Part shown: one piece after another, positions 1 through 45,407 of the stretch
Numbering within the stretch: position 1 is the stretch's first letter
Layout of the letters: every line of letters begins with the position of its first letter
Virus record (IMG/VR): IMGVR_UViG_3300049927_000076
Coordinates: 1-45,407 of that record
Source of the DNA: a virus
Length of the DNA stretch: 45,407 nucleotides
Strand: one strand, 5' to 3'
Program-made: the position numbers and the translations under genes
The notes under the pieces: model-generated
Told to the model about the DNA's origin: nothing
The model's input: only the letters and a program-made list of their open reading frames with translations
Database searches by the model: none

Positions 1-45
1 GGAATACATTTCTTCATTACGCGCGAAGAAGCTGAGGCGTACTGA
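1..45 (+). CDS. 3' end of pentapeptide-repeat gene (duplicate of 45281-45325)
   Basis: This is the last 14 codons plus stop of the protein encoded at 44768-45325, repeated here because of the terminal duplication. It is not an independent gene. On the circular map this piece and the right-end copy are the same locus. Confidence 0.9.
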   Translation, partial: GIHFFITREEAEAY

Positions 46-68
46 ACACAACGAAATATCTGTGCCGC

Positions 69-123
69 AACGCATGCCAAGCGGCACTAGCTGCGCTAGA
101 GGCAACCACTGCTAACAAAGGAC
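69..123 (+). promoter_or_regulatory. leader copy 1: GCATGCC motif and 20-nt leader repeat
   Basis: It contains AACGCATGCC (69-78), continuing into AAGCGGCA, and a 20-nt block ending in AACAAAGGAC (104-123). Both blocks recur before the pentapeptide gene, at 44722-44731 and 44739-44758. The AAGGAC at the end is the ribosome binding site of the gene at 133. The upstream part may be an early promoter or an RNA leader; I cannot tell which. Confidence 0.6.
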
Positions 124-132
124 AACTTCCAT

Positions 133-390
133 ATGGCTCTCAAAACAGCAAGTGCTAATCGTAAAGACATCTCGACAGCGCAACGCGGCGTATCGCTTGA
201 GCACCGCCACTTCTCATTCATCGCTGCAACGCTCAAGAGCTCTAAGCCCGCTAGTGGGTTCTATGAGGGACACGTTGGCGCTAACGAGGCGTGGCACAAC
301 ACAGTGCTCACGTTCTCTGACGCGTGCTCACACACGAACGAGAAGTTCAATCGAGCTCGTTTCCTATCCGCTTGCGGCGTGGAGGACTGA
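133..390 (+). CDS. hypothetical early protein, 85 aa
   Basis: First gene after the circular junction, preceded by AAGGAC nine bases before its ATG. The product is small and polar, with several His and Cys residues and no membrane segment or domain I recognise. It opens a run of eight small genes with overlapping or near-touching ends (133-1754). Its position directly after an early leader suggests an early or host-takeover role; that is inference only. A longer overlapping frame (152-445) lacks a ribosome binding site and was discarded. Confidence 0.7.
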   Translation: MALKTASANRKDISTAQRGVSLEHRHFSFIAATLKSSKPASGFYEGHVGANEAWHNTVLTFSDACSHTNEKFNRARFLSACGVED

Positions 391-392
391 GC

Positions 393-647
393 ATGCGAGA
401 AATCCTCATGATCATGTCGTCACGCAAGGTACGAGTGAGCCGTGAAGGTGTTGCGGTGTTCAATCGTAAATGGCCCTGCAGTGAGCTTAGAAGCACGCGA
501 AGCTATTGGTTTGAGTTCGCTGCGAACGGGGACCTTGTTGATACGGATGTCCCTGAGCAAGACGATGGAGGCGCTGCGGCCGCGATGGCTGATGACTGCA
601 AGGCCTTCCTGTTCGACGACCTGACACCTTCGTGGGCTGAACGTTAA
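393..647 (+). CDS. hypothetical early protein, 84 aa
   Basis: The ATG at 393 was chosen because GGAGG (381-385), at the end of the previous gene, lies seven bases upstream; the frame is open further upstream but without a ribosome binding site. The protein has a basic N-terminus and an acidic C-terminal half. I recognise no domain. It overlaps the next gene by one base (TAATG). Confidence 0.7.
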   Translation: MREILMIMSSRKVRVSREGVAVFNRKWPCSELRSTRSYWFEFAANGDLVDTDVPEQDDGGAAAAMADDCKAFLFDDLTPSWAER

Positions 648-913
648 TGGCCCGATATACAATCACGACATGGAACGACGCTGATGTGTCGCGCCTCGTC
701 ACGGTCGATTGCCACACGCGAGGCTCTGCAACCCATCAGATGTGGAAGCAAGCTTACGAGGCCCTAAAAGCTTTCGGCAAGCTGGACACCATCGCAGCAC
801 ACCGTGTGCTCTGGGAGGTGAACAAGCTTGATGACCTCATGCCCGTAGGCGCGTCCCACTGCGTGGTCATCAGCAACACGGGCCGTTCAATCACGATAGC
901 GAGGCACGCCTAA
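647..913 (+). CDS. hypothetical early protein, 88 aa
   Basis: The ATG overlaps the stop of the previous gene, so translation is probably coupled. It is a mixed alpha/beta-looking sequence starting MARYTITTWND, with no transmembrane segment and no recognised motif. It ends one base before the next ATG. Confidence 0.7.
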   Translation: MARYTITTWNDADVSRLVTVDCHTRGSATHQMWKQAYEALKAFGKLDTIAAHRVLWEVNKLDDLMPVGASHCVVISNTGRSITIARHA

Positions 914-1024
914 ATGACCCACTGGGATGTTGCACGCTGCACAATCGTCGGAGGCCTCTTAGGCCTCTTAGCTTTCGCTGGCTACTTCGTTGGAGGCCTC
1001 GTCTATGCACCATCGCCCTTTTGA
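914..1024 (+). CDS. small membrane protein, 36 aa
   Basis: The ATG directly follows the preceding stop (TAA ATG). Residues 11-31 form one hydrophobic segment rich in small residues (IVGGLLGLLAFAGYFVGGLV), typical of a single-pass inner-membrane micropeptide with glycine packing. It overlaps the next gene by 20 bases. The function is unknown; small membrane peptides in phage early regions often act on host membrane processes, but nothing here proves that. Confidence 0.6.
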   Translation: MTHWDVARCTIVGGLLGLLAFAGYFVGGLVYAPSPF

Positions 1025-1193
1025 AAATGGCTACTACGCGGGCCTCGTGAACGACCGCGCGAACCCTCACGTCGTATGTTCGCCTTGGTGGTTCTCATGG
1101 CACCTAGGAAACTCTGTAGGCCTAGACGTTCACTGTGCGGTCGTTGAGGCCGTCTATCTCAAACACGCTGATGACCCGGAGGTGTTCCATTGA
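1005..1193 (+). CDS. hypothetical early protein, 62 aa
   Basis: The ATG at 1005 has GGAGG eight bases upstream (992-996), better than the TTG at 990 in the same frame. The product is rich in aromatic and His residues (WWFSWH near the middle) and has no recognised domain. It overlaps the membrane peptide before it. Confidence 0.65.
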   Translation: MHHRPFENGYYAGLVNDRANPHVVCSPWWFSWHLGNSVGLDVHCAVVEAVYLKHADDPEVFH

Positions 1194-1408
1194 GCACCTA
1201 TGGCGACGATGAAGACGACAGAACCCTCACCGAGCTTGAGTTCGTGGAGGTCGCCGCACGACGTGTGATCAAGTACCTCACGCGTGCCCAGGCCTCTGCG
1301 TTCACGCGTTTCGCTGATGAGCTTATGACCGCCGATGTCTCTGAGCTTAACGGTGGAGGCGACACGCGCCTAGGAGAGCTTCGCAGGCTCAGGAGGCTTC
1401 AGACATGA
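1190..1408 (+). CDS. hypothetical early protein, 72 aa, TTG start
   Basis: The start is a TTG overlapping the previous stop (TTGA), with GGAGG seven bases upstream. The nearest ATG (1200) is out of frame. The N-terminus is very acidic, followed by a basic helical region. No known family recognised. Confidence 0.65.
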   Translation: MSTYGDDEDDRTLTELEFVEVAARRVIKYLTRAQASAFTRFADELMTADVSELNGGGDTRLGELRRLRRLQT

Positions 1409-1587
1409 AGAACACGGTAGGCGTCATCAACGTTCTGCTAGCTGGGGCTCAACGCGTCTACGCACGCGAGCGCAAGCGCTACCTTGCCACGGGCCGCTAT
1501 GACCACGGCAAGCTTATGATTGCGGCTAGGAACGTAGTGGAGGCTCTGTTGCGCTTCAAGGCGCTCAAAGACGAGGAGACACCATGA
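1405..1587 (+). CDS. hypothetical early protein, 60 aa
   Basis: The ATG at 1405 overlaps the previous stop (ATGA) and follows GGAGG. The product is basic and largely helical by appearance, with several Arg/Lys pairs. Function unknown. Confidence 0.65.
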   Translation: MKNTVGVINVLLAGAQRVYARERKRYLATGRYDHGKLMIAARNVVEALLRFKALKDEETP

Positions 1588-1754
1588 GAAAGCTCGTCAC
1601 CGCAGAGCACTACGCAGTCAATTGGCACTTGAACGAGCTTAGGCGCGTGAGGTCGGCGCGGCGTATTGGCACGGCCTCTGAAGCTAACTGCACCAAGGAG
1701 CGCCGAGCAATCCAAAAGTCACTCGTAGAAATACGGAGGGCACGTACACCGTAG
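1584..1754 (+). CDS. hypothetical basic early protein, 56 aa
   Basis: The ATGA overlaps the previous stop, and GAGGAG lies just upstream. The product is strongly basic (many Arg), with the look of a small nucleic-acid-binding or helix-turn-helix-like peptide, but no family can be named. It is the last gene of the first early cluster; the 126 bases that follow are non-coding, and I see no clear promoter or terminator in them. Confidence 0.65.
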   Translation: MRKLVTAEHYAVNWHLNELRRVRSARRIGTASEANCTKERRAIQKSLVEIRRARTP

Positions 1755-1880
1755 CCACACCGGGGCGGAATTATGTTCTGAATGGGGAATAGTTGTTGCG
1801 TACCCGTGATACATGTGGATAGCGTGGAAGGGCACACCAAGAATAAATGCATCACACCTTTGGGGTTGGGGAGTTACTGA

Positions 1881-2207
1881 ATGAAGCGCGGATTTCTTAT
1901 TACCGAAGGCGGCTGTCTTGTGTCCGCTTTGATCCAACGCAATGTCGAGAGTGTTCTGCGCACTGGTGATCGCATCATGATCTCAAGGCCGTTAGACCTG
2001 GGATACGAGGCACAAATAGCCCCGGGCTGGGGCACAGTGGACCATGTTGACGCTTCTACGGGAGCGGCTGAGATACTCCTAGACGAGCACTACCCGGGCT
2101 TATCCGAGTGGCGCAATCACATTTGGCTTGAACCTTTCGGAACCGAAGACATCCTAAGCGGCATAGTGTGTTTTTGCACAGCCGAGAAGCGATTGGACGC
2201 GGCATAG
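1881..2207 (+). CDS. hypothetical protein, 108 aa
   Basis: The ATG at 1881 has GGGGAG seven bases upstream. The middle of the protein (GDRIMISRPLDLGY, then GWGTVDHVDASTGAAEILLDE) looks like a small beta-barrel of SH3 or KOW type, as in some phage single-domain proteins. That is a resemblance by eye only. It begins the short unit that leads into the integrase. Confidence 0.65.
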   Translation: MKRGFLITEGGCLVSALIQRNVESVLRTGDRIMISRPLDLGYEAQIAPGWGTVDHVDASTGAAEILLDEHYPGLSEWRNHIWLEPFGTEDILSGIVCFCTAEKRLDAA

Positions 2208-2217
2208 GGAGAAATAT

Positions 2218-2340
2218 ATGCTAGTTGACACAGGTCTGTGGGTGGGCGTGGCTGGTATCGCCGCGCTCATGCTAGAGAGTACTGAGGGCGCTGTTGCATT
2301 GTTTGTGTGCGCTGCCCTTCTGATCGGGTGGGCATCATGA
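2218..2340 (+). CDS. small two-segment membrane protein, 40 aa
   Basis: The ATG at 2218 follows GGGAG with good spacing. The 40 residues contain two hydrophobic stretches (about 6-18 and 25-39) split by an acidic turn (LESTEG), which fits a hairpin in the inner membrane. The stop overlaps the ATG of the regulator gene (ATGA). Its role is unknown; it could be a small antiholin-like or superinfection peptide. Confidence 0.6.
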   Translation: MLVDTGLWVGVAGIAALMLESTEGAVALFVCAALLIGWAS

Positions 2341-2750
2341 GCGAGACAACTACACGCTCGCGTGATACCCTCCGCACACCTGGGGGAGCTATGGCAAATC
2401 TAAAACCGTCAACTACAGAGGCACAACGAGTGATACTTAGGAACGCCTTCGGCCTTCTTAAGCCTTTTCGAAAACTACGTGACACGATGCCTCTTCAGTA
2501 CGTCACAGCTTTCATACTTGTGGCGACTGAAGAGGGTCTAAACGTCACCGAGTACGCGAAGCGCGCAGGCATTAGTCAGTCTCTTATGACGCGACACCTG
2601 TCGGACCTCGGACAAGTAAATCGCTACCATGAAGAAGGCTTTGGTCTCATTGAGGCGTACGACGATTTGATGGACCGACGCAATCGCCTGATACGTCTCA
2701 CTGCCAAAGGCAAGCATGTGGTCTGGGAGATGTGTGAGGCGTTCAAGTGA
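2337..2750 (+). CDS. MarR-like winged-helix DNA-binding protein
   Basis: The 137-residue product carries a winged-helix fold like that of MarR regulators. A helix (MPLQYVTAFILVATEEG) leads into NVTEYAKRAGISQSLMTRHLSDL, a classic helix-turn-helix with recognition helix, and then RRNRLIRLTAKGKHVV, the wing and last helix. Such proteins occur next to phage integrases. As the only clear DNA-binding regulator beside the integrase, it is the best candidate for a lysogeny or early-gene repressor; this is inference. The ATG at 2337 (ATGA overlap) was chosen over an upstream frame extension. Confidence 0.75.
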   Translation: MSETTTRSRDTLRTPGGAMANLKPSTTEAQRVILRNAFGLLKPFRKLRDTMPLQYVTAFILVATEEGLNVTEYAKRAGISQSLMTRHLSDLGQVNRYHEEGFGLIEAYDDLMDRRNRLIRLTAKGKHVVWEMCEAFK

Positions 2751-3004
2751 GCATTGCTAACCATGAGGTTTTTAACATGCAGGAATATACGCTTATTAGT
2801 GCGCCCACTCTCAATAGGCTGCGTGGCGCTAACGTGGCATCGCTTGTGTGGAGCAGTCACAGGCAAGAGTTTATCTTCGAACAGTGGGTAGCTGGAACCT
2901 ACATAAGCCTAACGCCTGAGCAGCTGTTGAGCCTCGCTCAGGAGTTAATTGAAGTCGCAGCCATGAGAGGAGCCATCACAAATGTCGTACGCAGAGAAGC
3001 GTGA
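2747..3004 (+). CDS. hypothetical protein, 85 aa, GTG start
   Basis: A GTG overlapping the regulator's stop (GTGA), with GAGG seven bases upstream; the ATG at 2777 is an alternative. The protein is alpha/beta with no recognised domain. Its 3' end overlaps the integrase start by 23 bases and supplies the integrase ribosome binding site (AGAGGAG). Confidence 0.6.
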   Translation: MSIANHEVFNMQEYTLISAPTLNRLRGANVASLVWSSHRQEFIFEQWVAGTYISLTPEQLLSLAQELIEVAAMRGAITNVVRREA

Positions 3005-4058
3005 CAAGAAGCTCACTGGCTTCTTCTACGGTGAAGTCGTGATCAAGAAGACAGGGGAGCGCTTTAGACGGCGCTTCGAGACTAAGCGCGCGGCCGACGG
3101 TTACGAGGCGTACGTCAAGGCTACGGGTGAGGAGCCTGGGAACCTTAAGGACGCCAAGCTCTCAGGTCCCACGTTCAAGGAGACTGTGATACTCATGCGC
3201 GCGACGAAGGATGGGGCTAGAGACCCTTCGGGAGCTCGTAGGCTCGATTGGCTCGTGGGACGCCTAGGACATCTAACGCTAGCTGCCATCACCACCAGTG
3301 AGCTTGATAAGGTCGTGGCTGACCTTGAGAAGCGTCCAGCCCAGATCACAGGTCATAGCGTCATCAGTGACGCAACGATCAATCGGTACCTGAGCGCGTT
3401 CTCAGGTGTCGTGACGTTCGCTCGTGCGCGCCAGAAGGATGGCGAGGTGACCATCAGCGCGCCAGTGATCCCTTGGCGCAAGGAGAAGGGCAATCGTATC
3501 CATTGGATCTCAGACGCCCAGGTGGACGTGCTGGTGCCCTACATGGAGCGTCAGGGCTGGCTAGCTGAGGCGCTTACCCTGAGGGTGCTGTGCGCGACGG
3601 GAATGCGCTGGGGGGAGCTGGCGGGGCTTGAGGTGCATCAGTGCCAGCCGGAATGGATACACCTAGATGAGACCAAGACTGACACGCCTAGGGACGTGCC
3701 AATTGACGAGGAGCTGTCACGACACTTGAAGGCCCTAGTGGTCACGGCGACCATTCCAACTTACCTGTCAATGAGAACATATCTGAAACGCGCTGTGAAA
3801 GCGTGTGGGTACTCTCCCAAGCTGGGCATCCACAACGCGCGTCACGGTGCAGCTACTGAAATGATCAAGAACGGCACTACGCTCCCAGTTGTGCAGAAGT
3901 TCCTAGGACATAGGAGCATCAAGACCACCATGAAGTACGTCCACGTAGAGGCTGAGGACCTCAAGCAAGCGATGCAGAAACGTAACCCACGGCGTGGGGA
4001 AACTGCCTCGGATACACCTAAGAGCACTGTGGTGCCCATAAGAAAATCAACAGGTTAG
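2982..4058 (+). CDS. int: tyrosine-family site-specific integrase
   Basis: A full-length 358-residue phage integrase. The N-terminal part (about 1-65) looks like an arm-type DNA-binding domain, followed by a SAM-like core-binding domain (about 66-170) and the catalytic domain. All catalytic residues are visible: Arg209 (GMRWGEL), Lys232, His284 and Arg287 (HNAR), His310 (LGHRS) and Tyr319 (MKYVHV). The enzyme would recombine phage attP with a bacterial attB through a 3'-phosphotyrosine intermediate. Its position just upstream of the RNA polymerase matches integrase-bearing T7-like phages of marine bacteria. The C-terminus is basic and variable. Confidence 0.95.
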   Translation: MSYAEKRDKKLTGFFYGEVVIKKTGERFRRRFETKRAADGYEAYVKATGEEPGNLKDAKLSGPTFKETVILMRATKDGARDPSGARRLDWLVGRLGHLTLAAITTSELDKVVADLEKRPAQITGHSVISDATINRYLSAFSGVVTFARARQKDGEVTISAPVIPWRKEKGNRIHWISDAQVDVLVPYMERQGWLAEALTLRVLCATGMRWGELAGLEVHQCQPEWIHLDETKTDTPRDVPIDEELSRHLKALVVTATIPTYLSMRTYLKRAVKACGYSPKLGIHNARHGAATEMIKNGTTLPVVQKFLGHRSIKTTMKYVHVEAEDLKQAMQKRNPRRGETASDTPKSTVVPIRKSTG

Positions 4059-4351
4059 CAGCTGCTCCAAAGGTCTAGGGGACATGCCATCCTTATCGGC
4101 ATTGGCTTCCACTTGACATGTATCCTGCTCAGCCACTAAGGAACTCCTAGGCTCGCTGTGGCGGGCCTTTCTACCGCCCAAATGCATGCCAATCGGAACA
4201 GGCTTCTGCTGGGCATCATCTTCTGATCTTTCAAGCACTTAAGGGGCACTCGCGCCTACTCTCAGCCAAAAGGCGGCCGTTCGTTGTTGCCTGCATCCGG
4301 TCCCGCGCTCTTTAAGAACCTCTCAGGAACCCTAGGAGCAACTTAGTCCCC
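4059..4351 (+). other. intergenic leader between integrase and RNA polymerase; likely attP region
   Basis: This is 293 non-coding bases. Seen here: a hairpin ATGCC...GGCAT (4084-4102), a TTGACA near 4114 without a convincing -10 box, a GGCGG/CCGCC hairpin (4160-4178), the GCATGCC motif (4183-4198), and CTAGGAG just before the polymerase. Integrase-adjacent spacers usually hold attP, but I found no tRNA 3'-end sequence here, so no core can be named. Confidence 0.5.
4183..4198 (+). promoter_or_regulatory. GCATGCC-ATCGGAA motif before RNA polymerase
   Basis: TGCATGCCAATCGGAA here matches CGCATGCCTATCGGAA at 44724-44739 in 14 of 16 bases. A looser copy, CGCATGCCAAGCGGCA, lies at 71-86. All three sit upstream of the first gene of a plus-strand unit, so the motif may be a shared promoter element or a protein-binding site. 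Confidence 0.5.
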
Positions 4352-6847
4352 ATGATGGACAATCAATTAGACATCCCAGAAGAGTTTGAGCGCTCTATCT
4401 CTAAGTACACCAAGAGAGACCTACGAAGCGAGGCCCTAGAAGGCTGGGGAGACACCATACGCGGTAAGGCGCTTACGACGCGCTACCACGAGCGACTTAC
4501 GGAGGCCTTCTCTGTGTGCCTCTTAGGCTCTTGGGGAGGTACTGATGTCCAGAGGCTTGTGGCGTCTCTAAAGGCTCTCCCCGTGGAGGTCTTGGCGCTC
4601 TCGTGTCTCCAAAGCGCGCTTCATTACATAGGTCGCAAAGATTACTTGAGGGAGACGCTCCTAGGCATGGGTCGTAAAATTGGTGATGAGCTCTGGGCAG
4701 CTAAGATCACGACAGACAATCCCAAGCTAGCTGCGAAGGTCATTCAGTCTGTGCGCGCCAGACACGCTGGCTCCAACAGACGCATAGCCGCCGCGAGGCG
4801 TGCAGCTCTCAATGCTGGCTACAGCTCCCGCATATGGAGCACTGAGCATTACGTGAAGGCTGGTGGGTTTCTGTGGAACGTCTTAAGCACGGCGCTCCCC
4901 GATGTCTTTGAGCTGGTTAATGTTACGGGCACCACGGAGCTAGCAATCACGCTGAGCGATGAGGCCCTTCTGATCACTGAGGGAGCCTTCGATGACATCA
5001 TCAGCGCTAATCCTATATTCTGGCCCAGCGCGGAGGTCTCTAAGCCCTGGGATGCCGCGACAGGCGGGGGCTCGCATGATCCACGCGTGAACGCTAGAAC
5101 ATCGCTAGTGCGCTCCCGACATAAGAGCACGCAGGCTGCTGTACGCCACGCAATCAAGACTGGAACCATGCAGCCGGCCCTAGATGCCGTCAACACCCTG
5201 CAGTCTGTGCCCTTCGTGATCAACCATAATGTTCTGGAGGTTATCCAGACGCTCGTGGGGTGCGCTATCGAGGCCCCGGGCTTTCCTGGGAAGAACATTC
5301 CTATGCCTAAGAAGCTGAGCGATGCCGAGTTCTCCAAGCTCACTAAGCAAGAGATGGCCATAGCCGGAGCACACCGTAATGAAGTCCGCAAGCACAACAG
5401 AGGGCTCATAGGTGATCGCGTGCTCTTCCAAGAGGACATGGTAACCGCAGCCGCGATGGCGAAGCTTGAGCGCTTCCACACGCCAATGAACATGGACTGG
5501 CGGGGCCGCGTCTACGCGCTCAGCCACTTCAACTTCCAACGTGAGGACCGCGTACGCGCATTGTTCAACTTCGCTGATGGGCTTCCTATTGGTGAAGAGG
5601 GGCTTAGGTGGCTCAAGATACACACGGCTAACTGCGGTGACTTTCGCGTCGACGGGATCAAGATCAGCAAGCGAACTCTTCAGGAGCGAGAGCAATGGTC
5701 GGCAGACAATGTACAACTGATTGGGAGCATAGCTTTGGCACCTCTCGTCCACACAGAGTGGATGCAAGCGGGAAAGCCCTTCTTGTTCCTCGCAGCATGT
5801 TTCGAGTTGACTTCGGCCTTGGCCGTGGGGCCGTCGTATACGACCCATCTCCCGATCAGCTTCGATGGTTCCTGCAGTGGGCTCCAGCATCTCAGCGCGA
5901 TGACGAGAGCAGCGGAGGGATCGATGGTCAACTTGACGCCCTCGCCCCTGCCCCAGGATGTGTATCAGCAGGTAGCTGACGACACGCATGCGCTTGTCAC
6001 AGCGGACCTTGATAACCCTGAGACCGCTCAACTAGCTCAACTCTTCCTAGACTACGAGGGAAGCTGGCGCGACATTGCTAAGCGCAACGTGATGACATAC
6101 TCCTACAGCTCCAAGAAGTTCGGCATGTCGTCACAGCAGCAAGTGGACCTCATGGAGCCCTTAGCGCGCGAGGTGCTCTCCGGTGTTCGTGAGGACCACC
6201 CATTCGAAGGATACCAGCATGGCTCTATCGATCGACCATCTAAGGCTGCACGCTACATCGCCTCGCACATCTTCGACGCCATCGAAGCTCGCATACACCT
6301 TCCCGCCCAGGCGATGCATTTCTTGCAAAAGATTGCGAAGGCTATGGCTCACGAAGGCAAGCCAGTGCAATGGACAACGCCAGTGGGGCTCCCATGGATC
6401 AATCGATATCATGGAGCCGAAGTGTCTACTGTTGAGCTCTTCCTTAGGGACGGAGGTCTCAGAAGGCGAACTAGGGTCTCTGTAGCAACGGGGGATACGA
6501 AGGAAATTGACAAAGCTAAAGCTGCGAATGGTGTTGCTCCCAACTTTGTACATGCTCTCGATGCTGCTCATCTGTTGCTTGTCGCTAACGCTTCAGCTCT
6601 ACAGGGCATCAGAAGCATTGCAACGGTTCACGACAGCTTTGGATGCCTCGCGCCTCAAGCTGCGCGCTTTAATGGTATCATTAGAGAACAGTTCGCTCTG
6701 ATGTACGAACGCGATGTCCTCAAAGAGATACTTGAGCAGGCTTCGTGTGACCTGACAGATGCCAATCAGAACAGACTTCCAGAACTCCCACAATACGGCA
6801 CCCTCAACCTGAAGGACATTCTCAATGCTGACTTCGCATTCGCGTAG
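4352..6847 (+). CDS. T7-like single-subunit DNA-directed RNA polymerase
   Basis: The 831-residue product (T7 enzyme 883) transcribes phage genes from phage-specific promoters without host factors. Catalytic landmarks match T7: Asp505 in FDGSCSGLQH (T7 D537), Lys577 in AKRNVMTYSY (K631), Tyr585 (Y639) and Asp761 in VHDSF (D812). The C-terminus ends DFAFA, like the T7 'foot' needed for activity. CTAGGAG lies upstream, somewhat far (13 bases) from the first ATG; a second ATG follows at once. It begins the plus-strand middle operon and probably drives the replication genes. I could not derive its promoter consensus by eye. Confidence 0.97.
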   Translation: MMDNQLDIPEEFERSISKYTKRDLRSEALEGWGDTIRGKALTTRYHERLTEAFSVCLLGSWGGTDVQRLVASLKALPVEVLALSCLQSALHYIGRKDYLRETLLGMGRKIGDELWAAKITTDNPKLAAKVIQSVRARHAGSNRRIAAARRAALNAGYSSRIWSTEHYVKAGGFLWNVLSTALPDVFELVNVTGTTELAITLSDEALLITEGAFDDIISANPIFWPSAEVSKPWDAATGGGSHDPRVNARTSLVRSRHKSTQAAVRHAIKTGTMQPALDAVNTLQSVPFVINHNVLEVIQTLVGCAIEAPGFPGKNIPMPKKLSDAEFSKLTKQEMAIAGAHRNEVRKHNRGLIGDRVLFQEDMVTAAAMAKLERFHTPMNMDWRGRVYALSHFNFQREDRVRALFNFADGLPIGEEGLRWLKIHTANCGDFRVDGIKISKRTLQEREQWSADNVQLIGSIALAPLVHTEWMQAGKPFLFLAACFELTSALAVGPSYTTHLPISFDGSCSGLQHLSAMTRAAEGSMVNLTPSPLPQDVYQQVADDTHALVTADLDNPETAQLAQLFLDYEGSWRDIAKRNVMTYSYSSKKFGMSSQQQVDLMEPLAREVLSGVREDHPFEGYQHGSIDRPSKAARYIASHIFDAIEARIHLPAQAMHFLQKIAKAMAHEGKPVQWTTPVGLPWINRYHGAEVSTVELFLRDGGLRRRTRVSVATGDTKEIDKAKAANGVAPNFVHALDAAHLLLVANASALQGIRSIATVHDSFGCLAPQAARFNGIIREQFALMYERDVLKEILEQASCDLTDANQNRLPELPQYGTLNLKDILNADFAFA

Positions 6848-7019
6848 CCCACGTAGCCGCCCCACGCTTCTCCACACAGACCCTCAGCGGATAGCACGAG
6901 CCGCAGTCATCAATGGCGTTCCCATCCCGGCCGATGTCCAAGCGCAGCTGGAGGCTCGTGGGATCAACGTCGGTGACCTTGAGCAGCGTATCCGGCAGAA
7001 CATGGAGTTCACACGATGA
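6825..7019 (+). CDS. hypothetical protein, 64 aa
   Basis: It starts inside the last codons of the RNA polymerase gene in another frame; AAGGAC (6812-6817), within polymerase coding sequence, is seven bases upstream. It has a basic, Ser/Arg-rich N-terminus, then a helical region (ADVQAQLEARGINVGDLEQRIRQNM). The overlap implies that it is translated together with the polymerase. Function unknown. Confidence 0.65.
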   Translation: MLTSHSRSPRSRPTLLHTDPQRIARAAVINGVPIPADVQAQLEARGINVGDLEQRIRQNMEFTR

Positions 7020-7135
7020 TGTTTCTCTACGCAATGTTCGCCTTCGACGCTAACGCGCTCTTCGTGATCTATGGCAACCCAACGCTCCCCTCGCACAGCG
7101 TTTGGATGCTGCCTGGGACTTGGGAGGACGCATGA
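7016..7135 (+). CDS. hypothetical short protein, 39 aa
   Basis: An ATGATG overlapping the previous stop begins a 39-residue frame rich in hydrophobic and aromatic residues (MMFLYAMFAFDANALFVIYG). Its GGGAGG-containing end forms the next gene's ribosome binding site. It could be a peripheral membrane peptide; support is the tight packing only. Confidence 0.5.
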   Translation: MMFLYAMFAFDANALFVIYGNPTLPSHSVWMLPGTWEDA

Positions 7136-7356
7136 GCACTGAGATATCCCCCGATAAACAGGAGCTCATGCGCCAAGCCATCGATATCATGGAGCGTATG
7201 CTTGACGGGTGCGTGATGATCTTCAACGAGATCAAGGAGCACTCGCAGGCTCCCATTGGGATCAAGAGTGCTGCAGAGAGCGCCTCAGACGCCATCACAC
7301 GCGGCCGCCTCGTCCTAGACGCGGTGATCGACAGCACCCACGCAACGAAACATTGA
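7132..7356 (+). CDS. hypothetical helical protein, 74 aa
   Basis: The ATG at 7132 overlaps the previous stop (ATGA) and follows GGGAGG at good spacing. The sequence is mainly amphipathic helix (KQELMRQAIDIMERMLDG onwards), suggesting a small oligomeric or partner-binding protein. No family recognised. Confidence 0.7.
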   Translation: MSTEISPDKQELMRQAIDIMERMLDGCVMIFNEIKEHSQAPIGIKSAAESASDAITRGRLVLDAVIDSTHATKH

Positions 7357-7694
7357 CACCTGAGCAAGAGCACCAAGCTCTCAGCTGGCGTCTGATCGAA
7401 TGGAAGGTTGCATACTACGCAGGACAGCACGTTCATAAGTCCCGCAAGGTGGCCCTCACCGTATCTGACGACACCTACGACGCTCACGAGCTCAGGTATC
7501 TGACGCTCTGCAGAGAACTACAACAGCCCAACACGCTGGTTCACAAGAGCTACCCAGGCTTCTCTGACATCGATACGTCGGAGGCCATGATGGAGCTCGA
7601 CTACGAGCGACCGAGCGTGAAGCTCGTCATTTGGAAACTTCAGCAAAAGCTAACGCAACCCAAGAGGAAAAGTACATGCGCAACAAGTCGCTAG
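7353..7694 (+). CDS. LigA-related domain protein, TTG start
   Basis: 113 residues from a TTG overlapping the previous stop (TTGA). The part around residues 12-62 (KVAYYAG, SDDTYDAHELRYLTLCRELQ, then a hydrophobic PGFSDI) resembles the Ia domain of bacterial NAD-dependent DNA ligases, where YY and DxxYDxL help bind NMN. The nucleotidyltransferase core is absent, so it is not a ligase by itself. Phages carry such stand-alone 'LigA-related' proteins of unknown role. The likeness is by eye and moderate. Confidence 0.5.
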   Translation: MTPEQEHQALSWRLIEWKVAYYAGQHVHKSRKVALTVSDDTYDAHELRYLTLCRELQQPNTLVHKSYPGFSDIDTSEAMMELDYERPSVKLVIWKLQQKLTQPKRKSTCATSR

Positions 7695-7879
7695 GCCGTG
7701 AGTGCGATCCCGCGTTCGTGCCTCGCGGGGCTTCTTCGTTCCAGATTGGACCCAACTCAAGCCCACGCAAGGTTCAGCGTTGGCTCAACCGAGGTGGTGG
7801 TGTTCGCCCGTCGCGGCTGCTCCACGTGCTCGAAGCTCGCCACATTCATCCCAGGCATCTCAGAGGAGAAGTAGTATGA
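7676..7879 (+). CDS. hypothetical basic protein, 67 aa
   Basis: The ATG at 7676 has AAGAGGA upstream and overlaps the end of the LigA-like gene. The product is basic (many Arg, His and Lys) with the look of a small nucleic-acid binder. No domain recognised. Confidence 0.65.
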   Translation: MRNKSLGRECDPAFVPRGASSFQIGPNSSPRKVQRWLNRGGGVRPSRLLHVLEARHIHPRHLRGEVV

Positions 7880-8046
7880 AGAACAACGTAACCATTCGCA
7901 TGGGCGCAGCCTACAACGATGTCACCGTGCGCGGCTCCGATGGCAAGCCTGTGGTGTTCAATCGCAGGACCATGAGCAAGGACGAGAACCGCAACTTCCA
8001 TCGGGAGTTCATGAACGCGTTCCGCGCGGGAAGGAAGTCTGCTTGA
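7876..8046 (+). CDS. hypothetical protein, 56 aa
   Basis: The ATG at 7876 overlaps the previous stop (ATGA), with GAGGAG seven bases upstream, a strong start. The N-terminal half looks like beta strands (NVTIRMGAAYNDVTVRGSDG), the C-terminal half like a basic helix. Function unknown. Confidence 0.7.
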   Translation: MKNNVTIRMGAAYNDVTVRGSDGKPVVFNRRTMSKDENRNFHREFMNAFRAGRKSA

Positions 8047-8462
8047 TGCCAAGCTACACGACCTATCTGCATGCTGGAGCTGGCGAAGGCTGGCCAGCTG
8101 ATCACAAGGCTGAGGATACTTTCGACCTTCCCTGTGACGCGATGAAGCACTGTCTCGATACATTCACACGTACGAAGCCGTCAGATGCAACGCTTAGTGA
8201 CATCATTGGGCCTTACAGACAGCCAGCTGCAGCAGCAGACAATACGTTCCAGTCCTATGCTAACGCGTGCAACAATTATCGCCCCGGGAACCCCAACATG
8301 CTCAAGAAGCCTGAGCCACCAGAAGATGAGTACATCGCCGAGTTTGGCCCTGATGGCTCTGCGCGCTTGGTAGTGGCGACCACCCGTATCATCGCCAACT
8401 TCAACAACTTCGCTGACGCCCAGACTGCGGCGAAGGCTCTCAACGAACTCAAAGGATACTGA
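8046..8462 (+). CDS. hypothetical protein, 138 aa
   Basis: The ATG overlaps the previous stop (TGATG); a TTG one codon earlier is an alternative. The central region is Pro/Ala-rich, and the C-terminal half (ARLVVATTRIIANFNNFADAQTAAKALNELKGY) resembles a small alpha/beta unit. It precedes the ssDNA-binding protein gene and may act in replication by position only. Confidence 0.65.
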   Translation: MPSYTTYLHAGAGEGWPADHKAEDTFDLPCDAMKHCLDTFTRTKPSDATLSDIIGPYRQPAAAADNTFQSYANACNNYRPGNPNMLKKPEPPEDEYIAEFGPDGSARLVVATTRIIANFNNFADAQTAAKALNELKGY

Positions 8463-8470
8463 AGCCTCTC

Positions 8471-9112
8471 ATGGCCAAGACACAGCGCACTTACGTCACG
8501 TACATCACTGACCCTATGATCCTCGTGTATCCGAAGTTTGAGACCCCGGATGTGTACGTAGACCCGAAGACTAAGAAGGCTGGCGCTCCCTGCTATAAGA
8601 CTGACGCCAAGGATCTTCCTGAGAACTCTCAGGCTATCGCGAAGGCCAAGGCGTTCGTGCTCAAGGAGCTCGTCAAGCTGTTCCCTGACATGGACCCAAA
8701 GACACGCAAGCGTACGCTGCCCAACGGCGACACCAAGACTGTGTTTTGGCCGTTCAAGGAAGACAAGGACGGCAATTGGACCCTGACGGCGAAGACTGGC
8801 CGCACTGACAAGAACAAGAACCTCCTGCGCGTCCCAATGTTCGGGGCTAACAACCGTAAGCTCCCTGACAACATCTATCCGGGTGGTGGAACGGTTGCTC
8901 GTCTTGACCTCACGCTCAACGCTATGCCCAACGATGGCGGCATCAACTTCTACATCAACGCCGGGCAGATTCTGAAGCTTGAAGAGAACAGCTTCGGCAA
9001 GTCTAACTTCGAGCCCACGGAGGGCTACGTGTATGAGCCTTCTGAAACTGGCGACGAGAGGAGCGGCTTTGAGGCTTCTGAGGAAGACGAAGCCGACGCT
9101 ACGAAGTTCTAA
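8471..9112 (+). CDS. single-stranded DNA-binding protein (T7 gp2.5-like)
   Basis: The 213-residue product combines a beta-rich OB-fold body with a very acidic tail ending EDEADATKF. An acidic tail closed by Phe is the hallmark of gp2.5-type proteins and recruits the polymerase and helicase-primase. The body motifs (FPDMDPKTRKRTLPNG, KNLLRVPMFG) fit phage SSBs of the DUF2815 kind. It is followed at once by endonuclease I, the same order as T7 genes 2.5 and 3. Confidence 0.85.
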   Translation: MAKTQRTYVTYITDPMILVYPKFETPDVYVDPKTKKAGAPCYKTDAKDLPENSQAIAKAKAFVLKELVKLFPDMDPKTRKRTLPNGDTKTVFWPFKEDKDGNWTLTAKTGRTDKNKNLLRVPMFGANNRKLPDNIYPGGGTVARLDLTLNAMPNDGGINFYINAGQILKLEENSFGKSNFEPTEGYVYEPSETGDERSGFEASEEDEADATKF

Positions 9113-9114
9113 TC

Positions 9115-9573
9115 GTGGCAAAACCAGCTCTCAAGCTTGAACCTTCCTACAGGTCCGGGCTTGAGAAGAACATAGCCGAGCAACTCTCTTCCGAAGGCGT
9201 CTCATTCGAATATGAGAAGCTGAAGCTTGAGTACAACGTCCCTGCTCGTAATGCGAAGTACACTCCAGACTTCAAGGTCGGCAGCATCGTCATTGAGAGC
9301 AAGGGTGCGTTCGGCTACGGACCCAATAGGTTCTCAGGTGGTGATCCCGCCAAGGAACGGCAGAAGCTTCTGCTGATCAAAGCGCAGCATCCTGAGCTGG
9401 ACCTGCGTATCGTGTTCCAGCGTGCCAGCACGAAGATATACAAAAACAGCCCCACATCATACGCGAAGTGGGCCACGGACAACGGCTTCAAGTGGGCCGA
9501 CAAGGGCCTGATCCCGCCTGAGTGGATTAAAGAGATGAAGCTCCAACTACACACGCAACCTCAGAAGGACTGA
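9115..9573 (+). CDS. T7-like endonuclease I (Holliday junction resolvase)
   Basis: The 152-residue product closely follows T7 gp3: YRSGLEKNIAEQL near the start, YTPDF, IESKG, then HPELDLRIVF and PEWIKE. The catalytic set is present as Glu17, Asp52, Glu61 and Lys63 (T7 E20, D55, E65, K67). The enzyme cuts branched DNA and helps degrade host DNA and resolve concatemers. It uses a GTG start three bases after the SSB stop; the nearby stop codon suggests coupled translation. Confidence 0.95.
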   Translation: MAKPALKLEPSYRSGLEKNIAEQLSSEGVSFEYEKLKLEYNVPARNAKYTPDFKVGSIVIESKGAFGYGPNRFSGGDPAKERQKLLLIKAQHPELDLRIVFQRASTKIYKNSPTSYAKWATDNGFKWADKGLIPPEWIKEMKLQLHTQPQKD

Positions 9574-9579
9574 CAGCAA

Positions 9580-9846
9580 ATGACCGACGTTCTTGATATT
9601 GGCCGTTCCACGATTGCCAACGATATCTCGCTGCCTCCCCAGGCTCGTGTGATCCTTGCGCACCTTCAGAAGGGCAAGACCATCACGCCTATGGAGAGCC
9701 TCATCGTCTACAACATCTACCGCCTGTCGGACTGCATCTTAAAGATCAGGAACGCTGGCCACGACGTGATCACTGAGGACTGCAAGGACGAGAGCGGCAA
9801 GAGGTACGGTCGTTACTCGCTGAACACTAAGCTGACGCTGCAGTGA
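9580..9846 (+). CDS. helix-turn-helix protein (HTH_39-like), 88 aa
   Basis: AAGGAC lies nine bases before the ATG. Residues 20-65 (QARVILAHLQKGKTITPMESL, then IYRLSDCILKIRNAGHDV) match the small helix-turn-helix domain common in phage replication regions (PF14090 type). It may bind phage DNA near the replication genes; partner and site are unknown. The stop overlaps the next GTG. Confidence 0.75.
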   Translation: MTDVLDIGRSTIANDISLPPQARVILAHLQKGKTITPMESLIVYNIYRLSDCILKIRNAGHDVITEDCKDESGKRYGRYSLNTKLTLQ

Positions 9847-9986
9847 GTGCAACGGTAATCCCGTTCCTAACTTCTGAGCAGCGTGAAGAGCGCGTGCGCC
9901 AATCAATGATACGCGAAGCCAGCGCCATCTACGAGAGCATCTTCCCCACTGAGAAGACCAAGGAGGTGCCTCCTACGCATGGCTGA
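9843..9986 (+). CDS. hypothetical short protein, 47 aa, GTG start
   Basis: A GTG overlapping the previous stop (GTGA) starts a helical, charged 47-residue frame. Its 3' end contains AAGGAGG, the ribosome binding site of the primase-helicase, and overlaps that gene by eight bases. It may partly serve to couple translation. No domain seen. Confidence 0.5.
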   Translation: MSATVIPFLTSEQREERVRQSMIREASAIYESIFPTEKTKEVPPTHG

Positions 9987-11616
9987 GTTCCTTCAACATG
10001 AAGCGTGCCCCAAGTGTCTCTCATCAGACGCTGGGGCGCGCTACGACGACAATAGCTTTCACTGCTTCGCTTGCAAGCACCACATCCACGGCGATGGCTC
10101 AGAAGCAGAAGTTACCGCAGAGACCGGCGCGAAGCCCTGGACGCCTCTACAAGGAGCTGTTCACGAACTCACTAACCGCAACCTGCGTGAGGAGACCTGC
10201 AGGCTCTGGGGCTACAAGATTGCCGCCAAAGAAGATGGCACGATGGTTCAGACCTTCGATATCCGCCGTGGTGGCAAGCTGATAGCACAGAAGCTGCGGG
10301 GCTCAGGCAAGACATTCTCGTGGCGCGGTGACAGCAGCAAGCCCCAGTTCGCCGGACAGTGGCTCTGGAACCGTGGGAAGCACTTAGTTATTACTGAGGG
10401 CGAGCTAGACGCGATGTCTGTCTCGCAAGCCATGGAGCTCAAGTGGCCTGTCGTCAGCCTCGCCAACGGCTCCTCTTCAGTCAAGCAGCAGATCACTGAC
10501 AACTACGAATGGCTCATGGGCTTCGAGAACATCGTGCTCATGTTCGACATGGACGAGCCCGGTCAGAAGGCCGTTGAGGAAGCCTGCGCGATGCTGCCTA
10601 TAGGGCGCGTCAAGGTGGCCTCACTGCAGCATAAGGACGCCAACGAGGTCCTGATAGCTGACGGACCTGGGCCGCTGATCAAGGCCTTCTGGGACGCCAA
10701 GGTCTGGAGGCCTGATGGCATCGTGGACGGTGCGAGTGTGTTTACGAGGGAGCGCCTTAAGCAGGGCTGTCCTCCTGGGTATCCTTTTGAGTATCCCAAG
10801 CTTCAGGAGATGACCTATGGCCTCAGGAAGGCTGAGATTACCATGCTCACTGCTGGAAGTGGCATTGGCAAGTCCACCTTTGCAAGAGAGCTGGCTTATG
10901 AACTGCATCAAAAGCACGGGCTCAAAATCGGCAACGTTTACTTGGAAGAAAGCAACGACACGACCGGCCGAGGCTACGTTGCCCTACACGCTGGAGTACC
11001 GCTTGGAAGGTTGCAGTTCAATACTGACCTCATTAGAGACGAGGCTTGGGATAGAGCTTGCGAAGCGCTTAGAGACCGAATGCTTTTCTATGATCACTTC
11101 GGGTCACTCGAAAGCAAGAACCTACAAGCCAAGCTGCGATATCTCGCGGCCGTCGAGAAGGTGGACTTTATCGTGTTCGACCACATCTCTATCGCCACAT
11201 CAGGCGTAGAGAGTAGCAGCGAGGGCGAGCGCAAGGACATCGATATGCTGATGACGTTCCTAGCTTCACTCTGTCAAGAGACTGGCGTGGGCATCATCGT
11301 CATCGTTCATCTTAAGAGGTCCAAGGACAAGAACTTCAACGAGGGTTCGCGTCCCGCTCTAAGTGATCTTCGCGGAAGCGGAGGTCTTGAGCAGCTCTCA
11401 CACAACGTCTACGCGCTGGCACGTAACCAGCAGGACGAGCGTGAGAACCGCAAGTATCTCTCAGACGTGTTCGTGCTCAAGACACGCTACGGTTTCGAGA
11501 CGGGTAAGGCAGATACGCTGGAGTACAATCGCGTCACAGGACGCAATGAGCTCTGTGCAAACTTCCCTGACGACACGGCTGAAGGCAGCTTCGGCAGTGA
11601 ACCACAGAAATTTTAG
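9979..11616 (+). CDS. T7 gp4-like DNA primase-helicase
   Basis: 545 residues (T7 gp4 566). The N-terminal zinc motif uses Cys10, Cys13, Cys29 and Cys32 and reads the primer template. The Toprim domain follows (VITEGELDA, later MFDMDEPGQ). The helicase half has Walker A GSGIGKST (Lys298), Walker B VDFIVFDHIS and the loop DLRGSGGLEQLSHNV. It unwinds the fork as a ring and makes RNA primers for the polymerase. The AAGGAGG upstream supports the ATG at 9979. Confidence 0.95.
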   Translation: MAEFLQHEACPKCLSSDAGARYDDNSFHCFACKHHIHGDGSEAEVTAETGAKPWTPLQGAVHELTNRNLREETCRLWGYKIAAKEDGTMVQTFDIRRGGKLIAQKLRGSGKTFSWRGDSSKPQFAGQWLWNRGKHLVITEGELDAMSVSQAMELKWPVVSLANGSSSVKQQITDNYEWLMGFENIVLMFDMDEPGQKAVEEACAMLPIGRVKVASLQHKDANEVLIADGPGPLIKAFWDAKVWRPDGIVDGASVFTRERLKQGCPPGYPFEYPKLQEMTYGLRKAEITMLTAGSGIGKSTFARELAYELHQKHGLKIGNVYLEESNDTTGRGYVALHAGVPLGRLQFNTDLIRDEAWDRACEALRDRMLFYDHFGSLESKNLQAKLRYLAAVEKVDFIVFDHISIATSGVESSSEGERKDIDMLMTFLASLCQETGVGIIVIVHLKRSKDKNFNEGSRPALSDLRGSGGLEQLSHNVYALARNQQDERENRKYLSDVFVLKTRYGFETGKADTLEYNRVTGRNELCANFPDDTAEGSFGSEPQKF

Positions 11617-11624
11617 GAACCATC

Positions 11625-11792
11625 ATGCTCAAAGAAGTCACCAACAACGTCAACAACTCCATTAGCGCGCGTAGCCTCGTGCCATTCACGAGTGGTTCGA
11701 TCATCTTCATCTACGCGTTCTTCTGGCCTGAAGGCTATGGCCATTGGTTGGGTTCAATCGTTCACGCGTTCCGTGCGACTGCAGGGTTCTGA
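11625..11792 (+). CDS. small protein with membrane segment, 55 aa
   Basis: TAGGA precedes the ATG at 11625. A polar N-terminus is followed by a hydrophobic aromatic stretch (about 22-34, GSIIFIYAFFW) and a C-terminal helix. It is a probable membrane-associated peptide encoded between the helicase and polymerase genes, a place where T7-like phages often carry small accessory genes. The stop overlaps the next ATG. Confidence 0.6.
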   Translation: MLKEVTNNVNNSISARSLVPFTSGSIIFIYAFFWPEGYGHWLGSIVHAFRATAGF

Positions 11793-11971
11793 TGGAGAAC
11801 CTCAAAGCCCAGTACCCTGAAGGGTGTCAGGTGTATCTCAAGAGCGGCTCACCCCCGCTGACCGTGGAGTGGGTGCGCGCTGACGGGCTGATGGCTGTCG
11901 TTTGGTTCAATGGTCAGGCTCTCTGCCGTGACGCTTTGCACCCTAACGCAATCACGGCCACGCCTATCTGA
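11792..11971 (+). CDS. YodC-like (DUF2158) small protein, 59 aa
   Basis: The ATG overlaps the previous stop. The sequence runs EGCQVYLKSGSPPLTVEWV and then VVWFNGQ, which fits the DUF2158/YodC pattern (VxLKSGGPxMTV followed by a WF motif). It is a small beta-barrel of unknown function in bacteria and phages. It is recognised by motif only. Confidence 0.7.
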   Translation: MENLKAQYPEGCQVYLKSGSPPLTVEWVRADGLMAVVWFNGQALCRDALHPNAITATPI

Positions 11972-12072
11972 TGCTTGAACTTCTGGTTCTCATTGGCCTC
12001 GTTATCATTGGATCAACACTCAGCGGTATCAGTGACACCCTTGATGAGATCAACGACAAGCTTCCTGAGTGA
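11971..12072 (+). CDS. single-pass membrane micropeptide, 33 aa
   Basis: The ATG overlaps the stop of the DUF2158 gene. Residues 2-16 are strongly hydrophobic (LELLVLIGLVIIGST), followed by a short acidic tail. The last bases overlap the GTG of the DNA polymerase gene. Function unknown. Confidence 0.55.
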   Translation: MLELLVLIGLVIIGSTLSGISDTLDEINDKLPE

Positions 12073-14111
12073 AGCGCTATCTCTACGACACAGAGAGTGA
12101 CGGCTTCGTCGCTACGAGCACCGTGATCCACTGCATCTCTATCAGAGACGTGGATACTGAGGATCACTGGAGCTACGGCCCGGACCAAATACAAGCCGCA
12201 CTCGACAAGCTTACCGAAGCTGACCTTCGTATCGGTCACAACATCCAGCGCCATGACGAGAAGCTGATCAAGAAGCTCTACCCGTCCTGGGAGCCCAAGG
12301 CAGGTTCTACCCTCTTGGACACCATGATCCTAGCGCGTCTGAAGTTCCCGAACGTCAAAGCAACGGACCCAGACCTTGTACGAGCTGGCAAGATGCCTGC
12401 AGGCACGGACTACCAAGGCAAGCACAATCTAGCTGCCTGGGGCTATCGTCTCGGAGAGCACAAGGGTGACTACGCGGCTCTTCGCAGAGCCCAGGCTATG
12501 GAAGCTGGCCTCACGTCCGAGCAGGACATCGCGAAGTTTGTGTGGGGCACCTACACCAAAGACATGCATGAGTACATGGATCAGGACACGCTCACGAACC
12601 TTAAGCTCTTGAGACATCTTGATCCTGACAACTACTCCCCCACTGCAATCGAGCTTGAACATAGAATAGCTGTGGTATGCGACGCGATGGAGCAAGCAGG
12701 TGTCCCCTTCGACACCAAGAAGGCCGCCGCGCTTCACGTTGACTTGGTAACGCAGTCATCTGTGATTGAGGAACGACTAAGGGAGCAGTTCGGATTTTGG
12801 TACGCACCAGAGCATCCTGGGAAACCAGCAAGGGACTTCGAGGGCAAGCCCTACACCTCTTACGAGGCATCGGAGCATACGCCCAAGGTCAACAACAAGA
12901 CGCGTGGCGTAGTCAAGGGTCAGACGTTCTCCAAGATCAAGAAGGTTTCCTTCAATCCTGGGTCCAGAGACCATATTGCTCATGTGCTCAAGGCCAAGGG
13001 TTGGAAGCCCAAGAAGTTCACTGACGGTGGCAAAGCTGCCTTCGATGAAGAAGTCCTGATCAGCATTATGGCTGAGTTTCCAGAGATGGAAGCTATCGAC
13101 CGCTACTTCATGCTTGAGAAGCGTATCTCCCAGCTGGCCACGGGCAAGCAAGCGCTCATGCTGCACGTCAAGGAAGATGGACGCATTCACGGCGTTATCA
13201 ACCCGATGGGCGCTATCACGAGCCGGGCTTCGCACTTCCATCCCAACCTGGGGCAGGTGCCTAACTCGGCTTCGCCCTACGGTCCTGAGTTCCGTGAGCT
13301 GTTCTACGCTCCCCCAGGCTGGAAGTTTCTAGGCGCTGATATGTCTGGCCTGGAGCTGAGGGGCTTGGGGCACTATCTCGCGCGTCTCGACGGTGGCAAG
13401 TACATGCTGATCGTTACTAACGGGGACCCGCACTGGCTTCACGCTCAGGTCATGGGCCTCGCAGAAGGGGACCGCGACAAGGAGAACAAGCTTCATACGC
13501 TTGTACGTGAGGATGGCAGCAAACGCTTCATCTACGCGTACATCTATGGTGCGTGGGATGACATGTGTGGGCAGATACTATTTGACTGTCTGATCAAAGC
13601 TAAGCGTGACTGCGGTCCCGAAGGTGAAGCTCTCTTCAACAAGTTCTTCCCTAAGGGCATCAAAGAAGACACGCTGCGCAACGCAGGACGCAAGGTCCGC
13701 GCAGCATTCATGACGCGTATCGACGGCTACGGAAAGCTTCAGGAAGCCATCCAAGCCCAGGTGAAACGCTTCGGCTGGGTCTACGGCCTAGACGAGCGCA
13801 AGATACCGACGCGCTCTGAGCACTCCGCTCTCAACTTCCTGATCCAAAGCTGCGGAGCAATACTCTGCAAGCGATGGGTCTGTGACGTATACGAGGAACT
13901 ATGCAGCAAATACAAATGGGGCTGGGACGGAGACTTTGTAATGGGTTTGTGGTGCCACGATGAGATGCAGCTATGCGTGCGTGAAGGTCTAGAAGAAGAG
14001 ATAGCTTCTATCATCGTGAGGCTAGCGAGGGCGTCTGGTGAGCCGTACGCCTTTCGTGGTCCTCTGGATAGCTCGTACGCTATCGGACGTAACTGGCGTG
14101 AAACGCATTGA
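12069..14111 (+). CDS. family A DNA polymerase (T7 gp5-like)
   Basis: 680 residues (T7 704). The 3'-5' exonuclease domain opens with Asp7/Glu9 (DTES) and is followed by QDTLTNLKLL. The polymerase domain has motif A DMSGLEL (Asp424, Glu429), motif B SKRFIYAYIYGA (Lys485, Tyr489) and motif C HDE (630-632), all intact. It copies the phage genome with the primase-helicase. The start is a GTG overlapping the preceding stop (GTGA); TGAG and CTTCC just upstream give only a weak ribosome binding site, so coupling is likely. Confidence 0.95.
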   Translation: MKRYLYDTESDGFVATSTVIHCISIRDVDTEDHWSYGPDQIQAALDKLTEADLRIGHNIQRHDEKLIKKLYPSWEPKAGSTLLDTMILARLKFPNVKATDPDLVRAGKMPAGTDYQGKHNLAAWGYRLGEHKGDYAALRRAQAMEAGLTSEQDIAKFVWGTYTKDMHEYMDQDTLTNLKLLRHLDPDNYSPTAIELEHRIAVVCDAMEQAGVPFDTKKAAALHVDLVTQSSVIEERLREQFGFWYAPEHPGKPARDFEGKPYTSYEASEHTPKVNNKTRGVVKGQTFSKIKKVSFNPGSRDHIAHVLKAKGWKPKKFTDGGKAAFDEEVLISIMAEFPEMEAIDRYFMLEKRISQLATGKQALMLHVKEDGRIHGVINPMGAITSRASHFHPNLGQVPNSASPYGPEFRELFYAPPGWKFLGADMSGLELRGLGHYLARLDGGKYMLIVTNGDPHWLHAQVMGLAEGDRDKENKLHTLVREDGSKRFIYAYIYGAWDDMCGQILFDCLIKAKRDCGPEGEALFNKFFPKGIKEDTLRNAGRKVRAAFMTRIDGYGKLQEAIQAQVKRFGWVYGLDERKIPTRSEHSALNFLIQSCGAILCKRWVCDVYEELCSKYKWGWDGDFVMGLWCHDEMQLCVREGLEEEIASIIVRLARASGEPYAFRGPLDSSYAIGRNWRETH

Positions 14112-14542
14112 GACAGAACATATTTAAAGGGGCATCTGCTGAGTATAGAGCGGCCTCTTACTACCTTGACAGGGGAGAGATTGTTTACTGGCCAGCAGTG
14201 CCCCTAGAGACTGACTTCATAGTAGAACGCAAGAGCGGCATATTAGAAAAGATACAGGTCAAGTACACGTCGTGGACCAAAGTAACTAACAGCAACTGTG
14301 AAAAGCTCCACTGTAGAACTTATGGGTGGAACGGAGGACGCACGGCCTCTGATGCCGGGCCTCAGTATGACTACCTGTTCGTAATTTCGGAAGATGACAG
14401 GTACTGGGAGATACCAGCAGACAAGCTGCCAAAGCATGCCATCGGTCTTGATACGCGCGGGGGTGCCTACACGCACAACGGCACTAACGCTAGGAAGTGG
14501 GACAAATACCTTGTCTCCGTCAACGAGAAGGAACACCAATGA
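14108..14542 (+). CDS. PD-(D/E)XK endonuclease-like protein
   Basis: 144 residues from a TTG overlapping the polymerase stop (TTGA). The pattern KGASAEYRAASYYLDRGEIVY, then TDFIVE (Asp36) and KIQVKYTS (Gln/Lys of the xQxK variant) fits the PD-(D/E)XK_5 family (PF11645), found as intron-encoded and phage nucleases. It may process branched DNA or cut competitor DNA. The active-site Asp and QxK are visible; the exact substrate is not known. Confidence 0.7.
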   Translation: MRQNIFKGASAEYRAASYYLDRGEIVYWPAVPLETDFIVERKSGILEKIQVKYTSWTKVTNSNCEKLHCRTYGWNGGRTASDAGPQYDYLFVISEDDRYWEIPADKLPKHAIGLDTRGGAYTHNGTNARKWDKYLVSVNEKEHQ

Positions 14543-15015
14543 ACGAATTTATTACGCCCGTGAACAACGAAGCGCTCTCACGAGTTCTCGTGGCCCTGGG
14601 TGGTGAGGAGCACGCCCAGGCCGTTGTGAAGGCCTACAAGGTTGTGGATGAAGCCATGGCGTTTGGCTATGCGCGCTCCCAGGAGGAGGAAGCCGAGAAG
14701 CGTAAGGTAATGACGGAGGAGTACGTTGCAGCTCTTCAGCGTTCTGAGGACCGTGATACCAAGGAAGCTTGGGAAGCTGGATACTCTGCAGGTTACGAGG
14801 AGGGCTGCCGTAACGAAACAGCCACTTACGGCGACGGATACATTGATGGCGTCTCAGACGCTCGTACGTGGCCTGCTGAAGCTGACAGGCGCGTAGCTGA
14901 GCTGTGCTCTGATGAAGCTTACGATGATCAGCGTGATCTTGACCGTGAATACGACTTCGACGACGGTGAGTTCTTGTATGACGACACCAGTGAACTGGAC
15001 GAGCGTTTCGCTTAA
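14539..15015 (+). CDS. acidic hypothetical protein, 158 aa
   Basis: The ATG at 14539 follows GAGAAGGA and overlaps the nuclease stop (ATGA). The N-terminal half is helical, with coiled-coil potential (ARSQEEEAEKRKVMTEEYV). The C-terminal half is very rich in Asp, Glu and Tyr (DDQRDLDREYDFDDGEFLYDD), which could mimic nucleic acid. No family recognised. Confidence 0.7.
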   Translation: MNEFITPVNNEALSRVLVALGGEEHAQAVVKAYKVVDEAMAFGYARSQEEEAEKRKVMTEEYVAALQRSEDRDTKEAWEAGYSAGYEEGCRNETATYGDGYIDGVSDARTWPAEADRRVAELCSDEAYDDQRDLDREYDFDDGEFLYDDTSELDERFA

Positions 15016-15779
15016 TGGCTCGTAAGCTACTCCTCATTGACGGCGATCAGTTCGTCTTCACGGCGGCTATCGCTATCGAGAGGGAAACGCGTTGGGATGA
15101 GGACAATCACGTCCTCTACTCATCGCCTGAGCTGGCGTGGTCGAACTTCGTAGGCATGATAGAGCGTATCTTCACGCGCTTCGATACCGACGACCACGCG
15201 CTCACCTTCTCCAGCCCGAACAACTTCCGCTACGACGTAGACCCCACGTACAAGTCGAACCGCAAGGGAGCTCGTAAGCCCCTATGCTACGCGGCTGTGC
15301 GTGAGCTCTGTGACGAGCACTACAACACCATCTACATGTACGGACTTGAGGCTGATGATGTGATGGGCATCCTCGCTACGAAGCCTGGGAGCACTCAGAA
15401 GATCATCGTGTCTCAGGACAAGGACATGAAGACTATCCCGACCACGGTGTGGAACGGGAAGGAGCTCATGACTGTCACAGAGGACGAGGCAAATCACAAC
15501 CATCTCTATCAGACGCTCATTGGCGATATCACGGACGGCTACAAGGGCTGCCCTGGTATAGGGCCTGTGAAGGCTGAGAAGATACTGCTTGCCCAATCCA
15601 TGAAGACGCGGCTTGCAGAGGTCAGCTACGAGCGCTGGCAGTGGGAAGCCGTCAAGGAGACTTACGAGAAGGCTAAGCTCACCGAAGCTGACGCCCTGGT
15701 GCAAGCACGCCTAGCTCGTATCCTTCGCTGGACCGATTGGGACACTGAAGCCAAGAAGCCGATCCTATGGACACCATAG
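15015..15779 (+). CDS. 5'-3' exonuclease (T7 gp6 / FEN-like)
   Basis: 254 residues. It opens LLLIDGDQFVF with a metal-binding Asp, has EADDVMGILA and SQDKDMKT with the acidic cluster, and the helix-hairpin helix region ITDGYKGCPGIGPVKAEKIL. These are the core of FEN/5' nuclease proteins. In T7-like phages the enzyme removes primers, degrades host DNA and helps recombination. The start overlaps the previous stop (TAATG). Confidence 0.93.
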   Translation: MARKLLLIDGDQFVFTAAIAIERETRWDEDNHVLYSSPELAWSNFVGMIERIFTRFDTDDHALTFSSPNNFRYDVDPTYKSNRKGARKPLCYAAVRELCDEHYNTIYMYGLEADDVMGILATKPGSTQKIIVSQDKDMKTIPTTVWNGKELMTVTEDEANHNHLYQTLIGDITDGYKGCPGIGPVKAEKILLAQSMKTRLAEVSYERWQWEAVKETYEKAKLTEADALVQARLARILRWTDWDTEAKKPILWTP

Positions 15780-15955
15780 AAACCCTAGTAGGCTGGCTGG
15801 TGCTCGTAGTGTTCATGTGCTTTGGCGCTTACCTTGGCTACACGCTTACAGCGCCGCTGCCTATACATCGTGAGCAACCCGCGTGGTGCTACAGCGCGGA
15901 CGTTGATCGCTCAGGCGTCTGCAGCAAGCTTAAGGGTCTGGAGTGGGAAATATGA
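15767..15955 (+). CDS. small membrane protein, 62 aa
   Basis: It starts inside the exonuclease end with an ATG at 15767. Residues 6-28 form one transmembrane helix (TLVGWLVLVVFMCFGAYLGY), followed by a polar tail with two Cys residues. Probably an inner-membrane protein with the tail outside or in the cytoplasm. Function unknown. Confidence 0.6.
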   Translation: MDTIETLVGWLVLVVFMCFGAYLGYTLTAPLPIHREQPAWCYSADVDRSGVCSKLKGLEWEI

Positions 15956-15974
15956 ATGTAAGGAAGGAACTGAA

Positions 15975-16451
15975 TTGCAACTGTATGTCGATCTAGACGG
16001 AGTTCTCTTTGACTTCGACAAGGCTGCTGGCGCTGCTTTACGAACTGACAACATATACAAGTATGAGTTCGTCTGGGGAGCCAAGAAGTTCTGGGACGGC
16101 CTCAACGATAACTCCAGCTTCTTCCGTGACCTGCCCTTGATGTTTGACGCGTATCACCTGTGGACCCAGATCAACCATCTAGACCCAATCATCCTCACAG
16201 CGCTTCCTAGCACTGGGGCTGACCGTGTGTGCGCTCAGAAGCGCGAGGCTGTCGCCGAGAACTTCGGCAGTGACGTTAGGGTCATCACGTGCGCTACAAA
16301 GGAGAAGCCAGAGTACTGCCAGCCCGGGGACATCATCATTGATGACCGAGCGACCAACAGGGACGCTTGGATGGAGCGTGGAGGAATATACCTCTTACAT
16401 ACGAGCGCTGTGAACACCATCACAGCGCTAGAGGCTCTGGGTATCATTTGA
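15975..16451 (+). CDS. 5'(3')-deoxyribonucleotidase (HAD family)
   Basis: The TTG start at 15975 was chosen because AAGGAAGGA lies just upstream. It gives a protein that opens MQLYVDLDGVLFDFD, the HAD motif I with nucleophile Asp6 and acid Asp8. Motif II is IILTALPS, a conserved Lys follows, and the metal motif is DIIIDDRATN. The family (NT5C-like) removes phosphate from deoxynucleoside monophosphates. Next to a dNTP pyrophosphohydrolase-like gene, it points to control of the nucleotide pool. Confidence 0.85.
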   Translation: MQLYVDLDGVLFDFDKAAGAALRTDNIYKYEFVWGAKKFWDGLNDNSSFFRDLPLMFDAYHLWTQINHLDPIILTALPSTGADRVCAQKREAVAENFGSDVRVITCATKEKPEYCQPGDIIIDDRATNRDAWMERGGIYLLHTSAVNTITALEALGII

Positions 16452-16921
16452 TGGAAGAGAGCTTCTATGACATGCCGGCCTATGCTGTGAACCAGAAGTT
16501 CGGCCCTGGAGCTCCCATGCAGAGCATAACGGCACCTATCGCAGCCCTACCCCGTGGATCAGACTTCTTCCCGAAGACAGAAGAGAGCGTACGCACGTTC
16601 GGCACTGGGGCCGCCCGCGACCTTGACGCCAACAAGCTTGACTTCGAAGGCTTCCTGTCACCTCTGGTGCTGGAGCGCTACGCACAACACATGCACAAGG
16701 CTCGTGTGATGGCTGATGGCACCATGCGAGCTAGCGACAATTGGGCTTTAGGTATTCCTAAGGACGCCTATATGAAGTCTATGTTCAGGCACTTCTTCGA
16801 TGTGTGGAAGATGCATCGTGGCTATGAAACAGCAGCAGACATGGAGACGGAGCTGTGTGCTTTGCTCTTCAACGCTAGTGGTATGCTGCATGAAATACTG
16901 AAGTATAAGCGTGCGCAATAG
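16451..16921 (+). CDS. DUF5664 / dATP-dGTP diphosphohydrolase-like (MazZ-like)
   Basis: 156 residues, starting at TGATG behind the nucleotidase. The C-terminal two thirds match the DUF5664 pattern: GAARDLDANKLDFEGFLSP, then ASDNWALGIPKDAYMKSMFRHFFDVWK and a second helix with ELCALLFNASGMLHEIL. Relatives of this family include MazZ, which hydrolyses dGTP or dATP in Z-genome phages. Here no PurZ accompanies it, so a general nucleotide-pool role is more likely. Confidence 0.75.
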   Translation: MEESFYDMPAYAVNQKFGPGAPMQSITAPIAALPRGSDFFPKTEESVRTFGTGAARDLDANKLDFEGFLSPLVLERYAQHMHKARVMADGTMRASDNWALGIPKDAYMKSMFRHFFDVWKMHRGYETAADMETELCALLFNASGMLHEILKYKRAQ

Positions 16922-17312
16922 AGAGCATTCCCTCTACATCACTTGGAAGAACCTTCGTCAGCGCTGCAACAATCGAAAACACCCTAAGTACAAAAACTAT
17001 GGTGGTCGCGGGATAACCGTGGCTGCTGCTTGGGATGACTTCTGGAGCTTCGTTGCTGACGTGGGTGTGCGCCCTGAAGGCACGACACTTGATCGAGAAG
17101 ACAACGATGGACCTTACTGTAAAGATAATTGTCGTTGGATAACTGCTGCAGCACAAGCTGCAAACAAGACGACTAATAGGAAGTACGAACTGCGCGGTGA
17201 AGTTCTTACACGAGCGGAGTTGGGACGCAGGTTTGGCATCCCGGACACTACGCTTAGGTTCAGGCTAAATAACGGCTGGACAACGGAAGAAGCTGTTACA
17301 CATGGCCTGTAG
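16911..17312 (+). CDS. HNH-type endonuclease, likely homing
   Basis: 133 residues from a GTG, overlapping both neighbours by 11 bases. The sequence has YITWKNLRQRCNN, KNYGGRGITVAAAW, LDREDNDGPYCKDNCRW and a C-terminal helix-turn-helix (RAELGRRFGIPDTTLRFRLNNG), the layout of stand-alone phage HNH endonucleases with a DNA-binding tail. It interrupts an otherwise metabolic run of genes and is probably a mobile gene. It is a different family from the four minus-strand HNH genes. Confidence 0.85.
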   Translation: MRNREHSLYITWKNLRQRCNNRKHPKYKNYGGRGITVAAAWDDFWSFVADVGVRPEGTTLDREDNDGPYCKDNCRWITAAAQAANKTTNRKYELRGEVLTRAELGRRFGIPDTTLRFRLNNGWTTEEAVTHGL

Positions 17313-17565
17313 CTCCTCACGCGACGCTCACGGGACCTCCTACACCATCCCTGAAGCTCCAACAGTCAGGACGCCACGTGGCCAAGTACGCCGTGGGTAT
17401 CCTGCGGTTGACGTTTGGTGGTCCCGTGGCGTTCGCAAGTCAGACGAAACGATCATCATCCGTCAAGAATACGAGGACCGGAGCACAGCAGATGTTCTGG
17501 AGATCACTCTTGGACAGCTCTATGACCTCATAGACGCGCTCAACAAGGCAGTGGAGAACCTTTGA
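17302..17565 (+). CDS. hypothetical protein, 87 aa
   Basis: The ATG lies 11 bases inside the HNH gene end. The second half looks beta-rich, then helical (EITLGQLYDLIDALNKAVENL). The first 30 residues are Ser/Arg/Pro-rich and low in order. Because the HNH gene overlaps its start, its original N-terminus may have been altered by the insertion. Confidence 0.6.
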   Translation: MACSSSRDAHGTSYTIPEAPTVRTPRGQVRRGYPAVDVWWSRGVRKSDETIIIRQEYEDRSTADVLEITLGQLYDLIDALNKAVENL

Positions 17566-17569
17566 CAAG

Positions 17570-18037
17570 ATGAGCTTCCGCTTCAAGGAAGTAGACGCTG
17601 ACGAGCCCCACTACCGAGACGACCTCATAGAGCTTCACGACCTCACGTTCTTCGACCCTATGATACGCCCAGACCTCCCAAGAGGCTACTGGTGGCTGGT
17701 CTATGACGAAGCTTCGTTTGGTACCTACAACAGGATCAAGCCTCACGTTGCCATTGGGTTCTGCGGTCTGACGCACACTTTGACAGACCCTAACACTGGG
17801 TATCTTAAGCGTGCTGGGGTGCTACGGGACTATAGGGGCCAAGGTCTCCAGCGCCGCATGATAACCGTGCGTGAGCGCAAGGCTCGCAGGCTTGGCCTCA
17901 CCACGATGCTAACGGACACCACGGACAACCCTGCGTCGGCTAACTCCCTGATCAGGGCTGGCTACAAGATTTTCGAGCCAGCGTATCGCTGGGCTTTCAA
18001 CCATTCCATCTACTGGAAGAAGGACCTTACACGATGA
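17570..18037 (+). CDS. GNAT-family N-acetyltransferase
   Basis: 155 residues with the GNAT acetyl-CoA loop in AGVLRDYRGQGLQRRMI (Q/RxxGxG/A) and the later NPASANSLIRAGYKIFEPAYRW strand and helix. The enzyme would move an acetyl group from acetyl-CoA to an amine; the substrate is unknown. Phage GNATs may modify host proteins or RNA polymerase. GGAG lies 15 bases before the ATG, a weak start signal. Confidence 0.8.
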   Translation: MSFRFKEVDADEPHYRDDLIELHDLTFFDPMIRPDLPRGYWWLVYDEASFGTYNRIKPHVAIGFCGLTHTLTDPNTGYLKRAGVLRDYRGQGLQRRMITVRERKARRLGLTTMLTDTTDNPASANSLIRAGYKIFEPAYRWAFNHSIYWKKDLTR

Positions 18038-18255
18038 AGTTCAAGTACATTATGGACGAAGCTTGCCGACGCATGGAGTGCAAAAGCGTGTGCGGTAGCT
18101 CGTTCACAGTTGAGACATTTGACGACGGAGGTCCTGGTCTGGCGTTCATCGTTAACGGCCAAATGGTTGAAGTGAGTGACAGAAGGGCTCTCAAGCTCGC
18201 CTGGGCTATCATTGACGAGCTTAACACTCATCACGATGAGCACCTGATCCGTTGA
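18034..18255 (+). CDS. hypothetical protein, 73 aa
   Basis: AAGGAC (18020-18025) stands eight bases before the ATG, inside the acetyltransferase end. The product has a Cys-rich N-terminus (DEACRRMECKSVCG) followed by beta strands and a helix. Four bases overlap the preceding gene (ATGA). Function unknown. Confidence 0.65.
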   Translation: MKFKYIMDEACRRMECKSVCGSSFTVETFDDGGPGLAFIVNGQMVEVSDRRALKLAWAIIDELNTHHDEHLIR

Positions 18256-18437
18256 TGCACGAGCAGCTCTGGCCTCTCTACATCGTTGGAGGCGTCTACT
18301 CTATCTACACCCTCAAGTGCATACTGATCTTATGGGATGAGGCGTCTAGTCTCACCAACGAGCATCTAGAGGACCTAATCACTGACGTTACTCCCATCAG
18401 CACACCATTCTCGGAGAGCATAAAGAATGCAAAGTGA
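18255..18437 (+). CDS. small membrane protein, 60 aa
   Basis: The ATG overlaps the previous stop (TGATG). A single hydrophobic helix is at about 5-26 (LWPLYIVGGVYSIYTLKCILIL), then an acidic tail. It is a probable single-pass membrane protein in the late part of the plus operon. No family recognised. Confidence 0.6.
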   Translation: MHEQLWPLYIVGGVYSIYTLKCILILWDEASSLTNEHLEDLITDVTPISTPFSESIKNAK

Positions 18438-18675
18438 AGCTACACCATCAGAACACGTCCAGTGGGACATCAACAGCATGCCGCTCTCCAATGAGCAGAG
18501 GCAGCTGAAGGCGCTTGAGCGTATCGTGGAGCTGCTGGAGCTTCTTGTTGGCGCTAACACGTCACCCTCGCAGGAGGCTAAGAAGAGCTCTCAGACACGT
18601 GAGGAGCAGATTGCGGCCCTAGCGTCCAAGTCAACACAACCGCTCGCCAAGAAGGGCAACTGGAGAAACAAGTGA
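18427..18675 (+). CDS. hypothetical protein, 82 aa
   Basis: The ATG lies inside the end of the membrane-protein gene. A central leucine-rich helix (LKALERIVELLELLVG) could form a coiled coil; both flanks are Ser/Lys/Gln-rich and probably disordered. No domain recognised. Confidence 0.65.
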   Translation: MQSEATPSEHVQWDINSMPLSNEQRQLKALERIVELLELLVGANTSPSQEAKKSSQTREEQIAALASKSTQPLAKKGNWRNK

Positions 18676-18857
18676 TGTTCGATATCAAAGCCGTTGAAGA
18701 CGAAGCCCGCGCGGAGCTCGCTGTAGAACGCGTCAAGGCCGCGAAGACCAAGATCAAGGCGAGCCTCCAAGGCATCGCACGCGCAGAGGCCATCCTCACC
18801 AACCTGCGTGAAGAGCACAACCTGATCCTGCGCGAGGCAGGTTCTACCGTTGGCTAG
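18675..18857 (+). CDS. hypothetical helical protein, 60 aa
   Basis: The ATG overlaps the previous stop (TGATG). Nearly the whole sequence is a charged Ala/Lys/Glu helix with heptad-like spacing (AVEDEARAELAVERVKAAKT onwards), so a coiled coil is likely. Function unknown. Confidence 0.65.
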   Translation: MFDIKAVEDEARAELAVERVKAAKTKIKASLQGIARAEAILTNLREEHNLILREAGSTVG

Positions 18858-19431
18858 TGACAGCGACCGTATCCTCTCTCGGCCTCTCAAGCTCTGTTGG
18901 GCAGGCTGGGAGACGGATACGTACCGTCTGCAGCAGGCAGGGTGGCAGATTAGCGCTGAGCAGAACCCATATGAGGGCCGCATGCGTCTTGCGATGTCCC
19001 ACGAATACATGCGCATGCAGGCTATTACGCCTTATGTGGACTTTGAGTATGAGCGAGCTGCTCGCCTTGACTACAGGGACGACTACCTTAAGCACATCGT
19101 TATCCCTGTGGATCGAGCTATCGCCCGTGACATCACGCTGCATATGTCAGGAAGAATTGATTGGGCCTTTCAGCCTATTGACGCTGCTCCCCAGTTCACC
19201 ACGAGCACCATCACGCGCCTCGAAGACCTGTGCCACTTCGCAGTGCCTCTCGTTCGCTCTCAGCAGATCATAATTCCTGAAGAGAACGTTCAGGACCTCA
19301 TGGAGCGCATCCTGAAGCTCCAGCAGCCTGGGAAGACTGGTAGGCTACGCGAGGAGATGAGGAACCCTGAGGGTCTCTTAACGATCCCCAGGCAGACGTT
19401 CCACGCGCAGGTAATCAGCCTTGCAGCATAA
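18850..19431 (+). CDS. hypothetical protein, 193 aa, last plus-strand gene
   Basis: The TTG at 18850 follows GGCAGG and overlaps the preceding gene. The protein is alpha/beta, with YVDFEYERAARLDYRDDYLKHIVIP in the middle and many Arg/Gln in the C-terminal half. I do not recognise it. It ends 15 bases before the strong terminator, so it closes the plus-strand operon. Confidence 0.7.
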   Translation: MASDSDRILSRPLKLCWAGWETDTYRLQQAGWQISAEQNPYEGRMRLAMSHEYMRMQAITPYVDFEYERAARLDYRDDYLKHIVIPVDRAIARDITLHMSGRIDWAFQPIDAAPQFTTSTITRLEDLCHFAVPLVRSQQIIIPEENVQDLMERILKLQQPGKTGRLREEMRNPEGLLTIPRQTFHAQVISLAA

Positions 19432-19445
19432 TGAGCGCTGAGGAA

Positions 19446-19502
19446 AATAACCCCACCAATCTTAGGCGCTCGAAAGAGCACTTAGGATCGGTGGGGTTTT
19501 TG
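19446..19502. terminator. strong bidirectional terminator between the convergent operons
   Basis: AACCCCACC (19449-19457) pairs with GGTGGGGTT (19490-19498). The stem closes on an inner GCTC-GAAA-GAGC hairpin (68-79 of the 19400s). A run of T follows on the plus strand, and AAAATAA on the other flank gives a T-rich tail for the minus strand. It stops both the replication operon and the lysis genes. Confidence 0.9.
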
Positions 19503-19511
19503 TTGATATCG

Positions 19512-19691
19512 TTATACAGCGGCCGTGGAGGTCACGACAACAGCAGCTAGAGCGTTGATCTTGGCGGTAAGCTCAACGACATGCGTGTCATCGTTGGACT
19601 TGTCCCGAGCAGCCTTGAGAGCCGCCACATGGGCCGTGATGCCGTCAGTGAGATACTGGAAGGCGTTGTCGAGGTCGGTTCGTGCGGACAT
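19512..19691 (-). CDS. hypothetical protein, 59 aa, end of the lysis operon
   Basis: The ATG overlaps the stop of the holin-like gene (TAATG). It is a soluble, helical 59-residue product (DLDNAFQYLTDGITAHVAAL, then DDTHVVELTAKINALAAVVV). It is the last gene before the terminator on this strand. Function unknown; possibly a lysis-timing accessory by position. Confidence 0.65.
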   Translation of the reverse strand: MSARTDLDNAFQYLTDGITAHVAALKAARDKSNDDTHVVELTAKINALAAVVVTSTAAV

Positions 19692-19882
19692 TAGAGCCTC
19701 TTAAAGAGCTTGAGATAGAACTTGTGGATGTGAGGCCCCAGCTTGAAATATATCTGGATCAGGAGCCAAAGGATGCCCAGGACGGTAAGGACGAGCTGGG
19801 CTTCGTTATTGAAGTTCCCGAGCCATAGGGTGCTGGTAGCGGCGCACGCGGCTGCTACGTCGGTGACGTATTCGGTGCTCAT
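19691..19882 (-). CDS. holin-like membrane protein, 63 aa
   Basis: The ATG at 19882 overlaps the o-spanin stop (ATGA). A soluble N-terminus is followed by a hydrophobic helix at about 26-46 (EAQLVLTVLGILWLLIQIYF) and a basic C-terminus (KFYLKLFKRL). Size, topology and place in the lysis cassette suit a small holin or pinholin. A second holin candidate lies at 21059-21274, so one of them may be an antiholin. Confidence 0.6.
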   Translation of the reverse strand: MSTEYVTDVAAACAATSTLWLGNFNNEAQLVLTVLGILWLLIQIYFKLGPHIHKFYLKLFKRL

Positions 19883-20151
19883 TTCCAGTTCACCCGTAGG
19901 CTCTCGTACCAATCGTTGAGACGTGCCCCACAGCGAGCCTGCGCTACCGCATGAGCTCTGTCGTTCTTCCAGAGGGCTTCGACCTCACCTTGAGTGAGAG
20001 CCCTATCAGGGCCTCCCCTAACGCCTCTGAAGCAGCTTTGAAACTCTGCCGGTGCGTACGGTAGCTGCGAGGGGCTCGGAACCCCTGATGGCCCACACGC
20101 GGCGAGCAGCAGCAGCATCAAGACAGGGGCTGTCGTTCTTAGGAGTATCAC
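19879..20151 (-). CDS. o-spanin lipoprotein (Rz1-like)
   Basis: 90 residues from a GTG inside the i-spanin gene, in another frame, running past its end. The N-terminal signal ends in a lipobox (LLLLAAC, Cys19), followed by a Pro/Ser-rich stretch, as in outer-membrane Rz1 proteins. With the i-spanin it bridges the periplasm and fuses inner and outer membranes at lysis, evidence of a Gram-negative host. Confidence 0.85.
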   Translation of the reverse strand: MILLRTTAPVLMLLLLAACGPSGVPSPSQLPYAPAEFQSCFRGVRGGPDRALTQGEVEALWKNDRAHAVAQARCGARLNDWYESLRVNWK

Positions 20152-20470
20152 GCGCGAGGTCTTTCAGTTGTTCGTTGAGCTTGGCGTCGCTGAGGGCGCG
20201 TTGGGCGTCCATGGAGGTCACCAGTGACAGCGTAGCGAGGCGATTGCGGAGGAGGCTGATTTCTGCAGCCTTCTCTTCGTCCAGCCGGCGCTTGTAGCCG
20301 CCTAGGTCAGCGGACTGATAGGCGAGGCCGGCGACAACGAGAAGGATAGCGCACAGCGCGGCCTTCCAGTTCTTTGCGAACCAAGCGAACGCCACGAGGC
20401 CTATGACACCCAGGATGACGCTGATTATCAGCATCCAATGGGCCATGATGTAAGAGAGTGCGGTGAGCAT
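20018..20470 (-). CDS. i-spanin (Rz-like)
   Basis: 150 residues from an ATG overlapping the endolysin stop (TGATG); an ATG at 20446 is an alternative start. Two hydrophobic stretches near the N-terminus (about 12-30 and 36-50) anchor it, followed by a coiled-coil periplasmic region (KRRLDEEKAAEISLLRNRLATL). It partners the embedded o-spanin gene in the final step of lysis. Confidence 0.8.
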   Translation of the reverse strand: MLTALSYIMAHWMLIISVILGVIGLVAFAWFAKNWKAALCAILLVVAGLAYQSADLGGYKRRLDEEKAAEISLLRNRLATLSLVTSMDAQRALSDAKLNEQLKDLARDTPKNDSPCLDAAAARRVWAIRGSEPLAATVRTGRVSKLLQRR

Positions 20471-21072
20471 CAGGAGCAAGCCTTCCAAGGGGTAAACCAG
20501 TTCCACCAGTGGCACTTAGGAGGCTTGGCAGCGGAGCTGCTGTTGGGAGCCTCAGGAGGTCGGGGAGACGGGAGAGGCGTGGCGATGACAGGATCAGCTA
20601 GCTTGCTAGCGTCAGGCGTAAGGCAGATGATACGCTCCTTAGCGCGTCGGTTCTTGAGGCCCGGGACTTCATTGCCACCAGCGTGTGTCCACGACATGAG
20701 AGCGTCACAGGCTCCTAGGTGGTCTCCAGCGTTGAGCTTTCTCAGCGCCGTGGAGTGACAGAGGGCTCGTGATCCGATGTTGTATGAGACGGACGTGTAG
20801 GCAATCTTCTCGTTGTCTGAGGTCTTGACCTTGATGCAAGGCTCAATCTCGCTCCAGTAGCGCGGGAGCTTCTTGGCCAGCATCTGATCACACTCAGACT
20901 TGGTGTACGTGTCGCCCAGCTTCACGCCCTCAGTCTCACCGTGGCAAACTGTGGGGATGCCATAGGCGAGCGTATCAGGACGTGCAGTGAGCCATGTGCC
21001 CTCACAGCCCCCGACGAGGACGGCGCAAACGCCCATCCATCGTAGGGTGGGGCCGTAGTTACTTGCTGGCAT
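20470..21072 (-). CDS. SAR-type endolysin, lysozyme family (GH24-like)
   Basis: 200 residues. The N-terminal hydrophobic segment (about 12-22, WMGVCAVLVGG) resembles a signal-anchor-release sequence, followed at once by CEGTWLTARPDTLAYGIPTVCHGET, a lysozyme active site with Glu24 and Asp33 nine residues apart. The third residue is shifted (Thr41 rather than Asp+6). It cuts peptidoglycan glycan strands. The start at 21072 was chosen over an upstream frame; the C-terminus has a Pro/Ser linker and a Trp-rich end. Confidence 0.85.
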   Translation of the reverse strand: MPASNYGPTLRWMGVCAVLVGGCEGTWLTARPDTLAYGIPTVCHGETEGVKLGDTYTKSECDQMLAKKLPRYWSEIEPCIKVKTSDNEKIAYTSVSYNIGSRALCHSTALRKLNAGDHLGACDALMSWTHAGGNEVPGLKNRRAKERIICLTPDASKLADPVIATPLPSPRPPEAPNSSSAAKPPKCHWWNWFTPWKACS

Positions 21073-21274
21073 CAGAGCGCTTTTGAGCGATAAGGCGAGC
21101 GACGAATGCAGCGCCAGTAGTGAGGCCAATGACGACAGGGTATCCTGGGAGACCCTTGAGGTTCGTCATGAGCGGAAGAGCTACTTCTGCTGTAGAGAGA
21201 AGGAATGCGAGGAAGATGAACCGCAGAGACCACGAGTGGTTTACGATCCACTCGAAGTCATCGTGGAGTTTCAT
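21059..21274 (-). CDS. holin candidate (DUF7940-like), 71 aa
   Basis: 71 residues with two hydrophobic helices (about 16-37, LRFIFLAFLLSTAEVALPLM, and 45-63, PVVIGLTTGAAFVARLI) split by a short polar turn, and a charged end. This is the look of the DUF7940 phage holin-like family. It is immediately upstream of the endolysin gene and overlaps it, as expected for a holin. Confidence 0.7.
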   Translation of the reverse strand: MKLHDDFEWIVNHSWSLRFIFLAFLLSTAEVALPLMTNLKGLPGYPVVIGLTTGAAFVARLIAQKRSDASK

Positions 21275-21279
21275 AGTTG

Positions 21280-21657
21280 TTACCCGCCAATCACAGCGTT
21301 GAGGATGGCGCGAGAGCCAACCTGGGTGGAGACAGCGGTGCCGTTGATGTACGACACGAGGCCGTCCATGATTGTCTTGGCCTGGGAGAGCTGCGTTGAG
21401 GAGACAGCGCGCGTGAGGTTAGGATACAGCGGAAGGCTGATCGGATGAGCTGCGTTAGGAGCACCATCGGCAGCACCTACGGTGCCGTCAGCGTTGAGCG
21501 CGGTGGTTCCCATAGCTGCGAGAGCGAGAGCGTCACCGTGGTCTGTCCACGACGCGTCCAAGACAACCATCGCTTGATAGATACCCATCAGCTGAGCTGA
21601 GAGAGCCATCAGGTTGTTGGCGTCTTGGATTACTTGAGAGTTCTGTGTTGCGGACAA
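21280..21657 (-). CDS. hypothetical virion-associated protein, 125 aa
   Basis: A TTG start; the upstream AAAGAA is a weak ribosome binding site. The product is Ala/Thr/Ser-rich and helical (QVIQDANNLMALSAQLMGIYQAM), with a middle loop rich in Gly and Ala. It sits between the tail fibre and holin genes; it may be a tail or lysis accessory protein. Not recognised. Confidence 0.6.
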   Translation of the reverse strand: MSATQNSQVIQDANNLMALSAQLMGIYQAMVVLDASWTDHGDALALAAMGTTALNADGTVGAADGAPNAAHPISLPLYPNLTRAVSSTQLSQAKTIMDGLVSYINGTAVSTQVGSRAILNAVIGG

Positions 21658-21676
21658 TTGTTATTCTTTCGTTTTC

Positions 21677-23821
21677 TTAGGAGAGTTTGCCGCGAGTGTC
21701 GATCCAGCCATAGGTGTAACCAAGAGATGTAATGCTGGCGCCGGAAGCACGTACACCTAATTGTGCTGACGTATTGGTGCGGCGCTGGATGTTGCAGCCG
21801 GCATATTGGTTTGCGGTAGACACAATGCAGTCAAACGGTCCTGTCGAGACTTGATCACTTACGTCTGGTGATGTTATAAGCAGCGCCGAGCCTATCGTTG
21901 CGCTGACGACAAAACAACGTATCAAGGCGTCAACTTGAACACCGCTCGGTACCGCCGAAAGTGTAACTAGAGTGCGACTGACGGATGTCGCCACGGCATT
22001 GATGTCAGTAACATCAACATCCAATAAGAATGTATCCCCAAGCTGAACGAACTTGGTCCACTGTGAAGAACCGTTGGTCTTCATAGAGCCTATGCGCCTG
22101 AACAGCGTATAGACACCAGGGAGCGTAGGAGCAGTAGCGCTCTGTGAGCACAGAACGTCAACGACGCCAGTGTCTGTCCTCTTAATCAGGTACACGTGGT
22201 ACCAAATGCTTGCTGCGATGGTGCCTGTATCCAGAGAGCCCACACCCGTCCCAAGAGCCCACGCTGCCGTGGTCTTAGTATAGGCAGACGTTAGCTTCAT
22301 GAAGTCGGTGGCAGCACCGTCCATAGCTACGCCAATAGCGATGCCATAGGTGGATGAAGAGCCCGCTGTTGAGAGCGTTAGACCCGTAAGGTATCCTCTC
22401 AGAACAGCTGGGTCTATCTTAAGGACGTTGGTAGAGTTAGTAAGTCCACCAGCTAGCGTGAACGCTCCCGTGTTGCCTGCAATGCTAGTGACACCAGCGG
22501 ATGCCGCATTAGCTATAACGAACGCCGTAGTGGCTAGCTGGGTAGTATTGGTGCCTACAGTGGCTGTAGGAGCTGCAGGTACGCCTGTGAACGTCGGGGA
22601 CGCCAAAGCTGCGCGCGTGGTGTCAGTAGGGTGTACATGATCCTGACGGGCCGTGAGGAGCGAGGTGCCCACAGCAGCTGTGCCGTCGATCAGAGGAGCA
22701 ACGGTAGCCAGTTGGCCCAGAACGAACGCTGTGGTAGCGAGCTGCGTAGTATTGGTGCCGGCTGTAGCTGTAGGAGCTGTAGGAGTTCCTGTGAGAGCTG
22801 GCGACGCTGATAGAACCATACTGCCGGTTCCAGTGACAGCATTAGCGAGTGTTACGCCACCGTAGGTAACAGAGGAGCTGAACGTTGATGCACCAGTTAC
22901 GGCTAGAGTGCCGCCAAAACTAACTGGGCTTGTATCAGACACTTTGATGCCAAAATCGAAAGGCGCCGAACCTCCTGCTATATATAGCCCCGTGCTAACG
23001 ACACCCGTGAAAGCACCCTTAACAGGTGTAGAGGTGATGCGGACGCCTTGAAGGCTATCGCCGTTAACAGCAGCTGTGAGTGATGCATCCGTCTGCCAGC
23101 CTATGGCAAAGCCGCTAGTAGCGGTAATCACTCCAGCGTTATAAACTCCCCAGCCTAGGCCTGGGGACGCAGCGCCGATAGAATGCCCACCGCTTTGAGA
23201 GAACTTCACTGCGCCTGTGAACGTCGGGGACGCCAAGGGAGACTTGAGAGCTAGTGCAGTCGTTACGGTCCCTGAGAGCGTTGAGACGGCAGCGTCTGCA
23301 TAGGCTGTCGTGGCAAGCTGCGTGGTGCTAGTGAGCGCTGTGGCTGTCGGAGCCGTGGGGACGCCAGTTAGCGCTGGGGACGCCAAGGGAGCCTTGAGGG
23401 CTAGCGCAGTAATATCGGCGGTCGATAGAGGCTTATTGGCGTCTGAGGTGTTGTTTACCTGATCCAGAGCAAGGTTGGTCTTGGCGGTCGTGACGCTAGC
23501 GAGGTCTGATAGGTTGTTGGCTCTGAGTAGAGCTGTGGTCAGAAGGGTCGCTAGGGATGTAGCTGCAGAAGTGGCGCTAGCGGCTGCGTTGGCTGCAGCT
23601 ACGTTGGACGCTACGAGGTCAGCGACCACAAGGGACGTGTCGGCAGTGATCAGGGCAAGCAGAGCGTCTTGGTTCGCTAGCGTCTGGTACACAGAGCCGT
23701 TCAGATAGAACGAACTGTTGTTCTTGTTAGCGACGGGTAGACCCGGGCTCACGTTGCCCAGGCCGGTCTCAAGCGTGCTGAGGGGAAGCCCGTTCTGGTA
23801 GAAGGAGCCGTTAGAACTCAC
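21677..23821 (-). CDS. tail fibre protein with internal repeats
   Basis: 714 residues from a GTG overlapping the preceding stop (GTGA). The N-terminus opens with repeated short blocks. The central part carries imperfect repeats of the form SPxxTGxPxAPTAT followed by TTQLATTAY/FV (at least three clear copies), typical of phage tail fibre shafts. The Ser/Thr/Ala-rich beta C-terminus may bind receptor. Repeats and low order make its internal length likely to vary between relatives. Confidence 0.85.
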   Translation of the reverse strand: MSSNGSFYQNGLPLSTLETGLGNVSPGLPVANKNNSSFYLNGSVYQTLANQDALLALITADTSLVVADLVASNVAAANAAASATSAATSLATLLTTALLRANNLSDLASVTTAKTNLALDQVNNTSDANKPLSTADITALALKAPLASPALTGVPTAPTATALTSTTQLATTAYADAAVSTLSGTVTTALALKSPLASPTFTGAVKFSQSGGHSIGAASPGLGWGVYNAGVITATSGFAIGWQTDASLTAAVNGDSLQGVRITSTPVKGAFTGVVSTGLYIAGGSAPFDFGIKVSDTSPVSFGGTLAVTGASTFSSSVTYGGVTLANAVTGTGSMVLSASPALTGTPTAPTATAGTNTTQLATTAFVLGQLATVAPLIDGTAAVGTSLLTARQDHVHPTDTTRAALASPTFTGVPAAPTATVGTNTTQLATTAFVIANAASAGVTSIAGNTGAFTLAGGLTNSTNVLKIDPAVLRGYLTGLTLSTAGSSSTYGIAIGVAMDGAATDFMKLTSAYTKTTAAWALGTGVGSLDTGTIAASIWYHVYLIKRTDTGVVDVLCSQSATAPTLPGVYTLFRRIGSMKTNGSSQWTKFVQLGDTFLLDVDVTDINAVATSVSRTLVTLSAVPSGVQVDALIRCFVVSATIGSALLITSPDVSDQVSTGPFDCIVSTANQYAGCNIQRRTNTSAQLGVRASGASITSLGYTYGWIDTRGKLS

Positions 23822-24465
23822 GTGTCATTCCCATCGTTGGGCCACGCGTACACGACACCCACAGCAGCGTCTGCCGTGAGCTCATCGCCGTCCGCCATGT
23901 TCTGGAGGTTCTGGAGAATTTGGTTGTAGCGCTTGTCGAACTTGTCCACGCGCTCATCACCGTAGTAGTCACACGCGGCTGCGAGAGCTGCGTTGACTGG
24001 AGCGTCCCAAGCGATGATTGAGAGCGCGTTGGTGTCCGTGGGGTTCACGAGAGCTGGGAAGGAGGCGTAGTACTGAATGGTGATCACGTCTCCTACTAGC
24101 GGCGATGGGCCAAGTATCCAATTGCCTCCCATGCGGGAGAACTTAATGGTGTTCCCGCCCGGCCAGTTAGCCGCCATGTCCTTAGCGATGCTAAGCTGCG
24201 TGCGCTGAAGCTGACACTCTTGATTGGGGCCTGAGAACAGCCCAATCAGCTCAAGGAAGTCATTGGGGATCGCCAGACCAACCGTGTTCACGTACGTGTT
24301 CGGGATGGTGTAGACGATGGTGCTCTCCTGCATCGGGCAGCGTAGTTCGCGCTGGATACGAAGGAAAGCTTGTGTCATGAAGGTAGACTGGAGAGCCGTG
24401 TTAAGCTTTAGGTCACCACGGTTCATCAGGTTGACGAACTGCGTGGTCATTTCTGCGAGTGTCAT
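23818..24465 (-). CDS. head-tail adaptor (SU10-type)
   Basis: 215 residues. The helical N-terminus (MTLAEMTTQFVNLMNR, FLRIQRELRCP), the beta middle (IPNDFLELIGL, then MGGNWILGPSPLVGDVITIQYYASFP) and a C-terminal helix with YYGDERVDKFDKRYNQIL match adaptor proteins of SU10/phiEco32-type podoviruses, which join portal to tail. The gene follows the capsid terminator and one small gene. Confidence 0.75.
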   Translation of the reverse strand: MTLAEMTTQFVNLMNRGDLKLNTALQSTFMTQAFLRIQRELRCPMQESTIVYTIPNTYVNTVGLAIPNDFLELIGLFSGPNQECQLQRTQLSIAKDMAANWPGGNTIKFSRMGGNWILGPSPLVGDVITIQYYASFPALVNPTDTNALSIIAWDAPVNAALAAACDYYGDERVDKFDKRYNQILQNLQNMADGDELTADAAVGVVYAWPNDGNDT

Positions 24466-24483
24466 CGGCTCTCTTTTGCTGCC

Positions 24484-24822
24484 TTAGATTTGTTTGTCAG
24501 ACGTGATGAAGGCGTCTAGGCCGAGCTGCTTGAGCTTCTTGATGATGGCCGGGAGCTTCTCGTTCATGCAGTCGAACTGGTGAAATTCTTTGAGGTCTTC
24601 GATGACTGACACAGGGATTGCGCACATGTGCAGCATGTCGCCTGAGGGTCGTCGGTAGCTGTCCATCTTGTCGCTCTTGAGCGCATCGATGAAGTTGTCT
24701 GGGATGTATTGGTGTCGCTTGATGATGAGGTCGTTGTTGCTGCGGTCCTGATCGAAATCGACTTGAGTGTCGAACATGGGCAGGGTGTCAAGCGTAGACT
24801 TGATCTTGGTCGGAGGTGGCAC
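24484..24822 (-). CDS. hypothetical protein, 112 aa, GTG start
   Basis: First gene after the capsid terminator, with a GTG start behind a weak ribosome binding site (AAGAAAG); no ATG or TTG is available in frame after the terminator. The protein is polar and helical (IPVSVIEDLKEFHQFDCMNEKLPAIIKKLKQLGLD). It is a likely virion or assembly protein by position only. Confidence 0.6.
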   Translation of the reverse strand: MPPPTKIKSTLDTLPMFDTQVDFDQDRSNNDLIIKRHQYIPDNFIDALKSDKMDSYRRPSGDMLHMCAIPVSVIEDLKEFHQFDCMNEKLPAIIKKLKQLGLDAFITSDKQI

Positions 24823-24853
24823 AGGTGCTTTCTTATGTGTTTCAAAACGCTAA

Positions 24854-24881
24854 AGAGGCCCCAGCATTACCCAGGGCCTCT
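24854..24881 (-). terminator. terminator downstream of the capsid gene
   Basis: AGAGGCCC (24854-24861) pairs with GGGCCTCT (24874-24881). Reading on the minus strand the stem is followed by TTTAGCGTTTT. It lies 34 bases after the capsid stop and before the next gene, so it probably reduces expression of adaptor and tail genes relative to capsid, as T7's Tphi does. Confidence 0.8.
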
Positions 24882-24914
24882 CGTGCGTAGTGTTTTGTAG
24901 AAAGTGTAGTTGTC

Positions 24915-25826
24915 TTAGAAGCCAGTCGTCGCGTTATCGATGATGAAGCCCGACGCCGCGAAGTTCTTATGCTTCAGGGACTGCTCGGAGATGATCATCT
25001 GCTTGGTCGCGTCGCCAGTCTTCGCCAGCGCTTCGCGGGTCCACGGACGCAGAATGGCCTTCGCCCACTGCTTGGGATCGTACACCAGCGTGTTCTTGAC
25101 GCGGATGAAGCGATTGATCTCAACCTTGACCTCACCAAACGGCGAGACGTAGAAGTTGACCACGTTGACGATGCCAGAGGTCTCGCCCACCTTCTCACCG
25201 GGAATGGTGCGATAGCGGCCTGCAGCCTGAGCGAACGAAGCGATGATCACCGAGTTAGACGGGGTGACCTGAACGCGCGTGGGCTCAGCGCCTGCAGTGA
25301 AGCAAGCCTGGAGGTTGGTCAGAAGCAGGGCTTCCGTGATGTTGGTCGCAGCGCCAGCGTAGGAGATGTTGCCAGCCGCAACCATCTGCTGAGCACCAGC
25401 GAACTGACGAGCAGTCGCGGAGTTGCCAGCAACGAGGGTCTGCGCAGTGCCAACCAAAGCGTTCTCAAGGTCACGCTTGACCTGGGAAGCCGACTTCTGC
25501 ATCTGGTACGCCATTTCTTTGGCGCGACCGTACACAGTCACGGTGTCAGCGGTGTCAGAGACGACCACTGCTTCGTTGAGAATTTGCGTCACGTTGTTGC
25601 GCATGACGGTTGGGGTGGCAGTGATGTACGTCGGATCAGCGCCTTCGACCTGAGCGTTGACGGCGACAGCGCGCAGGCTGTCCTCCTGCCACTGGAACAG
25701 TACGTTGTGCACCTTCTCGGTGCCAATGTTCGACTGGAAGGGCGTCTTCGTCGGGGTCAGGTTGACGATGATGTCAGAGATGTTCTCTTTGATACCGACC
25801 TGTTGAAACGTTTGATAAGTTGCGAT
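24915..25826 (-). CDS. major capsid protein, SU10/DUF5309 type, with non-canonical start
   Basis: Family hallmarks are clear: ENISDIIVNLTPTKTPFQS near the N-terminus, then VLFQWQEDSL and VQVTPSN in the body. It builds the icosahedral shell. In frame between the upstream stop (25859) and the GTG at 25712 there is no ATG, GTG or TTG. AAGAG (25839-25835), eight bases before ATC GCA ACT TAT, marks ATC at 25826 as the likely start (303 aa); relatives begin M-A-like at this place. The GTG would lose 38 conserved residues. Alternatives are a CTG at codon 32, or a sequence error changing ATG to ATC. Confidence 0.9.
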   Translation of the reverse strand: MATYQTFQQVGIKENISDIIVNLTPTKTPFQSNIGTEKVHNVLFQWQEDSLRAVAVNAQVEGADPTYITATPTVMRNNVTQILNEAVVVSDTADTVTVYGRAKEMAYQMQKSASQVKRDLENALVGTAQTLVAGNSATARQFAGAQQMVAAGNISYAGAATNITEALLLTNLQACFTAGAEPTRVQVTPSNSVIIASFAQAAGRYRTIPGEKVGETSGIVNVVNFYVSPFGEVKVEINRFIRVKNTLVYDPKQWAKAILRPWTREALAKTGDATKQMIISEQSLKHKNFAASGFIIDNATTGF

Positions 25827-25830
25827 TGTC

Positions 25831-26241
25831 TTAACTCTTAAGGTAGGAAAGGATACTCAGTATCTCTTCCAGTGAAGCATCTGATTTGATGCGATTGGCC
25901 CGGTTGCTGATGAAAGCAACATTGCCTTTGAGGTATCCTAGGGTCGGGTTTTTGCGGTCAAGCGAGGGTGAGTTACTAACGCCGCCGTCTTCTCCCCAAG
26001 ACATCTTTATGCCCAGCACTGGACACACGCTGTCTTCAGGGAAAATTCTGTGAAGAAATGGTACGTCTAAATCGAACGGAACACTGGCTTCTTCAGCGCG
26101 CTTCTTAGCGTTACGTAAGGCTTGGTCTATGCGCCGCCTGAAGACGGTTCTTGGGCTGTCCCACTGTGCATAGCCACGCTTGCACGTGCAGCGGTAGGTG
26201 TAGCCATCCTCACGAACGTCACCGCGTTTATTCTTTTGCAA
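25831..26241 (-). CDS. HNH homing endonuclease (copy a), upstream of capsid
   Basis: 136 residues from a TTG with no good ribosome binding site, nine bases after the scaffold stop and in the same frame. The motif set is CPVLGIKMSWG, then SPSLDRKNPTLGYLKGNVAFIS and NRANRIKSDAS, a phage HNH family. Its last codons (CTTAAGAGTTAA) overlap the ribosome binding site of the capsid gene. It is a paralogue of the copy at 27365-27757. Confidence 0.85.
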   Translation of the reverse strand: MQKNKRGDVREDGYTYRCTCKRGYAQWDSPRTVFRRRIDQALRNAKKRAEEASVPFDLDVPFLHRIFPEDSVCPVLGIKMSWGEDGGVSNSPSLDRKNPTLGYLKGNVAFISNRANRIKSDASLEEILSILSYLKS

Positions 26242-26250
26242 AAAGTACGC

Positions 26251-27354
26251 TTAGTCTTTGTCAGCCATGCCAGCTAAGAACGCGTTGACAGCATCATCCT
26301 CAGACCCAGAGCGCTTCAGGTTCGCGACTGCCTTGTTACGGTCGGTCGTGGATGCTGGAGCCTTGGAAGCCGATGATGACGAAGTTGTCTTCACAATCTT
26401 CTTGGGGGACTTGTTGGTCTTGACAGTAAGGACCTTGGAAGAGCCGCGCTTGAACTGCATGGCCATGTGCAAAATCTTGAATGCAACAGGGTCAACCATA
26501 GCGTTAACTGCGTTAGGTTCAGCGCCGAGCTCACGTGCGAACGAGCGAAGGTCGTCATAGACCTTATCGCTCCAGCCTTCGATGTGAAGCGGGTTAGGCT
26601 TGTCAGCGGTGCTGGGGGTGGAAAGTGTGGAAATGCACACCTTCGCCTGGGCAACCGTTTCAGCCTTCTGCTTGTCAGCGACGGCAGTCATAAGAGACCC
26701 AAGGTCCTTCTCGAAGAATGAAACATCATCCATTGCGGCTTTCGCTTCGTCGCGCAACGCAGAGGCTTCTTCAGCAGAAATGTTCGGGTTCTTGGATACA
26801 GCGAGCCAATCTATGGCGGCGTAGGGAGCAGCTTTGGCTTTGGCCTTCTCAAACATTACGTTGAGGGCAGCCACGTTCTTGGCTACACCTTCATCAGCAA
26901 TGCGTCTTTGGTCCGCGACTTCTTGCGATTTGCGGGTTAAGGAAGCTTCCTGACCGTAGAGACGCTTCAAGTCCTTGACAGTGACTTCGCGCTCTTCGTT
27001 ACCGACCTTGACCTTTACATAAGTGTCTTCGCTGTCAACGAACGACTTCTTTTTGCTCTTGTCTTCTTCGGCATCTTTATCGGTTGCCTCCGTCTCGTCG
27101 CTGTCAGCTTCGTCGTCTAGACTTTCGTCGGACTTCTCTTCCTCAGCGCCTTCGCTTTCGGCGTCATCTTCCTTGGTAGTGTCAGCGGCGCTCTCTTCGG
27201 ATGGCTTTTTCTTTTTGAGATCAGCGTCCTCACCGTCAGTATCTTCGATACCAAAGGATTTCAGAAATGCATCAGTTCCCTCGTCTTCTGAGAGAGCTGC
27301 AGTCGTATTGAAATCATAGTTCGTCGCGACGTCAGATGAACTGGTGGTCGTCAT
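26251..27354 (-). CDS. scaffold protein
   Basis: 367 residues from the ATG at 27354 (AAGGAT twelve bases upstream); a longer frame exists but has no such signal. The first 110 residues are extremely acidic (Asp/Glu/Ser-rich), then helical with high charge (EVTVKDLKRLYGQEASLTRKS), and the C-terminus is basic with Lys/Ser and a final acidic helix. This layout and the place before the capsid gene identify a scaffold that directs shell assembly and is later lost. The HNH gene b lies at its start. Confidence 0.85.
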   Translation of the reverse strand: MTTTSSSDVATNYDFNTTAALSEDEGTDAFLKSFGIEDTDGEDADLKKKKPSEESAADTTKEDDAESEGAEEEKSDESLDDEADSDETEATDKDAEEDKSKKKSFVDSEDTYVKVKVGNEEREVTVKDLKRLYGQEASLTRKSQEVADQRRIADEGVAKNVAALNVMFEKAKAKAAPYAAIDWLAVSKNPNISAEEASALRDEAKAAMDDVSFFEKDLGSLMTAVADKQKAETVAQAKVCISTLSTPSTADKPNPLHIEGWSDKVYDDLRSFARELGAEPNAVNAMVDPVAFKILHMAMQFKRGSSKVLTVKTNKSPKKIVKTTSSSSASKAPASTTDRNKAVANLKRSGSEDDAVNAFLAGMADKD

Positions 27355-27364
27355 GAGTAGTTCG

Positions 27365-27757
27365 TTATCCTTGGAGATATTTTGCCACGGCGAGGACTTC
27401 CTCATTGGTGGCGTTTGATTTTATTCTGTTAGCTTTGGTGCTGATGAACGCCACGTTGCCCAAGACGTATCCCCGCGATGGCATTTTGCGATCTAGAGCT
27501 GGCGTGTCGTCATTAACGCCCCTTCCCCAAACCATCTTTATCTTCAGAGCTGGGCACATCCCGTCTTCTGGGTAAACCTCTAGAAGATGTTCAATGTCTA
27601 AATTGAACGGCATGCTCTTCTCAAGTGAACGGGCTCTAGCCTGACAAAGCGTATGTGATACGCGGGACCTGTGATATGCTTCAGGTGACTGCCAAACTTC
27701 ACGGGTTTTACCGTTTCTGAGTTCGTACTTAAGAAACGTAAAACCGTCGGAACGCAC
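27365..27757 (-). CDS. HNH homing endonuclease (copy b), upstream of scaffold
   Basis: 130 residues with CPALKIKMVWG, TPALDRKMPSRGYVLGNVAFIS and KANRIKSNATNEEV, a paralogue of copy a. The first start is a GTG without spacing to GGGA; a CTG 15 bases earlier is in frame. Its stop (CAAGGATAA) contains the ribosome binding site of the scaffold gene. It separates the genes at 27784 and 27354, which were probably adjacent before insertion. Confidence 0.85.
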   Translation of the reverse strand: MRSDGFTFLKYELRNGKTREVWQSPEAYHRSRVSHTLCQARARSLEKSMPFNLDIEHLLEVYPEDGMCPALKIKMVWGRGVNDDTPALDRKMPSRGYVLGNVAFISTKANRIKSNATNEEVLAVAKYLQG

Positions 27758-27783
27758 TGTCCCTATTTTCAGATAGCGTAGTG

Positions 27784-28110
27784 TCAGTAATCGTTATCCT
27801 CTGCACGCGGAAAACCTTCGTCGTCGTAGAGCGGTTCGACGTAATAGTCCGTGGTGCCTTCTGGTGTTGGGGCTTTTTCGGCTTTGATGTTGGCTGCAGC
27901 AGCCGCGTTGAGCTTCATGAACTCAAGAAGTCCCCGCGCTCCCCAGAGGGTGGCGTAGAGTTGTTCTCGCTTCTTTGTCTCGTGAGGGTGTGTAGCCAGT
28001 ACGTCTGAGGCAATCGTCTGCTCGTATTGAGCGATGATCACCGTGAAGTCAGAGCTGGCCAGAAGAGCTTCGCAAAGCTCTCCCGTAACCAGTATTTCTT
28101 GATCAGTCAG
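27784..28110 (-). CDS. structural-module protein, 108 aa, probable CTG start
   Basis: Not recognised by family. The frame is open from CTG at 28110, with AAGGAC (28123-28118) seven bases upstream and the stop of the previous gene overlapping it (CTGACTGA). The N-terminal part it adds (LTDQEILVTGELCEALLA) is helical and continuous with the rest. A GTG at 28041 is possible but has no ribosome binding site and loses 23 residues. The region HETKKREQLYATLWGARGLLEF is helical; the end is acidic. It lies between the Pro-rich protein and the scaffold. Confidence 0.6.
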   Translation of the reverse strand: MTDQEILVTGELCEALLASSDFTVIIAQYEQTIASDVLATHPHETKKREQLYATLWGARGLLEFMKLNAAAAANIKAEKAPTPEGTTDYYVEPLYDDEGFPRAEDNDY

Positions 28111-28738
28111 AGGGTACGTCCTTGTTGTGGAAGTAGCTCATAAGCTTGTTGATAACGTCCGGGCCTGAAGCCTGGGCGCGGTCAGCATTCACAGGATCGA
28201 TGAGAGAGCCCGATACTGGGTCACGCATCATCGCTGAGTTACGCTGGAAGAAGCCCATCGGGTCCTGTGTCGGAACATCAGGTCGGGGCTGTGGAAGTGG
28301 GACTACAGACGCCACTGGCGTGGCAGGAGCCTGAGCAGCTGCAGGAGGACTTGAGACACCTTGAGGACCACCTGGAGGCATGGGCACTTGCGGAGCCACG
28401 GCCGCTGCAGAGAGTGCAGGAGGCGGAGCTGGCGGGGGAGTACTCATGTCCACAGGAGCGGGCGTGGGAGGCGTTGGAAGCATAGGAGCGGGGGCAGGAC
28501 CTTGCGGTCCAAACTGATCCCAGCCTCTCGCCACACGCCCCGCTGGAGTGCGGTTCTGAGCTCGTGCGGCTGCGTAAGCGCTCTGAAGAGCGTCTACGTT
28601 AGCCACAGAGTTGTCAGGACGGCCGTCAGACATAGTGGCCATGCCCATAGGGCTTGCTTTGCCTGTGACGAACCCAAGAGCCTTGAGAGCTCCTGGGCCG
28701 AACCTTTGGATCATTGATGCCAGTTCTTCTTGTGTCAT
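28103..28738 (-). CDS. Pro/Ala-rich structural-module protein, 211 aa
   Basis: An ATG start two bases after the portal stop. A short helical N-terminus (EELASMIQRFGPGALKALGF) is followed by a long low-complexity Pro/Ala region (about 80-150) and a helical C-terminus. Such flexible proteins next to the portal in SU10-type phages are poorly known; it may connect portal and capsid interior. Function not assigned. Confidence 0.65.
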   Translation of the reverse strand: MTQEELASMIQRFGPGALKALGFVTGKASPMGMATMSDGRPDNSVANVDALQSAYAAARAQNRTPAGRVARGWDQFGPQGPAPAPMLPTPPTPAPVDMSTPPPAPPPALSAAAVAPQVPMPPGGPQGVSSPPAAAQAPATPVASVVPLPQPRPDVPTQDPMGFFQRNSAMMRDPVSGSLIDPVNADRAQASGPDVINKLMSYFHNKDVPSD

Positions 28739-28740
28739 CT

Positions 28741-30774
28741 TTAGTTCCTAGGTGCTACGATTGCCTTCTCGGCTGCAGGAGGTGCCTTCTCAAGCATCAC
28801 CATTTCGCGCTGACCGATGTCGATCTTCGCTGCAGTCTCAAGGTCGTGTCTGTCGTTGGTGCGGTCGTGATCCATTGACGTGAGCTTAAGCTTCGCCTTG
28901 TCGACGTTAATACGTTCGCTATCGATTGCGAGGAGCTTCTGGTTCTTGTCAGTGGCTGCCTGTCCCTGTTGTAGGGCTGCAGTAGCGAGCTTGTCCTTGA
29001 TGTCCAGCTCACGCGTCTTGAACGGGTCAGGAGGAGGAGGCTGTGTCTGAGACGGCTGTGTTAGGTACAGGTCTGCACGAGGCAGACGAGCGGCCTTCAT
29101 GCCGTCCATGATCATTGCGTACTTGTTCTGGAGCGTGAAGATTTGGGAGAGACCTGGGTCCTTAGCCATCTTCTCGTAGGTGCCCTCAATAGTCGCCGCG
29201 AGCTTGTCCTTCTCACCGTATCCGAGGTGGAGAGACACGGAGCACGTCTTGCGCTCTGCCCAGCTCTGGGGATCGACTTGGAGAGGTTGCCCAGCAACAT
29301 CGATCACACGTTTCTTGTCGTGGATGATACCTAGACGCACAATCTCAATCATGAGAGGCACGAAGAAGCCGAATGCGAAGTTACGAGCGGCAATCTTGGC
29401 TCGCTGTCCTGAGGCCTTCATCATGTTGTCAATGAGGGCTGAGGAGTTCTGGGTGCTGATAGCGTCCTTGTTCATGCCCGTAGATAGAGCGGACTGCCCA
29501 GTGGACTTCTCGTTGTTCTCAGTCAGCATCTGCAGGACGTTGAGAACGTAGGGGTTCAGCTGGCTCTGGGGTAGAGCTGTAACGCTGTCAGGACGACGAA
29601 CGTTTACGAGTCCTCCCATGCGGTTCTCAAGCATCTCGCGGGGGTTCATAAGACCACCATTGACAACCTGCCACCTTGGATTGGTAGCGATTGCTGTGTG
29701 GTCGAGCACCGCACGCGTCAGCACGGTGCGTGCGTTCTGCGTAGGGATGATGCGAGCAGCGAAGCTGTTGCCGTAGAACAGATGAGGAATAGGAAGAGGG
29801 CAGTAGGTTACGAACGGGGCCTTGTCGATTTCCTCAGGCTCTTCGAGCATGGTGTCGCCGACGTGACAAATCTTGTAGAGGCGCACACCCTTCTTGCTAT
29901 CAATCTGCATGCGGACGTAGCTCTCGTAGAAGAGCACGACTTGCATCTCGTCTTGGATAGCGTCGTCAGTAGCCTGCTGGCTCTCAACTGGGTTGTTGCG
30001 CGCGAGGGCCTCTAGAGACCAATCGATTTCTGCTGGGCTGGCTGAAGAGAGACCCGTGACGATGGATTTCTTGTAGCCCATATCAATTAGCTCAGCTCTT
30101 GTCTTGGTCGTTCGGTGGCCACAGTAGGAGGCCTTCGCGATGCTGACTGACCTGGGAGCAATGATGAACTCTTCAGGAGCGACGTTGTCGATACAGGTGT
30201 GAGACACATCCTTCTTGCGTGTCAGCGAACCTGCGTACGTGTCTGTATCAGGGTCATGCGTGCCGTCGAACTCGTCCACCTCAGAATGCGATGCTATAGC
30301 ATGCGCGTGATCATAAGGTAGACCGTCAAAGCTCTCATCAGTGTAGGAATATTTAGTTTCCCAGTATACCTTGGCGACGCCAACACGAGCATTAAGGCCA
30401 TCGTGTATGATGCCACCGAAGATTTCATGACCCGGGTTCTCCCTGAACATAACATACGACGCATATTTCGTCGCATTGGCACAGTCCTCAGCGTCCATGT
30501 CCTGGTCGGGATCAAAAGAGGCGATATCATCGCCACCAGAGAATGTCTCAAGTAAAGTTGACTTCAGTGTCTCTACGCTATCGTAGACATCCATTGAGAT
30601 GTAAGAGGATGACCCATCGCTCGTTCGCTTCGGATAGTTGCCATTGTAGTAGTTTAGAACTCGCTCCCTTTCTTGTGAGAGCTTGCTATCGTACCACCCG
30701 ACACTATCCTTCGCTTTGGCAAGAACGCGCGACATGATCTCGCTGTCTTCGAGGACAGTCGGCTTCTTCGCCAT
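28741..30774 (-). CDS. portal protein
   Basis: 677 residues. It opens with a helical region ending VLNYYNGNYPKRTSDGSS and has VYDSVETLKSTLLETFSG, GVAKVYWE and the long helical C-terminal barrel with KSTGQSALSTG and NMMKASGQRAKIAAR. It forms the dodecameric DNA channel at one vertex and binds the terminase. Length and order (terL, portal, scaffold, capsid) fit SU10/phiEco32-type phages. The ATG at 30774 abuts the HNH gene stop (TAA ATG), with AGGA from that gene's last codons as ribosome binding site. Confidence 0.9.
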   Translation of the reverse strand: MAKKPTVLEDSEIMSRVLAKAKDSVGWYDSKLSQERERVLNYYNGNYPKRTSDGSSSYISMDVYDSVETLKSTLLETFSGGDDIASFDPDQDMDAEDCANATKYASYVMFRENPGHEIFGGIIHDGLNARVGVAKVYWETKYSYTDESFDGLPYDHAHAIASHSEVDEFDGTHDPDTDTYAGSLTRKKDVSHTCIDNVAPEEFIIAPRSVSIAKASYCGHRTTKTRAELIDMGYKKSIVTGLSSASPAEIDWSLEALARNNPVESQQATDDAIQDEMQVVLFYESYVRMQIDSKKGVRLYKICHVGDTMLEEPEEIDKAPFVTYCPLPIPHLFYGNSFAARIIPTQNARTVLTRAVLDHTAIATNPRWQVVNGGLMNPREMLENRMGGLVNVRRPDSVTALPQSQLNPYVLNVLQMLTENNEKSTGQSALSTGMNKDAISTQNSSALIDNMMKASGQRAKIAARNFAFGFFVPLMIEIVRLGIIHDKKRVIDVAGQPLQVDPQSWAERKTCSVSLHLGYGEKDKLAATIEGTYEKMAKDPGLSQIFTLQNKYAMIMDGMKAARLPRADLYLTQPSQTQPPPPDPFKTRELDIKDKLATAALQQGQAATDKNQKLLAIDSERINVDKAKLKLTSMDHDRTNDRHDLETAAKIDIGQREMVMLEKAPPAAEKAIVAPRN

Positions 30775-31176
30775 TTATTTTCCTAAATATGTGATTGCAG
30801 CAGCTAGCGTTGCGGGGTTTTCTTTGGCGTGTCCAAGAAGGACGTTGCAGTTGTGGCAGAGCACTCCACGTACAGTGCCGGTGTCATGACAGTGATCAAT
30901 TACCCAGCCGCGAGCTGTCGGTGTGTACGTCTTACAGATAGCGCAAGCGCTTCCTTGAGAGACTAAGAGCTCGTCTCGCTCTTCAGCTGTTATGCCGTAT
31001 TGCCTCTTAAGACGGTTTTCTTCTGTCTTAGCTTTAACGTGGTCCCGGTTAGCTCGGTACCACTCTGCGGACTTCGCCTGTTGTGAAGCTTTGTTAGCCT
31101 CGTAATATCTGCGTCTGCCTTCAGGTGTTCTAGATGGACTATACTGTTTAGATGGCTTTGACGTAGTGCTCGTCAC
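30775..31176 (-). CDS. endonuclease VII-like HNH, likely homing (copy c), upstream of portal
   Basis: 133 residues; a GTG start inside the terL end in another frame. The recombination endonuclease VII pattern is complete: CAICKTYTP, VIDHCHDTGTVRGVLCHNCN and LLGHAKENPATLAAAITYLG. Its final codons (TTAGGAAAATAA) sit directly on the portal start. It separates terL and portal, normally neighbours, and looks like a mobile insert. It belongs to the same family as the gene at 41226. Confidence 0.85.
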   Translation of the reverse strand: MTSTTSKPSKQYSPSRTPEGRRRYYEANKASQQAKSAEWYRANRDHVKAKTEENRLKRQYGITAEERDELLVSQGSACAICKTYTPTARGWVIDHCHDTGTVRGVLCHNCNVLLGHAKENPATLAAAITYLGK

Positions 31177-32788
31177 TAAACTTCACTGGTGTAAATTTTC
31201 CTTCATGCACATATAGTGCGAGTGCCAGAGCTATCACGGTGTCATCATGTGAGCCTTCTTCGGCTTGCATCTTTCCGCTCTCTGTAACTACGAACGCCAG
31301 CATCTCTTCTAGAGTTTGCTTGTCGTAAACTTCGCAGTCGCCGCTCTTGTATTGTGAACGGAGCTTGTCAATGATGAGTGGTTTGGTGGCCTCAGAAGTG
31401 AAGAAGCCGAGTTTTATAGTATCAACACCGTTATCTAACGTGCCTTCTACAACATCAGTGTAGAGGGCTGGGTAAAGTAGATCTCTCAACGTAATACACG
31501 TTACGAGGCCATGGTTGTTACGTTCAGGCGCGATTAGCGCTGTGTGGTAGTGATAGCCGAGGGTAGCGAGGACCTTGCCGAAGTAGTCAGGGTGTACGAC
31601 ACCACGCCATGTTGCGACTTGCCGTTGCTGACTATCGAGCACCTGAGCAACGCTAGGGTCTCCCCCGCGAACGCCCATGCCTACGTCAGCTCCTATAACG
31701 TACGTTTCTTTGTGGTCACGTTCGATGTACTCTGTGAGCTCACCGCGAGAGTTCTCAACGATGCTTCCGATATTATCCGTGATATTGTCGATAGAGAACT
31801 TCTTGTACTCAACAGGTTCAGCTTTTATCTTATGCAGCTGCGCGTGAATGAGCTTGGGCTCAAACACGGGTCGGCCTGTCGAGATGAAGGCTTCGTCGGG
31901 TGTTGCAGGGTATTCCTGCTGGAAGAGTTCAAGGCTGCTGTTGGCAATCTTGCGGCGACGCCAGAGTAGCTGCTCGTTGCTATTGAGGCCTTCGGCTCCG
32001 AATAGCTTAATGAGCTCGTGCTCTTCTGGTGTTCGTTCGAAGTCGTCTGGAACGTCCTTTGAGGGCACTCTGTATTCGTCGCTTTCAAACCATGCGGAGA
32101 AGAACGGTATGTAGCCTGTAGAGCCATCTGTCGCGCCAACCCAGGCTTCGCGGAACTTGCCCACCATGCCTTGCGCTGTGCTCTCAATGAACACTGCAGT
32201 GCCCTCTACGTCTGGGACGGCTTGGATGAGACCGTTGAAGTTGGTCTTAGCGAAACCCGGAGGCCAGAAGGCCACTTCGGATAGGTGAGCGACCTGAAGC
32301 GTGTCACCGCGAGCAACGCCGCGTCCGCCAGCTGTGGCGATACGAAGCGCACTATCGAGCACGTCAAAGGTCAGTTCGTTCTTGGAATTATATTTGCTGT
32401 GGGGCTTGACGACCGTGGGTGCGTTGTCGTGCACGCGCTTATACATGTCCCACAGCGTTGCGGTGCTGTCGGCTTCATGGGCCATCACGAGGCCCTTTTG
32501 AGCCTTGCGTTGTGACACCCACCAGTACTGCCACGCGGTGATTACTGTAGAGAGGCCCTGCTGTCTGGCCTTGAGTACGACCATGCGCACGTAGCCCTTC
32601 GTAGCCATCTGATCGATGATGGACTTAGCGAAGCGCCGCTGCACGCGGTTGAACACCAGGGGTACAATTGTGCCCTTCTTGGTTCTGATCTTGACGCAAT
32701 GTTTTGCGTAGTACTCAAAGTCGTCGAGAAGCTTTTTACGGGTTGCTTTTAGCTTCTCTCGTGCAGCTTCACTCTGTTCCGGTGTCAT
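31148..32788 (-). CDS. terminase large subunit
   Basis: 546 residues from the ATG at 32788, overlapping the small subunit gene. The ATPase half has the Walker A-like LKARQQGLST (72-81) and the Walker B-like HLSEVAFW; the nuclease half has GADVGMG and HDDTVIALALAL with metal-binding Asp residues. The motor pumps DNA into the head and cuts it. It is followed by an overlapping HNH gene. Confidence 0.95.
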   Translation of the reverse strand: MTPEQSEAAREKLKATRKKLLDDFEYYAKHCVKIRTKKGTIVPLVFNRVQRRFAKSIIDQMATKGYVRMVVLKARQQGLSTVITAWQYWWVSQRKAQKGLVMAHEADSTATLWDMYKRVHDNAPTVVKPHSKYNSKNELTFDVLDSALRIATAGGRGVARGDTLQVAHLSEVAFWPPGFAKTNFNGLIQAVPDVEGTAVFIESTAQGMVGKFREAWVGATDGSTGYIPFFSAWFESDEYRVPSKDVPDDFERTPEEHELIKLFGAEGLNSNEQLLWRRRKIANSSLELFQQEYPATPDEAFISTGRPVFEPKLIHAQLHKIKAEPVEYKKFSIDNITDNIGSIVENSRGELTEYIERDHKETYVIGADVGMGVRGGDPSVAQVLDSQQRQVATWRGVVHPDYFGKVLATLGYHYHTALIAPERNNHGLVTCITLRDLLYPALYTDVVEGTLDNGVDTIKLGFFTSEATKPLIIDKLRSQYKSGDCEVYDKQTLEEMLAFVVTESGKMQAEEGSHDDTVIALALALYVHEGKFTPVKFSDEHYVKAI

Positions 32789-33296
32789 CGTCGGCGATTT
32801 CAGCCAACCACTGCTCAGAGTTGTTGATGTGGACGAGCGACTTTGATGCAGGCTTCGAGCGTGTCCACTCAAGGACCGTACGCAGAGCTGCTAGCTTCCC
32901 TTGCTTCTCACCTGGGCCTAGGGCCAGCTTGGTGACTTCGTGGAGAGCGGCGATACCCTTAGCTTCGTCACTATCGGGAACGACTACTTCTGGCAGATGT
33001 CCTTCGTCCTGCATCTTCTTAATGAACCTGTCTGCCTTGCGGCTTGCTTCAGCCCACAAAGGAGCCACTGAGGCGCGCGTGTGCCCGTGAGGGATGCCGC
33101 TGCGCGAGAATTTGTCTGGATTAGCTTTGCGTTCGGCACGGTGCTCAACTGAGCCGGCCTTGATTGACGCAATCATGCGCGCTCTGCCCTCTGGTGTTGC
33201 CCAGATGGCCTTAAGAGCTGCAGCGTTAGTCCGTAGTTTGCGAGGTCGACCCCGACGAGCTTTGTTAGGCCTGTCGGGGTCAAGTTTCTTGGTCAT
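32769..33296 (-). CDS. terminase small subunit (probable)
   Basis: 175 residues, with a very basic N-terminus (KKLDPDRPNKARRGRPRKLR), helical middle and acidic end. It overlaps the large subunit by 20 bases in the usual S-L order. Small terminases bind the packaging site and control the motor. No helix-turn-helix is obvious, so the call rests on position and size. Confidence 0.7.
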   Translation of the reverse strand: MTKKLDPDRPNKARRGRPRKLRTNAAALKAIWATPEGRARMIASIKAGSVEHRAERKANPDKFSRSGIPHGHTRASVAPLWAEASRKADRFIKKMQDEGHLPEVVVPDSDEAKGIAALHEVTKLALGPGEKQGKLAALRTVLEWTRSKPASKSLVHINNSEQWLAEIADDDTGTE

Positions 33297-35965
33297 TCTC
33301 TATGCCACATCTTTTCCATTGCCTGAGGCGTGAAGTTAGCTAGCACGGCGCTTGCGGCTTCAGGAGACATGTGTCCTGTGAAGTGTGCGATAGACCTAGC
33401 AGCTACTGAACGACGGCTGATGTGATCTAGGTCTCTGTAGAGCTTCACCGCTAGCACGGCGTCTGTAGGAGAGTGCTCATTAGCAACGCTTTCAAGAATG
33501 TCACGCTTTGCCTCACGATTTTTGATGACGTTAGCGCTGTATTTCTTTCGGGCTGACGGGTCGTACGCAGCAAGCTCCTTGTCAGCAACCTGGGGATCAG
33601 TGAGCATGTTGCGCCACTGGTTATCCTCAGCTACGGGCTGATAAGGTTGTTCTTCAGCTGGTGCCTGTTTGGCTTCAACGGGCTTTCCCATCTTCTTGGT
33701 TATCTTGGAGATGATAGGAGGCTTAGGAGCTCCGATGTTAGCAAGGATGTCTGACATCGATGATACGGGAGCTGGAGCCTTAGGAGCTGGCATAGAGCCT
33801 TCTGCCTGCATCTTCTGCATCAACGAGCCAATCGCTGGCGACGCTGGGCCATCGGGCACTGCGGAAGTATCTTCAGCCGGCTGCGCGGTTAGCTTACGCA
33901 TAGTGTTAGCAGCGCTGATCAGCTGTGAGCCACGCTTGGTGAACTCAGGATTGCTGAGAGCCCTAAGGCCACCCTGCTCGTTGATGAGCGGGCTGTTGGC
34001 AGCAAGGCCTTCAGCCTGTGAGACACCATCAGCTTTCTTCGTTGCGATGTTGAAGACTTCCTGGGCGCGTGCAGAGTTCTTGAACCCTCGTGAGATATTG
34101 CGAGCTGGACGCGTGATTGTGCTGGGTAGGGCGTTGGGATCAATCGTCGTAGCTGCAACAGGAGGAGCAACAGGTGCTGGCGTTGGTTCAGGAGGTAGCC
34201 CAGCTTTCATGCTTGCCTGTGCCATCTTCAGCGCGATTGGGCTGATGTCGGGAGGAGCTGGCGCGGGAGCTGTAACTTCAGGCGCTGGAGGTTGCATCTT
34301 GGCAGCTAGCTGTTGAAGCATAGGCATGGCATCAGTGATCATTGACTTGCGTTTCTGATCAGCGATGCCCTTGGCAATCTTGGCCATCCCCTCTTCGACC
34401 TTGGCGTTCGCGTTTAACGTTGGCCGAAGTCCCGGAGTAGGTTCAGCAGGGTTGCCCCAGAGCGCAGTATCCTGCGGCGGCGAAACCTGTGGGACCGAAG
34501 TCGTCACGGGTTCAGCGGACGGACCTGTTGGCTCTGGGGACCTGACGGGCTGCGTAGGATCACCAAACTTGTCAGCGAAACCTTGCGCGCTATTTCGTGC
34601 TCCGGTCATCTTGTCGAAGAGACGAGCGGCTCCGTAGGCTCCATAGAGACCACCTAGGGCTGGTAAAGCTATGTGGCCGATGCCTGGGACACCTGATCCA
34701 AGGATAGCTCCTCCGATGTACGTGCCTGGGCGCTTGAGAGGTCCTAGGTTATCCATAGCACCAGAGATTCCGCCGTTGCCCATGTCTTTGAGCTGTGACG
34801 AGAGAAGAGCTTGTCGTGCTAGACTTGCGGTCTCAGGAGAGACTTCAGTGCTTAAGCTCGTAAGCTCAGTGGGGTTAGCTGTTCCGCCGCTCTGAATGCG
34901 CTTAAGCGTGTTAGCGTTGTCAGTAGAGAGGCCAGTTTCATTCTTGGCAGCATCTACGAGTTCATTATGTACGTCAGCGTGCGCAGCGTCTACGGCTTCT
35001 GGTGTGAGCTTCTTGCTTGCTGAGGCCGCGAGCAGACGATTAGCTAATGCAGTAGAGGCTTCAGCATTTTCTCCACCAAACTGTCGGAACTTCGTGGCAG
35101 AAGCGATGTCTGCGGCAGTCCTAGGTGCAGCCAACAGACCACCTGTAGCTCCGCTTGCGAGAGCCGCTTCTGCCGTTTTGTTTGGATCATATTGTACGCC
35201 TTTGTCAGTGCCAATGGTCGAGCCGACTTGGCTGATAGCGTCGCGAGCACCACCGGCTGCGGCTTCAGTGCCTGCAGTGGCCATGTACTTCTTTAGAGCG
35301 GAGCCCACAGCGCGTGCGCCAACGCCTGATACTTCCGAGCTGAGTCCTGGGACAAGGCGATTGACGCCTAGGACATTGAGAGGCGCGGCGATAGCTTGCT
35401 TAACGCCCTCGCGAGCGATGTCAGAGCCAGTTACTGGAGAGTTGGGAGTTCCTGTGCGTGCATCAGCGTTCTCGTGTGCTCCTGGGCCGAAAGTTCGGAG
35501 GAGCATGGAGCCTAGGCCACCTACTGCACCGCCGACAGCAGCGCCCCGAGATCCACCAACAATGTTGCCGATCTTTGAGCCTACTGAGCCTGCAGCAACA
35601 TCTGATGCTAGGCCTGGAGCCTGTTCTGCGATGTTCTGAGGGAGGTTTCCGAGCTGATAGTCAGCAGGGTTGTACCAGTGACCACCCTCGCGAATGAGGG
35701 GAGCAGCTTTGTAGTTCGTTGGTTCTGTAGCAGCTGCAGCAGCGTTGAGAGCATCAGACTTGACATCCCCAAGGCCCAGCGTTGAAGAGACACCTGAGGC
35801 TAGGTTTGACACACCGTGCGCGAAACCAGCAGCAACACCTGACGGCTTCTCAGCCGGGAGAGACTTTGCAATCTCATCAACAGTTGTGTTCTGTTCTTCC
35901 GGCGAGAGCTTTAGAAATTCGTCGCCCACTGTAACTGAGTGACCGGCTACTGTGAGCGTAGGCAT
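33293..35965 (-). CDS. internal virion / DNA-ejection protein
   Basis: 890 residues. The N-terminus (MPTLTVAGHSVTVGDEFLKL and then EQNTTVDEIAKSL) is shared by large ejection proteins of many podoviruses. A Gly/Ala-rich hydrophobic stretch at about 120-155 (IGNIVGGSRGAAVGGAVGGL) could enter the membrane, and long Pro/Ala linkers fill the C-terminal half. It is likely stored in the head and ejected ahead of DNA. It starts just before the lysozyme-type protein's stop. Confidence 0.8.
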   Translation of the reverse strand: MPTLTVAGHSVTVGDEFLKLSPEEQNTTVDEIAKSLPAEKPSGVAAGFAHGVSNLASGVSSTLGLGDVKSDALNAAAAATEPTNYKAAPLIREGGHWYNPADYQLGNLPQNIAEQAPGLASDVAAGSVGSKIGNIVGGSRGAAVGGAVGGLGSMLLRTFGPGAHENADARTGTPNSPVTGSDIAREGVKQAIAAPLNVLGVNRLVPGLSSEVSGVGARAVGSALKKYMATAGTEAAAGGARDAISQVGSTIGTDKGVQYDPNKTAEAALASGATGGLLAAPRTAADIASATKFRQFGGENAEASTALANRLLAASASKKLTPEAVDAAHADVHNELVDAAKNETGLSTDNANTLKRIQSGGTANPTELTSLSTEVSPETASLARQALLSSQLKDMGNGGISGAMDNLGPLKRPGTYIGGAILGSGVPGIGHIALPALGGLYGAYGAARLFDKMTGARNSAQGFADKFGDPTQPVRSPEPTGPSAEPVTTSVPQVSPPQDTALWGNPAEPTPGLRPTLNANAKVEEGMAKIAKGIADQKRKSMITDAMPMLQQLAAKMQPPAPEVTAPAPAPPDISPIALKMAQASMKAGLPPEPTPAPVAPPVAATTIDPNALPSTITRPARNISRGFKNSARAQEVFNIATKKADGVSQAEGLAANSPLINEQGGLRALSNPEFTKRGSQLISAANTMRKLTAQPAEDTSAVPDGPASPAIGSLMQKMQAEGSMPAPKAPAPVSSMSDILANIGAPKPPIISKITKKMGKPVEAKQAPAEEQPYQPVAEDNQWRNMLTDPQVADKELAAYDPSARKKYSANVIKNREAKRDILESVANEHSPTDAVLAVKLYRDLDHISRRSVAARSIAHFTGHMSPEAASAVLANFTPQAMEKMWHRE

Positions 35966-37768
35966 TTAGTTGATACTCCAAGATACACCGTTAGAAGTCT
36001 TCATAGGCTTCGAGGTGCTGGGTGTGGGTGATGGTGTTGAGGACTTAACGCCGCTAGGCTGTACGTAGCCGCCATCCTTGGTCTGGTTATGCCTAGCTAT
36101 GATCCTGTCATAGCCAGCTTGACCTTCTTTTGTGACGACAGGAAAGTCAGGGACGAGCGGGCTGTTGTCGTTTCCGGTACGCCAGCCATTCTGCAGCTCA
36201 CCGTGCTTTGCCATCACGTCCTCAGCGTCAGCAGCCATACTGGCGCGCAGCTCTGGTAGTGACTTGTTCATGTCATAGAGAGCTAGGATACGAGCCTTCT
36301 CGTGCTCACCAGCCACACCACCACCTAAGAACTTGGCCTTTTCGCTGGCGAAGTTGTTGATGTGTGTTTGCAGAGATGTGTAGGCTTGCGCCTCAGGTGT
36401 GGACTGTCCTGCGAGAGTTTTGTTATGTGCGAAGTTCAGTCCGTAAGAAACGCCTGGGATGGAGCTATCAGCGTGGTCGTTGTACGCTTTAACGGCTTCA
36501 ATTTCGTCGCTGAGATTAGCACCGTGTTCAAGAGCAACATTGCCCATACGCATCTGAACTGCAGGAGAGTTAGGAGCTGTGGACGTGGTGTACGCTTGTC
36601 TGAGCTTGACGCGCGCAGGACCTGTGCCCTCTTGGAGTGTCGGATCAGCCTGAAGAGCATCTGCTCGTAACTGAGCCGCCCCAGGTTGCCGTGAGCTTGA
36701 GTTAGGCATCAACGCTCTGCCATCAACGATGGCTTGAACGCTGTTAGCATACTGCGGACCTTGGCTCTTGGTGATAGCATCCATGAACTCTTTTCCTGAC
36801 AGGCCAGAAGTCTCTGCCGCAGGATCAGGAGCTGGGGCTGCTGCCTTGGAGGCCGCGTACTCTTCAGGCGTCGGAGGAAAGCCCATGATCGGCTGACCGA
36901 ACCTGTCCTTGCCAATGACAGACCACTTCTCCTTGTCGTTAGGATCAGTGCGAGGAGCAGCGTACTTGAACTGTCGCGTCTGCGACGGGTTCGATGAGTT
37001 AGTTTGCGTGGCCATGCCCGTGATTGGGTCGAAGTTGGTGCTCCACGTGCCCTGTGGCTGTCGGCCGGCTGCAGCTACCTGTTCAAGGGCTGCGGCGTGA
37101 GCTGGGTCCTGAGCAATGCCCGGGGCCATTTCAGCCATCGTCTGGCCAACCTTCTGCAGGATTTGAGCCCACTGCGGGGTGCTAGTGTCAACGGGTGTAC
37201 CGCCGGCTGTTAGCGCGCCCTGAGGCTGCCCTGGGTTCGTTAGAGCTCCCGGGGTCTGTGTTGGGTCTGTGTAGGCCATTGCTTGTGATCCTGTTGCGGG
37301 CTTCCTGCCCATGGCAGTCTCAATTGCGGTGGGTCCATCTGAACCGTCGAATAGGGCGCGAGCTGATTGCGCTCTGCGTCCTGAGTTGTCGGCTGAGATT
37401 TCGTACTGACGGTTGACGACGTTCGCAGCTTCCTCAGGTGTAGTGGCGGCCTGAAGAGCCTTGTATGCACCGTTGTGCGTTGTATCGAACTCTTGACGCA
37501 TGAACGACTGCTGGGCTTCCGGGGTCCGGTAGTCTAGGTCGTTTTCGTCAGCATGATCCTTCAGAGCCTGAAGTCGATCGCCGCGCCACTGAGCTGAGCC
37601 CCAGGCGGAGCCGTTGTCGCCAGTCGGTCCCCATGCAGGGATTCCCGAGCCACTCTCGTTCTGAAGGTTGCCTACGAGGCCAGCCGCTTGATGCGGAGCT
37701 AGCCCCAGGCCGCCGTCATCACGGGAGCGCTGGGCGAAGTCCATCCAGCTTCCGGTGTTGTCAGCCAT
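35966..37768 (-). CDS. virion peptidoglycan hydrolase / ejection protein (phage lysozyme2 domain)
   Basis: 600 residues. The N-terminal ~140 residues (APHQAAGLVGNLQNESG, later NGSAWGSAQWRGDRLQAL) match the Phage_lysozyme2 domain (PF18013), with Glu in NLQNESG as the probable catalytic acid. The rest is disordered and helical. It would locally open the cell wall during DNA entry, like T7 gp16 in role. Adjacent to the ejection protein. Confidence 0.85.
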   Translation of the reverse strand: MADNTGSWMDFAQRSRDDGGLGLAPHQAAGLVGNLQNESGSGIPAWGPTGDNGSAWGSAQWRGDRLQALKDHADENDLDYRTPEAQQSFMRQEFDTTHNGAYKALQAATTPEEAANVVNRQYEISADNSGRRAQSARALFDGSDGPTAIETAMGRKPATGSQAMAYTDPTQTPGALTNPGQPQGALTAGGTPVDTSTPQWAQILQKVGQTMAEMAPGIAQDPAHAAALEQVAAAGRQPQGTWSTNFDPITGMATQTNSSNPSQTRQFKYAAPRTDPNDKEKWSVIGKDRFGQPIMGFPPTPEEYAASKAAAPAPDPAAETSGLSGKEFMDAITKSQGPQYANSVQAIVDGRALMPNSSSRQPGAAQLRADALQADPTLQEGTGPARVKLRQAYTTSTAPNSPAVQMRMGNVALEHGANLSDEIEAVKAYNDHADSSIPGVSYGLNFAHNKTLAGQSTPEAQAYTSLQTHINNFASEKAKFLGGGVAGEHEKARILALYDMNKSLPELRASMAADAEDVMAKHGELQNGWRTGNDNSPLVPDFPVVTKEGQAGYDRIIARHNQTKDGGYVQPSGVKSSTPSPTPSTSKPMKTSNGVSWSIN

Positions 37769-39019
37769 TTAGCACTGAGCCATTTCATAAGGGGTGAAGC
37801 CTAGCTGCGTAGCTGAGCTACTGAGCGCTTTCGAGTAGTCAACAATCTTGATACCGTTGTGCTCAATGACAGCATCGGGGTTCACGAGCTCAACGTCCTG
37901 AGCCATGACGCCAATGTTGAGGCGTTTCTCAGGATCACCGATGTATCGGAAGGTGTAGAGGGGAAGGCCGTTGTAAGCCGTGCCAATACGAGTGATGTCT
38001 TCCTTGTAGCGGCGATCAGAGAGTGCGAGCAGCGGGGCCATGGATCCGATACCTGACGCAAGCTTTCCGCCAGATGACATAAGTCCGCTGATGGTATCCC
38101 AAGCGCTGGGTGTTGAAGTGGTGTCGCTGGTGCCAGTAGTGTTCTGGCCCCAGTTGTTGGTGCCTGCGACCGACATGAGGCCCTGAGCAGCAGCGAACGG
38201 TGACGTTACCTTAGACTGATACTGCTGTTGCTCGTTGTTGAGAATTGCCTGCTGAGCTGCCGTGAGGCCAGCACCGCCAGCTGCGGCTTCGCTGGAGAGC
38301 GCGCCTTGGTCAGCTACGGAGGCATTGCCTGCATTGACGCCAGTGTTGGCTGCAGTGTTGCCGATGTTTCCTGCGGTGCTTAAGGCTCCGAGGTTCTCTG
38401 TGTTGTTGTTGTTAGCGGTCGTCTGCGCGAGATTAAGGCCGTTGGCGAACGCGGTGCCAGAGAGGGAGCCGTTCAGGTTAGCGGACTGCTCAGCAAGCCC
38501 GCGCTGCACCAAACCATCAGCTATGCCCGTACGGGTGCTGTTGGTGTTGTTCCCGATGGCTGCGTTCTGCTCAATGCCCGGCATCGTAACATCACGTGCA
38601 GTCTCGGTAGCGCCTTGCATGGCGGCCTTGACTTGCGCTGGGATGTTCTGTCCGGCGACATACTGATTAGCAGCGTCGACCTGTGACTGAGTGTTGTTCG
38701 TAGCGGCCGGGTTGTAGCCAGAGAGGCCAGAGAGCGCGCCGGTTACACCAGAGGTCCCAGCGTTCTGAAGCGTGGTGCCCGTGTTGGCCATCGTATTAGG
38801 AACAGACAGGTTGCCACCTTGGGCAATCATCTGCTGGAACGCAGCGATAGCTGCTGGATCAAGTTGCGCGGTGAAGTCAGTTGGTGCTACGGCCTGGGAG
38901 GCCTTACCGTACGCGTCTTGAGCGCCGTTGAAGGCTGTAGTAAGCGCACCAACCTGCGGCGCGAAGCCGGGCTGCGTGCTGCCCGTGGTTGATGTGTCTT
39001 TTTCGGAGCTGGTGCTCAT
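37769..39019 (-). CDS. internal virion/tail protein with C-terminal peptidase S74-like domain
   Basis: 416 residues from the ATG at 39019 (AGGA six bases upstream). The body is Asn/Thr/Ala-rich (NNTNSTRTGIADGL and similar). The C-terminus reads LSDRRYKEDITRI, PLYTFRYIGD and NIGVMAQDV, the intramolecular chaperone (S74) domain usually found on fibres, with the self-cleavage Ser and Lys. Its presence on a protein in the ejection cluster suggests a trimeric assembly that matures by auto-cleavage. Confidence 0.75.
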   Translation of the reverse strand: MSTSSEKDTSTTGSTQPGFAPQVGALTTAFNGAQDAYGKASQAVAPTDFTAQLDPAAIAAFQQMIAQGGNLSVPNTMANTGTTLQNAGTSGVTGALSGLSGYNPAATNNTQSQVDAANQYVAGQNIPAQVKAAMQGATETARDVTMPGIEQNAAIGNNTNSTRTGIADGLVQRGLAEQSANLNGSLSGTAFANGLNLAQTTANNNNTENLGALSTAGNIGNTAANTGVNAGNASVADQGALSSEAAAGGAGLTAAQQAILNNEQQQYQSKVTSPFAAAQGLMSVAGTNNWGQNTTGTSDTTSTPSAWDTISGLMSSGGKLASGIGSMAPLLALSDRRYKEDITRIGTAYNGLPLYTFRYIGDPEKRLNIGVMAQDVELVNPDAVIEHNGIKIVDYSKALSSSATQLGFTPYEMAQC

Positions 39020-39020
39020 A

Positions 39021-39356
39021 TTAAATCCTGTGAATGAATAATCGGCGCTGTTCACCGTTTTCACAGGTGACGTTTTGGAACGGCTGATAGCCGAAGCTGC
39101 GCACGAAGCGCTCAAACTTCTTGTCGTCTTCGATGCCGAGGGTGAAGACTGGGATGGTCACACAGGACCTGAAGGCGTCCCATACACGGTGGCACTCCCT
39201 ACGAACCGAGGGGGACCAACGCACTATGCGTACGTGCGCAATCAGCAGTTGGTCCCCGCCGCGAACGAACTCGTCAACTTCAAACCAGAAGTCGTCGGTC
39301 GTATGTAGGCGATGTCTTGTTACGAACTCAAAGGTGTCCAATTGCTGGCCACGCAA
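39021..39356 (-). CDS. hypothetical protein, GNAT-like C-terminus, 111 aa
   Basis: A TTG start; another TTG 15 bases downstream is possible. The C-terminal half (VFTLGIEDDKKFERFVRSFGYQPFQ) recalls the last strand and helix of GNAT folds, as in T7 gp13-like virion proteins, but the acetyl-CoA loop is not clear. It precedes the ejection genes, where T7-like phages carry such a protein. Confidence 0.5.
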   Translation of the reverse strand: MRGQQLDTFEFVTRHRLHTTDDFWFEVDEFVRGGDQLLIAHVRIVRWSPSVRRECHRVWDAFRSCVTIPVFTLGIEDDKKFERFVRSFGYQPFQNVTCENGEQRRLFIHRI

Positions 39357-39402
39357 TGGTGATCATTATCAGGCCACACACCACAGCAACGAAGGTGATC
39401 AT
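39328..39402 (-). CDS. possible membrane micropeptide, 24 aa
   Basis: An ATG overlapping the previous stop (ATGA) opens a 24-residue, almost wholly hydrophobic frame (MITFVAVVCGLIMITIAWPA). It overlaps the next gene's start. It could be a tiny membrane peptide or a chance frame; overlap on both sides favours the first weakly. Confidence 0.35.
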   Translation of the reverse strand: MITFVAVVCGLIMITIAWPAIGHL

Positions 39403-39578
39403 AGACCACTGACTACAATGCGAGCTTCGATAGACTTAAGCGCGGTGATGAGCTGAGCAATGGACGCAGCGATTGCCTGATGCTCCTGCGATAGGAACGG
39501 CACCAAGCTATCCTCCAGCTGGGGGATATTGCGCATCTTGAAGGGCTTGAGGTTTACGGTGTCCTTGACGACGGACAT
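39399..39578 (-). CDS. hypothetical protein, 59 aa
   Basis: The ATG at 39578 lies 14 bases after the nozzle stop. A polar start (MSVVKDTVNLKPFKMRN) leads to an amphipathic helix (QEHQAIAASIAQLITALKSIE). It fills an otherwise empty gap and ends in an ATGA overlap, which supports it as real. Possibly a small virion protein. Confidence 0.6.
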   Translation of the reverse strand: MSVVKDTVNLKPFKMRNIPQLEDSLVPFLSQEHQAIAASIAQLITALKSIEARIVVSGL

Positions 39579-39594
39579 CAGCTAGTGCCTAGCA

Positions 39595-41229
39595 TTACGC
39601 GGTGCCTGTGTTATGGAGATCAATGTCAAAGCCAGTCAGAGACATCTCGTTGTAGTCAGAATACAGAACTTTCATTGCGAGGAAGCGTCCTGCGATGTTG
39701 TAGTCCAGTTTGTAGTTCAGGTTGCCGTCGTACGGCTGATACGCACTGAACACCGGGTCCACGTTAGCGTAGTCAGTTGCGCCTATAGCTACCATGAGTG
39801 GCTGAGAGCCTGTACCGAAGCGGCCCTGCGGATAAACTGTAGAAACGACCTTGTAGCCTCGAAGGTCCTCGTTGAGGCTATCGAGATCAATCCCGAAGCG
39901 CTCAAGATAGCGAGGCTTGGTGGCGTTGGTGTCCACAGCGAACGCAACGTTAGACCCGGTACCAAAGAGGTCTAAGGCGTACAGTGACGTTGTGAGATTG
40001 TAGGGCGTGTTACCGTCACCTACGTAAACTGGAGTGCGCTTGAAGCCGTCCTCTTGGTCTAGATACGAGCCACCCGTGGTGCTGTAGAGCGCCGTGGTGG
40101 TCGCGTAGGTCGTCGTGATACTGAGGTTGGCATTGGATGACGAGTAGACGAGGGGAAGGTCATCGAACACGCCAGTCTTGTCACTGTAGTTGTAGACGTA
40201 GGCCCTGTTGCAGCCATCAGGTGTGCCGATGAACGCGACGCCTCTGTCACCCGATATGTAGTTGAACGTCAACTCTTTGAGCTGAGCGTTGTGGGTTATG
40301 AAGCATCTGTTGCGCTTCGACATGTTGATTGAGCTGAAGATGAAGTCGCGGTTACGCTCGTCCACGATTGAGACTTCAGTATTGCCGTCGTGCATCCAAA
40401 GGTCGTTTACACCAAACACGAAGTGCTTGCCGTCGAGCTCAAACGAACAGTTGGCGTTCAAGGAGCCCTTCTGGAACGGAAGCTTGCGATAGTTGTAGAC
40501 CTGGGTTGAGCCGTCAGCAGTCATGATCCAAGCCTCGTTGAGGCCGTAGATGACGAGCTGAGGACCTAGCTGCTGGGCGTCAGTAATCGCTCCCTTCATC
40601 TCAGCCAAGATGTTCTCAGTGGCGAGCGTGGCAGGGAGCGAAGGGTCCCACGACGTGGGGATCACACCAGACAGCGGGATGCTAGAGGTCTTCACCATCG
40701 TTGGGTAGTTAGTGGCGCCCTTGGTTACGTTAAGGGCGACTAGCGCGCCTCCACAGGTTCTTAGGAGCTGGCACGTATACGTGCTGTCCCAGGAGGCTGG
40801 AGCTCCGCTTACGACGCCTAGGTTCTGGAAGGAGCTGTCAGAGGCTCTCAGGTACCAAGGAGCTCGGTCAGAGCGGTTGACGTAGATGATGTTGGCGAGA
40901 GCCGTATCAGACCACGTGCCTTCTGCCGAGGACGGCGTGTACCCTGAGAGCGTATAGTCAGTCTCAGTGCTGTTGAATTTGTAAATCTTGCCGTTGAGGT
41001 ATCCTGTGAAGAGGAGATCAAGGCCCGTGATGGGCGATGCAGAGATACTGTAGCGTGGAGAGGCAGTGCCTAGCGCGAAGACGTTGCGGAAGACTGGGCC
41101 TGAAGAGACCTTGCCGTTGCGGAAGCGGACGTTGACGCCGAAGGACCACGCAGTGTCTGGTAGGTCATAGGGATCAGGGTCACAGAGCACGCCGTACTTA
41201 GCGAGGGATCGGATGTGTTCGATGCTCAA
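39595..41229 (-). CDS. tail nozzle/hub-like protein, TTG start
   Basis: 544 residues, beta-rich with repeated Tyr/Asn/Gly strands (GYLNGKIYKFNSTE, VYNYSDKTG, LYALDLFGTG), suggestive of a beta-propeller as in nozzle proteins of SU10/phiEco32-type tails. AAGGAC (41241-41236), inside the upstream HNH gene, stands six bases before TTG; the HNH stop overlaps the start. No ATG is available near the N-terminus (SIEHIRSLAKYGV). Confidence 0.75.
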   Translation of the reverse strand: MSIEHIRSLAKYGVLCDPDPYDLPDTAWSFGVNVRFRNGKVSSGPVFRNVFALGTASPRYSISASPITGLDLLFTGYLNGKIYKFNSTETDYTLSGYTPSSAEGTWSDTALANIIYVNRSDRAPWYLRASDSSFQNLGVVSGAPASWDSTYTCQLLRTCGGALVALNVTKGATNYPTMVKTSSIPLSGVIPTSWDPSLPATLATENILAEMKGAITDAQQLGPQLVIYGLNEAWIMTADGSTQVYNYRKLPFQKGSLNANCSFELDGKHFVFGVNDLWMHDGNTEVSIVDERNRDFIFSSINMSKRNRCFITHNAQLKELTFNYISGDRGVAFIGTPDGCNRAYVYNYSDKTGVFDDLPLVYSSSNANLSITTTYATTTALYSTTGGSYLDQEDGFKRTPVYVGDGNTPYNLTTSLYALDLFGTGSNVAFAVDTNATKPRYLERFGIDLDSLNEDLRGYKVVSTVYPQGRFGTGSQPLMVAIGATDYANVDPVFSAYQPYDGNLNYKLDYNIAGRFLAMKVLYSDYNEMSLTGFDIDLHNTGTA

Positions 41230-41612
41230 TGGATTGTCCTTGATGCGGCTAGATAGTTGGAAGCGCGCAGAAGGAGCGCAGTGTCGTCACGGAAGTGCCC
41301 TAGGCCCACGTTGCAGTTGTGGCAGAGGAGCCCACGTACGGTCCCTAAAGAATGACAATGGTCAACGTGGAATGTTCCGCGACCGCCGGCTTCTGTAGCC
41401 CCACAGATAGCGCATGCTCCACCCTGTGAAATAAGCATTGCGGCGAACTGCTCTTGAGACACGCCGTACTTACGCTGGCGCTGGTGCCTCATCTGGCTAT
41501 TAGTGCTCTGTGAAGGCAGCGACTGCCACTTCACCTTGTTAGCGTTGTAGTACGTTCTATTATGCTTCGCGCGTTGAGCTCTCTTGTGAGCTGACTTTTC
41601 TTCTTCAGTCAT
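41226..41612 (-). CDS. endonuclease VII-like HNH, likely homing (copy d), upstream of nozzle
   Basis: 128 residues with an ATG and AGAGGG upstream. The pattern CAICGATEAGGRG, HVDHCHSLGTVRGLLCHNCN and GLGHFRDD is the endonuclease VII type. Its 3' end holds the ribosome binding site of the nozzle gene, and the two overlap by four bases. It is of the same family as the gene upstream of the portal. Confidence 0.85.
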   Translation of the reverse strand: MTEEEKSAHKRAQRAKHNRTYYNANKVKWQSLPSQSTNSQMRHQRQRKYGVSQEQFAAMLISQGGACAICGATEAGGRGTFHVDHCHSLGTVRGLLCHNCNVGLGHFRDDTALLLRASNYLAASRTIH

Positions 41613-41923
41613 CTGTCCCTCTTAGGAGCACCCGAAGTGCAATCCTTGAAGGGGACACACAGTGGTAGATTGTTGATCCCTCTTAAGAGGAGCCTAAGGC
41701 TCTAGAACTCTTAGGAGAAGGAGTAAGAGATATAGTAATAGATCATCTTAGAAAGCTCTTGGGAGCTCTTGGGAATAAGAGATCATTGGAAGCTTGAGAG
41801 TTCTTTAGGAGCTTAAGTTATTCTTAAGAGGCGCGACCCGAGGCCCTAAAGTAAGGGGCTCTCGAAATCGCAGAAGTCCAATGATTGCAGGGGTTTCCTT
41901 GAGAGTTCCCTGAGGGCGATATT
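41613..41923 (-). promoter_or_regulatory. repeat-rich leader before the nozzle operon
   Basis: Non-coding. It holds a perfect palindrome CCTCTTAAGAGG (41679-41690), then GAGCCTAAGGCTC (41690-41702), two tandem copies of CTCTTGGGA near 41757-41776, and several CTCCTAAGAG-like blocks. Near 41841-41866 a hairpin with one mismatch (GAGCCCCT/AGGGCCTC) may end transcription of the fibre gene. It probably combines an end signal for the upstream gene with the leader or promoter of the next. Confidence 0.5.
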
Positions 41924-42883
41924 TTACGCCAATCTGAGAATGTAATTGCACGTTGTTGACGGCTGCACGTTGTTCACGGGAGCGCTTGTGCCTCCCTGTG
42001 CGCTCATGGTGATGGTGCCTGTCACGGAAGGAAAGCCTGCGCCACCATTGTTCACACCGTCAGCGGCGCTAACCTGAACAGGGGACCCAGCGGCGTAGTA
42101 ACTCCCCTGAACTGGGAATGTCAGATTGTATGAAGCGACCGTTGGAGTGTACGGAGGGAGGTTCAGTGTAACTAGCACATTGTTAGCGAGACCGATCAGC
42201 GTGCCGAGCACGGTGTTAGTTAGGGTCTGCAGGCCGCGAGAGGAAACGCCTCCCATGGTGCTCTTGCCGATGCCAACAGTGTCGCGCCTGTCAGGCACGC
42301 CCATCGTGGTAGTGCCATTGCCGCCGAAGCGGGAGCCCCAGCGTGCAAGCAGAATTGGGCACACGGTATTAGCAGACGCGATGATCTGACCATTAGCCCA
42401 ACAGTATCCGCCTTCAGTAGGCAGCACGTCATCGTACCATTCAAGCACAGCTCCGATGGGCACAAGCTGTCCTGTGCCTCCCGAGTACGCGCCTGTGATG
42501 ACAATCGTCGGCGCTGCGATGCTCATCGTCGTCACGAGAGCCGTGCCTCCCATCAGGAGCGCCTGCACTCCACTGATTGAGAAGGCGACTTGGTTAGCCG
42601 CAGGGCTCCAGAAACCTGTGGAGGGACTTCCGAGCGGGAAGAGACCTGGGAGCAGCGCAGTGCCTACAGCGAACGCGCCGGCTGTGGTGCCTAGCCCCGC
42701 TGTAACTGCGGCATCAATCTGAGCCTGGGTGGACGCGAGGGCCACTGCGGTGAAGTTGGGAAACGTAGCCTGCAAGGAGCTCTTAAGGAGCCTCATGTGA
42801 CTGTCAGCTTGTGAGAGCCCATCGGTATGTGCCGGATTGGACGCCACGAGCTGGCTGGTAAAGGTGGCGGTCTCTAAAGGCAA
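41924..42883 (-). CDS. tail fibre with collar domain
   Basis: 319 residues from a TTG with AAGGAC eight bases upstream. The N-terminus (TFTSQLVASNPAHTDGLSQA) is of the phage fibre type. The middle has the collar-domain pattern (IGAVLEWYDDVLPTEGGYCWANGQ, then GVPDRRDTVGIGKS), and the last residues (TTCNYILRLA) close the fold. It probably binds the receptor. It is the first gene of the minus-strand operon, nearest the control region. Confidence 0.85.
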   Translation of the reverse strand: MPLETATFTSQLVASNPAHTDGLSQADSHMRLLKSSLQATFPNFTAVALASTQAQIDAAVTAGLGTTAGAFAVGTALLPGLFPLGSPSTGFWSPAANQVAFSISGVQALLMGGTALVTTMSIAAPTIVITGAYSGGTGQLVPIGAVLEWYDDVLPTEGGYCWANGQIIASANTVCPILLARWGSRFGGNGTTTMGVPDRRDTVGIGKSTMGGVSSRGLQTLTNTVLGTLIGLANNVLVTLNLPPYTPTVASYNLTFPVQGSYYAAGSPVQVSAADGVNNGGAGFPSVTGTITMSAQGGTSAPVNNVQPSTTCNYILRLA

Positions 42884-43692
42884 CTTTTGAGGTCCTTAGG
42901 TGAAGTGATGTAATCGCGAAGAGGTGGTTATCAGCGCATCAAGGCGCGTCTCTCGCTGAGAGTAGGTGTACGTGACCCTTAAACCATTGATATTGCTCAA
43001 TAAGGGTCCAATCTGGGACACATACGTGTCGGAAGTGTGTTCCGATTGCCTTAATCTATCCCAATACTTGGTCCCGGATTTTTTAGACTTGTGATCCCGG
43101 TTTTAGACGAGAAGAACGCAGCGATCAGCTCAGCAGCAGCGGGTCTAAAGACCCCGAACTTTTGAAGTCGATCCCAGGAAATCTTGGGGATTTCAGGCCC
43201 CCAAAGGGGACCCATAATCGGCCGCCGATGCCCACGAACGTACCCACGCCACAGCACAACTCATTGATATCGTTAGTGTGTTGTAGGATGCAACATCCCA
43301 TAGGAGCGCTTAGGGTGCGCTTAGGTGCTCGTGTCGACCTGTTGCCTCGTGTGCTCTGGACCAACGGCGAGCCGACGAATACCTGAGTTCCAGATAGATG
43401 CATGTGCATGGAAAAAGGCAAGGTCTAAGTGGGAGCTTCTTCCGTTCCCAAGCGCTGCTCGCCTAAGGCACCTAAGAGCCCCATAGAAGCGTTTGTACAC
43501 CTAGTCCGCTACCCTGGTAGCCAGACGATGCATAGCCGCTCCTAGGAGCTCCTAAGCCCTCTGGCGCTCTAGTGCCAGCATACCTGCCATGCAGATTTGC
43601 ATAGCGATTTAGCTTGCGCAAGTATTCGCCGTCTGGCATTGATTGCCCATTGGAACACGCTTCCACCCACCGAGCACCTAGGAGCACCCAAG
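42884..43692. promoter_or_regulatory. palindrome-dense bidirectional control region
   Basis: 809 non-coding bases between divergent operons. Seen here: hairpin GACCCTTA/TAAGGGTC (42974-43008), GACAC/GTGTC (43017-43030), TCGGAA/TTCCGA (43029-43045), tandem TCCCGG..TTTTAGAC copies (43072, 43095), GGGTCT/AGACCC (43141-43154), GAAATC/GATTTC (43178-43194), ATCGGC/GCCGAT (43217-43229), GGATG/CATCC (43286-43298), direct GCGCTTAGG copies (43306, 43317), GCTACC/GGTAGC (43508-43521), and palindrome GCTCCTAGGAGC (43538-43549). The region must carry promoters for both directions; the palindromes are probable operators or an origin. No standard -35/-10 pair stood out. Confidence 0.7.
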
Positions 43693-43893
43693 ATGGCCAG
43701 AGCATATCGAGGCAAGCACCCAACACGGATCAAGGAAATCTGGGGCGCATACGGTGGCCAGCGCTTCTGTCGGACCAACGATGGAGTTCTCTATTGGGTT
43801 GACCCTGCCATCGCAAACATCCCGGGCATGATGCCTGAGCCCAACGATGACGCGACTGAACATACTGCATGCATTCTTCAAGAGACTGACTAA
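43693..43893 (+). CDS. hypothetical early protein, 66 aa
   Basis: The ATG at 43693 follows CCTAGGAG, within a leader like those of its neighbours; the longer upstream frame has no such signal. The product is basic at the start (MARAYRGKHPTRIKEIWGAYGG) with an acidic C-terminus. First gene of the early plus-strand cluster. Function unknown. Confidence 0.65.
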   Translation: MARAYRGKHPTRIKEIWGAYGGQRFCRTNDGVLYWVDPAIANIPGMMPEPNDDATEHTACILQETD

Positions 43894-43902
43894 CTCAGGC
43901 AT

Positions 43903-43917
43903 CGCTACCAGGTAGCG
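43903..43917 (+). other. hairpin before the gene at 43957
   Basis: CGCTACC and GGTAGCG pair around a single A. The same GCTACC/GGTAGC pair occurs at 43508-43521. It sits just after the preceding stop and upstream of the CCTAAGGACCTC leader. It could mark an RNA processing site or stabilise the 5' end of the transcript. Confidence 0.5.
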
Positions 43918-43956
43918 CACCTCAGCCTTTCAACAGCAACCTAAGGACCTCCCAAG

Positions 43957-44109
43957 ATGACCACCGTCCAACTCATGAACGCTCTGCCCAATCCCTTCAT
44001 TCGTACCGTGGTTGCTCCCAAGGCACCCAAGAGCGCCAACGAGCTCCCCCGCGTCTCGATGCCTGTCGTGTCGGCTGCGAAGCGCAGGGCAATACGCAAG
44101 CGCGCCTAA
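43957..44109 (+). CDS. hypothetical basic early protein, 50 aa
   Basis: AAGGAC (43943-43948) stands eight bases before the ATG. The 50 residues are Pro/Val/Ala-rich with a very basic end (AAKRRAIRKRA), consistent with binding nucleic acid or a host protein. Not recognised. Confidence 0.6.
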   Translation: MTTVQLMNALPNPFIRTVVAPKAPKSANELPRVSMPVVSAAKRRAIRKRA

Positions 44110-44134
44110 GACCTCTCAACCATATCGTCCCCTT

Positions 44135-44161
44135 GGCCCGCAGGCGAAAGCCTTACGGGCC
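44135..44161 (+). other. GAAA-loop hairpin before the gene at 44202
   Basis: GGCCCG...GGC closes on GAAA and pairs with GCC...CGGGCC. It is followed by a second weaker pair, GAG-CGT/ACG-CTC, and then AAGGAC. No T-run follows, so it is more likely an RNA processing or stability element than a terminator. Confidence 0.5.
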
Positions 44162-44201
44162 TTGAGGCGTTAGGAGCACTTACGCTCTAAGGACAACGAA
44201 C

Positions 44202-44399
44202 ATGATCACTCAATACATCGTACAGACACAGCGCCGCGATGGGTCCTGGGCAACTTCAATGCGCGCCCCTATCCACGATACTTTTGACGCTGCTAAAGCT
44301 CTCGCTGATGAGCTTAGCGCGAATGATAGCCCGCTCAATCCTTCGCGTGCGGTCACATATGACCCTGCTGAACACTTCACGCTCGCCACGCGCTCCTAA
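44202..44399 (+). CDS. hypothetical early protein, 65 aa
   Basis: AAGGAC lies seven bases before the ATG. A strand-helix pattern (YIVQTQRRDGSWATS, then FDAAKALADELSA) resembles the next small gene's product, so the two may be related. Function unknown. Confidence 0.7.
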   Translation: MITQYIVQTQRRDGSWATSMRAPIHDTFDAAKALADELSANDSPLNPSRAVTYDPAEHFTLATRS

Positions 44400-44409
44400 C
44401 AGGTCGAAA

Positions 44410-44442
44410 GGGCTCCTAAGCCCTCCTAGCGTCACGCGCTAG
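44410..44442 (+). other. paired hairpins before the gene at 44479
   Basis: GGGCT/AGCCC (44410-44423) is followed by CTAGCG/CGCTAG (44426-44442). They occupy the gap between two early genes, as at 43903 and 44135. The repeated arrangement suggests a shared role in transcript handling. Confidence 0.45.
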
Positions 44443-44478
44443 CTGATGAGACCAGTCGCTCTTACAAGGTCCGCTCAA

Positions 44479-44688
44479 ATGATCACGTTCCACCCTGCAT
44501 CTCGTGCCACTGCCAACGGCTTCATTCCCATGGTGACCCTGCGAGCCGCTAAGGGCCGCATGGTTGGCTCTAAGGTCTCTCAAGACTGCAATGTGTTCGC
44601 CACTGCATACGAGGCCTTCGATCACGCGAGGCTCACGGCGTTGCGTGTGGCTGCGAGATATCCTGACATGATGACTGTCTCTTGCTGA
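44479..44688 (+). CDS. hypothetical early protein, 69 aa
   Basis: The ATG at 44479 with AAGG upstream is preferred; an ATG at 44446 is in frame but has no signal. The strand-helix layout ([19 protein letters not shown], later [18 protein letters not shown]) is similar in plan to the preceding small protein. Not recognised. Confidence 0.6.
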
Positions 44689-44721
44689 TCTATTTGCCAT
44701 AGCGGCGCACAGCCGCGCCTT

Positions 44722-44758
44722 AACGCATGCCTATCGGAAACCACTGCTAACAAAGGAC
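44722..44758 (+). promoter_or_regulatory. leader copy 2: GCATGCC motif and 20-nt leader repeat
   Basis: AACGCATGCC (44722-44731), extending into TATCGGAA, and the 20-nt block ending in AACAAAGGAC (44739-44758) match copy 1 at 69-123. A GGCGC/GCGCC hairpin lies just upstream (44703-44718). The AAGGAC ends nine bases before the pentapeptide gene. The duplication points to one regulator or promoter serving both genes. Confidence 0.6.
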
Positions 44759-44767
44759 TTCTTTAAA

Positions 44768-45325
44768 ATGACCATGACACGAACGGAACTTGAGAACGCT
44801 GTGAGCTCTGGCGCTAACCTGCGTGGCGCTAACCTGTGTGGCGCTAACCTGCGTGGCGCTAACCTGCGTGGCGCTGACCTGCGTGGCGCTAACCTGCGTG
44901 GCGCTGACCTGCGTGGCGCTAACCTGCGTGACGCTAACCTGTGTGGCGCTAACCTGTGTGGCGCTGACCTGTGTGGCGCTGACCTGCGTGGCGCTAAGAA
45001 CGCTGATCTTATTGTATCAAGAACTCGCATCCTTCCAGAGGGTGCTCTGATTGGGTGGAAGAAGTGCAGCGGTGGCGTGATTGTGAAGCTTCGTATCCCC
45101 GAAGAAGCCAAGCGTTCTCACGCGTTCGGGCGCAAGTGTCGCGCTGAATACGCGGATGTCTTGGAAGTGTTTGGTTCTGATATTGCAATAAGCTCACACG
45201 ACCATACTACCGCCTATCGGGCCGGCTCACGCGTTACGCCAGACAGCTTTAGCCTTGAATGGCAGGAAGAGTGCGCACCCGGAATACATTTCTTCATTAC
45301 GCGCGAAGAAGCTGAGGCGTACTGA
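44768..45325 (+). CDS. pentapeptide-repeat protein with DUF5758-like C-terminal domain
   Basis: 185 residues. After 13 residues come 12 full pentapeptides of the form xGA(N/D)L and one degenerate unit (44807-45001), which would fold as a right-handed beta-helix. The C-terminal domain has [32 protein letters not shown], then [12 protein letters not shown] and [18 protein letters not shown], the DUF5758 pattern. Pentapeptide helices can mimic DNA, as in gyrase inhibitors; a host-directed early role is a guess. On the circular map its end joins base 45. Confidence 0.85.
44807..44986 (+). repeat. 15-nt tandem repeat coding for pentapeptides
   Basis: Twelve head-to-tail 15-nt units, all of one length. 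Variation is confined to single-base changes that switch Arg/Cys (CGT/TGT), Asn/Asp (AAC/GAC) and once Gly/Asp; all are transitions apart from the first unit's Ser. Such near-perfect repeats can gain or lose units by slippage, changing helix length. Confidence 0.9.
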
Positions 45326-45407
45326 ACACAACGAAATATCTGTGCCGCAACGCATGCCAAGCGGCACTAGCTGCGCTAGAGGCAACCACTGCTAACAAAG
45401 GACAACT
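45281..45407. repeat. 127-bp terminal duplication, right copy
   Basis: Identical to bases 1-127. It begins within the pentapeptide gene and extends into the leader of the gene at 133. Removing one copy gives a 45,280-bp circular map. Confidence 0.9.

Follow-up and report, generated by a model that had tools for sequence, protein, structure and literature searches.

We found a major capsid protein gene that has ATC at the codon where its relatives begin with ATG. The gene lies in a viral contig of 45,407 nucleotides (IMG/VR record IMGVR_UViG_3300049927_000076), the whole of which we call the window. Two related alleles from other metagenomes, L024 and L031, have ATA and ACG at the same codon, and all three carry either an HNH endonuclease gene directly upstream or the junction of such a gene. 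The absence of ATG from the window capsid gene is more than chance, and we consider initiation of the major capsid protein at a near-cognate codon to be the best reading of these alleles, held with moderate confidence. A near-cognate start is unexpected in this gene because each virion takes up hundreds of copies of the major capsid protein.

The product of the capsid gene matches SU10_MCP (PF17236) over residues 15-307 with an E-value of 3.5e-74 (250.4 bits against a curated cut-off of 24.1), which bears out the SU10 identity proposed in an earlier note on this DNA. The gene order is of the SU10 type, with the phrog_3927 scaffold gene upstream of the capsid gene and an endonuclease gene, HNH1, alone in between; the longer minus-strand order is the gene at 28738-28103, gene X, a second endonuclease gene (HNH2), scaffold, HNH1 and capsid (Table 1). 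After the TGA at 25859-25857, the capsid frame reads GTA TCC TTT CCT ACC TTA AGA GTT AAG ACA ATC GCA ACT TAT. Reading it codon by codon from this stop to 25712 yielded no ATG, GTG or TTG, just as the earlier note had claimed; the earliest such codon is the GTG at 25712, and the single in-frame CTG ahead of it lies within NLTP, 3' of ENISDII, where the note had placed it. The same note was right that AAGAG stands eight bases before the ATC at 25826-25824, the intervening 8 nt being TTAAGACA, but its spacing of five bases between the HNH gene and ATC proved to be 4 nt, with the HNH1 stop TAA at 25833-25831. Between the in-frame stop and codon 1 the window has 10 codons, L024 has 4 and L031 has 6, and no canonical start is among them, so the capsid start must be non-canonical.

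Table 1. Features of the window around the capsid gene.
Feature	Position	Strand	Start and context
Gene X, flanked by HNH2 and the 28738-28103 gene	27784..28110	-	start CTG 28110, overlaps upstream stop
HNH2, second phrog_3322 endonuclease	27365..27787	-	CTG 27787 (CTGA overlap with the previous gene's stop) or internal GTG 27757
Head scaffolding protein gene, phrog_3927	26251..27354	-	ATG start kept; HNH2 10 nt upstream
HNH1, phrog_3322 / endonuclease VII-like free-standing endonuclease (predicted)	25831..26241	-	TTG start; L024 carries a homolog at this site
In-frame open stretch 5' of ATC	25827..25856	-	without canonical start; contains AAGAG
Near-cognate start codon ATC (putative)	25824..25826	-	position of ATG in 63/65 distinct relatives
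Major capsid protein gene, SU10_MCP PF17236, phrog_1328	24915..25826	-	proposed start ATC 25826-25824

Among the 65 distinct relatives scored, all on viral contigs, 63 have ATG at the codon aligned with the window's ATC, in keeping with the claim that Met is usual at this site in SU10 capsids. The two exceptions are the ATA of L024 and the ACG of L031, both at aligned codon 1; like ATC, each differs from ATG by one base at exactly this position. The nearest relative, L002 (87% identical), has no HNH gene and reads ATG GCA ACG TAT CAA ACG behind a 34-nt leader that follows a TAA. Aligning the window with HNH-free relatives, a check that the earlier note had proposed, places this ATG exactly where the window has ATC. 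The leader of the L002 type is missing from the window, where HNH1 occupies the space.

Two pattern scans of the 2.9 million viral contigs in IMG/VR for the capsid N-terminus (motif MAx[YF]QT[YF]Qx[VI]G[VI]KE with a non-ATG first codon) matched only L024 and L031, both with the HNH junction; CTG, GTG and TTG first codons fall outside these patterns, and some records close to the window may be missing. In a neighbouring capsid subfamily, none of the 35 distinct matches to a pattern scan lacked a start. Loss of ATG is associated with an HNH gene or junction at a Fisher P of 2e-5, with the alleles taken as independent and the window counted as the third; L024 and L031 have a junction in common and so may not be fully independent. 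A survey of all ORFs for missing starts was swamped by shadow ORFs, and a gene-by-gene survey was used instead. The phages collection held no near relative of the window by DNA, and the protein relatives found there were below 60% identity. These comparisons confirm that the observation is real and extend it to three alleles.

HNH1 matches the profiles phrog_3322 (7.9e-27) and phrog_1035 endonuclease VII (2.8e-9), with no Pfam match at 0.001, and is a predicted free-standing homing endonuclease of the HNH / endonuclease VII class. L024 has a homolog of HNH1, with about 52% identity, between its scaffold and capsid genes. Occupancy of this site is polymorphic, the gene being present in the window and L024 and absent from L002, L003, L031 and the further relatives in which a short leader was read. 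L031 nevertheless has its 3' junction in common with L024: its leader ends in TACTTGAATTAATAGGAGGCCTATC and that of L024 in TACTTGAATTAATTAGGTGCTATC, where TAC TTG AAT TAA is the end of the L024 HNH gene. No HNH match was found elsewhere in the L031 record. Having the junction of L024 without the gene, L031 would be either a deletion footprint of the HNH gene or a pre-insertion form.

The window allele is represented by one contig, in which a sequencing or assembly error could have replaced a true ATG. We regard this as very unlikely: L024 and L031, which come from metagenomes other than that of the window, have likewise lost ATG at this site, each with its own codon and with a similar junction, and the remainder of the window capsid reading frame is intact. 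A start further downstream, with a dispensable N-terminal arm, could draw on an ATG at codon 9 in L024 and a GTG at codon 10 in L031, but the window has no such codon before codon 39, past the conserved ENISDII...TPF block. Codons 2-10 also change mostly synonymously relative to the nearest ATG relative, with synonymous/nonsynonymous counts of 3/1 for the window and L002, 5/0 for L024 and L022, and 4/1 for L031 and L008. This leaves a downstream start hardly any probability; judging from these substitutions, translation of the start-less alleles must begin at codon 1 or just upstream. L024 and L031 have another ATC one codon upstream of codon 1, but their Shine-Dalgarno spacing is better for codon 1, the upstream ATC being closer than usual, and the codon at the ATG site would be the simplest choice of start.

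It is also extremely improbable that translation begins in a separate exon, or that frameshifting or readthrough joins the capsid protein to HNH1. A relative, L062, shows that this gene can hold a group I intron, and in the window the frames of HNH1 and the capsid gene share 26 nt; however, L031 lacks the HNH gene and has only about 45 nt from the scaffold stop to the capsid gene, and in L024 the HNH and capsid genes are in the same frame with a TAA between them, with no slippery site common to the alleles. No intron match was found in 25600-26500 even at an E-value of 10, where there were weak snoRNA matches far below the cut-off, in a search that detected the L062 group I intron as positive control. 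We rejected a frameshift or readthrough fusion because its frame relation differs between the window and L024 and the HNH gene is missing from L031. As a common explanation of the three alleles, splicing, sequencing error and HNH-capsid frameshift each fail. The earlier suggestion that the gene starts at ATC, or that its ATG was altered with the HNH insertion, is thus supported, with ATC at the relatives' ATG site and the loss tracking the HNH junction; ATA and ACG widen it past one contig, and we infer the use of ATC from codon conservation.

We think it rather probable that the capsid leader was displaced when a free-standing HNH / endonuclease VII-like gene entered the space between scaffold and capsid, that in this setting the capsid ATG mutated to a near-cognate codon (ATC in the window), and that fMet-tRNA can still use this codon as a start. 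Ribosomes ending HNH1 4 nt upstream would probably help in the window, and such termination-reinitiation coupling is likely. Coupling cannot account for the L031 allele, which has no HNH gene. Shine-Dalgarno energies, calculated for the duplex with the 16S 3' end, average -2.3 kcal/mol in ATG relatives (range -5.1 to -0.6, n=18), compared with -6.0 in L024 (spacing 4), -10.2 in L031 (spacing 5) and -2.4 in the window. The pairing of L024 and L031 exceeds that of every ATG relative, as if making up for a poor codon, and in these alleles it appears to do the work instead of coupling; the AAGAG of the window is weak.

Some considerations weigh against initiation at ATC by this route. Near-cognate starts normally lower expression a great deal, an odd property in the gene for the most abundant virion protein, and the TTG start of HNH1 has no obvious Shine-Dalgarno, so the coupled flux may be low. 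IF3 disfavours non-canonical codons. Reinitiation without a Shine-Dalgarno in E. coli is itself inefficient and IF3-sensitive (PMC2268962), so coupled initiation is not known to work at ATC. The M13 gene V-VII coupled pair is like the window in having a downstream start at the upstream stop codon, but that study needed mutant initiator tRNAs for non-AUG reinitiation (PMC2268962), and natural coupling is not known to accept AUC. Bacterial AUA and AUU starts are used with an extended Shine-Dalgarno at reduced efficiency, up to ~30% of AUG for ccpN (PMC13009471). The AUA/AUU-type starts with strengthened Shine-Dalgarno of infC, cvfC1 and ccpN (PMC13009471) resemble L024 and L031; there, however, the codon limits or regulates expression, whereas the capsid gene encodes a major structural protein, with a weak Shine-Dalgarno in the window.

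Candidate causes of the ATG loss are relaxed constraint, an accident at the junction, and immunity to the endonuclease. If the HNH insertion overwrote the ATG, the present codon would be a leftover of the junction, and selection would have kept something that weakly worked. Replacement of the whole leader relative to L002 fits such an accident, as does the additional ATC one codon upstream in L024 and L031. We nonetheless consider it unlikely, since each of the three codons sits precisely where ATG would be and differs from it by a single base, and an arbitrary codon would be a near-cognate other than ATG in about 9/64 cases.

Immunity, which we likewise regard as doubtful, is a proposal about the cause of the ATG loss and does not conflict with initiation at ATC. 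The HNH target would span the capsid 5' end, so that carriers, present or past, would need an altered target, a change in the ATG being the cheapest one tolerated; near-cognate starts would then be the price of immunity and would travel with the endonuclease through co-conversion. In its favour, one and the same ATG has changed by a single base in three different ways, solely in HNH-junction alleles, but the target site is itself a prediction, and free-standing enzymes often cut far from their own gene (PMC2988022).

Tail-fibre genes bear on the same question. HNH-free genes with the N-terminus SNYTK[ATS]TNF start with ATG in at least 84 cases, TTG in at least 7 and GTG in at least 4 (at least 95 cases), whereas among the matches listed those with an HNH gene or junction directly upstream have TTG in 8/8 and ATG in none (L091, L092, L093, L112, L329, L347, L348, L410). 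This contrast, which favours immunity, gives a Fisher P of 3e-7 among the matches listed if the alleles are independent, which they are not; they comprise two or more HNH lineages and a single HNH-free junction (L348). Against immunity, HNH-free alleles with a similar leader (L314 and others) already have TTG, so TTG may predate the insertion. A rule that every HNH neighbour loses ATG was rejected: on a rough reading of the HNH-neighbour survey most neighbours retain it, as do the scaffold gene after HNH2 and the gene after the L082 HNH. The ATG retained by most neighbours, the scaffold gene included, counts against immunity.

In L062 (4298-5000), a different endonuclease VII-type gene lies directly against the capsid ATG, and a group I intron (RF00028) follows codon 11 of the capsid gene; this looks like a collaborative-homing arrangement. 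F-CphI of cyanophage S-PM2 is described as a free-standing enzyme whose target an intron protects (PMC6083498). The L062 layout matches this one, making the capsid 5' end a plausible target and suggesting by analogy that such endonucleases target it; this favours immunity, although 33 nt separate the ATG from the point of intron insertion. The wider proposition, that homing endonucleases at the starts of essential virion genes drive ATG to near-cognate or weaker starts as self-immunity, seems to us slightly more doubtful; if true, capsid and tail-fibre start codons would be a record of past endonuclease invasions.

The T4 mob genes (PMC2988022) and F-CphI (PMC6083498) resemble HNH1 (phrog_3322, phrog_1035 endonuclease VII) in being small endonuclease ORFs packed between essential genes and in belonging to a related catalytic family. 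The available parts of these accounts do not describe loss of the downstream gene's ATG, and homing by HNH1 is a prediction. A partial literature search, mostly of titles and abstracts, found neither a phage capsid starting at ATC nor an HNH insertion at a capsid start. Gene finders limited to ATG, GTG and TTG would misplace the capsid N-terminus, and repeated ATG loss beside a selfish endonuclease ties mobile-element invasion to start-codon evolution.

Unusual starts also occur elsewhere in the window. Gene X has CTG, where 40 relatives have TTG (22), ATG (15) or GTG (3). HNH2 has no canonical start that would keep its N-terminus and probably begins with the CTG of its CTGA overlap. With CTG at gene X and probably at HNH2, both over upstream stops, start quality looks relaxed where genes overlap. 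The gene at 24465-23818 on the minus strand starts with ATG in about half of its relatives and GTG in about half, in contrast to gene 30774, scaffold and capsid, which have ATG throughout in HNH-free relatives. Capsid genes related to that of the window were found in Bradyrhizobium, Microvirga and Nitrospirillum genomes (L233, L234, L235), indicating an alphaproteobacterial host.
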